Below are positions 1 through 64,000 of a stretch of 64,000 nucleotides of DNA, one piece after another. Both the position numbers and the translations under genes were made by a program. The DNA comes from Prorocentrum cordatum (lineage: Eukaryota > Sar > Dinophyceae > Prorocentrales > Prorocentraceae), in NCBI GenBank assembly GCA_963575745.1, contig CAUYUJ010020282.1:280353-344352 (forward strand), read 5' to 3'. Below the pieces are notes generated by a model. That model was given only the letters and a program-made list of their open reading frames with translations. It made no database searches and had not been told where the DNA came from. Positions within the stretch are counted from its first letter, which is position 1, and every line of letters begins with the position of its first letter.

Positions 1-140
1 GACAGTCTTGCAGACCAGTTTTGGTTAAGTACCTCTGCCGCCTTGGAGACTAAGTTTGACTGTCTTCCGTCTTGGGCCATCTTGGACGCTCCAACGCCTC
101 GCGACCGCTCCCGTCCAGGTCCCGGGGAGGGGTGTAAAAG

Positions 141-204
141 ATGATGATGACGACGGCGATGATGATGATGATGATGATGATGACGACGATGATTATGATT
201 TTGT

Positions 205-239
<35 letters not shown>

Positions 240-562
240 GCGTTGATGGTGATGGTGATGATAATGGCGATGATGGGGATGATGGGGATGACGATGATGA
301 TGATGATGATGACGACGATGACGAATATGATGATGATGATGATGATGATGATGATGGTGATGGTGATGGTGATGACGATGACGAAGTTGATGATGGTGAT
401 GATGATGATGATTATGATGATGATGGCGTTGATGATGATGATGATGATGATAATGGCGATGATGGGGATGATGGGGATGACGATGATGATGATGATGATG
501 ACGACGATGACGAATATGATGATGATGATGATGGTGATGGTGATGACGATGACGATGACGAA

Positions 563-605
<43 letters not shown>

Positions 606-606
606 C

Positions 607-654
<48 letters not shown>

Positions 655-690
655 CGATGATGATGATGACGACGACGACGACGACGCATC
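141..690 (+). repeat. (GAT)n/(GAC)n trinucleotide array
   Basis: About 550 bases of almost pure GAT with GAC, GGT and AAT variants. It is open in all three forward frames (poly-Asp, poly-Met or Met/Thr) and in reverse (poly-Ile, poly-Ser), which is what a microsatellite does, so no gene is called. Confidence 0.97.
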
Positions 691-697
691 CTCTGCT

Positions 698-766
698 GGT
701 GGAGCTGGTGGAGCTGGTGGAGCTGGTGGAGTTGGTGGAGTTGGTGGAGTTGGTGGAGTTGGTTGA
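698..766 (+). repeat. 9-bp minisatellite GGTGGAGYT
   Basis: Seven to eight tandem copies of GGTGGAGCT, changing to GGTGGAGTT in the second half, directly after the GAT array. The C/T split between halves suggests local expansion of two variants. Confidence 0.9.
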
Positions 767-959
767 GTTTGTTGGCCCTGCGCGCACTCGACCACTTCCA
801 CCAACACGCGAAGCCCATGAAGCAAGCGAAACCAACACTATAGGTAGAATTAACCCTCTCACATGTATATATATACATATACATATATATGTAATGCTAC
901 ATGTACGTATGTGGAAATTCAGGTCACAAGACACGATTGCATATGATGTCGGAAAAATC

Positions 960-1110
960 CACGTTGAACACCTTTGAAACTTGAGGTTTTTTTTGACGGG
1001 TTCTGGCATGCGCCCACGACGACGCGCGTGTGCACTCCGTCCCGTTCGTTGACAATTAGTTTTTTTGCAGAGAGTGATATGCGATAAACGAGAGCGCGCG
1101 CACTGCATGT
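960..1110 (+). repeat. Dispersed repeat D (copy 1)
   Basis: It holds GGCATGCGCCCACGACGACG followed by a GCGCGTGTGCACT-TCCGTCCC block and TTTTTTTGCAGAG. The same ordered blocks recur twice at 54840-55260, so this is a dispersed repeat, not a gene. The stretch 767-959 before it is unique, with a short TATATACATA tract and no supported gene. Confidence 0.65.
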
Positions 1111-1135
1111 TTTTTGGACAAAGGATGACGGGGAG

Positions 1136-1995
1136 GTGGTTCGAAACTGGCTTTATTGGGATCGCATGAGTTCATGTTCGAATTCGAGATGGCGCAGGGT
1201 CGAATATAGATTGCACATCCCCAGGGGGCGAGGTGACAGGTCTGGCCCCGGGAGGGTGGTAGACATTTTGGTTTGGGACGGAGAATCCATGCGGCGCATT
1301 TCGCATTTCATCGTGCCGATCTTGAGGGTGCGAGGTCCGCTGCTCGCGCAATTCTCCAACCGACCCACCCGTAAATTCGTTTACTAAACCCATTCGGCGG
1401 CGATTGCGATGACTGTTTGGAGCTTGTTGGCTCGTCGCAGCGGCCGCACAAGCGCACGCATGCTCGCGCGCAGAGCGGCCTACTAGTCTGGCGCGACCGG
1501 CGCGGCCGCAGTGGCGCTGACCGCCTGGGACTTCCCAGCTCGTCTTGCAGGCCGCGCTGACGCGTTGGCACTTCAGTTCGATTCGGTGACTCGGGTGAGC
1601 GCGGTGTCATGGCGACGTTGACAACGGCAGACACGATGATGATTGTAGTGATGTTGCTGAGGACGATGACGATGACGACGGCAATGCCGATGACGCTGAT
1701 GGCGTCCACGTGTCGGCGCCGAAGATACCGCAGGGTTTCGACGTGCTCGCGCGGCCGACGGGCGGGAGTGGCCCGCATGGTATTATTTGACAGGGGTTGT
1801 GCCCCCTTGGGCCCCCCCCCAGCTCGCGCGCAAAGGCGTTCGAATGATTTCGACATGCGCTTGCGGAACGCACGCTGTGTGATGAGAGCTTTGAAAACCA
1901 GGGCGTTGTTTTAAGACTTTCGACGAGCGCGAGCGCATAGTTTACTCTCTGCCCCCCCAAAAAACGCGTTAGACCATGTAGAACAATCTATCGGG
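1136..1995 (+). repeat. Dispersed repeat A (copy 1)
   Basis: Blocks shared in the same order with 2160-2885 include CATGAGTTCATGTTCGA, CATCCCCAG, a CGCGCAAT..CCACCC block, CGGCGGCGATTGCGATGACTG, GGCCGCGCTGACGC and a GATGATGAT-rich segment. They end in a CTTGCGCGGCCGACGGG-like block. A reverse-oriented relative is at 58100-58660. Short ORFs on both strands are not conserved between copies, so I call it noncoding. Confidence 0.75.
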
Positions 1996-2009
1996 ACAGT
2001 CAATTTTAT

Positions 2010-2885
2010 AATCCGTGCGAAGCCGGATGTTCTTTGGTAGATGTCGGCATTCGCGCGGCGTCGCGCACGTATGCAGTTCGCCCCGAGATTCGGCAAGGAG
2101 CGCACGCGCATTCTGTTTTTGGGGGGGCGCAAGTGATGGCAGAGAGGGGACGGAGTCGACACCAGCTTTATTTTGTGATCACATGAGTTCATGTTCGACT
2201 GAAATGCGGGGCGCTGCCACATGTAAACTTGGCCATCCCCAGAGAGCGGGCATGGGCCCGGGAAGAATCCGATTTCGAGGTTGCGAGGTCCATTGCCCGC
2301 GCAATCATCCCACCCACCCACCCGCTCATTTGAACGACCCATGCGGCGGCGATTGCGATGACTGCTTGGCGATGGCTGTCGCCTCGCTGCGGCCGAGCGT
2401 GCGCGCAAGCGCGTGCGTATAGCGGCTTGCTAGTCTGGTGCGACCGGCGCGGCCGCGGTGACGCTGACCGCCACGGAAGTCTCTGCGCGTCTTGCAGGCC
2501 GCGCAAGCACGCGGGCACTGCAGTGCGAGTAGGTAGGTTACTCGGGCGGGCACGGTATCACGGCGACGTCGGCGACAGCAGACGCGATGATGATAGTAGC
2601 GATGCTGGAGACGACGATGACAGTGACGATGTCAGAGCCACTGACGGCGCCGATGTAGATCATGCTGATGACGATGGTTTTCACGCGTCGGCGATAAATT
2701 CTTTGGGGGGGGGGTCGACATGCTTGCGCGGCCGACGGGTGCGAGTGGCCCGCATTGTATGCTTTGAGGGGGATCGTGCCCCCCCCCCCACACACACACA
2801 CGCACGCGTGCAAAACGTTCGAATGATTCCGACATGCGCGCGCGAATGGCCCGCTTAGCCGCATGTGACTACAACGCTGAGGACA
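2010..2885 (+). repeat. Dispersed repeat A (copy 2)
   Basis: This is a second, tandemly placed copy of the repeat at 1136-1995, with the same block order: CATGAGTTCATGTTCGA at about 2183, CGGCGGCGATTGCGATGACTG at about 2343, then a GATGATGATAGTAGCGATGC segment near 2586. It ends at a GGGGGGGGGTCGACATGCTT stretch and a C8(CA)n tract. Confidence 0.75.
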
Positions 2886-3309
2886 AACTATTTTTTGATA
2901 ATTCGCAACCGCGCGCACATTTTTGGGGATAGCGTATTTTGCACAACCGCTGTTGTTTTGTGTAAAACAGAAAACGGTTTTGTGGAACCTGGCCTTAACA
3001 TCCCATCGAACCCTGAGGATTCTACATGAATTCGGCACGCGCGCTCGACGACGCGCGCATGAGGACTGTGCCTTAGATATTGCCAGGGACTGTTGCGAAG
3101 TAGTGGATGCTGGTACACGGGTGAGCGCGCATATTTCCATTTAGCGAGGATGTTGGGGGGGGGCGATGAGGGCTTTGGCTGGGATGATATGACCTCACTT
3201 ACAAAATGAACGATGGAGCAGAATCGTTGGTAGCTTGCACTATCCCCGGGGGCGCGCGAAACCCGGGTGGGTAGATTCGAATGGATTTGTCTTGTGAACA
3301 TAAAAGAAC
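2886..3309. other. Unique stretch without a supported gene
   Basis: Mixed composition. I see no convincing reading frame. A GCGCGCTCGACGACGCGCGC block near 3040 resembles part of repeat D. Nothing else is recognised. Confidence 0.5.
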
Positions 3310-3650
3310 GTAGGTTGTGCAATACGTGCGGCGCAAGGTATGCAAAGTAACGCAGAGCAGGGCACCGCAATACGAAACAACTCAACGCAACGGAGCGAAA
3401 CGCAAAAGAAAACAATGCGAATTAACGCGAAGAAATGCAAAGCAACGCAACGCAATGCCAAATCATGCGAAACAATGCAAAGCAACGCGCACCAATGCAA
3501 AGCAGCGCAGCGCAATGCGATTGCAAAACGGTCGGGTTGCAACGCAATGGCGCAGAGCAGCGCGAACCCATTGCAAGTCAATCGATGGGAAGCACTGCCA
3601 ATCATCGCAAAGCATGCCAAAGCAACGCGAAGCATCGAAGCAATGCACAG
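3310..3650 (+). repeat. Short-period AACGCAAAGC-type satellite
   Basis: Degenerate tandem copies of about 10 bases around AATGCAAAGC/AACGCAATGC. The reverse strand reads as a false hydrophobic protein rich in Ala-Leu-His-Cys, which is a translation of the repeat. Confidence 0.85.
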
Positions 3651-3654
3651 CGGG

Positions 3655-4015
3655 CGGCGTCTGGGCGGCGGCGGCGGTGGCCACATGGCGGCCAGAGCGG
3701 CCCGCAGGCCCAGGCGACGGGCGGCGACGAGCCGGCCACATGGCGGCCAGAGCGGCCCGCAGCCCCAGATCTTTCGAACAAGAAGTAAGACGCCCTAAAT
3801 GCAACCAGTGCCTGAGAGGTGTAGCGGAGTTCGAAGGAACGCAGGGCGAGACGGCGACGGGGCGGCGCCAGCGACCACGTAGCCGCCAGACCGACGGGGG
3901 AACCCAGACCGACGGGGCGGCGACCGCGACCACACAGCCGCCGGGCAAACCCAGAAGACGAGCGGCGACAAGGCGGCGGCGGGGCGGCGACGACGACCAC
4001 ATGGTCACAAGACTG
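3655..4015 (+). repeat. GCGGCCACATGGCGGCCAG-type degenerate repeat
   Basis: The unit GCGGCCACATGGCGGCCAGA with GCGGCCCGCAG occurs twice (about 3677 and 3733). It is followed by degenerate units around CGCCAGACCGACGGGG and GCGGCGACGA. The second part resembles, in reverse orientation, the repeat at 57835-58085. Confidence 0.65.
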
Positions 4016-4195
4016 ACGGCCAGGTCCTTAGAAAAGAATTCAGAAAGCCAGAGTGCTAGCACCGACTGGGGAACATACATGGTGTGATTGCCCTTTTGTT
4101 TCTTGTGCATGTGCATCCTACTATCGCATCTTACACTGTATAGAAGCGCGGTGGCCCACAGCAAGTCCCCGCCACTCCTCAACGGTAGTCGTAAT

Positions 4196-4860
<665 letters not shown>

Positions 4861-5591
4861 CTGTAAACTCGTGGAAACCACCCAAACTCCAAATCATAGA
4901 AAAAGCATGGTTGAAACATATGATGCCACTACGTAAAAAAACACGATTCGGCAAACGTGGCCCCATCAATTAAATGATCATGTGTATGAAATATGAGAGC
5001 TCCATGCGTTTCTTATACAGGATGCAGAGTGGTTGTGTTTCGACCCCGGTCCTACGGTCACTAGCGCACACGCGCGCAAAACATGACTCTGAACGCCACT
5101 TGCCAGGAATGGTGCCTCGCCGCTGCTCTAAAATTTAGGGCGGGCTGGGCGTTTCACTTGAGACTTCTTCTGTCGAATCTGTCCCGCCACTTGCCAGGAA
5201 CGTGCAAGACTCGAATTGCGGTGTCATCGAATGGCCACGCATTCTGTTCCTTCGACCCCTTCCTCCCACCTCTTGTAATCCTCCTAGTTCCCGCCTGGGT
5301 TTCGACCCGAACGCAGCGTCCAACAAGCAACCGCACCCTGCCCCCTTGCAGCAGTTCGGGGGGAGAATCACCCAGTTCCGCGTGCGACTGGAAAGTGGAC
5401 GGGTGGGGGGAGCGGCGAGGGAAAGGGAGAGGAGGTGGAGACGAGAGGGAGAGAGGGGAAGGACTGGAGGGAGGGAGGCCCAAGGGAAGGGGAGGAAAGG
5501 GCAAGAACGAAAGCACGAGAACGGGATCCGTAACCAGTCTGGCTCAAAGCCATAGCCGTGTTTTTTTCCCCGGCTGTTTTCGTCTAGGCGA
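4861..5591. other. Unique stretch, purine-rich second half
   Basis: No supported gene. 5400-5500 is a GGGAGAGGAAGG-type purine tract. A 170-codon open frame crosses it but has no recognisable domain and half of it is low complexity, so I do not call it. Confidence 0.5.
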
Positions 5592-7230
5592 ATGAAGTTG
5601 TTCACTGCGAGTTTCGTGGTGGTGATCGGCTGGGCCGCCTTGAGTTCTGAGCGCCAAGCTGGTGAGTCCAGTTCGGGTTCGCCCGATGTCCCTGCTCAGT
5701 GGGCGGACCTGGCCAATCAACGAGAGGAGGGCCAGGGCATCAGCGGCACCGAGAGTTCGTGGCACGCTTCCTCTGTCGAGCAGGGTCCCCAGGGCGACGG
5801 CGCCATCGACCACCTCGAGGCGGAGATGGCCGACGGTGATGGCGCCATAGTCCCGTATGTGCCGCGCAGTGACGACGTTGAGATGGCCCACGCTGCCCCC
5901 CTTGCTCGCGTGCCACGGCGGCGAACACTCAGACCCAAAGAAGTCATGCAACCGTTGCTCAGTTTTTTGGAGGCGAACGATTACGACATGCAGGAATTAT
6001 TTGGCGATCGACAGGCCTTTGTTTTAGCTGCCCTCCCACCCGAGCAACTGACAGACAATGAACGTTCCACATAGATGATGAGCGTCTTCACTCGGGCACT
6101 CCGTGTATCTGGTCACATTCTTCCCAAAGCAATTCATTGCGTGGCAAGAGTGCACGAGTCACACAGCGAACGCACGTATATCTTCCCAACGACGCAACAC
6201 AATGTGGCGGAAGATTTGTTCAACCGGAAGCACGTGACTTCTCATTTTGCAGGTGCCAGGGCGCATGGTGTGTCTGTGGACATGTACCCAATTATTCAGA
6301 GACGTGTCGCTACAGCAGCCGTGATTGTGGAACGGCGCGATGCGATCAACATGATCAAGAAAGTATGCGAAGCTGTCAAGTCCACAGGTGGTCGCTGCAT
6401 ATATTTGGTCGAGCACCCACGGTACGACGAGACGCCAATGCCTGTCAAGACCAAGGAGTCTCCCATTGCACAGCAGTCTCACGCCAGGGCGTACCAAGTT
6501 GTTGAAGACATCGAGATCGAACCTCTGCCGCTGGCTAGACGCACTCAGCACTAGACCGCCCCAACAGAGCTGTTGAACACAGAGTGGAAATATGGAGTTC
6601 TGGTTTATAACAAGGGTTTGTGCACGTCGATTTGTTTTAAAACTACGCAGTGGCTGCAATGCTTATCTAGAACAACAGGTGGGGTTTACGCTGATGTCAT
6701 TGAACTGTCCATGTTACCGCTCCACGAAGTATTTCTTTGAGTATACGTGCAGGGCTGCTACAAATGATGCCGACAAAGCTGTTGCGAAAGCAGAACGTGA
6801 CATCGCAAACGTAGGATATCGCCACCATTATTTCGCTTTCAAGTGTCAGTTACACAGGGCGGCCGCCATGAGAGAGCACGCCCTTAAACATGTGTCTTCT
6901 GATATTACGGCGCCCATGGCTCCTCGTGCATTGAGCATGCGCATGCAAGGCTCCTTCAACACATTCCGCGCAGCTATGAGAGACGCGCTCGCCAGCCACG
7001 GTTTTTTTCACATCCAACAGACAGGCTGCAGGACCGCACTTCCATAGATGACATCATATCTGTTTTGGACGTATTCCTGCCCGCATCGATCAAACAGAAT
7101 ATACGGAGGCGGGATGCCATTCTTAGTCTGGCGCATTCCGTTGGCGATGGGTTGGCGCGTTATGAGCGGTCGTGCCAGCGGCGCAAATCAGAAAATCAAT
7201 GCCGCAACCGGATGAAGTCATGATTTGCGT
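5592..7230 (+). pseudogene. N-terminal part of a large dinoflagellate-type gene of unknown function, frame-broken
   Basis: The frame starts MKLFTASFVVVIGW, then runs 160 codons to a stop at 6072-6074 and continues in the same frame to 6554. That part includes RCIYLVEHPRYDETPM. Coding-like sequence goes on in the same frame (about 6567-6735, EWKYGVLVYNKG...), moves to frame 1 (about 6736-7035, with CQLHRAAAMREH and MRMQGSFNTFRAAMRDAL), then returns to frame 0 (7041-7200, SIDDIISVLDVFLP). Codon choice and mixed hydrophobicity look protein-coding, unlike the repeats around it. The order resembles, from general recall, an uncharacterised multicopy dinoflagellate protein family; I know no function for it. 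The breaks may be introns or decay. Two frame switches without clear splice signals favour decay. Confidence 0.5.
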
Positions 7231-7238
7231 TCGCTCTG

Positions 7239-7490
7239 GTGCCCTGTATACCAAAGTCTTTCACAGGCAGAAATTGGATCAAGAACGAGGATGCGTTTGG
7301 CACAGTTGGGCCGCCTCATGCATTCGGCCCCCTCAAACCAACATACATGCGGTTCTGCCGCGCGCGCGGCGCCAAGGCCCCCATCGATCCGACCCGCGTG
7401 TTGCCCAGGCGCTACGAGGGCGACGGCGGCTTCGAGGGCGGCGTCGCGTTTGGCGGCGCCGACAAGGGCCCCGACGAGGTGCGCGAGTGA
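7239..7490 (+). CDS. Unidentified exon-like ORF (about 80 aa)
   Basis: This open frame, in the same frame as the 5592 piece, reads MPCIPKSFTGRNWIKNEDAF... and ends in ...GGADKGPDEVRE-stop. It mixes aromatic, basic and Gly/Pro residues and looks more like protein than the surrounding repeats. I recognise no domain. It may be another exon of the gene that starts upstream, or an unrelated fragment. Confidence 0.3.
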   Translation: MPCIPKSFTGRNWIKNEDAFGTVGPPHAFGPLKPTYMRFCRARGAKAPIDPTRVLPRRYEGDGGFEGGVAFGGADKGPDEVRE

Positions 7491-7544
7491 AGGAAAGAAC
7501 AACATCAATCCTGCAAGTGGCCCTGAAACCACATAAACAAACTG

Positions 7545-7795
7545 AACATATGAGGGTCAGCTGGGGCTGCGGGCGGGCCGTCTGTTCCCGGGGGGCCTTC
7601 TGGGACTGCGCGCGGGCCGTCGGCCCCCGCGGGGGTCGGCTGGGGCTGCGCGCGGATGCGTCGGCTCTCTAAGAGTCGACTGGGGCTGCGCGCGGGACCG
7701 TCGGCCCCCACGGGGGTCGGCTGGGATTGCGCGCGGGGCCGTCGGCCCCCAGGGAGTGGGCCGGGGCTGCGCGCAGACCGTCGGCCCCCACATGG
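7545..7795 (+). repeat. About 43-bp GC-rich tandem repeat
   Basis: Five to six degenerate units around GGTCGGCTGGGGCTGCGCGC followed by GGGCCGTCGGCCCCCACG. Each unit is internally part-palindromic (CCGTCGGCCCCC/GGGGGTCGG). Confidence 0.85.
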
Positions 7796-8129
7796 CGCAA
7801 CGCGAGCATGTCTACATGAATTAAATGGGGGGGCCCTTTAATACATCATTGTTCAACAGGCGTGTGTCAGTCACTCTGCGTGCCCCCCTCCCCCCCCCCC
7901 CCCCTCGCCCCTTTGCCCGCTCCCCCCCTCCCCCCCTCGCCCCTCCCTGCCTGCCCCCTTGCCTTCACTGCCGCCCTCCGCCTCGCTTCATCATCGCACG
8001 CGTCCTCCTCCGCGTCCTCCTCCTCGTCGCGCCCCCCGCCCCCCTCTTTTTTGTTTGCGAGGTAGCGGAACCTGTGATCCCAGCGTGGGCGACTTGCAGG
8101 ATTGACGCTGGGTCGCGGACGCTGTTTCC

Positions 8130-8573
8130 GTTGGCCACCAGGCAGATTACAATGACACCAGACAAGTGCAAGACGCTCGTCGCAAACACGCCCTCAAGAT
8201 GTGCTACCATCCATCACTGTTGGCCGAAGTTGCCACAGCCAGAACACTCATCGAGCCGCGCCGTGCGCACGTCCAACAGCCGTTGTATTTCGGGGGCAAT
8301 CAATTTGAATGGAGGCAGCGGGCCCACGAGGCATCCGCCCTCAGCAGCGGCGCCACAGGCGCTGGGCCCAGGCACCATAGAGTCACTATAGCAACGTCGC
8401 GTGTTCTTGAGGATGAGTTCTTGCCCAGCACGCGCGACATCATGACAAGCAGCGATAGACGCAGAGCAGTGCCCCAGCACAGCAGAACTGAACGCTTGAG
8501 GACGGAATGGCTTTGCAAGTTGGTGCACAGCGCATGTGGTATTAACGAGATGAAGCACGACTACAAACGATAG
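8130..8573 (+). CDS. Middle segment of the same large gene (exon-like)
   Basis: The frame includes QDARRKHALKMCYHPSLLAE and then a charged, alpha-helix-like stretch ending ...CGINEMKHDYKR-stop at 8573. The balanced composition suggests real or recently real coding sequence. The 340 bases upstream (7800-8130) are C-rich and not coding. It lies between the N-terminal pieces at 5592-7230 and the long frame at 9672, all on the plus strand, so I place it in one gene. I recognise no domain. Confidence 0.35.
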   Translation, partial: VGHQADYNDTRQVQDARRKHALKMCYHPSLLAEVATARTLIEPRRAHVQQPLYFGGNQFEWRQRAHEASALSSGATGAGPRHHRVTIATSRVLEDEFLPSTRDIMTSSDRRRAVPQHSRTERLRTEWLCKLVHSACGINEMKHDYKR

Positions 8574-8868
8574 CCTATGAAACTGTCCTGCGCCCTTTCT
8601 GATTCAGATTTATTGAAGAGGATGTCGAAAGCACCGCAGTGTGCGATGGATAGATGCTCGAGGCAATTGTTGACGCTTCGCGTGCCCCCGCCAGCCCATC
8701 CACTAACAATGTCCAGCGGGGTTGAGGTCACCAGGGAAGTGGTTTAACACGCATGAGAACAGGGGGGGGGGGGGGGGGGGGGAATCGTCATGCACGCGAA
8801 AGGGGGGATATGGGGGATGGATGGTCGTCGCCGCCGCGCCGGAGGGAGGAGGAGAGGAGGGGGGGGGG

Positions 8869-8899
<31 letters not shown>

Positions 8900-8955
8900 T
8901 GAGGTGGAGCAAGGCGAGGACGAGGAGGAGGAGGAGAGGGAGGAAAAGGAGGTAG
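8574..8955. other. Noncoding spacer with poly-G and GGA tracts
   Basis: It contains two G homopolymers of about 20 bases (near 8762 and 8862) and a (GGA)n tract at 8880-8945. No gene is supported. Homopolymer lengths may be assembly-limited. Confidence 0.7.
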
Positions 8956-8959
8956 AGTT

Positions 8960-9520
8960 GGGTACCTCGGTGATCCTCTTGAGGCCTCGCGCGGGGTCTC
9001 TTGGGGGGCGTCTTGGGGGCCTATTGGGGCAGTCTGGGCGCCTCTTGGGGCCCCCGCGGTGCGCTCTCTGGCGCTTTAGGTGCGATTGTGGGGCCATCTT
9101 GGAGGGCCTGGAGCAAACCAGAGGGACACTTGACTTAGCGCACCCCCATCGGGAGCCACCAACATTGTCTATTTGCGCCCTCTGGGAGCGCTATTGGGGC
9201 GCTCTTGGGCGTTCCTGGGGCCGGCGTAGGGCTCTCTTGGGCTTCTCTCGGGGCATTGTTGGGCCATCTCGGAGCCGTCTTGAAGCCTCGGGAGGCCGTC
9301 GAAGGGGAAGGGCGACTATGCAAGCATCGCTGTTTTTTTCTTAGGTATTGGAAGGCGTCTCGCTTCTTGGGGGCCTCCTTGGAGGTTTCGGAGGCGTCGC
9401 GGGGCCGTCTTGGAGCGTTCTTGGGGCCTCTTGGGGCACCTTAGGGGCCGACTTGGGGCATCTTAGACCATATTGAGCCATTGTGGGGTCGTGTTTGGCA
9501 TTATGAGGCCCTCTTGGCGC
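8960..9520 (+). repeat. CTTGGGGCC-type dispersed repeat (L family), locus 1
   Basis: Irregular iterations of CTTGGGGGCCTCTTGGGG variants every 15-30 bases, for example GGGGCGTCTTGGGGGCC and CTTGGGGCATCTTAG. The same texture occurs at 25140-25640, 33315-33545, 48290-48960, 50830-51060 and, reversed, 59850-60035. Two of those loci are inside NSUN2 introns. The false translations (GPLGASWGPLG) are not protein. Confidence 0.8.
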
Positions 9521-9671
9521 CATATGTCAAGGAAACGCACCCTCAGACACCTCGCGGTGCGCCCCGCCCAGGCCCAGGGGGGGGGGGCGCGGGGGGAGGG
9601 GTCAACCTCTCCCCGAACGGGAAGAACGGGGGTTGGAAGGATAAGTTCGCTAGACACCTGCGCCCAGAGGG

Positions 9672-11075
9672 TTGGTTGGATTCCTTTCAGAAATTACGAA
9701 TGCAGAATCTCAGACCGACCGCCAACACATGCTCAGACTTATTGCGTTGCTTGCAGAGCTTCCCCGCGCTTCTACACGACGCATATTGAATATTATGTCG
9801 ACCCAGGCGCCAGCGCTGCCCATGGGAAATCTGAATGCCGAGTGTGTTGGTTCCCAGCACAGGAAGAAAAACAAGTTGCGGGGGCGCCAAGATGCTTCGC
9901 GCCACGAACGGTTTCGTCAGCGGCCCGAGGAGACCGATGACCCGCCCCCCCGCGACGGCGCGAAGAAGAGGACGATGGGCTCCTACAGGGTGTGGGTTTC
10001 TGAGCAGACTGCAGGGGTGCGCGGGCCAGGCAGGGGCTTGTCTGCGCTGGCCGCCTCCTACGCGGAGATCTCCGACCAGGAGTTCCAGCGTCTGCGAGAG
10101 AGGGCAGCCGCGGCCGACGATGCTCGAGTGGCAGGATCACAACACCCCCTGGGCATGAAACCTTCTCGCGTGGATCGGGCGGGCCGCCGCCGGCGCCAGG
10201 CGGCGTTGGCGAGGGCAGCCGTCGACGCCAACCAACATGTGATCCAGTCCACAGATTCCGATCGCACCAGCAGGGAGTCCTTGGACGATGTGATTCGAGA
10301 GTCCACGGTCAAATGGTCGGATATCCACGACTCTGGCAGGCGCTGCCGCGAGCGCTACCGCATCGACGCCGCCATCGACTCGGCCTCCGCGCAGCAGCTG
10401 GCCACGTGCACGAACGGCCCCGACCTCGGCCAGGGAAGCGCGGATCGCGCTTGCAGCTCCATCGGCGCAGAGCACGTCTTGGACCAAGTATTTGCGGTGC
10501 CCTTGCAGCAGCAGGCCTCTGAATCTCATTCTCACGTGAGCTTGCGCTGGCAGTCTACATCGATTGGTCGAGCCATAAGAGCAGGCAGCGCTTCGAGAAT
10601 AGCACCAGGAATCCAGAAAGTCATGGGGCTGCTCGACCAGACCTGTCACGGGATGTCTGCCCCCGCGCAACACTATGGAGATCACGACCGCGACTTCGCG
10701 CGGCATAGGGATTCGAAATGTTGTCGTGCTGGCATTCGTGTCTGCGCCGCTGGTGAGAATGGCCACGCATCGAAACATGTTCTTGCGATGACTGCGTGCC
10801 TTCGTCGCCTGCGCCCTCCGCATTCGCAGGCGCGGAAGAACCTCATCCCGGGCAAGCTCGTCCTCGGCCTCGCGGGCGCGGACCAGTCAGGAGCCATCGG
10901 TGGGCACGTGCTGAGCGCGCGTGTTTTAGGGGCGCTGCTCGAAACGCGCTTTCTTGGAGTAGGCGCCCAGAACGCCTTGCCTTCCCCGTGCCCAGTCGCC
11001 TCCCCCTGGCCTTCCGAACGCTTTCCCCGCGCCCTCCTCGACCGCCCCCCCCCCCCCCCCTCGCCCGCCCCATAG
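9672..11075 (+). CDS. Large dinoflagellate-type protein, central segment with tentative HMG-box-like region
   Basis: A 467-codon uninterrupted frame. Residues about 97-165 (KKRTMGSYRVWVSEQ... SALAASYAEISDQEFQRLRE...) have the spacing of an HMG-box-like fold: an aromatic N-terminal helix, SxxYxxxSxxE, then a charged helix. The conserved Trp/Phe pattern is weak. Residues 165-280 are Arg-rich and helical. Residues about 350-400 hold CCRAGIRVCAAGENGHASKH and then RKNLIPGKLVLGLAGA. After about residue 440 it runs into Pro-rich sequence that may be intron. The start Met at 9672 is arbitrary because an upstream exon is likely. The segment order suggests the same uncharacterised gene family as 5592-8573. 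A chromatin or DNA-binding role is inference only. Confidence 0.5.
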   Translation: MVGFLSEITNAESQTDRQHMLRLIALLAELPRASTRRILNIMSTQAPALPMGNLNAECVGSQHRKKNKLRGRQDASRHERFRQRPEETDDPPPRDGAKKRTMGSYRVWVSEQTAGVRGPGRGLSALAASYAEISDQEFQRLRERAAAADDARVAGSQHPLGMKPSRVDRAGRRRRQAALARAAVDANQHVIQSTDSDRTSRESLDDVIRESTVKWSDIHDSGRRCRERYRIDAAIDSASAQQLATCTNGPDLGQGSADRACSSIGAEHVLDQVFAVPLQQQASESHSHVSLRWQSTSIGRAIRAGSASRIAPGIQKVMGLLDQTCHGMSAPAQHYGDHDRDFARHRDSKCCRAGIRVCAAGENGHASKHVLAMTACLRRLRPPHSQARKNLIPGKLVLGLAGADQSGAIGGHVLSARVLGALLETRFLGVGAQNALPSPCPVASPWPSERFPRALLDRPPPPPSPAP

Positions 11076-11252
11076 ACTTCGGGGGCGCAACTGAACGGGG
11101 CGGGCAGGGGCGCGGAGGAGGAGGGGGGGGGCAAGACGAGACGGTCGGCAAACGGAAGGAGGGAGAGGACTTCAGAGGGGGAGGGGGAGGGGCGGTTTTC
11201 GCCCTGGGGCCGACGTCCGAGCAGCGCCTTTGAAAATCACGCGCGCTCAAGC

Positions 11253-11580
11253 TTGACGTCTCGAGGCGATGAGCATCGATTCTTATGGGTCCACATTGGT
11301 ACATGCAAATTGTCTCCGTTTGAACCGCAGCACCACCAGGTTGATTTGATTTGGAATATAGAGTTCGAGGCCGAGTTTGGCGACGGCGGGGGTCGCGTCA
11401 GGTTCATGGGGCAGATTGTCGTCGAGAGCATGCATATGTAGTTTGATTCGTATCAAGCAGCTTCTCAAATGGATAAGTCTGACACCTGGCGGTTGTTCAT
11501 ATGCTCGGCCGTAGCTGATAGTAGGTTTGTTGCTGATTCTACGCCCAAGTATCTCCGTTTGGAAACGATCAGAGATGGAG
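11253..11580 (+). CDS. Exon-like segment downstream of the HMG-like frame
   Basis: One frame reads DEHRFLWVHIGTCKLSPFEP, then an acidic stretch, up to a stop at 11439-11441. The same frame continues QMDKSDTWRLFICSAVADSR up to about 11583. The composition is protein-like and the GC is lower than in the flanks. I see no domain. The G-rich spacer 11080-11236 separates it from the 9672 frame and is probably intronic. Confidence 0.35.
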
Positions 11581-11591
11581 CATGAATCACA

Positions 11592-12030
11592 GTGTGGGAC
11601 CCTGCCGCGCAGGACACGTCTGACAGGACGTCGTCATGGCATGTTCTTGGACACGAGCGTCGTGCAGCTATCTCTATGGATGGCCCGAGCGCCGACGGCA
11701 CTCCGACCCAGGCGGCGATGCAGTGGGCTCCGACTGCGCCAGGGGGTCTTCGGCTTAATACAGTTCATCGTCTTCTAGCGCCAGCGGCTCCCTCGACAGC
11801 AGCAGCAGCAACGACAACGACAGCACGCACTCGTCCGAGTCCAGCGATGACGACAGCACGAGCACTGACGGCAAGGTTTCCGACGGCGGCTCCAAGGCCG
11901 CCGCCGGCGAGGACGGCGGCGGCGAAGGTGGCGACTGTGACCCCGTCCCAGCCCCCCCCCCCATCCGCCAGGAGGTCTAGAGCACGCGCCGAGGGGAGCT
12001 GCAGATGTCGTCCTTCGGGTTCCTGAGATG
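11592..12030 (+). CDS. C-terminal Ser/Asp-rich segment of the large gene
   Basis: The frame entering near 11757 reads SSSSSASGSLDSSSSNDN and then SSESSDDDSTSTDGKVSDGG. It continues Gly/Glu-rich to PAPPPIRQEV-stop at about 11980. This is a low-complexity acidic tail, as often found at the end of nuclear proteins. Another frame is open from 11592 to 12026 (Ala/Thr/Pro-rich), so the true frame is uncertain. I favour the acidic frame because it follows the protein-like segment at 11253-11580. Confidence 0.3.
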
Positions 12031-12714
12031 GGGGTGGCACGATGGTATGCCAAGAAACGCGGCTTCTTTGAATGCGAGTGTCTCGTTCATGCCAATTTCA
12101 CAGAAGTATCGCATCGTGGCCGCCGGAAAGGACAAGGGCGACCACTCGGCTACATGATGCATTGGATGCACAATTTCGAGATGCACGATGAGCTCGATGC
12201 CTTGCGACAGCTACTACGCCATGACCACGCAGGCCGCGGGGATGGCCAGAGATCGTTGCATCGTATTCCAGGCTCCGATGCTGCATTTTAGAAGGGGTCG
12301 CCAACCGACGATGGTTGCGACTCTGAGCCGCCTGAAGTTTCATGAGCAGTGCTGTGTTGCATCAGTGGCGCTGCCGCGCGCGACCGCCGTCCTGCCAGCA
12401 GCCGCAGCATTGCATGGGCGTCGCGTTTCGGCAGCGTTCCGTTGCACTGCCGTCGCGCCGATCATTTGGGCCAATAGGCGGAACATTCGGGGCGAGAGCG
12501 GGGGGGGGGTTGGAGGGGGGGAAGAGGATGTGCGCGAAGACGGTCACATTTTGATTACAGTGCAAAGTGTTGTATTGCGAAGGATGAATGGTGAGCGAGG
12601 TCATGCTTGTCGCCTTTCAGACACCGCGCCGCCGAATGATACATATGCATACCATTAGACATACGTTATATATGTATACCTTTACATACATATCTATGAA
12701 AGGAGCAAAGGTTG
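12031..12714. other. Possible last exon, then unique spacer
   Basis: 12031-12330 stays coding-like in more than one frame (for example SFMPISQKYRIVAAGKDKGD) and may be the end of the upstream gene. 12340-12714 holds a G-rich tract near 12500 and an AT-rich TATATGTATACC tract, with no gene. Confidence 0.35.
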
Positions 12715-12719
12715 CAGCT

Positions 12720-13035
12720 CGCTGTGCTTCTTCAATTGTTCATCGGACTCAGAGGGCTCATGGAGCCCGTCGGGCTCATAGGCCCCTCAGGGCTCGCGGG
12801 GGGCCTCATGGGGCCCATGGGGCTCGTAGTGCTCAGAAGGGCTCACAGGGCTGGTGGGGCTCACAGGGCCCATAGGGCTCATAGGGCCCATGGGGTTCAT
12901 GCGGCTGATAGGGGTCATAGGGCTCAATTTGCGTGTGCGGGCCCTCTGAGCCACATGGGCCCTCCGAGCCCTACGGGCCCCATGGGCCCGAACAACCCTA
13001 TGAGCGCTATGAGCCCGATGAGGCCTATGAGCCGC
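12720..13035 (-). repeat. 9-bp CCCTATGAG satellite, array 1a
   Basis: Degenerate tandem units of GGGCTCATA (reverse complement of TATGAGCCC) fill 12728-12925. The orientation then flips to forward CCCTATGAG units by about 12940. The inversion point sits inside one continuous array. Confidence 0.85.
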
Positions 13036-13424
13036 CATTGGCCCAACCTCGTCGTCTCTTCAACTGTTCTTTTCCCAGCAGGTGGAAGATGCTAGCTCGC
13101 ACCGTCGTCCGCTGCACTTCCCCCGCCAGGCGTCGGACGAGCAATCTTGCCCGTCGGCGGACCTCATGCGGCCAGGGTGGCCGAGGATGAGAGTTGCCTC
13201 GCCGCTCTCCGCCCCGAGCCCCTCCGAAGTGCGCCCCGCCCAGCCCCCCCGAGACCGCGGCGCCAGGCCCGCGGGCGCCGCGGGCGCAGGACCTTGGGGG
13301 GCACTCAAGTCCACGCTTCGCGTTGCCACACTGGGCCTCTGAACCATGCTCGCGTGGAGCTGCCAGTCACCGCAGCGCCTCGTGGCCCCGCAGGGGCCTC
13401 CACCGAAGGCCCCCCATAGGCCCC
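13036..13424. other. Unique insert between two satellite blocks
   Basis: About 390 bases without the 9-bp unit separate the two parts of the satellite. GC-rich, with several short frames and no recognised domain. It may be an insertion or ancestral sequence. Confidence 0.5.
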
Positions 13425-14155
13425 GTGCGCCCTACGAGCCCTATGAGCCCTATAAGCCATGTGGCGCCTATGACCCCAATGGGCCCCATGAGCGTTGCGA
13501 GCCGTATGTATCCCATGCCCCATATGAGCCATATGGGCCCTACGGGCCCCATCACCCTTGCGGGCCCTATGCGCAGTATGAGCCCGTTCGGCACTATGAC
13601 GCCGATTTGCCCCATGAACCTTGTGGGGCCCATGGGCCCTATGAGCCAGATGGGCCCTGCAGGTCCTTCTAAGCCCGATGAGCCCTATGGGCCCTATGAT
13701 CAACATGAGCCCAATGAGCCGTATGCGCCCTATGAGCCATGCGAGCCCTACGGGCCCAATGGGCCATATGAACCCTACGAGCCCCGCGGGCCCTATGAAC
13801 CCTATGGGCCATCCGAGCCCGATGCATCCTACGAACCATATGGCCCCTACGAGCCCGATGGGTCACATATGTATCCTCTCGGCCCTATGAGCCCTATGAG
13901 CCCTATGAGCCCGATGATTCCTTTAACCCGCATGGGCCCATGCGCCCTAGGGCGCACCAGGCCCATAAGACTCGTAGGCCTTATAAAGCTCATCGGGCCC
14001 GCACGGCTCGCATGGCCCATGAGGCCCTTAGGGGGGCCGCGAGGCTCACAGGGCGCAGCTGGCTCATAGGGCACACGCGGCTCAGATGGTTCATAGAGCC
14101 TGCGTGGCTCATAGGGCTCATAGGGCTCATATGACCCATTGGGCTCATAGGGCGG
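13425..14155 (+). repeat. 9-bp CCCTATGAG satellite, array 1b
   Basis: About 60 degenerate forward units of CCCTATGAG up to about 13960, then reversed units (GGGCTCATA) to 14155. The array therefore ends with the same orientation it began with at 12720. All six frames stay open for long stretches (collagen-like GPMSPMGPM), which is a repeat artefact. Confidence 0.93.
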
Positions 14156-14449
14156 CTGCTGGATTCGCGGTAGCCACGGCAGAAAAGGGCGCGACGTTTC
14201 CCCAACTATCCTGTGGTGGCGGGCCCGCGTCTGGAAAAGACAACGCACCGCGCCTCGCCCCTCCTTTGTTCCTCAGCCCCCTCCTCCCCCCCCCCCCCCC
14301 CATCCCCAGCCACGCTATGATTAGAACGTCGCCCTCGCCAGCCATGGTGGCACCACCCACTTTCAGCACGCCCTCGATACGCATGGGAGCCCCATGGGGG
14401 CGGGTGGGGGCGGGGGGGGCGCCGAAGGTCTCGGTGGGGCCGCCTGCAG

Positions 14450-15610
14450 ACGCGCGCCACGTCCAGTGCATTGTTGCGTGGCCTCATACTGTGCTCCACA
14501 GAAGGCCCCGACGGGGCCGCCCGCGTGCGCCCGCCACGCCCAGCGCAGCGCTTCGGGGCCCCACGTGGGGCCCCACCCAAAATATCAATGGGGCCGCTCG
14601 CGTGCGTCCGCCACATCCAGCACAGCGCTTCGCGGCCCCACGAGGGGCCCCACCGAGGGTCACACTGGGCCCGCCCGCACGCGCCAACCACGCCCAGCAC
14701 GCCGCTTCGTGGCCTCATAGGGGGGCCCACCGAAGGTCGCAGCGGGGCCGCCCGCGCGCGCCCGCCACGCCCAATGCAGTGCTTCGTGGCCCCATACGGA
14801 TCACTGCTGCAAGCCGCAACGGGGCAACCAGCATGCGCCCGCCACACCCAGCGCGGCGCTCCGTGGCCCCGTAGGGCGCCCAACCGAAGATGCCAGTGGG
14901 ACCGCCCACGCGCGCCCGCCACACCCAGCACAGCGCTTCGTGGCCGCATCGGGGGCCACGCCGAAGGTCACAGCGTGACCGCCCGGATGCGTCCACCACG
15001 CCCAAGACAACGTTTCGTGGCCACATAGGATGCCCCACCGAAGGTCCCATCCGCGCCGCCCGCGTGCGTCCGCCACGCCCAGCGCAGTGCTTCGTGACCC
15101 ATGTGGGGCCCCACCGAAAATCCCAGCGGGACCGCCCGCGTGCGCCCGCCACGCCCACTACACCGTGCCGCGGGCCCGTCGGAAGCTCAACCGAAGGTCC
15201 CAATAAGACGCGCGCATGCGCCCGCCACTGCCGGCGCAGCGTTTCCCATAGGATGCCCCGCCGATGTTCCCAGCGAGACAGCCCGCGTGCACCTGCCACG
15301 CCCAACACAGCGCTTCGTGGCACCATAGGGCGGCCCACCGAAGGTCACTTGGGGGCCGCCCGCATGCTTTCCCCACGCCCAGCGCAGCGCTTCGCGGCCC
15401 CATCGGAAGCCCCGCTCAAGGTCCTAGTGGGGCCGCCCGCGCGCGCCCGCCACGCCAACTATAACGTTTCATGGCCACGCAAGGGTGCCCCAGCGAAGGC
15501 CCCAGCGGGGCCGCCTGCGCCACCCCCTCCCATCGCCCCCCACCCCCCGCCCCCTGCACGCCCACCCCACCCAGCGCAACGCCCCGTGGCCTCATGGGGG
15601 GCCCACGAGA
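14450..15610 (+). repeat. 77-bp GC-rich minisatellite, about 14 copies
   Basis: Anchor CGCCACGCCCAGCGCAGCGC starts near 14531, 14613, 14690, 14764, 14840, 14918, 14994, 15070, 15148, 15222, 15295, 15372 and 15450, so the period is 73-82 (mostly 76-77). Each unit also has CGTGGCCCCAT and CCCACCGAAGGTC. Because 77 is not a multiple of three, the same peptide (RPPRPAQRFVAP) appears in all frames in turn, which argues against coding. 14160-14449 upstream is unique and C-rich. Confidence 0.95.
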
Positions 15611-16530
15611 AGACCACAGGCGCACCGCCCGCGCGCGTCCCAACAGGAGCCCCGAGCGCGGGCCCTGCGCAACATCACGCGCGCGGGCCAAGGTGTCAAC
15701 CTGTCGCCGTGTAGTGGTCCTGGGAGCACCTGCGCGGCGCGGTCGCAATGGTGCGAGGGCCCCGCGCGGGCGCCCGGGGGCCCACCGCAGCCTTGCATGC
15801 ACCGGGCGCGCTTGCAAATGCGGGGCCCGAGATCCAAGGCGCGCGGCCCCGCCCGCGGGTAGCGGGCGCCGCGCCTTGCGTTCGGCCGCCCGCTCAGGCT
15901 CGCACCGAAGACTGACATTGACATTCCAGGCGCATTTGGGGTCGCAACCGCGGCGGGCCCGTCAACCTCCAATTGCAGCCGCGCCCGCGCGGGCTTCCGC
16001 GGCCTTCGGCGGCGCCGCGCCTCTGGCCCTCAGCCGAAGGCGCAGCGAGTGCGTCTGCTGCGCCCCGCCCTCGCCAGCTCGCGCGCGCCACCGCGGGCGC
16101 GGGGGGCTTCGGCCAGCCGACCAGCGCGCCCAGGCGCGCCCGCGCGCGCCCCCCCCGCCAGGAACATCGCGCCGTTGCGCGCCCCCTGTTCGCCGAGAAG
16201 GCGAGGGTCTAGCGGGCGAAACCGCAGCGCGCCCGACCTGGGCGATGCCCCCCCTCCAACCGCCCTCCTCGGCACGCCCGCTGCTCTTCCACCAGCCAGT
16301 CGCGGCGCGGCAGGGCGGCGCCGCGACGGCGCGCGTCTGCGCGCCGTGCCTCCTGCGCCCCCCCCCCCCCCTCCCCTCCCCTTTGGGCGCGGCGCGCGGC
16401 CTCTGCGGTCCGCCGCGCCCGTCGCAGCGCCTGTCGCCCGACGCGTCAACGCTTTCGGCGAGTCCCCTTAGCAATCCCACGCGCCGCCACCGCCGCAACC
16501 CCCCTCGCGCGCCCCCCCCCACCTGGACCT
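15611..16530. other. Very GC-rich stretch without a supported gene
   Basis: Long frames are open on both strands only because stop codons are rare at this GC content. Their Ala/Arg/Pro-rich products show no domain. Confidence 0.6.
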
Positions 16531-16534
16531 GCGC

Positions 16535-17000
16535 CGCTTGAGCCGTGCGCGAGTATGTCGGGGCCCTCGCGCCCGCCGATCCCCCGCGCGCCGCCCTTGG
16601 CGCCGGCGCTGCGCACGTTCGGCGGGCCCCGCTCTTCACCCTTTTCACCCGCCCTCCCCCGCCCCGCCCCCCCCTCCCCCCTCCCCCCGCCCGCCCATTC
16701 CTCCTTGGCCGACGCTGCCATCTGCCGCGACAGGCGCGCCCGACCCGCTTGAGCCGCGCGCGAGCATGACGGGGCCCTCGCGCAAGCCGCTTCTCTGCGC
16801 GCAGCCCTGGGCGCTGACGCTGCGCGCCCGCGGCGGGCGCGCCCCCCACCCCTTCCCTCCCCCATGCCGCAGCCATCTGCCCCCGCCCACCCAAGTCCGA
16901 CCCACCTGAGCAGCGCGCGAACATGGATGAGCCCTCGCGGCCGCCGCTTGCCACCGCCCCGCCCTGGGCGCCGACGCGGCCCTCGGCGAGGGTCGCCCCG
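16535..17000 (+). repeat. About 160-210-bp GC-rich repeat, 3 copies
   Basis: Anchor GAGCCGCGCGCGAGCATG followed by GGGGCCCTCGCGC starts near 16538, 16750 and 16907. Each copy runs through a C-rich tract. Copy 3 is diverged (AACATGGATGAGCCCTCGCG). Confidence 0.7.
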
Positions 17001-17019
17001 CGCAATTAACACGCGAACA

Positions 17020-17216
17020 GCTGACGCGCAATTGGGCGGCCTGGCGCCCTCCATGCACGGACAGCTGGCATGCGCTTCGGCGGCCTGGCGCAATCGATCC
17101 GCCGTCGCGCAGTTCGGCGTCGTGGACTTGGCTGCGCGCCGAGATCTGCGCACGCGCGCGCGCGGCGCGCAATCGGGCAACCTGGCGCACTCAATGCACG
17201 AACAGCTGGCATGCAG
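17020..17216 (+). repeat. About 140-bp tandem duplication
   Basis: GCGCAATTGGGCGGCCTGGC...ACAGCTGGCATGC at about 17028-17072 recurs with few changes at about 17168-17213. Confidence 0.75.
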
Positions 17217-17219
17217 TCC

Positions 17220-17328
17220 GCGTGCGTGTGTGCGCCCGTGTATTTGCGTGTGCGCGTCCGTGCGTGCGTGCGCGCGTGGGTGTGTGCGTGTGCGTGCGCG
17301 TGTGTGCGTGCGCGTGTGTGGCCGTGTG

Positions 17329-17360
<32 letters not shown>

Positions 17361-17426
17361 TGTGTGTGTGTGTGTGTGTGCGTGTGCGTGTGCGTGTGCG
17401 TGCGCGTGTGTGCGTGCGCGTGTGTG

Positions 17427-17458
<32 letters not shown>

Positions 17459-17554
17459 TGCGTGGTGTGGTGTGTGTGTGCGTGTGCGTGTGCGTGTGCG
17501 TGTGCGTGCGTGTGTGTGCATGTGCGTGCGCGTGTGCGTGTGTGTATGTGTGTG

Positions 17555-17607
<53 letters not shown>

Positions 17608-17690
17608 GGGTGTGTGCGTGTGTTTTGCGCGCGCGCGTGCGCGCGGCGCGCGCGCGTTCGCGCGCGCGCGCGCGGCGGCGGCGGCGATGG
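17220..17690 (+). repeat. (TG/GTGC)n, (AG)n and (GC)n alternating purine-pyrimidine tracts
   Basis: About 330 bases of TG and GTGCGTGC units, then (AG)n at 17557-17602, then alternating GC at 17627-17680. The TG and GC parts are of the kind that can adopt Z-DNA. Open frames here (poly-Cys/Val and His/Thr) are repeat artefacts. Confidence 0.95.
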
Positions 17691-17989
17691 CTGCGGGGCA
17701 GAGGGGGGGGGGGGGGCGGCGGGGCGGGGCGCTTGCTCTCCGACGCAGGCCTGCTGCTGGACTTCGCGGCGGGCGGCGCGGCGGAACCCTTGCGTGGCGC
17801 GCCCTGGGCCGCGAACTTGCGCGCCCTAAACTCTCGCGCGCGGTGGCGCGGCGGTGCGCCTTGGGCTCTTGCGCCGCGCGCCCCGCGGGGGGGTGGGCGC
17901 GCGCGCGCCATTTGCGCCTGGAGTCGGCGCCAGGTGATCCCGATGTTCCAACGCCAGCTCTCGCCCAGGGCAGATGCGATTTACCATAT

Positions 17990-18660
17990 GAAAATCACGC
18001 GGGCGCGCCATGGGTTTAATCATAGAAAAAAACATACATTCCACCCCCGAAAAAAACATCGAAGACACATGCGATCAAACACTTTTTCATCATCTGCAAA
18101 TCACGCGTACCACCGCGATTACAACATGCAGAATCTACGATTTCACAGTGAGTTAATTACGTTGCAATCATACGTCGTACCATTGAAAGACACGTATGAG
18201 GTCACGAATTGACCACGACAAAAAGTCACAACATAAACATACATCCAATCACGTAGAAACCATACATCTCACCATACAACAAACATACGCCCATTTGTGA
18301 TTGTATGGTTCCTCAATGAAAACATATGAAAATCATACATGCCCCCCCCCCCCCCCCCCCCCCCCCCCGAGATCAACCTTCTAAAAACCATACATTCGAA
18401 CATGCGAGCGACTACGTTACATTCATACATCAAACACCAAAAGAACATACAATCAACCACATAGAAATCACACATGAAACACGATTCAATCATATATACA
18501 ATGACGAACCCATTACGATTTGAACACGCACGTCGGTATGAAACAACCACATGGACAACATGTATAAATCACATCAAAATCATACAAAAATCAAATAAAA
18601 CATATGATCAACTATATAAAAATCACAGATTGACCATATGGCGTTACGGCGCATGTGATT
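17990..18660 (+). repeat. AT-rich CATACATTC-type repeat island
   Basis: Degenerate units around AAAATCATACATT and ACCACATAGAAATCAC make this the most AT-rich part of the window, between GC-rich blocks. A poly-C run of about 26 bases (near 18342-18369) interrupts it. No gene is supported. Confidence 0.8.
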
Positions 18661-18900
18661 TTACAATTGTGGTTCATGCCGCTTGAGCATGCACACGTGG
18701 GTTCGCAATCGTCGCGCGATGCCTCCGCGCGCGCAATCTACCCCCCCCCACACCCGGCGCCCCCCTTCGCCGCCATCGCCGCCGCGGCCGCGCCGCCTCG
18801 CCTGGCCCGCGAACCCCCCCACCCCCCCGCGCGCCACCGCCGCCGCTGCCGCGCGCGGGCGGGCGGGCGGGCGCGGCGCCGAGGTACTTGGGGCGCGCGG
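18661..18900. other. GC-rich sequence before the assembly gap
   Basis: Extremely GC-rich, dominated by CCG/CGC runs. No gene is supported. Confidence 0.6.
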
Positions 18901-19000
18901 NNNNNNNNNNNNNNNNNNNNNNNNNNNNNNNNNNNNNNNNNNNNNNNNNNNNNNNNNNNNNNNNNNNNNNNNNNNNNNNNNNNNNNNNNNNNNNNNNNNN
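18901..19000. other. Assembly gap (100 N)
   Basis: Exactly 100 unknown bases, the usual size for a gap of unknown length. It lies in a GC-rich stretch that is hard to sequence. The flanks end GGCGCGCGG and begin ACACACACGCGCC. Confidence 1.
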
Positions 19001-19259
19001 ACACACACGCGCCGACTGCGCGGCCCAAGCTCGAGTTGGCATCGTGGAGCACCCACCCTCGGCACCCCTTGCGCCCGCGCCCCCCGCGCCCGCCCGCCCG
19101 CCCGCGCCCGCTGAAACGCGCGCGCGCACTTAGGATGCCCAGCGCGTCTTCCCGCAGCCCTCCCCCCCCCCTCCTTCCCCCAGCGCGCGCCCCCGCCCTC
19201 CCCCCACCGCCCCCCCGCCATCCGCGCGCCTGCGCGCGCGCGGGTCCTCCTAAGTCCTA

Positions 19260-19600
19260 AGGGCCTCGGGTCTCTCGGCTGATCACTGGGGGCCTCGCAA
19301 GGATCTCTGGGCCTCGGGGGAGGGAGGGGGAAGGGGGGGGGGAAGTCTCTCGGATGGTCTGTAAAACGCGGTATCTGAGGTAAGGTCCCGTAAAGGTTTC
19401 TCAAGGGTCTCGGGTCATGGTTGGTCTCTAGTGGGGTCCGTAGGGGTCTCTGCGTCTATTAGGTGCCTCGGGCCCCTCGGAGGGTCTCTTAGAAGGTGTC
19501 TTCATGCGTGTGTCTCTAGAAGTATTGTAAGAGCATCTCGGGTCTCAGGGTTGATCTCTTAAGAAAGGTTTCGTAAGGGTCTAGGCTGGCCACCCTGGTC
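19260..19600 (+). repeat. Short degenerate GGGTCTC-type repeat
   Basis: Repeated GGGTCTCGG, GGTCTCTTA and GGATCTCTGGG motifs with irregular spacing. No coding potential is seen. Confidence 0.6.
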
Positions 19601-19619
19601 GTGCTCAATCTGGTATGCT

Positions 19620-20500
19620 CTGCCAGGGTGTCCAACGTTTAGTGCGGTGGCCTAGCGGTCGCAGCGGGCCCGGCATGGGGCCCCACTTGCCGCCCTCGTC
19701 ATTGTTGCGTTCGGTCGGCGCCCCCCTGTTGCACGGCCGCGGTGCGCTGGGTGCAATCCACGCCCTGCAGCGGCAATTGCACGGGGGGGCAGCCTTTTCC
19801 GCGGGGTGGGCGGGGCACGGGGGTGCCCAGTGCTTGTTGTCCTGATTGGCAGTGCTGGTGGCGCGCGGCCAGCCCTGGAACTCGGGCCGATGGGTCCCGC
19901 CAAGCAGGCGGCGCTGGACTTGGGTCAGCCAGTTCACATCGACCGTCGCCCCGTCCCCTCATGCGGCAGCAGCAGGCGCAATATGTTTCCCTGGGCCTAA
20001 ACCAGCGATGCCGATTGTTGTCGCTCGCACGCTTTGCTGTTCATTTGCGGTGGGCTGACGATCGCAGCGGGCTCGACCTGGGGCCCATGTGGCCGTCCTT
20101 GCCTTTGCTGCGCGTTGTCGGCGTCCCATTATTGCACGGCCGTGGAGCGCTGGAGGTAACGCTCCCCCTGCGGCGACAGTTGCGCAAGGCGCCGCCCTTT
20201 TCGCGGGTGGGCTGGGCACGGGGGCGGGCTTGGTTTAGCCAGTCCACCTCGACCGTCGCCCAGCCCCCTTTCGCTGGCCGCGGCTGTCGGGCGCTCGCAG
20301 CGGGTTCGACTTGGGGTCCCAGCGGCCGTCCTTGTCATTGCTGCGCGTTGTCGGCGTCTCCCTGTTGCACGGCCGCGGGGCGCTTGGGGCAGTGCCCCCC
20401 CCTGCGGCGACTGTTGCACAGGGGGGCGCCCTCCGCGGTGCATGGGCACGGGGGCGGGCTTGGTTGGTTCGTTCACCGCGGCCGCTTTTCAGCCCACACC
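19620..20500 (+). repeat. About 240-bp repeat, three copies
   Basis: Shared blocks in order are GCAGCGGGCTCGACTTGGGG, TGCGCGTTGTCGGCGTC, CTGTTGCACGGCCGCGG and GGGCACGGGGGCGGGCTTGG. Copies lie at about 19660-19960, 20060-20290 and 20295-20490; copy 1 has extra sequence at 19840-19900. A protein-like frame (LLHGRGALG) recurs in each copy, but in different frames. Confidence 0.8.
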
Positions 20501-20754
20501 CCCTCTCCTCTGCCCTTGGGGCGGCGGGGTGGCTCGGTTTTGTTCTGGCCTCGGGATTCGGCCTCGGTGCCGTTCTCGCCCGCGCTGGCGGGCCCGCTGC
20601 AAGGCGCTCGCCCGCTGCCGCCAGTCCTCGCCGCCGCTGCTTCGGACTGCACAGTGCCGACTGCCGACTGGATTGCGCCCTCTCCCCCTTCCCCGCACTC
20701 TCGCGCACCTCCAAAGAAAAGCTTAGCCCCGTGGCCCCCTTTATGCCCCCTACG

Positions 20755-21600
20755 AGCAGCATGAGCCGCACGGGCCATGTAAGCCCTACGAGCAGCCCTA
20801 CGGGCCCCATGGGACCCATGAGCCCTATGAGCCTTAAACACACTATGAGCCCTATGAGCCCCATGAGCCCTGCAAGCCTCGTGGCCCTTACGGTTCCTGT
20901 AAGACCCATGAACCCTTTCGGCCCGATGGCCCATGAGCCCTCTCGGCCCTATGACCCTCTGAGCCCTATTGATCGCATGGGCCATATGAGCACTATAAGC
21001 CCTATGTGCACCATGGGCCCTGTGAGCCTCCTGTGCCCTTGAGCCCGATGAGCGCTACGGGCCCGATGGGCCCTATGAGCCATGCGAGCCCGATGAGCCT
21101 TATGACCCCGACGAGCCTTATGAGCACGATGAGCCCTACGAGTCATATGGGCCCCATGGGCCCTAAGGGCCTTATGTTCCATATGCATCCTATGGCTTCA
21201 TAATCTCTACGAACCCTGTGAGCCCTGCGGGCCGCATGGCACCTACGAGCCCTGTGGGTCATCTGAGCCCTCTTGGCCCTATGAGCCATATAAGCCTTAT
21301 GGGGTCTATGAGCCCTAGAAGTCCTGTGAGCCCTCTTGACCCTATGAGCCCTTTGGGCACTATGGGCCCTATGAGCCATACGAGCCATATGAGCCCTATG
21401 AGCCCGATGGGCCCTATGAGCCATTTGAGCATTATGAGCCCCATGAGTTCTATGAGCCCTATGTGCCCCATGCGCCCTATGAGCCGTATGAGCTCGGTGC
21501 GCCTTGTGATACCGATGAGCCCTATGAGCCTTGCGAGCCCTACCAGCCCTATGAGCCCTGAATGCCCTATGAGCCCTATGGGCCCTATTCGGCCTATGAG
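20755..21600 (+). repeat. 9-bp CCCTATGAG satellite, array 2
   Basis: About 90 degenerate forward copies of the unit seen at 12720-14155, all in one orientation. It ends abruptly at the start of the TAG array. 20501-20754 upstream is GC-rich unique sequence without a gene. Confidence 0.94.
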
Positions 21601-21704
21601 CAAGTAGCCGCCATCGTAGTCGTAGATGTCGTAGTAGAAGTAGTAGAAGTAGTAGAAATAGTAGCAGTAGTAGTAGTAGTAGTAGCAGTAGTAGTAGTAG
21701 TAGC

Positions 21705-21743
<39 letters not shown>

Positions 21744-22358
21744 AACGTAGTAGTTGTAGTAGTAGTGAAATGTGAAATGCGTAGTCGTCGCCGTAGCAGT
21801 AGTAGCAGTATTAGCAATACTAGTTCCAGTAGTAGTAGTAGTAGCAGTAGTAGTAGTAGTAGCCATACGATTCACAGTAGCAGCATCAGAAGTCGCAGTC
21901 GTAGTAGCACTCGTAGTCGTAATCGTAGTAGTAGTCGTAGCCGTAGTTGTAGTAATCGTAGTAGTAGTCGTAGTAGTAGTATTAGTCGTTGTCGTCGTCG
22001 TCTTTGCTGCCGTCGTAATAGTAGTAGTATGGGTGGTCGTTGTATTAGTGGTAGCAGTAGTAGTACTTGTTGTACTATGAGTAGAAGCTGCAGTAGTAGT
22101 AGTGGTAGCAGTAGTTGTAGTCGTAGTCGTAGCCGTAGCAGTAGTATTCGTTGTAGTTATAGTATGATAGTCGCAATCGCTGTACTAGTGGTTCTGGCTG
22201 TAGTAGTAGCAGTAGTAGTAGTAGTAGTAGTCATAGTAGTAGTAGTAGTCGTAGTAGTAGTAGCACTACTACTCTTACTACGACGACTATTGCTACTACT
22301 ACTACTACTACTACTACTAGTAATAGTATGAGTAGTAGTAGTAGTAACAGTAGTAGTT

Positions 22359-22404
<46 letters not shown>

Positions 22405-22734
22405 CAGTAGTAGTAGTAGTGGTAGTGGTGGTAGTAGTAGTAGTCGTAGTAGTAGTAGTAGTAGTAGTACTGATAGTAGTAGTAGTAGTAGTAGTAGTAG
22501 CAGTAGTAGTAGTAGTCGTAGCTAGTAGTAGTCGTCGTAGTACTAGTACTAGTACTAGTACTAGTACTAGTACTAGTACTAGTACTAGTAGTACTAGTAG
22601 TAGTACTAGTAGTAGTAGTAGTAGTGTTAGTAGTAGTGATAGTAGTAGTAGTAGTAGTAGTAGTAGAAGTAGTAGGTGTAGTTGTAGTTGTAGTAGTTGT
22701 AGCAGTAGTAGTTGTAGCGGTAGTAGTCGTAGTC

Positions 22735-22780
<46 letters not shown>

Positions 22781-22820
22781 CAGTAGTCGTAGTAGTAGTA
22801 GTAGTAGTATTAATAGTAGC

Positions 22821-22854
<34 letters not shown>

Positions 22855-23122
22855 CCAGCAGTAGTGGTATTGGTAGTGGTAGTGGTGTTGGTATTGGTTC
22901 TGGTAGTGGTGGTGCTAGTGGTAGTGGTAGAGGCAGTGGTACTTTTAGTGGTATCCGTACTGGTAGTAGTCGTAGTAGTAGTCGTAGTAGTCGTAGTAGT
23001 AGTTGTTGCTGTCGTAGTCGTAGTAGTAGAAGAAGAAGAAGCGGTAGTGATACTGGTATTGGTAGTAATCGTAGTTCCAGTAGTAAGAGTAGTAGTAGTA
23101 GTAGTAGTCGTAGTAGTAGTAA

Positions 23123-23159
<37 letters not shown>

Positions 23160-23385
23160 CGTAGTAGTAGTAGTAGTAGTAGTCGTAGTAGTAGTAGTAG
23201 TAGTAGCAGTAGTAGTAGTAGCGTTAGTAGGCGTAGTCGTTGTAGTCGTAGTGGTACTCGTCGTCGTCGTCGTCGTCGTCGTCGTAGTGGTAGTTGTAGT
23301 TGTAGTGGTTGTGATAGTTGTAGTTGTAGCAGTAGTCGTAGCGTTAGTGGTAGTTGTAGTTTCGGCGGCGAACCACCACCCCCCT
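21601..23385 (+). repeat. (TAG)n trinucleotide array, 1.8 kb
   Basis: The longest simple repeat here: TAG with interspersed TCG, TTG, TGG and CAG variants. It includes a hexanucleotide block (TAGTAC)n near 22536-22590 and a (CGT)n block near 23258-23287. Poly-Val, poly-Ser and poly-Thr frames of up to 439 codons are artefacts. Confidence 0.97.
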
Positions 23386-23689
23386 GTATAATGGTTCGCC
23401 TGTGTGGCGAAATGTTTGGCCAGTGTCTGACAATTGTTTTGACTCATTCTTCCCTCAGCTGTTGTGGGGGACTCTTGAGCACTGGGGCGAGGAACAGAGG
23501 GAAACAGGAGTGGTAGAATAAGGAGGAGGAGAAGGAGGAGGAGTACCATACTAAGAATCCAACCGGGCGATGTTGCAATACACCCTCCCATCCCAAGCCC
23601 CCTGCTTATGCGCCCCTCAAAAGTCCTTCTGCTCACTAGAAGAAGCGCCCCCTTGAAATACCAGCACGGTTGGGCCTGCCATTAGGGCC

Positions 23690-25000
23690 AGGGCCCCGTT
23701 TGGAGAACGAATCCCATTGCATCTTCCACACGCTCAATCCATTGCGCGAGCAACTATGATACAGATCAACGGGCTGTCCAGCGACATCTGGTTTTCGAAG
23801 AAGGACCATCCCCCATCCGTGTAACAGCTGAATCAGCTCACGCGTGCACTCAGGGGCTTCGGGGAAGTTCCGAGCGACATCCCCTGTAAGCAAGCCGCCA
23901 GGGATCCGTGCAGTCCTGCGTGCGTTGAAGTTTCGAGCCGTTGGCCGTCAGAGCCAACGGCGCCTCAGGCGAGAGTTCCTTTCTGAAAGGTGCGAGCCTC
24001 GCAGTAAACAAAAAAAATGCGCGCGGCGCTGGGGCGAGAGCCCCGCTTTGAAAACGATCAGTGCTCAGCCCTTCTGGCTGTTGTACGATTCGGGGACGAC
24101 TGCTCGCGGCGCCACGGCGAGAGCCCCACCTCTGGACAGGGAGCCGCCCTCCACCCGCGAGGCTGGCACAGAGCTTGAAAACAACGTCGCGCGGCGCTGA
24201 GGCGCGGGCACAGGTGTGAGCACAGGGAGGGAGAGGGCGGAGGAGCCAGGGAGGCAGAAGGAGAAGGAGGAGAAGGAGGAGGAGGAACGAGGAGGAGGAG
24301 GAGGAGGCGGGGGAGGAGAAGGTAGGGCGCGAGGGCAGGGAGGACACCTCCGTACTCTGATGACCCGAAATGGGTCAGACAGGCTCAAACATTTGCCGAA
24401 GCACCGTTTTTGGACTTGCTGCACAGGTTGAAGGCGAGTGTGCGCGGCGTTGAGGCGAGAGACGCAATGTTGAACAGGAGCCGGCTTCCAATCAGTGAAA
24501 TTGTTGCAGCCGTTCGGGGCGAGCGCGCGCGGCACTGAGGCAACGGCCACACGTCGAGCAGGAACCGCCTCCCATCCGTGGAGCTGGTGCTCACGTTTCG
24601 TACGATTGAGCGCGGCGCGGAAGCGAGAGTCGCATCTTGAAAACCACCCACCCTCCATCCTTGAAGCTGTTGCGAACTTTCACGAATGTGCGCTGTGCTG
24701 CGGCAGGAGCCGCAGTTTTAAGAGGGGCCGCCTTCCATCCGTGAGGTTGTTGCAACCGTGTGTGGCGCATTTGCGCGGCGCTGAGGCGAGAACCACATTT
24801 TGAAAAGGAGCCGCCCATCCGTGAAGCAGCTGTAAACTTTCAAGGCCAATGCGCGCGGCGCGAAGGCGAGATATTTGTTTAGAAAAAACCGCCGTCCAAC
24901 CGTCAGATTGCGGCACACGGCGAAAATATATGCGGCGCTAAGGCGGGGGATTCATTTTGAGATTGATCCGCCCTGCCTCGTGGAGGTGTTGAAATTTTCA
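23690..25000 (+). repeat. 82-bp tandem repeat, cluster 1
   Basis: Unit: GCGCGGCGCTGAGGCGAGAG, then CCACATTTTGAAAAGGAGCC, then GCCCTCCATCCGTGAAGCTG and TTGCA. Unit starts are near 24026, 24108, 24437, 24522, 24608, 24690, 24768, 24850 and 24930 (period 78-86); weaker units reach back to about 23700. A GGA-rich tract (24220-24330) interrupts the array. Clusters 2 and 3 are at 30832-31160 and, reversed, 41205-41400. Reverse-strand frames show a drifting peptide (LHGW..VALASAPR), but the period does not keep frame. Confidence 0.92.
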
Positions 25001-25139
25001 AGTTTCAGGATCATTAATGGTGAGGCAGTCTCAGGCGAAAGGCCCAGCCTGCCCTCCCGGCACGTCTGGGGGTGCGACCTAGAAGAACATTCAGAGGAAG
25101 AGGAGGAGGAGGAGGAGGAGGAGGAGGCGGAGCTGAGCC

Positions 25140-25640
25140 GTCTTGGGAGCTCAGCCGTTTTGGGGTGCTGCAGGGTCGTCTTGGAGGTTTTATGGGCGGT
25201 CTTCGGACCTTATTGAGGGTATCTTGGATCATCTTGGAGGTCATATACAGGCATCTTGGCCGACTTGGAGGCCGCGCCCTCTTGTGTCTCATGGGCCGTC
25301 TTCTGGCGATCTTGAGGCTCTGTCAGGCCACCTTGGACACTGCTAAGCCCGAAAAGTTGAGAACGTTGAAAGGGAAAAAGTTAATCTGCTTCTTAGAAGC
25401 CTTTTAAAGGCTCTCTTGGACCGCCCTCGGGACGTCTTGGGGGCCTCTTGGGCTATCTTCGGGCATCTTCGGCCGTCTTCGGTGTCTCTGGCCGTTGTGG
25501 AGGCCATCTGGGGCCGTACTGGCCGTCTTGAAGGCCTTCTTGGAGCCATCCTTGGCGGGAAGGCCGATGGGATGCGCCGGCGATATGCGCCGAAGGCCAC
25601 TTGTACTATCTTCGGAGGGCCAACATGAATTCCAAAATCT
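25140..25640 (+). repeat. CTTGGGGCC-type dispersed repeat (L family), locus 2
   Basis: Irregular iterations of GTCTTGGAGG, ATCTTGG and CCTCTTGGGC. A (GAG)n tract at 25095-25132 precedes it, as at locus 1. Confidence 0.75.
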
Positions 25641-25720
25641 GACACGCCAAGTCACCCCTCCGCAGGTCACGGGGTGGCGGATCCAGTGGCTTTCGGCCCA
25701 TCCGCCGCCGTGCTTGTCAC

Positions 25721-25862
25721 CGAGCGCGGTCCACTACTCGCAAAGTGCCTACTCGCAAACGTCAGAAAAGACGTCTGCTTCGATGTAATTTATCGCAGAT
25801 CCTCCGCGGGGGATCCAGGCCAGTTGCGAGTAGTCACTTTGCGAGTAGTGGAACGCGCTCGT
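25721..25862. mobile_element. Fold-back element with about 40-bp inverted arms
   Basis: Left arm CGAGCGCGGTCCACTACTCG + CAAAGTGCCTACTCGCAA (25721-25758) pairs with the right arm at about 25824-25862, whose reverse complement differs at only two positions over 38. The arms enclose about 65 bases. There is no coding capacity, and the size and shape are those of a MITE-like element. Confidence 0.75.
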
Positions 25863-26173
25863 CTAGCTTGGGCAGGTGCACAATATTTAGCACAGTGAGC
25901 TCGAAGGGAGGTAATGCGTGTGAAGGTGCTAGGGCTGAGACTGGCAGGCTGACTCTTCCTCATCCTCTCTCGGCCCCTCTCCTCCGCCCCCCTCCTCCGC
26001 TCCCCTCCTCCTTCCTCCCCCTCATCCCCACAGGCCACGCCCACGCGAGAGTTCGAGGCACGCATCATACCCTTCGAGGTGACAGGGCCTCACCTCCACT
26101 TTTGCATCCAGATCGTTGGCGAGATGAGGACGTACCCGGTCGATCCTTCTTTTCATCACCATCCCTTTCTCCC

Positions 26174-26204
<31 letters not shown>

Positions 26205-26335
26205 CTCCTCCTCCTCCTCCTCTGCGACTCATCCGCTTCTTCCTGCCCCTCGTCCACCTCCTTCTCACGTCCCTCCTGCCCCTCCTTGCCAGGTCGATGG
26301 GGGTTCTGTTCACCAGCCGCGCCCTGGACCCTGCT
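25863..26335. other. Pyrimidine-rich spacer
   Basis: 26150-26225 is (CCT)n-rich. A short coding-like segment (GPHLHFCIQIVGEMRTYPVD) occurs at about 26080-26150 and could be an exon of the downstream gene. Nothing else is supported. Confidence 0.4.
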
Positions 26336-26339
26336 CCTC

Positions 26340-27080
26340 TGCGGAGATCGTCCAGGGCGCGGAGTCGCACCAGCAGAACGACGACGACACGTGCAGCTTC
26401 ACCCTCTCGAGCAACCGGGCGTCCCTGCCGCCCTGGGCGCAAGGCCCCCGCCTTCAGAAGGAGGACGACTCCGACTCCTTGACCGTGTCCAGCTTGAGCG
26501 GCGTGCGCCCGCCGCCGCGCTGGCCGCCAGAAGGCCCGAGCCAGGTGCTCCTCTGGCAGCAAGGCGATGCCTGCGCCGACCCCGCGGCGCCAAAGCCTGG
26601 CGACCCGCTCGACCCGCGCGCCGTCCTGCCGCAGTTCCGGCCCCGCCCCGCGGCCGCCCTGGCAGCGCCGATCGCGGAGGCCCTGCTGCACCACAACTTC
26701 CTCCTGCCAGGATCCGCCTGCTGCCCCTGGCACCAGGCGCGCGGTCGGGCACTTCCTGGGGGTCCCCAGCCGCGGGAGGGGGGGGGGGGCGGGAGCAGCC
26801 GAGGCACAGGCATGCCCTGTTGAGGCGGAGCAGGAGCAGCACAGCTCGGCCGTGCCCTGGACGATCTGGATTGCGCTCTCGCCTGTGGTCGGTGGTTCCA
26901 AGACGGGGCCCCGAAGCCTGCAGGGAAAGACACGGGATCCCAAGCCGAACCTTCACATCTCGAGGCCGCCAGTCCTCAGGGCCCCCTCCCTCGGGTGCTC
27001 CACCTTCGAGCCGCCGACCTGGGGAGACTCTGGCCCTCTGTCTGCTCCCTTGGCCCACCGCCTCGGGGAGGGCCGACGAA

Positions 27081-27179
<99 letters not shown>

Positions 27180-27480
27180 CGCGGCGCCGACGAGGCCGCG
27201 GACGAGGCGCTCTCGGCCGCCGCGGCGCTGCGGCGCACGGAGTGCGACGGGCGCTGGGCGCCCCACGCGGGCTGGCAGTGCGCCGCGTGCCTCGGCGTGC
27301 TGCCCGCGGGCGCGGCCCGCGGCCCCTGCGGCCTCTGCGGCGCGGCGCGGCCGCCGAGCCCGCGCCCGGGCGGCGGCGGCGCGGAGCCCGGCGGCGCCGC
27401 AGGGGCGGCGGCGCGGGAGGGCGGGTGGAAGGGCCAGTCCCTTAAGCATCGCTCGGACGTGTGGATGTTTCCTTCGGCGA
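26340..27480 (+). CDS. Possible gene with poly-Asp tract and RanBP2-like zinc finger
   Basis: The frame through 27075-27480 reads a run of about 35 Asp codons and then ADEAADEALSAAAALRR. It continues with WQCAACLGVLP... CGLC, giving W-x-C-x2-C-x12-C-x2-C at about 27274-27340. That is the spacing of a RanBP2-type zinc finger with a loop two residues longer than usual and no Asn. Such fingers bind RNA or ubiquitin. Upstream (26350-26800) another frame looks coding (DDDSDSLTVSSLSGVRPPPR), which would need an intron or frame change. The 5' and 3' ends are not defined. High GC keeps frames open on both strands, so confidence is modest. Confidence 0.35.
27075..27181 (+). repeat. (GAC)n trinucleotide array, 35 units
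   Basis: A pure GAC tract. It would encode poly-Asp in the zinc-finger frame and poly-Thr or poly-Arg in the others. It is one of the few pure arrays in the window, so it is probably young. Confidence 0.95.
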
Positions 27481-27607
27481 GGACCATCGAGGAGCATCCT
27501 GGATCACTTTTGGCGAGAAAGCCACGCACGAGACCGAAAAAAAAGCACAGGGAATGGACGTCCGAGCGATGCCCAGGTCCCAGACCTGACCGCGCCGCAG
27601 CAAAAAT

Positions 27608-27690
27608 CCGGGCGGGAGGTTTTGGGCCATGTTCGGCCCCCGGGGGCCCTCGCCGGGCCTCGGGACTGTCAAAGAACGGCTCAGGATGAG
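27608..27690 (+). repeat. Dispersed repeat E (copy 1)
   Basis: GGGAGGTTTTGGGCCATGTT, then CGGCCCCCGGGGGCCCTCGC, then CGGGCCTCGGGACTGTCAA. The same order occurs at 42765-42830, 46085-46160 (reversed), 46384-46445 and 46596-46675. Confidence 0.7.
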
Positions 27691-27887
27691 AAACCGGTCC
27701 TGGGGAAAGGGTCGGGACTGCTGGGGACGCCGTCCTGAAAAAATCAGGACGTCGCACGATTGGGGAGCCTCTGAGCGGCGAAGGTGTCGGGGCTGCAGAG
27801 ACGGGGGTCAGGGCAGACCGGGGGGTCTCCCAGAGCGCTGGGGCTTGCAGGAGCCTGGGGGTGCACTGACCCGGGCTTGGGTACAGG

Positions 27888-28084
27888 GTCGGGCCGGACG
27901 AAAGGGGGGGATCGGGAAAGGGGGGGCTACGAAATCTGCTGAATGCAGCTGATTTCGGCCCCACCGAGGCGCCCATTTCTCGATACATGGGCGCCTCCCG
28001 GCGCCGGGAGGCGCCAGGAAAATCAGCTACGTGAGCTGATTCTCACCCCCCCCTTTGCTATCCCCCCCTTTCGCCCGGCCCGAC
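27888..28084. mobile_element. Fold-back element F1, copy 1 (197 bp, 25-bp inverted ends)
   Basis: The left end GTCGGGCCGGACGAAAGGGG matches the reverse complement of the right end at 24 of 25 bases (27888-27912 against 28060-28084). Inside are a second inverted pair (ATCTGCTGAATGCAGCTGAT / ATCAGCTACGTGAGCTGAT) and a GGCGCC palindrome. AGG flanks both sides, a possible 3-bp target-site duplication. Read on the plus strand it starts GT, and AG follows the right end, so an intron of about 199 bases could be spliced. A second copy lies at 62046-62268. Confidence 0.85.
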
Positions 28085-28330
28085 AGGATCATGCAGGATC
28101 CTGAGGGATCCTATAAGGCGTGACTGACCCGGGTCTGGACTGACCCGGGTCAGTAGATCCCCGAAGAAAGAGTCAACGCGTATAGTAAGGATGCGCGGTA
28201 AGGATGCAAGGGCTTGGGATGGCCATGTGTAGACGTTTTTCGGACGAGGCCGGCCAGCGAAGGTCGCTGACGAGGGGCCAGAGGAGCAAGGATGCAAGGG
28301 GAACCTTGGAAGGTTGCTCATCCTTGCTAT

Positions 28331-28740
28331 GCTCAGGAGAGGAAAAAACACACAGACACAATTAATCGGCGACTCCCAGAAAATATAGGAAAATATGGGA
28401 AGTGGGGGGCAAGACAAAAATCCAGAAAATCTGTGAAAATATGGGGAATATTTTTATTTGTGTGTATTTATTTGTGTGTCCCAGTTCCCCTTCATATGCG
28501 GGTTGACTGTATCCCTATCCGCGCCCTCGCGGTCTGGGTTCCAGGGCGCGACCCCGTGGATGCGCGGGCGCACGGGCGCCCCGTATCCGCGGGGCTGCGG
28601 CCCAGGGGCCCGGCCCGCGAGGCCTCGGATACGAATATGTTTCAGGAGAGGAAAAAACACACAGACAATTAATTTTCGATTCCCCAGAAAATATGGGAAA
28701 ATATGGGAAGAGGGGGGGGGAAGGCAGAAACCCAGAAAAT
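28331..28740 (+). repeat. Pair of about 100-bp direct repeats, 310 bp apart
   Basis: CAGGAGAGGAAAAAACACAC... CCCAGAAAATATGGGAAAAT occurs at about 28332-28430 and again at about 28642-28740 with few differences. The F2 fold-back element (28509-28632) lies between the copies, next to the second. A duplication flanking the insertion is the simplest reading. Confidence 0.85.
28509..28632 (+). mobile_element. Fold-back element F2, copy 1 (about 124 bp)
   Basis: It starts GTATCCCTATCCGCG and ends CCTCGGATAC, so the termini are inverted. Its interior (CGCGGTCTGGGTTCCAGGGC, GTGGATGCGCGGGCGCACGG) is shared in reverse orientation with 49062-49187, inside the NSUN2 gene. Confidence 0.8.
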
Positions 28741-28749
28741 GTGTGTCCT

Positions 28750-30100
28750 GGGGCCCCTGAAATGTTCTTCGCCCACGAGGTACGATCGAAGCGTGACGGA
28801 CGTCATCAATTGGTGCGCAGAGCAACGGCAGCGCCTGCCCATGTTTTGGCCCAGTTCGCTGTCGGCGTCGCCGCGGACGTTGATAATTACACGAGGCCGC
28901 CTGCGCAACAGCGGCCGCTGTCGGTTTCGGATCAGGTTGAGCATCGGACCAATTTTTGTCCGCACCCATTCTGAGCGTTCCAATCGGGGGAACGTAAGAC
29001 TCGAGTAAGCCAGAACTCGGGTTTGCCGACTTGTTTCTGACGAGCGCGTCCTGGATTTTGACGGTCCCGTTTTCGTGGGATGTCTGCAGCGGGAGCCTGC
29101 CTCAAATTTCAGATTGGGCCTCGCCATTTTTATGATGGCCCCCGCGAGGCCAGCCCGAGTCCCCCGTACCCGAGTCTTACGTCTCCCCGATCCAAAAAGA
29201 GGCGTCCTCTGAGGTCTGGTCGTCGCCTTCTGCTCGCACCAGGAGGGGGCCCCCGATGTGCCCCGCGTCCCGCGTCGTGACAAAGAGAGCACGGCAAGAG
29301 GTTTGTGGCCGTCGCCGCCCTGGCCGGGCCCCGGGAGCGTCGACAAAAACGACTCTGAGGAGCTGGTCCCGGGGAATTCGAGCAGGGGATCGACTTCAGA
29401 GTTGAGGTACCCCAGCATTTGTTTTTTCATGTTGAAGCTATAGACGAACACGTCTAATTCTCACAGGTCTAGCAAAGTTCTACGCATTGTCCATTGATTC
29501 GAAGCGAGAAATCAAGGTTGGGGTAGATCAAGTCTGTAGTCGATCCCTCACTCGAGGGATGGGTCGAGACCTCCGGGGGTCGACGTTGTGACAAGATCGC
29601 GACGTCGGGGGCCTGGGGGTGTCCGGTCGATGCCCTCCTCCATCCCAGCCCGAGAAGTGCAGCAGAGAGGCTGGATCCAGAGCTTCGGTTGTCGTTTTGT
29701 TCGCGATGTCGGATCGCAGAACCTCTTGTACCCAGAAGGCCCACTTCCCCCCCCCCCCCGCCGGCCTCCTGCTTCTCCCTGCTCCATGCTGCCTGTCTCT
29801 GGATCCCAGCCGCCTCCCCTTCCTCGTCTCTCCCTTTGCTCTCTCTCTCTCCTCGGCTGCTCCTCTCCATACCTACCTGCCTGCCTCGCTCTCTCCTCCA
29901 TGCTCCCTTACGTCCATGCCTCGTTTCCCTCCCTCTCCCTACATCTACGATTTCCCCATCCCTCCTCGTGAGCGCCCGTCCCTACCTCGTCGTCTGTTTT
30001 CTTCTCGTATTACATTTTTTCCTGATGGAGAAATCTGTTAGTGCATTCGTGGACATAGGGGGAGGTCACTCGAAGGAGGGGGAAACTTGACCACCGTCGG
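28750..30100. other. Mixed-composition stretch without a supported gene
   Basis: A 260-codon frame on the minus strand (29451-28669) is open but runs into the direct repeat and has no recognised domain. 29325-29365 (CCGGGCCCCGGGAGCGTCGA) resembles repeat E. 29700-30000 is CTC-rich. I see no firm gene. Confidence 0.45.
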
Positions 30101-30199
30101 TGCAGCCAGGGATCCCTCAAATGCACCCCCGCTCTGAGCCCCAGGGTGGGGAGGACCTCCATTGGTCCAGAGGGCGCCAACCACTTGCACTGCGGGATG

Positions 30200-30535
30200 G
30201 CGGCGTGGTGGTAGCAAGGAGGAGTAGGAGCAGGAGGAGGAGCAGGAGGAAGAGGAGGAGGAGGACGAGAGAGAGAGGGAGAGAGCAGGACGAAGACGGC
30301 AGAGGACAGCAGACGCCGCAGCAGCAAGATCAGGAAGACGAGGAGGAGGAGGAGGAGGAGGAGGAGGAGGAGGAGGAGGAGCAGGAGGAGGAGGAGGAGG
30401 AGCGTGATGATGAGGACGTGGAGGAGGGTTGGGAGGGAGGAGCTGGAGCGCAAGGAGGAGGAGGAGGACGACGACGATGACGAGGAGGAGGAGCAGAGGG
30501 GGGAGGAGGATGAGGATGAGGAGGAGGAGGAGGAG
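30200..30535 (+). repeat. (GAG)n-rich array
   Basis: GGA/GAG triplets with CAG and GAC variants. Poly-Glu (+) and Ser/Leu-rich (-) frames are artefacts. Confidence 0.9.
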
Positions 30536-30830
30536 GACCAGTGTAAACCCAAGAGTCATCAACGATGTTGGAGTAAACTCTCCCTCCAAGCTCCCTCTTC
30601 ATGGGCCCCTACAACGATTCATTTCCATTGGTGGAACTGCCTCGTTGGAAGACACCCGTCTGAAGACCCTAAAGCATCCCAAAACATTGTGCTCTGGATT
30701 CCAACGCCACGGATCAACCTGACGTTTGCGTCGTGACGATCCTGCATCATACCCGCATAACCGTGAATCCATCCAACACACAATTTCTGGTACGTTGATG
30801 GTGGGAGTACGTGAAACTCTCTTGACTTGA
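30536..30830 (-). repeat. Dispersed repeat G beside a GAG/CTC array (copy 1)
   Basis: Its reverse complement reads ACATCGTTGATGACTCTTGG then GTTTACACTGG, directly joined to (TCC)n. 41735-41835 has the same order on the plus strand (ACGTCGTTGATGCGTCTTGG, TCGACACTGG, then CCTCCT...). A defined sequence joined to a microsatellite in two places suggests the array is part of the repeat. Confidence 0.6.
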
Positions 30831-30831
30831 G

Positions 30832-31160
30832 TAAACGGATGTGCGCGGCGCTAAGGCGAGAGCCACATGTTGAAAAGGAACCGCCCACAACCCGTGATCC
30901 TCTTGCAAGAGTATTGCGAGAGCCACGTGTTGAAAACCACTCGCCCTCAATCCGTGAAACACTTGCAATGTTCTATAACGAATGTGCGCCGCGCTAAGGC
31001 GAGAGCCACATTTTGAAAACGACCCGCCCTCAATCCGTGAAGATTTTGCAATTTGCTCAAACGAATGTGCGCCGCGCCAAGGCGAGCGAGAGCCATATTT
31101 TGAAGACGGCCTGCCTCCAATCCGTGAAACTCTTGCAAGTGTTGGGCGAAACGCCCGGCC
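30832..31160 (+). repeat. 82-bp tandem repeat, cluster 2
   Basis: Four units start near 30840, 30905, 30985 and 31067, with GCGAGAGCCACATTTTGAAA and GCCCTCAATCCGTGAA. They are closer to each other than to most units of cluster 1. Confidence 0.9.
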
Positions 31161-32439
31161 CGCCCTAAAAACTGGCCTCGGGGTGCGACTGGGAGAAGTT
31201 GTATATAAATGGGGTGCGACAAGAATATGGAATGGAGGAGGCGGAGGAGGAGAAGGAGGACGAGCAGGTGGTGGAGGAGGAGAAGGAGGAGGAGCGACAG
31301 GAGGAGCGGCAGGAGGAGCATCAGCAGCTGCATCAGGGAGCAGGACGGCTGGGACGCTCGCTGAGGAGTGTGCCCAGGAGGCTTCAGACTGGGGCGGCGG
31401 TGATATCCATGGCCAATACACGGTTGGAGCCCGATCGGCTTCTGAACCTTCGGTTCCTGATCTTGGGGTTCCCTATCCGATGCCCTCACCGTAGGTAGAA
31501 GGGGAAGGGGAAGCACGATGAGCAGGAGGAGGCACGGGGCGGCGCGTTCGGGGTGGGTGGGGGGGGGGCCTGCGTGCACTTCTGACGACCAGCGAGTCGC
31601 TCTTCCCTCGAGGACTGCGCCTCGGCTGGGCCCCGGGCTGGCAGATCGGTCCACCTTCTGAGTCTGTAGCGTGAGCCGCCAGAGTTTTGTCCGACCAGGG
31701 CTTCTCTTGCTCCTCTGTTGCTCCATTTGTTGCGCCTCCTAAGGGCCTGAGCCGCCGGAACTTGCTGTCCAACGCTTATCCTGCGCCTCTTGTGCTCTAT
31801 TGCCTCCTGCCGCTTCTTGGGCACAGGATGGCATCCGTCGCGCAGTGCCCAAGCACGTCAACTTGCTCACCTGTGCGTTTCACTCAATTATTCCTTCGTG
31901 TGGCTCTGTCTATGGCCGAATCGGTTTCCCAGTGATGACGATTTGTCCGTCTTGGTCACTAGGATCGGTTGCCAAAACCCGTACGTGGTTGTGCCCAATC
32001 ATCACATGTCCAGCAAGGCGCACTTGTTTGGCATCAGCCTTAGACGTTTTCGTATTAGCAGGTGACAGATCCTACATTCGCCCATGTCTCATTAGGGCTG
32101 CTGCGGCTGTCGGCCTCCAGATTTCGAGGCAACTCGGGAACAGCTTGAGGAGGTCGGTGTTCAGAGCTGGTAGCGATTACCCGTCCGACGCCCGCGCGAG
32201 GTGAAGTCTAAAATCAAGTCAAACCCCATCAGATCATGGCGGGCCACCATCAAGCCTTTTTGGTTGCAGAGCAAGTTTGTATCTGGGGCATATCGGTTGC
32301 GCAGCCGGTCATGACATTCATGGATGCATAAATTTCGAAACGACAACTTGTAACATGTGACCATGCGATGCGTTCTATGTGTAAATGTGAGTGAAAGTTT
32401 ACGCATTCGTTTCAATCACGGTCGTGTTGATTTCACGAT
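31161..32439. other. Unique stretch with a GAG tract
   Basis: 31225-31330 is GAG-rich. 31690-32200 has near-average composition and several 80-130-codon frames on the plus strand, none with a recognised domain and none clearly better than the others. Possible exons cannot be excluded. Confidence 0.4.
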
Positions 32440-32618
32440 TCGTGTTTCTTTAATTTCTCAAGCGTCGTCGCCGTCGTCGTCCTCTTTGGCGTCGTCGTCG
32501 ATTCCGTCGTCGTTGTCGCCGTGGTCGTCCTTCCTCCTCCCTCGTCGTCGTCGTCGTCCGTCGTCGGCGTCTCGTCGTCGTCCCTCCTATTTCGCCGCCG
32601 TCGTCGTCGTCGTCTTCT

Positions 32619-32654
<36 letters not shown>

Positions 32655-32870
32655 TCGGCGTCGTCGTCGTTTTCGTCGTCGAAGTCGTCGGAGTCGTCGT
32701 CGGTGTCGTCGTAGTCGTCGGCGTCGTCGTCGTCGCTGTCGTCGTCGGCGTCGGTGTCGCTGCCAAGTGCCATTTGGTACCTACCGTGACGGTCTTACGA
32801 GGTCTTGCGACCAAGTTGCAGGTGGGAGGGTGGGACGTTTGCACGAGCAGTGGGGAGGACAGGTTCAAGA
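32440..32870 (-). repeat. Composite repeat: CCCACCCACCC block plus (GAC)n, reversed
   Basis: A (TCG/GTC)n array at 32460-32760 is joined to a block whose reverse complement holds GTCCCACCCTCCCACCTGCA followed by ACTTGGT. 54161-54800 (+) and 56640-57430 (+) have the same block followed by GAC or GAT arrays. Confidence 0.75.
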
Positions 32871-33314
32871 CAGTCAAAGTAGCTTGCACCCCGTAGACTT
32901 CACCGCGCAGGTTCTCTTGCCCTGAGGACAAAATATGGACTACCACTCTCTGGAGGCTGTTATCGGGCTGGCTTTCCATAATGATGTCTCGCATTTATGT
33001 TGCACGACCTTTCATTCAAATGACAAGGTACTATCATTCGCAGCCGATCCGTATCGACCTCCCCCATTGTCGTCCTCGTCAAATAAGCCATGCGGGGCAC
33101 GCGTGGATCTCACACGCTGCGTGCTGCAAGAATCCGTGCCGAAGCACACCGTGCGGGGCCACAGGCGCGCGCGCACGCCAGCAAAACTCTCCCACTCGAC
33201 AGCCAGCGGTGTTCACAGATTGCGAAGGCCTTACGGCCCGTGCCGCCGACCCTGAAGGGGGGACGACACCGACGGCGGCGGCGGCGGCGGCGACGGCGAC
33301 GCCGACGCGGGCCA
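32871..33314. other. Unique stretch without a supported gene
   Basis: Average composition, then a (GGC)n/(GAC)n tract at 33268-33310. No domain is seen in any frame. Confidence 0.5.
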
Positions 33315-33545
33315 GAGTCATCCGGGATGCTTCTTGGGGTCTCTTGGGAAAGCTATCCGGGGGCTTCTGGGGAGGAATTTTGAAGGTCCCGCGGGAGCCT
33401 CTGGGGAGCCTCTCGAGAGCCTCTTGGGGGCCTCTTCGGGCTTCCTGGGTGCCTCTTGTGGGCCTCTTGGGGCGTTTTGGGAACCTCTTGGGCAGGACCT
33501 GCCGAACTTTTGTGTTTCTCTTTGCCTGTTCGTGGATGTCTAGGC
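33315..33545 (+). repeat. CTTGGGGCC-type dispersed repeat (L family), locus 3
   Basis: GCTTCTTGGGGTCTCTTGGG, CCTCTTGGGGGCCTCTTCGG and similar units. Confidence 0.8.
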
Positions 33546-35094
33546 GCTCACACTCATCGCAACCATAAGAAGCCATTGATTGTTGCGCGATACTGTTCAA
33601 TGAAACAATGCGCACAACACGCGCGCGCACATGTCGAAGACACCTCCAACCCTGCCAACGATCACCATGCAGGCGACAAGTGCGCGTCTCCGCGCGCATG
33701 TCGACAAAGCACTGCAACACCATCTGTTGGTCCTGGCGCATCAAAGACCAACTCGTTTGTCATTCAGATCTGTGTCAGAGTTTACGCGCGCGCGCTTCCT
33801 GAGCAGGTGCAGTGCAGCGAGGAGGGTGAGCGAGAGGGAGGATGAGCTGAGGTGGAGATGAGGAGCGATGAGGGTTAGTGGGGAGGAGGACAAGGATGAG
33901 CGAGGTCTTCCTTGGTTCGGGGTTACTGACAGAGAGTTTCCGGGATCCTGGTCGGAGGCTCCTGGGAGGGGCCCTCCCTCCCCCTCGTCGTCGTCGCCCT
34001 CCCTCCCCCTCGTTGTGCACTGTGCCCACGGGGGGTCTCGCGCGGAACCACAGCGTATCCTGTGCTCTGCCCCCCCCCGCCGCCTTTCTGGACGCGTGTC
34101 GGCACCTCGCCCCGCCCAGCCCCGCCCCCAACCTCCCGCTCTTCCTTTCTTTGTCGCGGCCGGCGCTCGGCCTCAATGTTGTGGTGCCCATGGAGTTGAG
34201 CTTAGAGGGAGGTGGTCAGGTGGTAAGGCGTCGTATTTGGGCATTTCCCTTCTCCCTGGCGCGCGGAGCGTGCCAAAGCGAGCGGCTGTGTTCCGCCTAT
34301 GAGGACGGCGCCTTTGGGCCCCTGGCCCGGCACAGCCGGCAAAATGCAGAACGCGGAAGCACAGTTAGGCCGACCAGTATCAGCGAGCCAGAAGCGTACG
34401 GAGGAGAGGAGGAGAAAGTAAAAGGGGAGAAGGAGCTCAGAGCACCCGAATGTACACAGCGATGGCTCCGCGTTGCTCCCAGGTAGGCTCTACTGCCCGG
34501 CGAAGAGTGGAGAGGAGGGGAGAACCAGGCTGACGAGGACGATTGCGCAGGCGAGAAGCCCGGGCCAGCAGGGCGGGCGGGCAGGCAGAAGGGGGGCCGG
34601 GCGGAGACAGCAGGCAGGGAGCAGGAGGAAAGGGAGGGAGGCAAGGAAGAGGATGCTGAGAGGAGAAACAACCTGTTGCCGGCGGCGCTGCTTGGGGCCA
34701 GCGGTGTGGTGCCATATTCGCTGGTTCGGAATCGACCCCCCGTGGTCATGCATCTCCTACCTCCGCCTGGGGCTCAGGGTTTGGCCTCCCGTCGCCAGGG
34801 AGGGTGGCGGTAGCCTAACAAGTACCTATGCCTGGGAGCCTTCCGCAAGACGGCGTGCAAACTGCTGCAATGCCGACTCCGACCGACCGACGACCCTCTG
34901 CCTCCCGCCCGCCCCACGGGCCAGGGCCCGGGCCGCCGCTGTCCAAGTCCGCATCGCTCCCGCTGCTGGCGGAGCTGCCCTTCGCCGACTCCGATGTCGA
35001 CTTCGCGCCCGCGCCCCCGTGCACGGCGCGCGGGCCGCCGACGAGCCACAGCGGGATGCAGGAGCATCGCCGTCGCCTTTGTCGTCGTCCTCCT
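33546..35094. other. Stretch without a supported gene
   Basis: Several 100-250-codon frames are open on both strands, mostly Arg/Pro/Ser-rich, and none has a domain I recognise. 34540-34680 is purine-rich. Confidence 0.45.
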
Positions 35095-35228
35095 CCCGAT
35101 CCTCGTCGTCCTTCCTCCCTCCCACCCTCTCCTGTCCTCCTCCTCTCACGCACACTCGTCCTCCTCGTCCTCCTCCTCCTGCTCCTCCTCCTCCTCCTCC
35201 TCCTCCTCCTCCCCCTCCTCCTCCTCCT
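35095..35228 (+). repeat. (TCC)n array, 5' flank of the LINE
   Basis: TCC/CTC triplets with GTC variants and a CCCCC interruption near 35210. It ends at the base before the SL relict. A similar array with the same interruption lies at the other end of the LINE (40769-40853). Confidence 0.95.
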
Positions 35229-35250
35229 TCCGTAGCCATATTGGCTCAAG
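35229..35250 (+). ncRNA. Relict dinoflagellate spliced leader (DinoSL), not an SL gene
   Basis: The 22-base DinoSL consensus is matched except one base: TCCGTAGCCATATTG then GCTCAAG, where the usual leader has T at the twelfth base and this has A. It is followed immediately by ATG (35251) and preceded by (TCC)n. There is no GT donor or Sm-like site right after it, so it is not a working SL RNA gene. In dinoflagellates such relicts mark DNA copied back from trans-spliced mRNA. It stands at the exact 5' end of the LINE. Confidence 0.9.
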
Positions 35251-35552
35251 ATGGCACGCCGTCGCGAGCGCAGCGTGGATACCGCTAGTCCGCGGCCAGT
35301 TCCCACCATTTCGCTGCCACACCCAGAGACGAGCTGCCGTCCACTCCTGCTGATTGTCCTGGCGTTGCAGGCCGCCATACATATCGCTCTGAACCTTGCG
35401 CCGAACATCCACATCCTCGCGCCCCGTGCCGAGTCTCCATACCCTCACATCGAGCTTTGTGCCGGGAATCCATATCGCCCCATCGTGTGCCGCTCCGTGC
35501 CAGTCAACAAAAATCAGACAAGTACGCAGTGGTTTCGTAGTGGACCTGGCCT

Positions 35553-37119
35553 GTGGCGAATCGCCGAACAGCAACCCCCATGCCAGTTGTCTGTATTTCA
35601 ACATCATGTCCGCCGTATCCTCCGACAGGGATGACCTCTCCAACGGCTCCACGTCCCGCAGCCGCCCAGAGAATCGACACCATCGCCGCAAAAATCCTCG
35701 CCGTGACGAACGACGTCATGATGACCGCCAGCATCGAAAAGAAGAGCCCCGCAGAGATGGCCGACGCACTGCTCGCGACCACCTCGAACACGACGGCCAT
35801 GCAGGATTCAGCAGTCAAGGCCCTGCAGGTGCTCCACAACCGCAGATCCGTGCTGCAGGACGGAGTACTGCACGCCCGCCGCCGACCCCTACCCGCAGGA
35901 CAGCCTGATCGGGAGGAAGTGCCGTTCCCGAAGCCCCCGCCGTGGCCATGGAAGAGGACACTAAGCCACCGCCTGGTCCTGCTAAGCATACTTCCCTTTC
36001 GGGCGCCGCTGACCCATCGCCCAGCTGGACCCCGCTGCCGCCGCACAACTTGCACGCGACATTGAACTGGCCCCCACCTTCGCATATCAACCCGACGCAG
36101 TACCAGCCACTCCAATCGTTGGCCACGCCACCCCTGGATCTGAACACGAACCACATCATACACAACCTGAACGACATGGGCCACTTCCTGGGACACCCGA
36201 AGACCTAGACGTCGCCTTCCGTGAACTTATGCAGCGCCAAGTTGCTAGTGCCGCCACCCCGCTGTCAAGCGCAAACCGGTCAGCTTCTCGCCGGATCTCG
36301 TGACAGTTTCCGCCATCTCGCACAGCAGCAAGTTACTGCCACTGACCGCCGGGTCGACGTACCACGGGACGAAGCCGCCCGCGCCTGCAGAGAACAAGAC
36401 CGTCAAGCTGCTGAGCACCAGCGCATGTGGCAACAGATCGACCAGATGCGCGACACCCTGGCCCTTGCTGAAGCGCAGACACCGATCGCGGACCTCAGCC
36501 GCCTCGCCGAGCGGGACCGCCAGCCTGATCACACCCTCTTCTCTGTGGGTTGCCAGCGCCCCATCGTGCCGAGCGTCTTGCTCAACGACCTCCAGGGATG
36601 GATCGCAGAAGCCAATCTGCAATCGAACCGTGTGGAACTATTGGGAGATGGCGAGCCTTCCCGACGTTTCCTACAAGTCAAAGGAGAACGCTGTCGCAGT
36701 GCCCCGAGCCATGGCTCTCTCACGCGCCATGCGCAATTCGGCCAGGCACCGGGGGCGTTGTACCTCCACCGATACCACGGGCCAGCCAGTCGACATCGAT
36801 ATCAATCCTGCCAAGTCCTCCAATCAGATCAGAACGGAAGTCCAGACCCAGAAGCTCCTTCTATTCACGCAGCCAGCACCAGTGGAGAGCCTTCCGCACC
36901 AAGGGGGAGATCCACTGCAACTCCATGCCCATCATCAAAATCATCACCCGCGGCCAGAACGACCCCTCCATCCTCCAGTGGAACGAGCAAGCCTTCGACC
37001 ACCCTCAGTACCAGTCCATCGACCGCGGCAACAGCCTCACCCCCTTCCCGGCGCTCTTCGCTGACACGGAGGCAGCTATGCGGCGCTCCGAACCACCGCT
37101 GGGACCCCGGGCAATTTGA
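35553..37119 (+). pseudogene. LINE ORF1-like region
   Basis: Coding sequence is spread over three frames. 35640-35850 (frame 0) is a helical segment (IDTIAAKILAVTNDVMM). 36270-36665 (frame 2) is a coiled-coil-like stretch (RMWQQIDQMRDTLALAE). That frame then carries LNDLQGWIAEANLQSNRVEL and RRFLQVKGE, which resemble an RNA-binding RRM-like fold seen in dinoflagellate LINE ORF1 proteins. 36760-36880 (frame 0) has DIDINPAKSSNQIRTEVQTQ. 36930-37080 (frame 1) has KIITRGQNDPSILQWNEQAF. The short frame starting at the ATG after the SL (35251-35634) shows no domain. At least three frameshifts separate the parts. Confidence 0.6.
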
Positions 37120-37975
37120 CGCCGCCACGGAGCCGACCATTGTCGCCACATGGAACGCGCGAGCACTCATGCGCTACAAGGGCAGGCCCCGCCGTCGCAA
37201 ACAATCTGCCCCCGCTAAGTACATGAGGCGCAAGTGCGTGATCACGCTCCTGGAGGTCCATGGCTCCGAAGCACTGCTCCGCACGTGGGTCGACGCGCAG
37301 CCTCACCCAAGACGAAGTCTATCTCCCGGCGTTCCGCAGCACCGACGGCGACAACTCCACGGGAGGCGCGGCCACGCTTGTTCCGTGGTTCTCGCCGGTG
37401 GAGCTGGAACAGCTCCAGCCGCATCAGACCCCACTCGACCACGTCGAAATCGTTCCTGGGCGCGCCCAGCAGCTCACGAGCACGCGCGCCGTCACGCACG
37501 CCACCACGGTTATCATGAACGTCCACAACCACGACATCGCGGTTGACGACCGCCGCAAAAAAAACAGCAGGCATGGGAGCTCAACCGCACGTGGGCGCAG
37601 GCGAACTACCACGCGCGCGCATTCGTTGCGATCGGCGACTTTCACGTAGCCAGTCGCCCACCACAGAGCTTCGTCCAACCGCGGCCGCAGGGGCCGCGCC
37701 TTGGCCTCGATAGCAGCACGCGCCGGCGGCAGCCGTTCTGGAGAGCCCTGTTTGATTCAATGCTTGGGATCGAGACCGACCTCCCGACGCGCTTCAATCG
37801 CTCGGATTACGCCGCTTCCACCGTCGACCGCATCCTCATCAGCCCCCCCTCGCGCGCCACGACCGAGCTCACCATCGACGCGAAGGTTACACGCGATGCG
37901 ACACTACTTTCGGACGACCGCCTCAGTGACCACGCAGCTGATTCGCGGCGACTGGGTTCGACAGACCACCGGTGA
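37120..37975 (+). pseudogene. LINE AP-like endonuclease domain
   Basis: TIVATWNARAL (N-terminal Asn motif) and LEVHG (catalytic Glu) are in frame 2 at about 37135-37265. GGAATLV and MNVHNHDI follow in frame 0 at 37365-37535. After an eight-A run (37554-37561), FVAIGDFH (catalytic Asp, GD-F-N/H) and the terminal SDH motif (DRLSDHAAD, about 37915-37940) are in frame 2. These are the expected endonuclease/exonuclease/phosphatase-fold motifs in the right order. It would nick target DNA for target-primed reverse transcription. The last Asn of GDFN is His here. Confidence 0.8.
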
Positions 37976-40683
37976 CGCCAACAAAACGGGCCTCATTGCT
38001 GGGGGCGCCCTCGCTGCCCGCTCCATCTCCAGAGCCATTTGGCGCCGAGGTCTTCAACTCGCTCGCCGCGTCGCCGCCGTCGCCGCCCTGGGCGCCAAGT
38101 ACCTCTCGATCGACAATGGCACCATCACGCTCCGCGACCCCATCGCCATCGCCAGCCAGGCCGCGCAGCTGCGCCGCGACTTCGAGGCCAGGCAACTCTC
38201 TCTTACCCAGCAGGCAGCTCGGCGCCCCCAGGGGCAAGAAGGAGCGTTGCCACCAGAGAAGCCACGGTTCATCATGCGGCCCACCCAACGTCGGGCCCTT
38301 CTCTGGGCCCCCTGGAAACGCCGCCTCGTCATCCAAGGAATCAAGATCACAGGCCCTGATGGGCCCCAGACCGCTAGAGAGAGAGCAGCTCCATCGCAGC
38401 TGCTCTACGCACACACCGGCGGCCCATCGGAGGCGGCGCGCGCGGACATTGCCGAGGATACCAACTACATCCACACGCGCATGCCGAAGGGCGACCTCCT
38501 CGACATCGGGGCGCCTGCCAAGCCGCAGATCGAGGCCCCCTCTGCCCCAGGGCCCCACTCTCTGCCGCATGCCGCCTGGCTCGCGCACGACGCCTCGCTC
38601 GACATGCCCGAGGACCTCTCATACTTCCTCTGCTCGGGCCAGTACTACACCCGTGATCTGAATGACTCCGATTTCGCCTGCCCGCCGATGGGCGATACTC
38701 CACGGGGCGAGCTCGCCGCGGACAGGGCGCCCGAGGACACGCGCCCCTTCTCGCTGAAAAAAACACGGACATCAAAGCTATCGCAGGCGCCGCTAACCAC
38801 ACGCCCAAGGGCGCCGTGTCAGAGCACACCCATACCGCCCAGCAGGGCTTCGTCCAGGGGCGCATTTTCACCGGGCACATCGTCCGCTTCGACGCCGAGA
38901 TGCGCCGTGCTGGGCGGCTACCAGGCGCTCTTGCATGCAAACCCACCTTCGCCAGCTTAGACTTCTCAGCGGCCTTCCCGCCCCTGGGGCGGGACTGGCT
39001 CTTCGTCGCGCTCGGGCACGTTGGCCTCCCGCACGGCATCCCGAACCTCTACCAAGCCATGTGCTTCGCGCCCTCCAGCTACATCAAGGTCGACGGCGTG
39101 CGCCACGACATGTTCGCGATAGGCTCTGGAGTGGCGCAGGGCTGCCGCGCGTCGTGCTCTGCTTGGGCGATAGCCACGGATCCGATCACCCGCCACCTCG
39201 CGTCGTTTGAGGGGGGCTCGAACGGCGCGCCGATCCCCGACATTGGCTACCTGGGTGCATGAGCCGACGACATCGGCCTGCGAACGCACTCGCGCGACGC
39301 GCCACGCCAAGTGACCGCCCCGTTTGCCGCTGCGGGGGAGATCGCGCTCCACCCTTTGAAACGCCGCAAATGTTTTCTCGCGCCTCTCTGGCCTGCCGCG
39401 CCCCCCAGCCACCATTGCCGCCGCGCGAGCGCCCCTGGTCGAACTCGGACCCCAATGGTGCGGTTTCTCGGTCGCCGGGCGAGCTAAGTACCTGGGCACT
39501 TCTCTCGGACCCGAGGCCTCATTGGCTTGCCAATGGCTCGCCCCTGGGCAAAAATGGTGGCAGCGGGTTAAGTTGCTTCAGCTCGCGCAGAGCGGCAGCA
39601 ACGCAGCTGTTCGCTTATCCAACAAATCAGCGCTGTCTCCTCTGAGCTCTGTTTCGCAGTTCTTCCCCCTTGAGACTCCATCGCTCGGCGTGAACGGCAT
39701 ATGTTCCACAGGATGATTGGCGCGCCGCCGTGCTCTTTTCGCAAAGTTGACCTGGTCGCCATGGCGGGTTGGCGCCCGCCGCCTGTCCTTCAATCCGCTC
39801 AAATTCTAGTTGCTGCTTCGGCTGCACTTTCTGCGGCAGTCACTCTCGCGGGCGCCCGGGAGCTTTACGCCGATCGCCTCGCTGACCTATCGTGGGAAGA
39901 AACAACGCTACAGAACGCTCCACGCTGGCAGGCTGGTTCATGGTCATCGCCACTCTGGTCTTCTCAGACAGCCATCGCACAGTGCTACCGCTCGCTCATG
40001 CGCCGCGAATCCCAGTCGCCATTCTCTAGCCAGTCCATTGCTACTGCCGCCCGCGCCGCTCACAGTGGGCAGAGAGATGCGGCAGCTACGATCCCGCCCT
40101 GCCGCCCAAGTTCCAACGCATCCATACAGTCAAGCTACGCCACCAGACTTTCAGTTTGCCTTTCGCGGTCACGCTTGTCAAGCGCCTCCTCGTCCAGGGC
40201 CTACAAGCTCCCTTGGAATTTGGAGAACTACAGAAGCGCTGGGAGGCGCTGACCGACGCGCTTCAGCAGATGCGACCGAGCTGGCGCTGGGCTACGTACA
40301 AGACCCTCAGCAGTGGTTGGACTACCACGGCTAGGATGGACATCTTTCAGAAGCGCAAGTGCGCGTTCGGATGCACGGACGCACCTGACTCATTTCCGCT
40401 CTACCTCTCCTGCCCCGCCCTTTCGAATCTCCTCTGGATTCCTGATCCCCCCCTCATCCAAGCAATGCTGACGGCATGGGGGCTGGGCCCTGCCGCAGCG
40501 TGCGCAGCTGTCCCCACCAGCCCTATGTCCTTGCCAGCCACGTTCTCGAGGATCGTACTGGCATTCCATATCTACATTAAAATGAAATCCGCTGCCAGCG
40601 CGCGCACTGCAGCTGTCTCGCAAGCAGACCTGGTCGCATCGCGCCGCGCAGCACTTGCATTACTATACAGGCAGAAGCGCTAG
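37976..40683 (+). pseudogene. LINE reverse transcriptase and C-terminal region
   Basis: Frame 0 holds the linker up to 38756 (EDTRPFSLKK). After a six-A run (38757-38762) frame 2 goes on with RT motifs: AQQGFVQGR, FASLDFSAAFP (motif A), GSGVAQGCRASCSAWA (motif B), then LGA-stop-ADDIGL (motif C, stop at about 39260). Frame 0 at 39480-39640 has the thumb-like SPGELSTWALLSDPR and WLAPGQKWWQRVKLLQ. The end has a Cys motif, KRKCAFGCTDAPDSFPLYLS-CP (40350-40430), as in other dinoflagellate LINEs. It terminates at 40681-40683. Function would be target-primed reverse transcription. This copy is inactive. Confidence 0.85.
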
Positions 40684-40768
40684 GCCAGAGCACTGCGGCA
40701 GAGGCTAACTCATTTGCTTTCTTCTCGTTCGTGCTCGTGTCCGCGTGCCCTCTTCGTTTCTCAGGGTA

Positions 40769-40853
40769 CCCATCTTCCTCCTCCTCCTCCTCCCCCTCCT
40801 CCTCCTCCTCCTCCTTCTCCTCCTCCTCCTCCTCCTCCTCCTCCTCCCCCTCG
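40769..40853 (+). repeat. (TCC)n array, 3' flank of the LINE
   Basis: TCC/CTC triplets with a CCCCC interruption near 40792, the same pattern as just before the SL relict at 35229. It could be a target-site duplication, a simple-repeat LINE tail, or coincidence, since CCCCC interruptions also occur in other TCC arrays here (near 43430). Confidence 0.9.
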
Positions 40854-41204
40854 TGAGGAGATGCGGATTGTTCCATGGACTCTCTTGCCCCTGGACGGGC
40901 TTCGTCTTCGTCTCGTGCTCCTGGCCGCCCTCTCTTTCTCTTGGGGTCATGTGCTCCTCCTCCTCCCTGTCCTCCATCCATGCCCATACCAAAAAACTCC
41001 TCCCTGTCGCACCCCCTGGCGTGTCTGTATAAGGCGGGCCGGGCATTCTGCTTATGAGTTTTCTTCACCGGTGTTGATCCTGAACCTTGCGATTTGCAAT
41101 GAAGGCCGCCGCCGCCGTCGTCGTCGTCGTCGCCCGCCCAGGGGGCGGGGACAAACCCCTGGGGGCCCCGGCTCCGCGCCCGCGGGCACGCCAGACATCG
41201 GCCT
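40854..41204. other. Unique stretch without a supported gene
   Basis: Average composition, then a (GTC)n tract at 41110-41130. No domain is recognised. Confidence 0.5.
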
Positions 41205-41400
41205 GGTGCGTGGCTGGGCCAAGCCCTCGGCGACGGAGGGCGGGTCGTTTTCAAAACCGGGCTGTCGCCTCACTACCGCGCGCATTGATGTTCAAAGCAT
41301 GCAGCAGCTGCATGGATGGAGGGGGATCCGCTTTCACGATGTGGCTCTCGCCGTCGCGCCGAGTGCGTGCGTGGTAACGGCGCACCACAGATTTCAGGAT
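41205..41400 (-). repeat. 82-bp tandem repeat, cluster 3 (reverse)
   Basis: Two to three units in reverse orientation, for example GAGGGCGGGTCGTTTTCAAA and GATGTGGCTCTCGCCGTCGC. They are the reverse complement of the unit at 23690-25000. Confidence 0.8.
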
Positions 41401-41424
41401 GGAGGGCCGATTCCTAGGGTTGTA

Positions 41425-41665
41425 GTACCAGGATGTATGTTCTGGCGCGGCTCAGGATTTCCACGACGCAAGTGTCATGTTAACCCGCGGTGTTGAAGTG
41501 CCAGGAATTGCGTTCTGGGAAGATTTAGGATTACCAGGTCACAACAGTCATGTTGATTCGCGGTGTTGCATTCCCAGGAGAGGTGTTCTGGCGCGATTAA
41601 AGAGTGTCAGGAAGCAACAGTCACGTTTGTTCGCGGCGTTGAAGTCCCATGAAAGGAGTTTCGGC
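41425..41665 (+). repeat. 75-bp tandem repeat, about three copies
   Basis: Anchor CGCGGTGTTGAAGTGCCAGG starts near 41485, 41559 and 41634 (spacing 74-75). TTCTGG, GATTTAGGAT/GATTAAAGAG and a CAACAGTCATGTT block follow in each. Confidence 0.88.
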
Positions 41666-41734
41666 ATCGTGGAGGATTATCAGACGATTGTTCTTATATG
41701 TGCCCCTTTCCTATAATGAAAAAATGCATGGCTG

Positions 41735-41835
41735 GAGGGACCTCTGGAAAGGGAACTCGGAGGGGGTCTTATTTGCAACGTCGTTGATGCGTCTTGGGTC
41801 GACACTGGCCCTCCTCGTCCTCCTCCTTCTCCTCC
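41735..41835 (+). repeat. Dispersed repeat G beside a CTC array (copy 2)
   Basis: ACGTCGTTGATGCGTCTTGG, then GTCGACACTGGCCCTCCTCG, then CTC triplets. It matches the reverse complement of 30536-30620. Confidence 0.6.
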
Positions 41836-44127
41836 CCTCTCCTCCTACCAGTCTGCGAGTTGGGATGCGCCCAGACTGGTGGGTGTTCCCCATTCGGAGT
41901 TCCGAGCCGTAATCGTGACACATCCGAGGGACTGTTCAAGGGCGGCCCGCCAGTTTTGTCAGTGATCTTTCCCTCTACTCCTCAACCTCAACCTCCTCCC
42001 CCTCCTGCTTTCCACCTCCTCCTCGGTGACCCGGTGATGCGGACGGTGTCGAACGATCGCCCCGATGCTCTCGGCCCCCCCTGGTCGATGGGAGGGGTAA
42101 ACGATAGCAAGAGGTAATCAGAGACAGACATGAATGAACACGGCAATGACAGTGAAGCACCTCGGGAGGAGAGGAGGAGAGGGTGAGGAGTTGGTGGCGC
42201 CTGCCTTGGCCGGCGTTGTGCGAGTGCGGGGGTGGCCCGAGCTTGGTCCCCAGCCCTCCTGGGGGAAGGTGAATTCACAAAACCCATCTCGGCGCGCCTC
42301 TCCTTGACTGGGGGCCCACAACCTGCCACTCCTGCCCGAAGTCCGAGGTGAGGCGAAGACGGATGCAATGCTCCCAGATGCCGCGCGGCAGTCGCGGCGG
42401 AGGGGCTGGTGTGGATGGGGGGCGGGTAAGGCGCTGGAGCGCTGTGGACAGAAGAAGGTGGCGGCAAGGCTTCCACCTCCTCCTCCTCCTCCTCCTCCTC
42501 CTGCTCCTCCTCCTCCTCCTGCTCCTCCTGCTCCTCCTGCTCCTCCTCCTATTCTCGTCCTCCCCTTCCTCGCCCATCTCCGCGGCGATTGGGGCGTGGA
42601 CGGCCGCGGGCTCAGAAGCGGGCGGAGCCTGCCCGCCAGCGGTTCCCGAGGACGGCCGCACGGCGCTCGGCGTATATACACGCCACTCGGCTCGAGGGCT
42701 CCGCGGACCCAGACGTCGGACGTCTCGAGAGGAATCGGAGCGGAGCTGTGTTTCATAGGTTTCGAACTCTCTGGGGCCCTGGAGGGGCCTCGGGACCGTC
42801 AACAAGACAGCTCGGGGTGGAAAGGGCCGTCAACAGAGCAGCTCGGGATAGGTGGGGAAGTGATCGAGAGGTCGGGGGCCGGAGTTTCGAACAACATCGA
42901 GGCGCCGGCTGTCCGGGGACGGGACCAGAGCGGCCTCGGCTTAGCCGAGCCGAGCTGCGGGACGCCCTCCGCCGACCCGACCTCAGACAGCTCCGGCGGC
43001 GAGCCTCACGGGCGGCCCCCGCGCGCGCGCGTTTTGCTCCACGGCCGAGGCGCTGAGATGATGGCCGGCTCGGGCTCCCGCCTCCTCCTCCTCCTCCTCC
43101 TCCTCCTCCTCCTCCTCCTCCTCCACACAGTGCAGCAATGGACGAGTTCAAGCTCGCGATCGGCACAGCCTTTTTGGGTTGTTTGTCAGCGCTCTGGGTG
43201 AGGCGGCGATGTGAGGGCAGGTCTGCCTTCCACGAGCCGTTCTTCCTCGAGCCTCCCCCACCGTGGCCCAGGGCTGGAGCCGCGGCCTGGGGAGCCCCTT
43301 CCCGCTGCCCCTCGGGCGTCGCCGCGGAGGTTGTCTCGCTTTGAGGCGGGAGTCTGGCGGCAAGAGGCCGCCTTGCAACCGCGCCCGCTGCCGGTTTTGG
43401 GGGGCCTCCTCCGCTGCCCTCTCCTCCTCCTCCTCCCCCTCCTTATCCTCCTCCTCGTCGTCGTCCTCCTCCTCCTCCTCCTCCTCCTCACCCCGTGCGT
43501 TCTACTCCGTGCCCGTTCTGGGCTTGCCACCTCGTGGCCCAGGGCCGGCGCCCTGGCCTGAGGAGCCCCGCTCGTGGCCTCTCGTGTCGCTCCTCCGTGC
43601 TTGGGCATCGCTCGCCTGGGCAGCGCTCGGGCGTGTGCATCTGTTTCCCTCGGCGAGGACCACCGCGTCCGAGGAGCAGCTGGACTCACCTGGCGACCCA
43701 GACAGACGCACGGGCTCGCAGAGCGCACGGGGAATGCACGCCCGAGCGAATGGCGAGCTCGTGGCGCTCCTCCAGGGCACCTCGCGGTGGCCGCGCCGCT
43801 GCCGGCGCTCGAGGCGCGGAAAGGCGACGACGGCGAGCCGCGCCGCCGGAGGGCGCCGGCGGCAGCGTTCGGCCGCGCGCTGCGCTCCGCAGGCGCCGGG
43901 GGGGGGCCTCTGGGAGAGTCGCTCGGAGGGCCTCCCTGCGGCGTCGTGTCGGGGGCCTAAGGACGAGGCCAGGACTGTGGGGGACGATCAGTGGAGAGGA
44001 GGCATGTTGCCAAATAATTTCCAGATGTCTAAAACATGTGTTAAGCATGCTTCGAACATGTAAAAAATATGCTTAGGACATTGTTCCGACATTTTAAGCA
44101 CATTTCAAATGCAATGGTTCTCGAGCG
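41836..44127. other. Repeat-rich stretch with TCC arrays, no supported gene
   Basis: (TCC)n arrays lie at 42472-42552, 43080-43128 and 43410-43495. 42765-42860 is repeat E (GGGCCTCGGGACCGTCAACA, AGACAGCTCGGGG) followed by a shortened second copy. 43880-43960 holds GAGAGTCGCTCGGAGGGCCT, also found at about 45410 and, diverged, 45700. Open frames on both strands are repeat-driven. Confidence 0.55.
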
Positions 44128-45093
44128 CGAAAGATACCCGTACCCTTACCTAGACAGGGTGGCAAGGGGCCGGGGGGGCGGTTCGTCGCAGCTGACGGCG
44201 GCTGCACAAGTGTAGAAACGACAGCCGATAGAGCATTGCAGACCGCTGTGTTCTCGGGGCGCACGTTAGCACCGATCACACGTGCGTTCGAATCGGCGGA
44301 GCGCCCGACCCTGCGTTGGTTGTTGTCGACGTAGACCAGCTACTGCGGAGGCGCGCCCCCGGACACACATCCGGGCGTTGAGGAGTCAACGCGCACTCGG
44401 GGGCGCATGCGAACAACTCTGGCGCGAACGTCATTGCGCGACAACCGCCCTATCGCGAATTGCTCGATGCAGAGACATCGCGAATCTGTGCCCTGGGCGA
44501 GGTCGCCAGAGGCCGCCCCCCTTGGACGGCCGTCTGCGGATCACCCCAGCTAAGTACGGTTGCCCCATGAAAACCCCCAAAAAACATACCCGTACCTAGC
44601 CGGGGTGCCGCAGCTCACCCCAGCTAGGTCCGGGTATGTTTCGGTGGTTTCAGGCAGGTCCCCGTACCTAGCCGAGGTGGCGGCAGGCCCAAAACGCTCT
44701 CGAGCACATATCATGCCCCCCAGAGCCCGTCCCCGACGTGGCCGCTGCGGCCCCCTGGGGGCGCGACATTGCAACGTCGTTCCTCAGGGCAGGCCCAGAC
44801 GCATTGGTTGCCAGGATAGCGAGGAAATGCAACTCTTTATCGATTGGGACAGGCGCCGCCACATATGGGCGGCTTTGAACCGCGCACGCACCACGATGCC
44901 CCGAGACGTCCCTAACAAAAACCAGCGCTTGTTGCTGCAATCAGACACCCAACCATCGAGCGCGCCGTTGCGTCTTGACGCGCGGATGCTGCACTGGCGC
45001 GCGCGGGGCAAGCTGACCGGGCACAATAGCAAGCGCCCAGTCCCCCGGACGGCCCATCTCACCTTGGCTGGCCCCGGGTACGGGTATCTTTCG
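44128..45093. mobile_element. Candidate element with exact 18-bp terminal inverted repeats (966 bp)
   Basis: CGAAAGATACCCGTACCC at 44128-44145 is the exact reverse complement of 45076-45093. A related sequence in the middle forms a large palindrome (44537-44684). A 180-codon frame at 44560-45102 has no recognised domain. It could be a nonautonomous DNA transposon or two inverted solo copies of a smaller element. Confidence 0.6.
44537..44684. repeat. Large palindrome (arms about 70 bp)
   Basis: Left arm: CACCCCAGCTAAGTACGGTT, then GCCCCATGAAAA, ACATACCCGTACCTAGCCGG, GGTG. Right arm: CACCCCAGCTAGGTCCGGGT, then ATGTTTCGGTGGTTTCAGGC, CCCGTACCTAGCCGAGGTGG. The two pair with scattered mismatches around a CCGCAG centre. 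The motif ACCCGTACCTAGC is also near the element ends. Confidence 0.85.
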
Positions 45094-45163
45094 GACCAAT
45101 GAATGGTAGGACTGTTAGGGTGTCCATTGTCGTGGCATCCACAAGGCTAGGACATGGGGAAAT

Positions 45164-45222
45164 CCGCTCCAGAGCGTTCTGGAACGCTCTCAGCGCGTTC
45201 TGGAGCGCTCTGAGAAGGCCGC
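45164..45222. repeat. Nested palindromes AGAGCGTTCTGGAACGCTCT
   Basis: AGAGCGTTCTGGAACGCTCT is a perfect 20-base palindrome apart from its two central bases. A second half (GCGTTCTGGAGCGCTCTGAG) can pair with the first. It could be a binding site or a small fold-back element. Confidence 0.75.
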
Positions 45223-46955
45223 GGCGCCCGAGCCATCCTCCAGAGCCGCCAGATGTCAGAGATTCTCGACTTGTCCGTATCCGAGTTCATCCTCGTCCCA
45301 GCTTCGTCTTAGGCCTCCTCTCCTGAGCCGTGCAGGCTTCGCCTCGGGGGCGTCTGCGACGCGCCCCGCAGCGCGGCCGCAGGCTGCGCTCCGTCGGCAT
45401 GGGGGGCCTCCGGGAGAGCCGCTCGGAGGGCCTCCCTGCGACGTCGTCGCGGGGGCCTCCTCCTTCGAGGGGTCCAAGGTGGGGTATGGAGTCGTCAGGG
45501 CGAGGTGTCTCCAGCGACGTGAATCTGCCCTATGGGCTCCCCTCCTGTCCTCGGGGCCCCATCCCTCAGGACCCCTATCTCTGAGCCACCGGCTCCCAAG
45601 GGCCGTCCAGACGCCGCCTCGGGTCATCGTCCACGCACCTCGGGGGCCATCGCCGGGGCCCGGACCGCGTGCTGCGTTCGGCGGGCAGGCGGCCGCCCGA
45701 CGAGCCTCTCGGAGGGCCTCCCTGTGGCATCGTCTCGTTGGCCTTTCTGGGCAGTCCCTGGCGCCCGTGATTTGGAGGGCGAAGAACGGTACAGCAGAAG
45801 TTTCGCCGCCATCGGGGACCCCCGTCCCACGGCTGCTGGAAAGTTTGCTCCCCCACCTGCGACCGTCGGGGTATAACATTCCCACCCGCCCATGGGACGG
45901 GGGCCCCCTGCGGCGGAGAAGTCTACTTTCTATGCCGTTCTCTCTTCGCTAATTCAGTCATGATGGGGCCGCCTCGGGACCGCCTCCGGCCATTTCCGAC
46001 CCACCTCGGCGTCGCCCTTCCCAGACTTCCGGCGTCTCGAGTTTGTTCGAGACACGGGGCCCCGACCTCCCGACCGCTTCCCTGGGGCTGGTGTTTCACC
46101 CCGAGTCGTTTTGTTGACGGTCCCGAGGCCCGGCGAGAGCCCCGGGAGGCCGAAAACGACGCGAACAAATTCCGTCTCGGTTTTCTCGAGACCGCCTCTG
46201 GCCGTCTCCGACCCAACCTCGGCGCCGCCCTTGGGGACCTCTCGGGGCCCCTTCGGCCGCCCCGCCTGGCACGCCTCTTGCCGGGCTGGCCGCGCAGCAG
46301 CGGGTTCGACCTCGTGCGCGGTGGGGCAGGCGGCCGACGGCGGCGGGGCCAGCCCCCTTAATAAGGATCATGACAAAATCACGACGGGAGGTTTCTGTTC
46401 GCTCTTTTCGGCCTCCGGGGGCCCTCGCGGGGCCTCGGGGCCGTCGTAGGGGCCCGCCGGGGGCGCGGGCCGCTCGAGGCGCAGCGCGAGGCCCTCCGCT
46501 GCGGAGGCCTTGCGAGCCGACTCTGCCGCCCGGGCCTCGGCGCCAGAGCCGAGGCCGAGCACAGAGAGGTCCGCGCCGAGGAAACAAAAAAATGCCCAAC
46601 GGAAGGTTCGTGTGCGGCCTCCGGGGGCCCTCGCCAGGCCCTGGCACTGGCAAGAGACAGCTCGGGAGGAAAGCCCGGCCCGGAGGGAAAGTGTCGGGAC
46701 TTCATGGGGGCCCCGCATGGAGGGAGGAGGAGAGGGAAGGGGTACCAGGTAGGGTGGAAACGAGTGGACGAGGGAAATGAGGAGCAGCAGGGGCAGAGGG
46801 TGGGAGAGGGGGAGAGGGTGAATATGGAGGAGGAGGAGGAGGAGGAGGAGGAGGAGGAGGAGTCCCTGTGTGCGTGGACGTCAGCGTTTCTGCTCGAGGT
46901 GCCGCTCCCAGCTCAGGGCCCGCTGTCTCGAGCGGGACCTCGTGTGTGCGCGCCC
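45223..46955. other. Repeat E/H-rich stretch upstream of NSUN2
   Basis: Repeat E lies at 46085-46160 (reverse), 46384-46445 and 46596-46675. Repeat H (GCTCGGAGGGCCTCCCTGCG) lies at about 45420 and, diverged, 45705. A (GAG)n tract is at 46826-46862. Frames on both strands are open but mirror each other and hold no domain. Confidence 0.55.
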
Positions 46956-47214
46956 ATGGGCCGCCGGGGCAACAAGACGCGGGGCGGACCTCGTGACCCG
47001 AGAAGGGGTGCCGCGCCGAGGGCCAAGGCGCCTGGGGCCAAGCGGACGCCGCCGTCGGCGGCCGGTCTTGCGGAGGGGCCGCCCGGCCCGAAGAGTGGCG
47101 GGGCCGCGGAGGGGGCGGCAGCGGCCAAGGCGGCTGCACCGGCAGACGCCCTGCCGTGCATGCCCTGGAACAGGTGGCGGGGGAAGCAGAGCGTCGAGGA
47201 CGCGAAGAAGGAGC
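46956..47214 (+). CDS. NSUN2-like: NSUN2-like methyltransferase, possible first exon
   Basis: The ATG at 46956 opens MGRRGNKTRGGPRDPRRGAA, a basic low-complexity start similar in style to NSUN2 proteins, which begin with a short Gly/Arg-rich tail. Then follow Ala/Pro-rich residues and an end like WRGKQSVEDAKKEHE. The assignment rests on position (first Met-led basic frame upstream of the clear exons) and style, not on a conserved domain. It is followed by fold-back element F3. The exon end near 47214 is a guess. Confidence 0.35.
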
Positions 47215-47288
47215 ACGAGAGTGGGCGGCGGGCCCAGGGGGGGGGAAGCGAGATAGGAAGAAGAGAAAGCGCCATAAACATAAAATGT

Positions 47289-47419
47289 TGGCGCTCCGCG
47301 CGGATTTCTTGGATCTGCGCTGGGGCCCCCTGGCGGCGCCTCCGGCGCCGCCCCTGGCGCGCGGAGCGCGCCAGGGAGGGGGGTCCAACGCAGATCCAAG
47401 ACATCTGCGCGGAGCGCCA
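47289..47419. mobile_element. Fold-back element F3, copy 1 (131 bp)
   Basis: TGGCGCTCCGCGCGGATTTC then TTGGATCTGCGCTGG pairs with the right end (CCAACGCAGATCCAAGACAT then CTGCGCGGAGCGCCA) with few mismatches over 35 bases. It lies between the putative first exon and the first clear NSUN2 exon. GCCATAAA stands just upstream, as at copy 3. Confidence 0.85.
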
Positions 47420-47639
47420 GAAGCTTTTGGCCATGGCGTTGCTACTCTTTCCAGATTCTAGAGCGGGCGCAGGCCTTCTCAGCAGGCGGCGGGGCTCCTC
47501 GGAAGCCCTCGCGGCTTCTGAGAAGCTTCGGCAGCCTTCAGAAGGCGCGAGGCTTGAGAAGGCCTGCCCCTTCTCACCTCCCCCCCCTGGCCTCTCCGAC
47601 GATCAACACACATGTCACGGACAATGTGAACTTGCGGAG

Positions 47640-47761
47640 GCTCGCGCGGAGTTCTCGGATCGACGCTGGATCCGCCTCCCCGCCGCGTGGAGCGCGCCAC
47701 CGGCGGCGCCGGAGGCGACGCCAGGAGGGCCTCAACGCCGATCCGAGAAGTCCGCGCGGAC
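47640..47761. mobile_element. Fold-back element F3, copy 2 (122 bp)
   Basis: GGCTCGCGCGGAGTTCTCGG then ATCGACGCTGG pairs with GATCCGAGAAGTCCGCGCGG. It shares the CGCGCGGANTTCTNGGATC core with copy 1 and ends a few bases before the first clear NSUN2 exon. It may supply the acceptor (GAGAAG). Confidence 0.85.
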
Positions 47762-47764
47762 CCC

Positions 47765-48016
47765 CGACGGTTCCTGCGGCTGCCACGCGAACTGTGCCCC
47801 GAGAGGAGCACGAGGCCCTCGCGCAGTGGAAGCGGGACGGGTTCCGGAGCCCGCGCTTCGAGGAGTACTACCGGGCGCAGCGGCTCTTGCCCGAGGGCGA
47901 GTGGCCCGCGCTCCGGGCGGCCATGGCGCGGCCGCTGCCCGCCACCTTCCGCGTGAACCCCGGCCACGCGCGGAGCGAGAAGCTGCTGCAGCGGCTGCGC
48001 AGCGGGGCGCTGGGCG
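47765..48016 (+). CDS. NSUN2-like: NSUN2-like RNA cytosine-5 methyltransferase, N-terminal exon
   Basis: The frame reads EHEALAQWKRDGFRSPRFEE and then YYRAQRLLPEGEWPALRAAM, ARPLPATFRVN and GHARSEKLLQRLRSG. This matches the family N-terminal signature (F..YY......PEGEW..F...L..PLPATFR). NSUN2 methylates cytosine-5 of tRNAs and other RNAs, using S-adenosylmethionine, mainly in the nucleus. The exon start lies just after F3 copy 2. A GT at 48017-48018 is a plausible donor after SGALGG. The intron that follows is about 1.17 kb and filled with L-family repeats and element F2. Confidence 0.85.
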
Positions 48017-48289
48017 GTGGGCAGAAGGCAGGCCCGGGCGATGTGGGCGCGGGCGGCCTTCGTGAGTGGCGCTGGCGCGGCTCTACGCTCAAGTTCCTGG
48101 TGCTCGTGGGCAGGAAGACTATGATAACATATATATATATATATATACACAAGACTGCAGTGGCGCTTCGCGCCATGCACCTTGGTCCTTGAAGTTTGGT
48201 GTGCAGGCGGACTAGCAGGAAGGTCAAGCCGACAATTTAGCGATAACTCCTTGTTGCCTCTTCTGGCATCGCCGCTATAATAATGTTGT

Positions 48290-48960
48290 TCGTTATCCTT
48301 CCTCCATGCTTCTTTTTCCTCATTTTCGCCATGCCCTGCGCATTCTCCCCATCCTCCTCAGCTCTTTTTGCGGAGGCTCCTCCTTGGAGAGCCTCTGGGG
48401 GCCTCACAAAAGTTGTTTCAGGCTTTCTCAAGGCCTTCTGTAGGCCTCCTGGGCGTGTTCTGGGGGCCTCTGGGGGCTTCCTCGGCCCATCCTGCCTCCA
48501 ACCGCGGTCTCCCTGAACGACCGGGTCACAATTTGGAATGCTTCGGAGGGTGTCTTGGGGCCATTTTGGGCCGCCATGGGGCTCTCTGAGGGCCATCTTG
48601 GACCCCTGTTGTGCCGTTTTGGGGCTCTTTTGGACTGCCTGGCAGCCCTTTCGGATGGTTGTGGGGCGATTTGGAGCCTCCCAGGCGGTTTCGGACGCCC
48701 AGGAGACCGCCGTCTTGGAGCGTCGGGAAGCCGAAAAGAGAACCCCAAAATAAACCAAACACCAACAGAAAATCAATGATGTTTGCCTCTTGGGGCCTTC
48801 TTGGGAGTGCTGTTGGAGGCCTCTTGGAACGTTCTGGGACAATCTTGAGGGGTATAACAGCTTCTTGGGGGTCGTCGTGGACCGTATTGGGGCTCTCTGG
48901 GGTCGTTTCAGGAGCGCGCCACGCCCTGCGAGGCCCAGGGGGCCGCTTCGAGGCCCAAGG
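48290..48960 (+). repeat. CTTGGGGCC-type dispersed repeat (L family), locus 4, intronic
   Basis: CTCTGGGGGCCTC, GTCTTGGGGCCATTTTGGGC, CCTCTTGGAACG and similar units fill most of the intron between the first two clear NSUN2 exons. Confidence 0.8.
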
Positions 48961-49061
48961 TCCCATATGCCCCAGATCCCGGGAGTCCGGTTCTTTTTTG
49001 GGGCGGGGGACAGGTTTCCCCCCGCCCGAGCTTGCAAAAATATAGGAATAGGGATGTCACC

Positions 49062-49187
49062 GTATCCACGACCCCGCGGATGCGGGGCGGTCCTTCGCGG
49101 ATGTCCAGCGTGGGACGCAATTCTCCGTGCGACCGCGCATCCGCGGATTCGCGCCCCTGAATCCAGACCGCGGGGGTGCGGATGCAG
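49062..49187 (-). mobile_element. Fold-back element F2, copy 2, ending at a splice acceptor
   Basis: It runs from GTATCCACGACCCCGCGG to CCGCGGGGGTGCGGATGCAG. It shares its interior in reverse orientation with 28509-28632. Its right end GGATGCAG directly precedes the NSUN2 exon at 49188, so the element's inverted terminus appears to provide the AG acceptor. Read on the plus strand it begins GT and ends AG. Confidence 0.8.
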
Positions 49188-49398
49188 ATCTCTTCGCCGC
49201 TCGAGAGGTGCGCCCCCTCCGCCACTTGCCGGGCGGCCTGGTGGCCTGGGAACTCGGCATGGACAAGGTTGCCCTGCGCGTGGGGCGGAGGAAGTTCCCC
49301 GCCCTGGCTGCCCTGCACGACGCCATCCAGCGGGGGGTCGCGGCGGGCTACGTCATGCGGCAGGAGGTCGTCTCCATGCTTCCGGCCGTGCTTCTTGG
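49188..49398 (+). CDS. NSUN2-like: NSUN2-like methyltransferase, second clear exon
   Basis: The frame reads VRPLRHLPGGLVAWELGMDK, then KFPALAALHDAIQRG, then YVMRQEVVSMLPAVLLG. This matches the family segment before the catalytic core: P....LAW......LR......FH.FL....G.ISRQEAVSMIPPLLL. The next exon begins after about 145 bases of G-rich intron. The donor is uncertain, within GGGGCTCAGGCTGGG near 49398. The start follows the AG at the end of element F2 copy 2. Confidence 0.88.
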
Positions 49399-49545
49399 GG
49401 CTCAGGCTGGGCGGGAAGTCGCGGGGGGCGGTGCATTCATGGGGGGGCATCGAGGGCTGCAGAAGAGGGGCCCCCTGGAGGGGGGCCCTCTCGGGCCCAA
49501 GAGGGGGCCTTTGGGGCCCGCGAAGGCCACCTTTCTCCCCCCCAG

Positions 49546-49660
49546 CAGTTCGCGCCCGGCCAGGCCGGCGACCGCGTGCTGGACATGTGCGCGGCGCCGG
49601 GGACGAAGACGGCGCAGCTCCTGGAGGCGGTGGCCCGCCGGCCTCCGGCGGGTCCGGGGG
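49546..49660 (+). CDS. NSUN2-like: NSUN2-like methyltransferase, SAM-binding exon
   Basis: The acceptor CTCCCCCCCAG at about 49535-49545 opens QFAPGQAGDRVLDMCAAPGT, continuing KTAQLLEAV. This is motif I of the Rossmann-type methyltransferase fold, which binds S-adenosylmethionine (VLDMCAAPGxKTxQL). The exon end is unclear, about 49650-49670, inside a Pro/Gly-rich run that is probably intron. The next intron (about 1.45 kb) holds a TTA/TTC array and L repeats. Confidence 0.88.
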
Positions 49661-49781
49661 CGGAGCCCGCGGCTCGCGGCCAGGAGCCCGGGCGGCGTCC
49701 TCCCGCAGGCCAGCGCCACAGCCGCCGCCCTCTCTGTTGCGGTGACTCGCGGCACGTGCTTGCGTTGGGGAACAGTGTTCC

Positions 49782-50220
49782 TTTCCTCTTCTTATTATTA
49801 TTATTCTTCTTATTTTTATTCTTATTATTCGTCTTATTCTTATTATTAGTGTTATTATTATTCTTATTATTCTTCTTATTATTATTATTCGTCTTCTTCT
49901 TCATATTATTCTTCTTCTTATTATTATTAGTATTATTCTTATTATTCTTATTATTATTATCCTTCTTCTTCTTCTCATTATTATTATTATTCTTCTTCTT
50001 ATTATTATTCTTCTTATTATTATTATTCTTCTTATTATTATTCTTCTTATTATGATTATTATTATTCTTCTTAGTCTTCTTTTTCTTCTTCTTCTTATTC
50101 TTCTGATTATTATTATTCTTCTTATTATTCTTTTTTTTCTTCTTATTGTTCTTCTTCTTCTTATTATTCTTCTTCTTCTTCTTCTCCTCCTCCTCCTCAT
50201 CATCCTCCTCCTCCTCCTCG
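49782..50220 (+). repeat. (TTA)n/(TTC)n array inside an NSUN2 intron
   Basis: About 440 bases of TTA and TTC triplets ending in CTCCTC. The minus strand reads poly-Asn/Lys, an artefact. It is the main AT-rich block of the gene. Confidence 0.95.
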
Positions 50221-50829
50221 TCTGTCCTCCCTCCGTCCCCGTTCTCCCCGGAGCCTCCTGGGGGGCATCTTCGGAAGTCTCTTGAAGGGGGGGGAGGGGG
50301 CTGTTCGCAGCCGCCCTGGGGCTGTCTACTTACTACCAAGACCGTCTTGGGGGACTCGGGAGGCGCCTGGAGGGCTTCATGAAATAGGAGTGTTCTTGTT
50401 ACCCTCTGGGCCATCACGAGCGTTATGCCCCCTACTCTCCCCACCCTCTGCCCCCCTCCCCGTAACGTAACGCTCCCCCCCTCAGTGCGTCCCTGGCACT
50501 GCCGCAGTGCGTCCAGCACCACAGGCATGGGGGGGGGAGGCGGGGGCACTACGCTGTGCCCCTCCCGTCCCCCCTCCTCCCCCTCCAAAACGCCCGTTAT
50601 GGCCGCGAATAAGGAAATGCGCTCTAGGTAGATGCCGGCACGCGAGGCTGCCCAAACAAAGTGGTGGGGCCTGCCAGGCAGCGTACTGCTGTGTGGGGCG
50701 AGAGGCAACAGCACTCGATTCTGCGGAGTGCAGTGCAGCACACAGAGTCGCATAACGCAGAGAAGTTCGGAAAGCAAGCGCCCAAGACAAACATGACTTT
50801 CAGTTTGTCTGTTTTGTCAGGGCGTCGTT

Positions 50830-51060
50830 GGGATCCTCGTGGAATTTCTAGGGGGCGGTTGGGGGGCCGCTCGGGGGGCACATTTGAGCTCTTGCGGGGG
50901 TGGTCGAGCAGTCTCTGGGGGGCTCATGGCAGCGGGATGGGATCGGATACCGGCATGGGGCATGTTGGAGGTTGTCTTGAGCGATGTTGTGACTGTTTGG
51001 AATTATCTTGAGGCCGTACTTCAAATCGGATCCAACTCTGAGGCGTCTTGAGCCTGGCGG
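50830..51060 (+). repeat. CTTGGGGCC-type dispersed repeat (L family), locus 5, intronic
   Basis: GGGGGCGGTTGGGGGGCCGC, GGTTGTCTTGAGCGATGTTG, TATCTTGAGGCCGTAC and similar units sit just upstream of the last NSUN2 exon. 50225-50830 between the arrays is unique with no exon recognised. Confidence 0.65.
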
Positions 51061-51112
51061 GGGGACTGAAGGGGCGAGAGTAAATTTGATTACGCGCCTG
51101 GTGACCTCAAAG

Positions 51113-52303
51113 GGGTTGGTGGATTCTGGCATGGTGGTGGCCAATGATGCTGGCGAGTCAGAGCGCATCCCGCATTTGCAGCGACTGTTGGCGGGGAGAC
51201 CCTCCCACGAGCAAGCCACCCTGGTGGTGACCTCTGGTTTGGGAGAGACGCTGCCGTTCCCTGGTTTCGGAGTCGCGGGTGATGAGGGCTTTGACCGGAT
51301 TCTTTTGGATGCTCCTTGCTCTGGGGACGGAACCGTGCGGAAGGCGGCGGACGTTTTGCGTCAGTGGACCCCGGAGCCGGGGGCGGAGCTGCACGGAGTG
51401 CAGGTGGCGCTCTTGTTGCGTGGCCTGCGGCTCTTGCGGCCAGGCGGCAGGCTCGTCTACAGCACGTGCTCGCTGAATCCGGTGGAAGACGAGGCCGTGG
51501 TAGCCGAGGCGTTGCGCTGCGCCGATGGGGCCGTGGTCTTGGAGGACGCTGGCGAGAAGCTCGGCGCCGAGCTGCGAGCTCGTGCAGGCCTTCAGTCCTG
51601 GCGTGTCGCAGACCTCGCTGCCCCTGGGGTGAGCGCACCGCAGGGGAAGCGGACTGCGGAGGCGTCGGGTCAGCTGCGTTGGCACGCATCAGTTGCTGCC
51701 GCGCGTGCTGCTGGGATGCGTGGTGCACTGGGCAGCATGTGGCCGCCGAGCGAAGCTGAGTGCTCCTGGATGCGGCTGCAACGGTGTCGCCGGCTCCTGC
51801 CCCATGACCAGGACACTGGAGGTTTCTTCTTAGCGCTCCTGCAGAAGCGCCACGAGCTGCCCGATGGAGTGGGCGGCACGCCCGCAGGTCCTGGGGAAGA
51901 CGGTGCGCCTGGGGAGACGGGCGCTGGCAGCAGCAGCGCTAGGTGCATCCCAGCTCGGAAAGCCTTGCAGGCGGCAGTGGCGAAGGAGATGGGAGCGCAC
52001 GTGGCGAAGGAGCGGCTCTGGGTTCTCGGCAGCGAGGTTGTCCTTGCGCCCGCGGAGCTCGGGTCGCTGCTGGCACGGGGCTGGCCGCTTGTAGAGACGG
52101 GTGCGAGACTGAGGAGCTCATGCTCTGGCAGCGCCATGGTGCCGGGAGCCAAGCGATTATTGGACGCAGTTGGCGCCTTCGACACCGAGACGTCTGGCCA
52201 AGAGCAGCTGTCTCGGCGCCAACCGTGCGGGGGCAAGAGGAGGAAGGTTGGCTCACGCGTCACCCGGTTTCCATCTTTAGCCGCGTCACATATGGCAGGG
52301 TGA
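51113..52303 (+). CDS. NSUN2-like: NSUN2-like methyltransferase, catalytic and C-terminal exon
   Basis: A long final exon of about 396 codons. It opens GLVDSGMVVANDA (motif II region). Then come FDRILLDAPCSGDGT (motif VI-type Pro-Cys, Cys at 51317-51319) and GGRLVYSTCSLNPVEDEAVV (motif with the catalytic Thr-Cys, Cys at 51467-51469). Both cysteines of the RNA m5C mechanism are present. CRRLLPHDQDTGGFFLALLQ matches the family segment L.RCLRILPHHQNTGGFFVA. The C-terminal third (KALQAAVAKEMGAHVAKERL... to the stop at 52301-52303) is longer than the core and like NSUN2 tails. An AG at 51111-51112 is a plausible acceptor. Lower-case drift is small, so the gene looks intact. Confidence 0.93.
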   Translation, partial: GLVDSGMVVANDAGESERIPHLQRLLAGRPSHEQATLVVTSGLGETLPFPGFGVAGDEGFDRILLDAPCSGDGTVRKAADVLRQWTPEPGAELHGVQVALLLRGLRLLRPGGRLVYSTCSLNPVEDEAVVAEALRCADGAVVLEDAGEKLGAELRARAGLQSWRVADLAAPGVSAPQGKRTAEASGQLRWHASVAAARAAGMRGALGSMWPPSEAECSWMRLQRCRRLLPHDQDTGGFFLALLQKRHELPDGVGGTPAGPGEDGAPGETGAGSSSARCIPARKALQAAVAKEMGAHVAKERLWVLGSEVVLAPAELGSLLARGWPLVETGARLRSSCSGSAMVPGAKRLLDAVGAFDTETSGQEQLSRRQPCGGKRRKVGSRVTRFPSLAASHMAG

Positions 52304-52539
52304 AAAAAAGGCAATTATTTGTTTTGGGCATGTCTTGAAACAGAAGCTTGCGTGGAGGTCGTGCGTCAACTCGGACATATCGCGAACGGGTGTCCGAACA
52401 GTGCTTGCACATGGAGGCTCTTACTGCTATCCGTATGCGCCCGGGGTCTCCTCGTGGGCGCCCTGTGCGCTGGCTGGGTCCGCCGAGGTGTCACCTGGTG
52501 TGCGCCCGTGGGCGCCTCGTGGGCGCCTCGTGGTAGCTT

Positions 52540-52800
52540 GCACCACATGGATTGCACCACGCAGCTTGCGCCACATAGTTTGCACCTTGCAGTGCGCAAC
52601 TTAGCTTGCACCACTCAGCTTACACCACACAGCTACCATCCAACTTAGTCTACACCACATAACTTGCACCACATCGCTTGGGCCGTGTCGTTCGCACCAC
52701 ATAGATCACACCTGTCACCACACAGATTGCACCACATCCTCTGCACAAGAACGCCTGCACGCACAGCCTGCACCACGCAGCACCACCAGTCTCGCACCAC
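52540..52800 (-). repeat. TATGTGGTGCAAGC satellite, array 1 (reverse)
   Basis: Degenerate units of GCTTGCACCACATA in reverse, such as ACCACATAGTTTGCACC. It starts about 240 bases after the NSUN2 stop. Further arrays are at 53900-54160 and 55475-55690, in the forward orientation. Confidence 0.9.
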
Positions 52801-53044
52801 AGATGGCACATCAGCAGTGCAACACCCTACCGTGCGTGGTCCCTGATGGGAGACGTATCCACCCGGAGGGTCTCGCAGTTGGTTGGTGGGCGCCTGGTGG
52901 GCGGCCCCGCGCGCCGGCTCGCCTCTCCAGGCTTTCTCCGCCAGGGGGCGTCCGCGGGCGCCTCGTGGGCGCCACCGTGCCTCGGCTCGCGGCCGCTCTG
53001 TGCGGCCCAGGGGGCGCCCGTGGCCGCAGGCGCCCCGGGGCACC
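52801..53044. other. GC-rich spacer
   Basis: No gene. GGGCGCCTCGTGGGCGCC-like units repeat a few times. Confidence 0.5.
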
Positions 53045-53202
53045 CTGGGGGGGCCACCTGCGAACCCCACCCCTGCACCCCACGGTTTCTGAGGGGCAGG
53101 GTGGGGTTCACTTCGTTCGGGAGCTCCCGAGCGAAGTGAGCCCCACCCTGCCCCTCAGAAATCGTGAAGTGTGGGGGTGGGGTTCGCATGTGCCCCCCCC
53201 AG
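53045..53202. mobile_element. Fold-back element F4 (158 bp palindrome)
   Basis: Two arms of about 77 bases meet at GAGCTC (53121-53126). The left arm CGAACCCCACCCCTGCACCC... TTTCTGAGGGGCAGGGTGGG pairs with the right arm, ...CCCACCCTGCCCCTCAGAAA... GTGTGGGGGTGGGGTTCGC, with about six mismatches. It begins CTGGGGGGG and ends CCCCCCCCAG. No second copy is seen in the window. Confidence 0.93.
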
Positions 53203-53389
53203 AGTACTCTCCTCGACAGAGCCCCGCCAGCCAGCGCAGAGGGGCGGAGCACGAGGCGCGCGCACGCTGGGCGTGTCATCCTGGTGGGCTCCGCTGGCGT
53301 GCGTGGCGGACCCTGCCGAACATGAAACTCAGCGAGCGGCGCGGATTGCATAAATCCTTCTCCTCCTCCTGCTCCTTCTCCTGCCCGGA

Positions 53390-53485
53390 GAAGAAAAAAA
53401 CGCCATAAAGGTAAATTGTTGGTGTTCCGCGCGGATTTCTGAGGCGCCAGGGGGCGCCCGTATCCGCAGCGCGATGCGCTGATTT
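53390..53485. mobile_element. Fold-back element F3, copy 3 (degenerate or partial)
   Basis: GCCATAAAGGTAAATTGTTGG then TGTTCCGCGCGGATTTCTGA matches the left end of copy 1, including the GCCATAAA flank. The right arm is weak. The copy 1 resemblance extends beyond the inverted repeat, so the family unit may include the upstream AAGAAG..GCCATAAA. Confidence 0.7.
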
Positions 53486-53899
53486 TGTTTCTTCTCCCAG
53501 AGAGTTAGCTTCGCCGAACGCGTTGCGTCACGGCGAAGTTCCAAGTCGCCCCACAATGCGCTTCAAAAGTGCATCCTGGTCTGGTGGGGTGCTCTGGTCG
53601 TCTTGGGCGCCTCAGAGGGGCCTGCGTGCGCGGCTCTCGCTTCGAGACTTCGGGCTGGTGGGGGCGCATGGGCCCTTCGCTGGCGCCCACGCGCGTCGGC
53701 TCGCGCGCTTCTAGGTTCTGGGCCGCTTGGGCGCCTCGCGGGCGCAAGGCGTGCTGGCTGGCGCTTCGGGACTGAACTCGCACCGCATGCGATGAGTCAC
53801 CACATCGATCGCACCGCACTGCTTTGCACTGTGTTCTCGAGATGTGCTAGCGAGCGTGGACTTCAAACAGCAAGTTCTTTCATTGTGGATGTGTAGAAA

Positions 53900-54160
53900 C
53901 GCTATGTGGTGCAGGCTATGTGGTGTAACCTATATGGTAGATGGTGCAAGCTGTGTGGTGTAAGCCATGTGATGCAAGCTATGTGGTGCAACCAATCTAC
54001 GTGGTGCAACCTATGTGGTGTCAGCTATGTGATGCAATCCACGTGGTGCAATCTATGTGGTGGTGTAAGCTATGCGATGCAAGCTACGCAGTGCAAGCTA
54101 TGTTGTGCAAGCTATGTGGTGTCAGCTAAGTGGTGCAATCTACGTGGTGCACCTGATTTG
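53900..54160 (+). repeat. TATGTGGTGCAAGC satellite, array 2
   Basis: About 15 forward units of CTATGTGGTGCAAG (14-17 bases). Frames read repeated VVQAMWCKLC, a false Cys/Trp-rich protein. Confidence 0.94.
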
Positions 54161-54511
54161 TACCAATGATTTGACACATCCCACGCTCTTGCAAACATCC
54201 CACCCACCCGCAACTTGGTTTACACAACCTCTTAAGACCGACTACGACGACACCGACGACAACGACTACGACGACACCGACGACGTCTCCGACGACTTCG
54301 ACGACGACGACAACGACGCCGACGACGACGACGAAGACGACGACGACGTTGCCAACGAAGACGACGACGAGGGAGGAGGGAGGACGACGACGGCGACAAC
54401 GACGACGACGACGACAACGACGAGGGAGGAGGGAGGACGGCGACGACGCGAACGACGAAGAAGGAGGAAGGACGGCGACGCCGACGACGACAACGACGAG
54501 GGAGGAGGGAA

Positions 54512-54555
<44 letters not shown>

Positions 54556-54751
54556 CGACGAAATAGGAGGTACGACGACGAGACGCCGACGACGGACGAC
54601 GACGCCGACGAGGGAGGAGGAGGAAGGACGACCACGGTGACAACGACGACGGCAACGACCACGACGCCAAAGAGGACGACGACGACGAACACGAGGAAAG
54701 ACAGAGGACGACGTAGGCGACGACGACGAAGACGCGGGAGGAGGGAGGACA

Positions 54752-54785
<34 letters not shown>

Positions 54786-54800
54786 AAGAGCGCGCGCGCA
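54161..54800 (+). repeat. Composite repeat: CCCACCCACCC block plus (GAC)n
   Basis: ACATCCCACCCACCCGCAAC then TTGGTTTACACAACCTC precedes about 550 bases of GAC with GAGGGAGGAGGGA interruptions. The reverse copy is at 32440-32870. Confidence 0.85.
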
Positions 54801-54839
54801 CGCTTTTGTTGAAAACCCGTGTTGCGAAGCCGTGTGTTT

Positions 54840-55260
54840 TTGTATGTTTTTTGGACACGATGTTGAAATCCTTCCGAAACCGATGGGTTTTGAAGGTTTC
54901 CGGCATACGCGCGCGACGACGCGCGCGTCTGCACTTCGTCCAATTTTTTGCAGAGGATTCTCGCGACGGCACACGCGCAAGGGCGTTCGACAGATTTCGA
55001 CATGCGCGCGCGAAGCCTGTTTGATAGCAGATTGTGAGAATATTGAAAACCTATGGTTTTCTTAAGATTTCGCAAGAGCTCGCGCGGAAGCTTTTTTAGG
55101 AAATCAATGTTGCGAAACCTTGTTTTTGTATGTTTTGTTGGAAACTCGATTGCGAAATCCTTCCGGCACCGAAGGTTTTCTGAAGGATTTCGGCATGCGA
55201 ACGCGACGACGCGCGCGTGTGCACTTCGTCCCATTTTTTGCAAGGGATTCGTGACAAAGT
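54840..55260 (+). repeat. Dispersed repeat D (copies 2 and 3)
   Basis: TTTTGAAGGTTTCCGGCATA then CGCGCGCGACGACGCGCGCG, TCTGCACTTCGTCC, ATTTTTTGCAGAGGATTC at about 54888-54965. The same blocks recur at about 55170-55255. They match 960-1110. The copies directly follow a GAC array, as the 960-1110 copy follows a GAT array by about 300 bases. Confidence 0.8.
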
Positions 55261-55474
55261 CTTATGTCAGAATACAAACAGTCCGCGCGTATCGTTTTGT
55301 ACAAGGGAAGCTCCGGGGGAACGATCCCGGCCTCTCCGGGATAGTAGAAAGTCATATTTAGGATGGACATGTGGTCAGAATCATGTGTGATACACATACC
55401 CGAAAGGGGTGCGGATAACGCCGGGGGGGGGGGGGGGGTAAGTCTATTTTGTTATTAGAGAGGAGGAGAATCTA

Positions 55475-55690
55475 TGTGGTGTAAGCATATGTGGTGCCAA
55501 CTATGTGGTGTTACCTATGTGTTCACGCTTTATACTGCAAGGTATGTGGTGCAAACTATGTGGTTGAAAGCGATGTGGGGCCAGTATACGTGTTGCAGGG
55601 TTTGTGGTGGAAGCTATGTGGGCAAGCTGTGGTATGCAAGCTGTGTAGTGCAAGCGATGTGGTGTAACCTGTGTGGTGTTGGCTACGGGG
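55475..55690 (+). repeat. TATGTGGTGCAAGC satellite, array 3
   Basis: About 13 forward units (ATGTGGTGTAAGCATATGTG and variants) after a poly-G run near 55422-55438. Confidence 0.9.
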
Positions 55691-56639
55691 TATGCGGTGT
55701 GAACTGTCGTCCAGGCCCGCAGACGGACCCGCAGGCCCGCAGACAGGCCCATCTCGCGTGTCAGCCGAAACGGTTTCCAGCTCACTGTCCCCCGAGCACG
55801 CGATTCCGTCGCCTACTGGGCGAACGCCGCTGTCTCTTTGGCGGGAAATGTGCAAGTGCCGATTCGTTGATCGCGCACGGGGCTTAATCATTGCCACTCT
55901 TGAGCCCCTGGTGATCTTTTTTTCATTCATTGTTTTGCCGATCGGCGCGGGCCCCCAAACCTCCCCCTCCCCCTCCCCCGTGGAGTGGATCTTGGTTGTT
56001 GTTTGGCTCCTGTTTTGAGCAGGTGGGGTCTCCCCCACAGGACGCACGGTTCCAAACAGTCGCACTAAGCAGAGGTCTGGAGCCAGAACCCCCCCCCTTT
56101 CCGCCCCCCCTTTTTCCGCCCAATGTCGAAACGCCGGATTAAAAACAAAAAAAAAAACGCTCACTTGCGAGAGGGCGCGAGGGGTCTGGCCTTGGCCGAA
56201 ATCGCACGGTGGCACGTTGAGACTTGGGGCGCGAACAAGGGAAAGACCATGGACACACCGCCCCGAAATGGCTCTTGGAACTCCCAGCGCGGACAAACGA
56301 TGCCGCATCTGTTCCATGATGTTTCAGACAACAGGTACTGCAACGGGCCATGGCGCCGAACATTGTGCGCAGGGGGGGACCTCTGCAGGCCCCCCCAGGC
56401 AGAACACGGGCGTTGCGTTGGGCCCCCGCTTTCCTGCGGTCATCCCCAATGCGCGGGGTTGTCGGGGAGGGAGCGCGCCTGGTTCATCACAGTGGAGCCT
56501 CGGACATTGGACGGGTCGAAGGCGGAGGAGAGGAACGCCGTTCGATATAGATTGTGTTGGTTGCCGTAGTGGGTTGCGTCGCATCAGTGGTTTTCGATTC
56601 AGCGGAAACGTTCGAGCATGATTATGCCAGCGGGTGTAT
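55691..56639. other. Unique stretch, no supported gene
   Basis: Several frames of 66-253 codons overlap on both strands. None carries a domain I can name. It has the composition of unique intergenic DNA, and exons cannot be excluded. Confidence 0.4.
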
Positions 56640-57006
56640 CCCGACCATTGAATTGATTATGTGCCACCCACGGGGTGCAATGTACGTTGGGCAACCCATG
56701 AAGTGCAACTCGTGTGCCAATATTGAAATCTCCAAATCCGACGATCGCGCAATCCTCCCACCCGCCCGCAACTTGTTGGCTAAATTGAACAGGCGGCTTA
56801 CAGCGGCGATGACGATCACGATGATGATGTTGATGTTCATGGCGGCTGTGGAGGGGATGGCAATGAAGTGGCGATGGCAAAGAAGTTGTTTTTGAAAGGG
56901 ACGATTGCGATAATGGTGACGTTGGCGATAATGAGGATGATGCTGATGGTTGTGATGATGAGGATGTCGGTGGTGCTGGTGAGGATGGTGCGGGCGCACC
57001 CGCGCG

Positions 57007-57042
<36 letters not shown>

Positions 57043-57430
57043 AACTGGGGCGGCACCAGCGATAACAATGATGACGACAATTGTGATGATACTGATGATG
57101 ATGAAGGTGATGATGGTGATGCTGATGTTGATTCTGTTGAAGATGGTGGTGATGAGGGGGGATGGAAGTGCGCGCGCAGGAATGCAGATCTCATGGCGTA
57201 TTTTGATTGCGCCTGCAATAAATTGTCGTAGATGTGCTTGAGCACACCTGTGCAATCACGCTCCGCACAGAAGGGTGCTGTAATGTTTGTGTCGTACACG
57301 CCCGGAGACCTGCGCGTGTGGCCCACATTTCTGTTTATAGCGTTGGCGGGTGCGCGGTGGTTGTTGGACTCGGTCGACATTCGCGCGCGTGTGGCCCGCA
57401 TGTTCTCATTTGGGAAGATGCTCGAGTCAC
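56640..57430 (+). repeat. Composite repeat: CCCACCCGCCC block plus (GAT)n, with (TA)n
   Basis: CGATCGCGCAATCCTCCCAC then CCGCCCGCAACTTGTTGG precedes GAT-rich sequence (56805-57150) split by (TA)n at 57009-57040. It ends with CATTCGCGCGCGTGTGGCCC, like repeat A. Confidence 0.75.
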
Positions 57431-57834
57431 CGTTGCGTTGCTGATGATTTCGGCGACAGCGTGAGCACGCAGGATTCTGTCCGATTCGCGTTGGGACAAT
57501 CCATCGCATGGAAGCTTGTGGCAATCGATGTCGTACCTCTGATGTTTTGAATGTTTTGACATATTCGCGGCGCGTCACGCGTATGTACCCCGCATGGTTG
57601 TTCCGTTTGCGGAAGGCGCCACTCGGATCATTTATTCGATCAACGCATGTGCGCCTCATTATGGTCTGTAACATGGATGACAGGGGGTGTGGTACAGGGC
57701 CTGACTGCTGTGCTGTCTCTTGATTGTTTGTGATGTTCGGTTGTGCAGAATTTCAGTTAACTGTTCCCCAACAGTGCTTGCATTCAGGGGTTCTTACCTC
57801 TTGTCAAAAAACTGGGCTTGCCCGTCTGACGGCT
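57431..57834. other. Unique stretch without a supported gene
   Basis: Mixed composition, short frames only. Confidence 0.5.
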
Positions 57835-58085
57835 GCGTGCTCGCCATCGCCGCCCCGTCGCCGCTTCGTCGCCGCCCGTCGTTTGGGCCTGTCTGACGGT
57901 CTGGCGGTTCGGTTCTGTGCTCGCTGTCGCCACCTAGTCGCCGCCCTTCGTTTGGGCCTGATTGTTGGTCTGGCGATTTCGTGCTTGCCGTCATCGCCCC
58001 GTCGCCGCCTCGTCGCCGCCCATCGTCTAGGCTTGATTGCCGGTCAGGCGGTAATGTTGTGGCCGTCGCCGTTGCGTCCCGTCGC
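57835..58085 (+). repeat. About 65-70-bp repeat GTCGCCGCCCRTCG
   Basis: Three to four units with GTCGCCGCCCGTCGTTTGGG, CCTGTCTGACGGTCTGGCGG and variants (anchors near 57870, 57936 and 58010). It resembles 3850-4010 in reverse. Confidence 0.75.
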
Positions 58086-58099
58086 AGCCCATAGATTGA

Positions 58100-58660
58100 A
58101 TCACGCAGACTGCGCCACATAGACATCTCTATGCGGGCCACTCGAGCGCGTGGGCCGCGCGCGCATGTCGAAATCTCCCCACAATCTTCGTCACCGACAC
58201 GTGGACCCCCTCTTCGTCATCGGCGTGACCAGCATCGGCGCCGACAGTTGGCCTTGCCGTCGTCATCGGCACCATCGACACCATCATCGTTATTATCCGC
58301 ATCGTGTCCGCCTTGTCGGCATTACAATGATACCGCGCTCGCCCGAGTCACCGACCCGCACTGAAGTGCCCGCGCGCCAGCGCGCACTGCGAGACGAGCC
58401 GGGGAGTCTTCCGCGGTCAGCGCCTCCGCGGCCGCGTCGGTCTCGCCAAACTAGCTGGCCACTCTGCGCGCGAGCTTGCGCGCGCTGACGCGGCGCAGCG
58501 ATGCGCCAACCAGCATTAAACAGTCAGCGCAATCGCCGCCACAGGGGCTTTGCAAACCAATTTGCGGGTGGGTGGGTGGAACGATTGCGCGAACAGTCGC
58601 GTTGTCAACTTCGAACTTCGCACTACTGCCCACGCTCTCATACAATTTGCCAACATTAAT
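58100..58660 (-). repeat. Dispersed repeat A (copy 3, reverse)
   Basis: The reverse complement shares CCACCCACCCGCAAATTGGT, CGGCGATTGCGCTGACTG, GTGACTCGGGCGAGCGCGGT and the GATGAT.. segment with 1136-1995. It has a TGCGCCACATAGAC satellite unit at its outer edge (58110). Confidence 0.8.
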
Positions 58661-59849
58661 CACGGTGGCCTGGCACGCTGGCCACGCTGAGCTGCCGACG
58701 CTGGGACAGCTACGAACAGCCGAAGGAGGCACCTGCGACACTGCGCTGCTGTTGGCCGCATCCAGACAGCACGCTCGGCATTCACCAGACCAACACTCGC
58801 GAGTCAACAACCGTGATTGGTAAGGGCTAGCCGCCAGCTGCTCGAGACACACTGCGGCAAATAACCGGACGAACTGCGATTGCGAGCCTACGAAGCAGGG
58901 CGCGCGGGTGCTCTCCAGCAGCACAGCAGCGCAAGCGCCGCAACGGCCAGCTACGCCCGCCGGCGCCTGCTCACAAAAGAGTGCCGAACGCTAGCGGCTA
59001 CACCAGCTGTGTGCGTTTTGGAGGGCCACGGGGCGCACCTGGCTGGCATGCGCGACCAGTGCCGCGGCGGAAGCGCGCGCCGGGCACGATCTGTGCGAGT
59101 GCCCTTACGATCAGCGTTCTGCTCCCAGGTGAGAGGCAGCATCGGCATGTCGACGCCACATTGGAGGAACTTGTCCCTAGGGTCTCCCTGCTGTGGGGTG
59201 CTGCTGCGATTCATTAATTGCCCTGGTCATGGTCAGTTCATCTCACATTTACGGGCTGACCACGGACGAGCCGACAGGCCCCCCAGGGCTCACGACATTC
59301 AGTTCGGACTGAGGCTCGTGTGACATCGACGAGTTGTGCCGAGTGTCCATTGCGCAGGCCTCGCGGTGAACACTGGCACCTCGTTGTGGGTGTTTTTCTG
59401 CGGCGCAGGGGCTGCGGAGGGACATTCCCCTTTTGCCTGGTAGCCAAAATTCGAACAGGAGCGCGAGTGCGCGGCCCTGGCCACGCTGGTTTGCAGCGCG
59501 CTCGCGCGGTAGACCAGGCATTGATGGGAAAAGGACCGCTGCTCTTTTATCTCTCATGGTACCATTGCCGCTACACCCTCCACCCTTCACCCTTAACGCC
59601 CGTAATCGTACTCTCGTTTCTTCTTCCTCTGCGAGTCCGCCGGGCGATTCGATTCAACCATGCGGGTTCTTACCAAGAAGTTGTGAAGTGACACTGCAGA
59701 GTTGGGCCACGTCATCTTGTGCCTTTTGTTTTGTGCGTCGTTAACCTCCCCGCACGGCGAGCAGTTGGGTGGTGCGCAAGCCGCACGGTCCAGTTCGCGT
59801 GGTCTCGATCCCACTGATGAGCGACATGCACAAACGGCCTCCGAACAAT
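58661..59849. other. Unique stretch, no supported gene
   Basis: A 147-codon frame (58880-59323) and others are open on both strands without a domain. A frame at 59702-60028 starts MGHVILCLLFCASLTSPHGE, signal-peptide-like, but its second half is reversed L-family repeat, so I do not call it. Confidence 0.4.
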
Positions 59850-60035
59850 TCCAATACTGTCCATCCCAAGAGGTTCCCAAGACGGCCCAGAGAGCCGAAG
59901 GCGCCAACCGGCCCAGAAGCGCCGTGAGAAGTCGCACAAAGAACCGAAAGATGGGCCGAGGGAGCGCCAGGAGGCCTTTAAGAAGGCCCACGGTGTTGAA
60001 CCTGATCCCGAAAGAGGCCTTCTTCTGATCTTCGT
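59850..60035 (-). repeat. CTTGGGGCC-type dispersed repeat (L family), locus 6, reverse
   Basis: The reverse complement has GTCTTGGGAACCTCTTGGGA, TTCTGGGCCGGTTGGCGCC, GGCCTTCTTAAAGGCCTCCT. Confidence 0.7.
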
Positions 60036-60229
60036 GAGTTCCAGAGAAATCATTTGGAGTAGGCAGCATAAGTAAGAAGGGTTTCGGGCAGTTTTTCCGC
60101 GGCCCATCCAGGGCATCTCGTCACCTGGCTAGACGACACCCACTTTTGCATGACCCTTGGCACACTTGCATCTAGTACGAATCGCAATCAGTGGTGTGCA
60201 ATTAATGAAAGAGGGAAGGAGGGAGGGAA

Positions 60230-60252
60230 GGCGAGAGGGAGACCGGGGAACA

Positions 60253-60284
<32 letters not shown>

Positions 60285-60400
60285 ATATGTATATATAACA
60301 AAAAGAAGACATGAAAATACGAGAAAGAGACAGAGAGAGAGAGAGAGAGAGAACACAAAAAAAATGAGGGATAGAAAGAGAGACATAATGATCGGCAGAC
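60230..60400 (+). repeat. (TA)n, (TATG)n and (GA)n tracts
   Basis: ATATATATATATATATATGT at 60253-60290, then AGAGAGAGAGAGAGAGAGAG at 60329-60352. No gene is supported from 60036 to 61094. Confidence 0.9.
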
Positions 60401-61094
60401 CTCTGCCGCCACGCGCGCCAGGAGCTAATGCTCGAAGCCGCCAGCGCGGCGCGCTACGATACCAGGGAGGGGCCCTGGGCTTTCGCGGGGGGCGCGGGGG
60501 AAAAGGTGAGCAGTGGGATGGGCTGAGGATCTGAGCCAGTGCGGTTGCCCTTCGATGTCGGCGCGAGGGCGCGAAGACAGCCGCGCGTCGCGCGGGCAGG
60601 AGGGGGGAAGGGAGGGAGGGCAAGCGTGTGTTCACACGCATGGCTTGGCGACGGGTCCCAGCTCCATGCGGAATCGGCGCTCTCGCCAAGTCAGGCAGCA
60701 TTGGCTTCATGATTCTGGGGCACCATCCCCGATCCGTGGATCCAGCGCCCACGCGCCAGATCCACGGAACCGTAATCCATGTCAGCGTACGCCCGATGAG
60801 GATGGGGAGCGCGGGCGCGGATGACAGGCGGAGGAAGCAACCTCGCGCTCGGTGAGCTCAGTCTCATAAGTTGCATCGGCCACTTGGGAAGCTGGGGAAG
60901 CTGCATCGGCCCCTTCGTGCGTGTGGCATGGCCCGCGACTGGCATCTTCCGCACGGCAGACGGCGTCGGCCGACCTAAGGGTGAGGGGGGGCCGCTGAGC
61001 AAGGTGTCGGGCCCTGGCCCGCGTCGGACCGACCTCGGACCCGTGCCCCGCCGCACCGGTGTCGGGGATTGGGCGCGTGGGCGAGCGACGGGTC

Positions 61095-61295
61095 CCGCAG
61101 TCCGGGATCGAGAGGACCCAGGGTCGAGTCGAAGGGTCGAGGCTCCAGGATCGGGAGGACCGAGGATCGAGAGGATCGAGAGGGTCGAGGGTCGAGTCGA
61201 AGGGTCGAGGCTCGAGGATCGAGAGGACCGAGGGTCGAGGGGGTGGAGGGTCGAGGCTCCAGGGTCGGGTCGAGGGTCGAGGGTCGACGGGAGTC
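61095..61295 (+). repeat. GGTCGAGGNTCGAG minisatellite
   Basis: Irregular tandem units of AGGGTCGAGTCGAAGGGTCG, AGGCTCGAGGATCGAGAGGA and CCGAGGGTCGAGGG. Confidence 0.9.
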
Positions 61296-61454
61296 TACGC
61301 TGCCCTCCCTTCGGCAGCTCGCAGTGGCCGCCCGCCTTCCGGTGCACCGGTTTTGGGTGCACGCGGCCGCGTGCGATTTCCTCGCGACGAAGATCCTCGA
61401 CGCCTCGGGCCCCAGGCCTGCCAGGTGGGGTCCGAGGAGATGGGGTCGGAGGAT

Positions 61455-61610
61455 TCCGCCGCATCGCCGATGCATCGGCGATGCGGCTCGACGTGGAGCC
61501 CGATTCCCTCCACGCCGACACCGCCGTTGCATCGCCAACGTCGCCGATACAACGCCGAGGCATCGCCGATGCATCGGCGATGCACTGGCGATGCATTGGC
61601 GATGCGGCGC
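61455..61610. repeat. Palindromic ATCGCCGATGCATCGGCGAT units
   Basis: The perfect 20-base palindrome ATCGCCGATGCATCGGCGAT occurs at about 61464-61483 and 61563-61582. Half-sites such as GATGCATTGGCGATGC lie around them. It is a short cluster with strong hairpin potential. Confidence 0.92.
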
Positions 61611-61732
61611 GATTCTCACATGGCGCTGCTGTGCATCCCGGCGCAGCCTGCTCCGATTCGATCTCGACTCTGTGCCGATGCGGCCCGGCCCGAGGCACAA
61701 TCCGATTCGATGCTGATTGGTGCCCGAAGAAT

Positions 61733-61838
61733 ATACACCACCACCACGTCGATTCCTCCTCTCTCCTCTACCCTCCTCTTTCCTTTCTCTTTCCTGGGAG
61801 AGGGAGGGGGTGAGGGAGGTGGTGGTGTATATGTTTGG
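61733..61838. mobile_element. Fold-back element F5 (about 105 bp)
   Basis: ATATACACCACCACCACGTC, then a pyrimidine-rich half (TCCTCTCTCCTCTACCCTCC), then a purine-rich half (GGGAGAGGGAGGGGGTGAGG) and GGTGGTGGTGTATAT. The ends are exact inverted repeats over about 15 bases and the middle also pairs. Confidence 0.85.
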
Positions 61839-61904
61839 GCCCCCCCAACTGGTGTTTCTGTTTGGCCCCCCCGGCCGCCGCGCCGCTGCCCCGGGACGGC
61901 CCAG

Positions 61905-62045
61905 GACCAGATGTCCGAGGTGCGGCGGGCCGTGCGGGCGCAGGCGCGCGAGCTCGAGGCGCTGCGGCGGCAGCAGGACCCGCTCGCCAGGGCCGTGAGG
62001 CGCCGCCTCTGGCCGGGCACGCCGCGGGGGCGCCGGGGCCCCGTT
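61905..62045 (+). CDS. Exon-like helical fragment of unknown protein
   Basis: MSEVRRAVRAQARELEALRR then QQDPLARAVRRRLWPGTPRG. It is rich in Arg, Glu and Ala with heptad-like Leu spacing, so perhaps coiled-coil. Element F1 copy 2 begins right after it, so the exon may end where the element starts. No domain is recognised. Confidence 0.3.
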
Positions 62046-62268
62046 CGGGGCCGGACGAGAGGGGGGGGCCGGACGAACGGGGGGGGATTGGGGACGGAGC
62101 GGGGGGGTTACGAAATCTGCTGCATGCAGCTGGTTTCGGCCCCACCGAGGGGCCCATTCCTCGATGCATGTGCCGCCTCCGGCGCCGGGAGGCGCCGGGA
62201 AAGCCAGCCACGTGTGAGCTGCTTCTCGAACCCCCCCTATGCTATCCCGCCCTCTCGCCCGGCCCGAC
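62046..62268. mobile_element. Fold-back element F1, copy 2 (223 bp)
   Basis: Left end TTCGGGGCCGGACGAGAGGG and right end CCCTCTCGCCCGGCCCGAC are inverted. The interior TACGAAATCTGCTGCATGCA then GCTGGTTTCGGCCCCACCGA is nearly identical to copy 1 at 27888. CCG flanks both sides (62043-62045, 62269-62271), again a 3-bp duplication. Confidence 0.85.
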
Positions 62269-62859
62269 CCGTGCGCACCCAAGCTGACGACCGAATTTTG
62301 CAGGAGGGGCGTTGGCGCCAGATCAGGTGCGGAAAGGGTACCGATACCACTGCCCTCGCCTCGTTTCCGCCCTGCTGTGCCCTTATGGGAGGCCCTCGTC
62401 GCCACCGCTGGATTCGCTTCGGAATTGCTGGTCAGGTCGCACCCCAGGAGGGGTCCAGGGAGTAGCAATATCGGTACCTTTTGGTTCCCCCATTCGCAGT
62501 AATAGATGACACCGGTCACGATGACGACGGGGACGAGAGTACCGAAAGGGAAGTCGCCGCGCAGCACAGTTTGCAGAGGTGGGAGTTGAGTTCTTGGCAC
62601 GGGGGCGCGAGGAAGCCAGCATGCGGAGGTGAGAGCGACTCACGGTCAATTCCGTCTCTGGGGGGTTCAGCGAGAGGACAGCAGTCGATGACAGATAGGG
62701 GTCACCCCCGCTTCCCTCCCTCCTTCATCATCTTCCAGGCTCGGCTCGGAAGTTCTGCTCAGAGCGAGCCCAGACGCCGAGCGCCCCGCAGTCGTTGTTT
62801 TGCATCGCGAAGCCGGACACGGCCCATACTGGGGCGTGACAGATTGACGTCGCTTCCCC
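62269..62859. other. Unique stretch before an unidentified ORF
   Basis: Average composition, frames on both strands, no domain recognised. Confidence 0.45.
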
Positions 62860-63337
62860 GTCTGTGCACGCGCGCGCGCGCCATGGCCCCGAAGGGTCCT
62901 CGCCGTGCGCCCCTTGCGCCACGGCAGCCCAAGAAGCCAGGCAAGGGCCGCCGGAAGGCTACCTTCGCAGATCGACGGGGTACTTTAACCTCAGTCGGAA
63001 GGGAGCCTACGCCGCCGCACTCCAGAGCAGTGGTGGCGTCGACCGAGCAGACGCTGCGTACAACGAGTTCGCTCACAAACGCCGGTGTGAGTTCGATACG
63101 ACTTGCCAGGAGCACCGCTCCGACCCACGTGAGCTCAAGGGCGAGCTAATGAGACTGTGCGGGGTACACACATTCGGCTACACCTTGGTGCAGTTCTCCT
63201 TCAGTCACAAAAAGGCCATATACTGTGACCCACCACCAGTAGGGACCGCGGTCGACGCCGCTGCCAACAAGGGAAAATGCAGACGTTTGTTGTCTTGTTC
63301 ATCAGCCTGGATGCACGCTGTTGGGATGTTCCCGTGA
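62860..63337 (+). CDS. Unidentified coding-like segment, frame uncertain at its start
   Basis: An ATG at 62883 opens a basic N-terminus (MAPKGPRRAPLAPRQPKK) in frame 0. The convincing part is in frame 2: GYFNLSRKGAYAAALQSSGG, VDRADAAYNEFAHKRRCEFD, ELKGELMRLCGVHTFGYTLV and QFSFSHKKAIYCD, up to a stop at 63337. The amphipathic, mixed composition looks like protein. Going from the basic start to this frame would need one frame change or a short intron near 62960. I recognise no family. Confidence 0.4.
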
Positions 63338-63464
63338 TCATCGCTCCCGAAAAGAGAGGGCGACAGAACGTCGCACACAAGTAGCATCTCATTTCGCACG
63401 CAAGAGGAGGGCGACCGCTTAGTACAGCAGGCCTGCACACAGGACAAACCTGTGGCGCTCGCAA

Positions 63465-63797
63465 TATTGGGCCCATCAGCACGGACTACCCAAAAAGAGC
63501 CGAACCACAGTGTTCCGTCGCATGGCCAAGGTAACCAAGCCTACGCCAGGACATATCCAAGGGACCATCTGCCAATTTGGACGGGATGAGGTCGAGGCCC
63601 TCCAGAAAGTCGTCGAATTTCTTCTTGACCCAGCCGACGCCGTCGTCTGGATCCGCGCCGCCACCTGTGAGGCTGACGCCGTCGCGGCCATGCCTGCGCC
63701 CGAGGCGCTGTTCACGGCGCAATTCTCAGGAGCTGCACTTGTCGACGGCAACCGCCGCCCATGTGGGCCAGGCACGGCGCAGCACAATCCGACGTAG
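63465..63797 (+). CDS. Unidentified coding-like segment near the window end
   Basis: Frame 0: FRRMAKVTKPTPGHIQGTIC, QFGRDEVEALQKVVEFLLDP, ADAVVWIRAATCEADAVAAM, to a stop at 63797. It looks like a globular domain fragment and may belong with the segment at 62860-63337 as a later exon (same strand, about 130 bases between). No family is recognised. 63798-64000 continues without a clear frame. Confidence 0.4.
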   Translation, partial: YWAHQHGLPKKSRTTVFRRMAKVTKPTPGHIQGTICQFGRDEVEALQKVVEFLLDPADAVVWIRAATCEADAVAAMPAPEALFTAQFSGAALVDGNRRPCGPGTAQHNPT

Positions 63798-64000
63798 TTC
63801 CACACCAACCAAGAAGGACGCTTCAAGCAAACATATAGACGACGACCTCATTGACGCGTTCACGACCGCTTTCGCGCTTCACTCCCGCACCGTGGAAGTA
63901 CAAGGAACCACGCATTCTTTAGGACGCAACGGCACAGCAGTAGGCAATCGCAAGCGCACGGGTACCTTCGGGGGCAAGCCAGTTGGTGTCCTTCTGACTC

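Follow-up and report, generated by a model that had tools for sequence, protein, structure and literature searches.

With every jump, non-LTR elements have to keep both their promoter and a complete 5′ end. Some of them are target-specific; NeSL and CRE are directed to spliced-leader (SL) exons, and target-specific elements with an AP-type endonuclease also exist. In dinoflagellates, genomic SL relicts at the 5′ ends of retrogenes have been attributed to mRNA recycling, that is, trans-splicing followed by reverse transcription (Slamovits and Keeling 2008, as taken up in PMC3229502, PMC7245778, and PMC12014239). Tandem relicts truncated at an internal AG have been described for such retrogenes from cDNA (PMC3229502, PMC12014239). 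The element mediating the recycling was called unknown in an account that favoured the LTR type Ty1/copia (PMC6050394), and SL relicts were also reported near endogenous viral elements (PMC10235124). Among the non-LTR elements, Togen targets (TG)n and SL exons (PMC4640811), and the trypanosomatid elements L1Tc and ingi carry Pr77 at their 5′ end (PMC8190864).

Here, we analysed a stretch of 64 kb from Prorocentrum cordatum, called the window in the following. It contains a decayed APE-type LINE whose 5′ end is very probably supplied by the host spliced leader at each jump. As in the DinoSL retrogenes, an SL relict marks the 5′ end, tandem relicts lack the first seven bases of the leader, and the structure is read as the product of trans-splicing and subsequent reverse transcription. 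The retrogenes derive from host mRNAs moved in trans, whereas here the recycled RNA would be that of the LINE itself, so that the leader regularly takes part in the cycle in nearly every sampled copy. With Togen, NeSL, and CRE, the LINE has in common a preference for simple repeats and a tie to spliced leaders. The SL-directed ones among those insert into SL exons, whereas the present element carries the SL and its target is (TCC)n. Its endonuclease is of the AP type, as in LINE-1, while the target-specific clades listed in PMC4640811 carry a restriction-like one. Like L1Tc/ingi, it resides in a host with SL trans-splicing; L1Tc, however, has its own 77-nt promoter/ribozyme and unspliced transcripts (PMC8190864), whereas the LINE described here shows only the host leader as its 5′ UTR. 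A published LINE with the leader as its 5′ end was not found in the literature searched; most subscription papers lie outside that literature, and an earlier report is possible.

The genome of P. cordatum comprises 4.15 Gb with a G+C content of 59.7% (PMC10666404), and that of the window is 61%. The sequence TCCGTAGCCATATTGGCTCAAG at positions 35229–35250 of the forward strand matches the DinoSL (DCCGUAGCCAUUUUGGCUCAAG) at 21 of 22 positions, the sole mismatch being a T-to-A change inside the TTTT run. This is the only match in the window with at most three changes from the 21-base DinoSL core (0/100 shuffles), and even 18 of 22 positions were reached in none of 180 simulated windows (Markov orders 1–3, 60 each). 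The match lies between a (TCC)n array at 35155–35228 (forward strand, detected by TRF) and the start codon at 35251–35253, which opens the frame MARRRERSVDTASPRPVP.... The preliminary description, which had reported a 22-base DinoSL match with one change between a (TCC)n array and a LINE, directly before an ATG, was thus correct on this point. At 35251 the leader continues with ATGG and not with GT, which excludes the intron donor of an SL RNA gene and agrees with a retrogene-type relict. The array represents the 5′ side of the target and presumably acts as a ready polypyrimidine tract in front of the leader. A second, older SL-like sequence (TCCGTAACCAGTCTGGCTCAAA, 18/22, reached in 0/180 simulations) is located at 5527–5548 of the forward strand; together with a broken ORF (MKLFTASFVVVIG...) a few dozen bases further on, it looks like the head of a decayed retrocopy.

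The LINE begins with the relict at 35229–35250, which makes up all of its 5′ leader. Degenerate, frameshifted endonuclease (EN) and reverse transcriptase (RT) regions follow on the same strand. The AP-type EN region spans 37127–37936, of which 37223–37936 align with the metagenome protein P0001, and is further supported by a read-through alignment. The linker and the RT region occupy 37911–39394, with P0001 aligning to 37935–39160. One RT fragment (38666–39259) matched PF00078 with an E-value of 5e-4, which is below the Pfam cut-off; for one EN fragment, PF03372 reached an E-value of 0.11 only, and in the read-through protein the Pfam search did not find PF03372. The window copy is identified as a LINE mainly because it is 56–60% identical to P0001, which itself contains PF03372 (E 8.9e-7, above the cut-off) and PF00078 (E 1.3e-5, below it). 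For the linker and RT region, a profile matched LINE-1 ORF2p structures with an E-value of about 1e-5. At the sensitivity used, P0001 and P0002 were the only relatives of the LINE in the protein database; searches of the viral and prokaryote-genome collections yielded none, and a search with the N-terminal protein gave no match. The C-terminal ORF fragment at 40030–40683, which ends with a TAG at 40681–40683, includes a Cys/His-like cluster (RKCAFGCTDAPDSFPLYLSC), a putative zinc knuckle. It is followed by a short 3′ UTR (40684–40773) ending in GGGTACCCAT (40764–40773), the 3′ terminus of the family, and by a second (TCC)n array at 40774–40852 (40776–40852 according to TRF) on the 3′ side of the target or its duplication; all these features lie on the forward strand. 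A match of interruptions between the two TCC arrays was dropped as proof of a duplication, since an array at 43400 shows a similar pattern. No second LINE copy was found within the window. A scan of the window, including the LINE copy, yielded no Rfam family at the gathering score and hence no L1Tc-like promoter/ribozyme.

To survey the family, we used a genome assembly of 4.13 Gb in 21,875 contigs. The first 1,000 bases of the LINE as a query gave at least 41 matches, with scores computed for 40 of 686 candidates, and the near-full-length ones among the matches listed were 73–84% identical to the window copy over the first kilobase. Copies were then chosen with a leader-free, LINE-internal 31-mer starting 31 bases after the first base of the leader, which occurred at 80 places with at most three mismatches (control, 0). 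The upstream sequence was obtained for all 80 (27 from loci of the 1,000-base query and 53 others); they represent ~76 distinct loci, four pairs being identical or near-identical in the flank. With a local alignment score of at least 28 of 44 as the threshold, 76 of the 80 copies have a DinoSL relict that ends directly at the start codon. The remaining four retain the last seven (L148) or nine (L166) leader bases or a decayed form (the pair L027/L028). The leader had no mismatch in 18 copies, one in 23, two in 13, three in 14, four in six, five in one, and nine or ten in five. Alignment began at leader base 1 in 58 of the 76 relicts and at bases 2 to 4 in the other 18.

Among 30 copies with ~1.5 kb of upstream sequence, we observed no family-wide 5′ extension. 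Only 15 of 435 flank pairs had any similarity, namely the duplicated locus L027/L028, a long stretch shared by L016 and L021, and otherwise short repeats at differing offsets. The preliminary description had proposed counting the copies that begin with an SL relict, and had named a longer shared region upstream of the leader, or absence of the leader from all other copies, as observations that would speak against its reading. The count gave 76 of the 80 copies, and neither of these observations was made, the upstream region among the 30 long flanks and the leader in the whole set. A pattern search from the opposite end gave 30 3′ ends, of which 16 could be paired with a leader-bearing 5′ end and 14 had no partner among the 5′ ends collected (one of them at a contig start); 5′-truncated or diverged copies therefore exist. 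Repeated heads also occur: three tandem LINE heads ~920–930 bases apart, each with an SL relict and a pyrimidine tract, are present at G000:C14456:749121-751003, and in a subfamily on contigs C16933, C21543, C13891, and C14637 the 5′ segment (query ~79–728) is repeated ~2.0–2.2 kb downstream of the first.

Tandem relicts, suggested beforehand as possible marks of repeated cycles, are present in five of the 80 copies (L029, L032, L037, L135, and L170) and in L036 outside this set, and L022 has a partial one. In the six complete cases, the leader is followed by a second unit of 15 nt without the first seven bases and then by the start codon. This length is expected if the AG inside the older leader served as a trans-splice acceptor, and it corresponds to the tandem relicts of DinoSL retrogenes. 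Thus, the copy survey and the tandem relicts largely support the earlier proposal that the retrotransposed template was a trans-spliced LINE transcript, with the RNA step itself deduced from the scars left in the DNA. We also compared the decay of the leader with that of the element, using 21 leader positions and a tree of 28 bodies out of 30 copies (L027/L028 were left out). The leaders had accumulated 34 changes, compared to an expectation of 41.7 from the terminal branches and of 117.4 from the root-to-tip distances. These totals fit a leader that was re-added at the latest jump and not inherited. Per copy, the number of changes was unrelated to the length of the terminal branch (Spearman −0.13, P 0.52); the decay test therefore rests on totals. 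In addition, a change from CCATTTT to CCGTTTT (leader position 10) recurs in 15 of the 80 leaders. The cause could be a mutation hotspot, A-to-G editing of the RNA before it is reverse-transcribed, or common ancestry, which would argue for an inherited leader in some of the family. Part of the decay result could likewise be mimicked by selection acting on the leader in active lineages. The absent correlation and the recurrent variant weaken this result and do not reverse it.

The sequences flanking the copies point to a preferred target. Counting (TCC)n as present when at least 45% of the triplets in the 45 upstream bases are TCC rotations, we found it directly upstream of 61 of the 80 copies, compared to 1.0% of 127,622 window positions. 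(GGA)n, with a background of 1.0% as well, preceded none of the 80, and the upstream sequence was at least 80% pyrimidine in 68. The LINE is thus associated with one simple repeat in one orientation, in the manner of microsatellite-targeted LINEs. Nineteen copies were below the TCC threshold, and L040, L135, L148, and L173 have no array; arrays are therefore favoured, not required. No further SL exon was seen in the 5′ flanks. The order of SL and then LINE frame, flanked by (TCC)n or unrelated DNA, differs from that of SL-exon-targeted elements such as NeSL and CRE. On the 3′ side, (TCC)n as defined by this threshold follows 16 of 20 further ends, and in 15 of the 20 the terminus is followed by A or G and then CTCC. 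Fifteen of the fetched regions extend to the 3′ end; 12 of them continue directly into CTCCTCC-like sequence, two weakly, and one does not.

In 14 pairs, matched 5′ and 3′ flanks resembled each other more closely than permuted flanks did (0/20,000 permutations, P 5e-5). The 14 pairs came from 20 fetched 3′ regions after removal of four without a 3′ match, one with an internal match only, and L109 (L020), which ended early; L019 and L026, whose 3′ ends were mis-called by a short anchor (scores 1 and 0), and L017 (score 3) were kept. In four pairs (L014, L018, L029, and L030) the duplication measures exactly 17 nt with one change, and in the flank pair of L017 no duplication was seen. The insertion L165/L187 lies outside an array and has TACGGGTGGGTG on both sides. 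Because the 17-nt duplications end at the first base of the leader (for L165, no more than one or two bases from it), the leader is the 5′ terminus of the element. Target-site duplications of ~17 nt together with the constant 3′ terminus GGGTACCCAT are in line with an APE-type LINE.

A small hairpin (CCGC-TAGTCC-GCGG, 35282–35295, forward strand) is located behind the leader and lies ~25–45 bases after it in LINE-like heads. We evaluated it in 14 genomic heads and the window, the structure having been proposed from these same 15 sequences, which were picked by similarity (L052 has a shorter loop). Pairing was maintained in 98.3% of 60 cells, compensatory double changes occurred at all four pairs, and the covariation score was reached by 0/500 shuffles; further pair types did not exceed the shuffles (282/500). 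The segment is read in different frames, as DTASPR in L004, L010, and the window and as RRPLVQ in L008, which speaks for a structure in the RNA and less for a constraint on the protein.

The leader also precedes other families. A genome-wide search with the 19-base leader core at up to three mismatches gave 26,707 + 26,867 sites, compared to 203 + 181 for the reversed pattern, i.e., ~53,000 SL-like sites. From at least 100 exact leader sites, we examined 68 in listing order (8 + 60). Upstream of these were (TCC)n in 29, (GGA)n in 10, other simple repeats in three, and none at the threshold in 26. The LINE-head motif scored above every shuffle in nine of the 68, eight of which are TCC-preceded. 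Six further LINE-like heads were recognised by eye (L008, L050, L052, L069, L100, and L101; motif scores no higher than shuffles), whereas L058 and L085 (motif score 16) were not taken as such. In total, 13 of 15 LINE-like heads are TCC-preceded, compared to 16 of 53 others. By eye, the frame MARRRERSVDTASPRPVP... of the window resembles MMVPAASFMDTASPRLVP... of the L010 family. Five heads were followed for ~5.7–6.5 kb from the leader. In four of them (L008, L010, L064, and L080) tblastn detected EN/RT relatives 1.3–4.5 kb downstream of the leader; over this distance, none of the LINE queries matched L004. In the whole L008 copy, L180, a frame of 1,864 codons is open from the ATG right after the leader, and the leader would therefore make up the full 5′ leader sequence of the mRNA. 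This single frame contains an AP-like endonuclease (PF03372, E 1.4e-8) and a reverse transcriptase (PF00078, E 1.2e-15), both above the cut-off, and thus qualifies L180 as an APE-type LINE. Among solved chains, its RT region matched R2 best (E 6e-14), with LINE-1 ORF2p at 1.5e-13. Unlike LINE-1 and R2, L180 consists of one long frame directly after the leader, with no recognisable promoter-bearing 5′ UTR.

Ten of the 53 non-LINE-like relicts follow (GGA)n, the reverse orientation (L006, L044, L048, L049, L051, L053, L073, L084, L085, and L092), compared to 0/80 LINE copies (Fisher P 6e-5). Recurrent groups sharing sequence after the SL by eye (L009/L051/L054/L088/L091, L045/L066/L078/L098, L053/L055/L067, and L047/L056/L096) are possibly non-autonomous SL-headed retroposons, and L056 and L079 look like triple relicts. 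Leaders were also encountered in other collections. The AT-rich viral contig L001 (IMGVR_UViG_3300045993_001077) has DinoSL sequences at 2746–2766 and 2893–2913 of the reverse strand, one of them just upstream of a GC-richer ORF of 254 aa without a Pfam match, which suggests either a chimeric contig or a large DNA virus that contains cDNA derived from a trans-spliced mRNA of a dinoflagellate. Two contigs are labelled Dehalococcoidia. In L002 (CAJXDJ010000191.1, positions 1–60), a (TCA)n array and then a perfect SL are located at the contig edge, in the array-then-leader layout of the LINE copies; it is probably dinoflagellate contamination. In L003 (JAKUNN010000063.1, 4334–4354, reverse strand), the SL is followed by GTACG, as in an SL RNA gene, a few hundred bases before an apparent 18S rRNA start recognised by eye.

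Several other explanations for the leader have to be weighed. With ~0.8 SL-like sites per 64 kb, a truncated LINE might lie beside an unrelated retrogene relict by chance; the copy survey, in which 76 of 80 copies share the position of the relict to the base and the other four have its 3′ end or a decayed form, refutes this and leaves it a negligible probability. It is quite unlikely that the leader was captured once and has since been copied along as an inherited part of the LINE, kept by selection. A single relict at the same place in most copies, decay uncorrelated with terminal branch length, and the CCG variant shared by 15 leaders all speak for inheritance, but a tandem relict cut at the internal AG calls for a newly added leader, the totals of leader changes match the age of the last jump and not that of the family, and 18 leaders are perfect (22/22) in a family whose listed near-full-length matches have 73–84% first-kilobase identity to the window copy. 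The relict could instead act as a promoter from which transcription starts without new splicing, an idea put forward for retrogenes around a TTT(G) motif (PMC6050394) and consistent with the small number of tandem copies. We consider it very unlikely here: a start inside the leader would lose the first bases, yet most relicts align from base 1; tandem relicts require splicing; and the pyrimidine tract upstream would be left unexplained.

A further alternative concerns the arrays, which might be the element's own microsatellite head and tail and not its target. They are present at both ends in most copies, and pure arrays of either origin are indistinguishable; the short CTCC at the 3′ junction may indeed be templated by the element. 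Against element-owned arrays, the upstream length varies down to none (L135, L040), the duplications agree more closely across one element than from copy to copy, and the DNA duplicated at L165/L187 is not part of an array. We therefore regard this explanation as rather doubtful and retain (TCC)n as the target.

For a leader renewed at each jump, the DNA structure described above is directly observed, and from it we infer transcription, acceptor choice, and nicking as follows. A copy in a (TCC)n array would be transcribed by read-through, because the 22-nt leader is all the 5′ UTR it possesses. In the transcript, the (TCC)n tract and an AG of the old leader would constitute a trans-splice acceptor, and a fresh capped DinoSL would be joined in front of the start codon, as judged from the DNA scars. 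Use of the last AG (CTCAAG^ATG) would keep a single leader, while use of the inner AG (CCGTAG^CCATT) would add one and give rise to the tandem relicts, which themselves are observed. The LINE protein would then carry the RNA back to the DNA, where the endonuclease would nick the GAGGAG strand of a CTCCTC target and the nick would prime reverse transcription up to the cap, as the junctions and the ~17-nt duplications indicate. The new copy would again lie behind a polypyrimidine tract, so that landing site and passenger leader together would recreate the acceptor.

The SL-headed LINE suggests how such elements rebuild their front end at each jump. In a broader reading, to which we give slightly better than even chances, a LINE clade has handed over the need for a cap, a 5′ UTR, and a promoter to host trans-splicing and targets (TCC)n so that the leader regains an acceptor and the 5′ end renews itself; by acting in trans on further SL-headed RNAs, this machinery would have produced many of the SL relicts and retrogenes that dinoflagellate genomes contain by the tens of thousands. 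As the retroelement that mediates mRNA recycling in dinoflagellates, the LINE is a concrete candidate, because the 16 of 53 non-LINE-like relicts mentioned above also lie directly behind (TCC)n, against a background of 1%. Retrogene counts based on SL relicts also include LINE heads (9/68 by motif and six more by eye). If our reading is true, the host-added leader would represent a new solution to the upkeep of the 5′ end in non-LTR elements.
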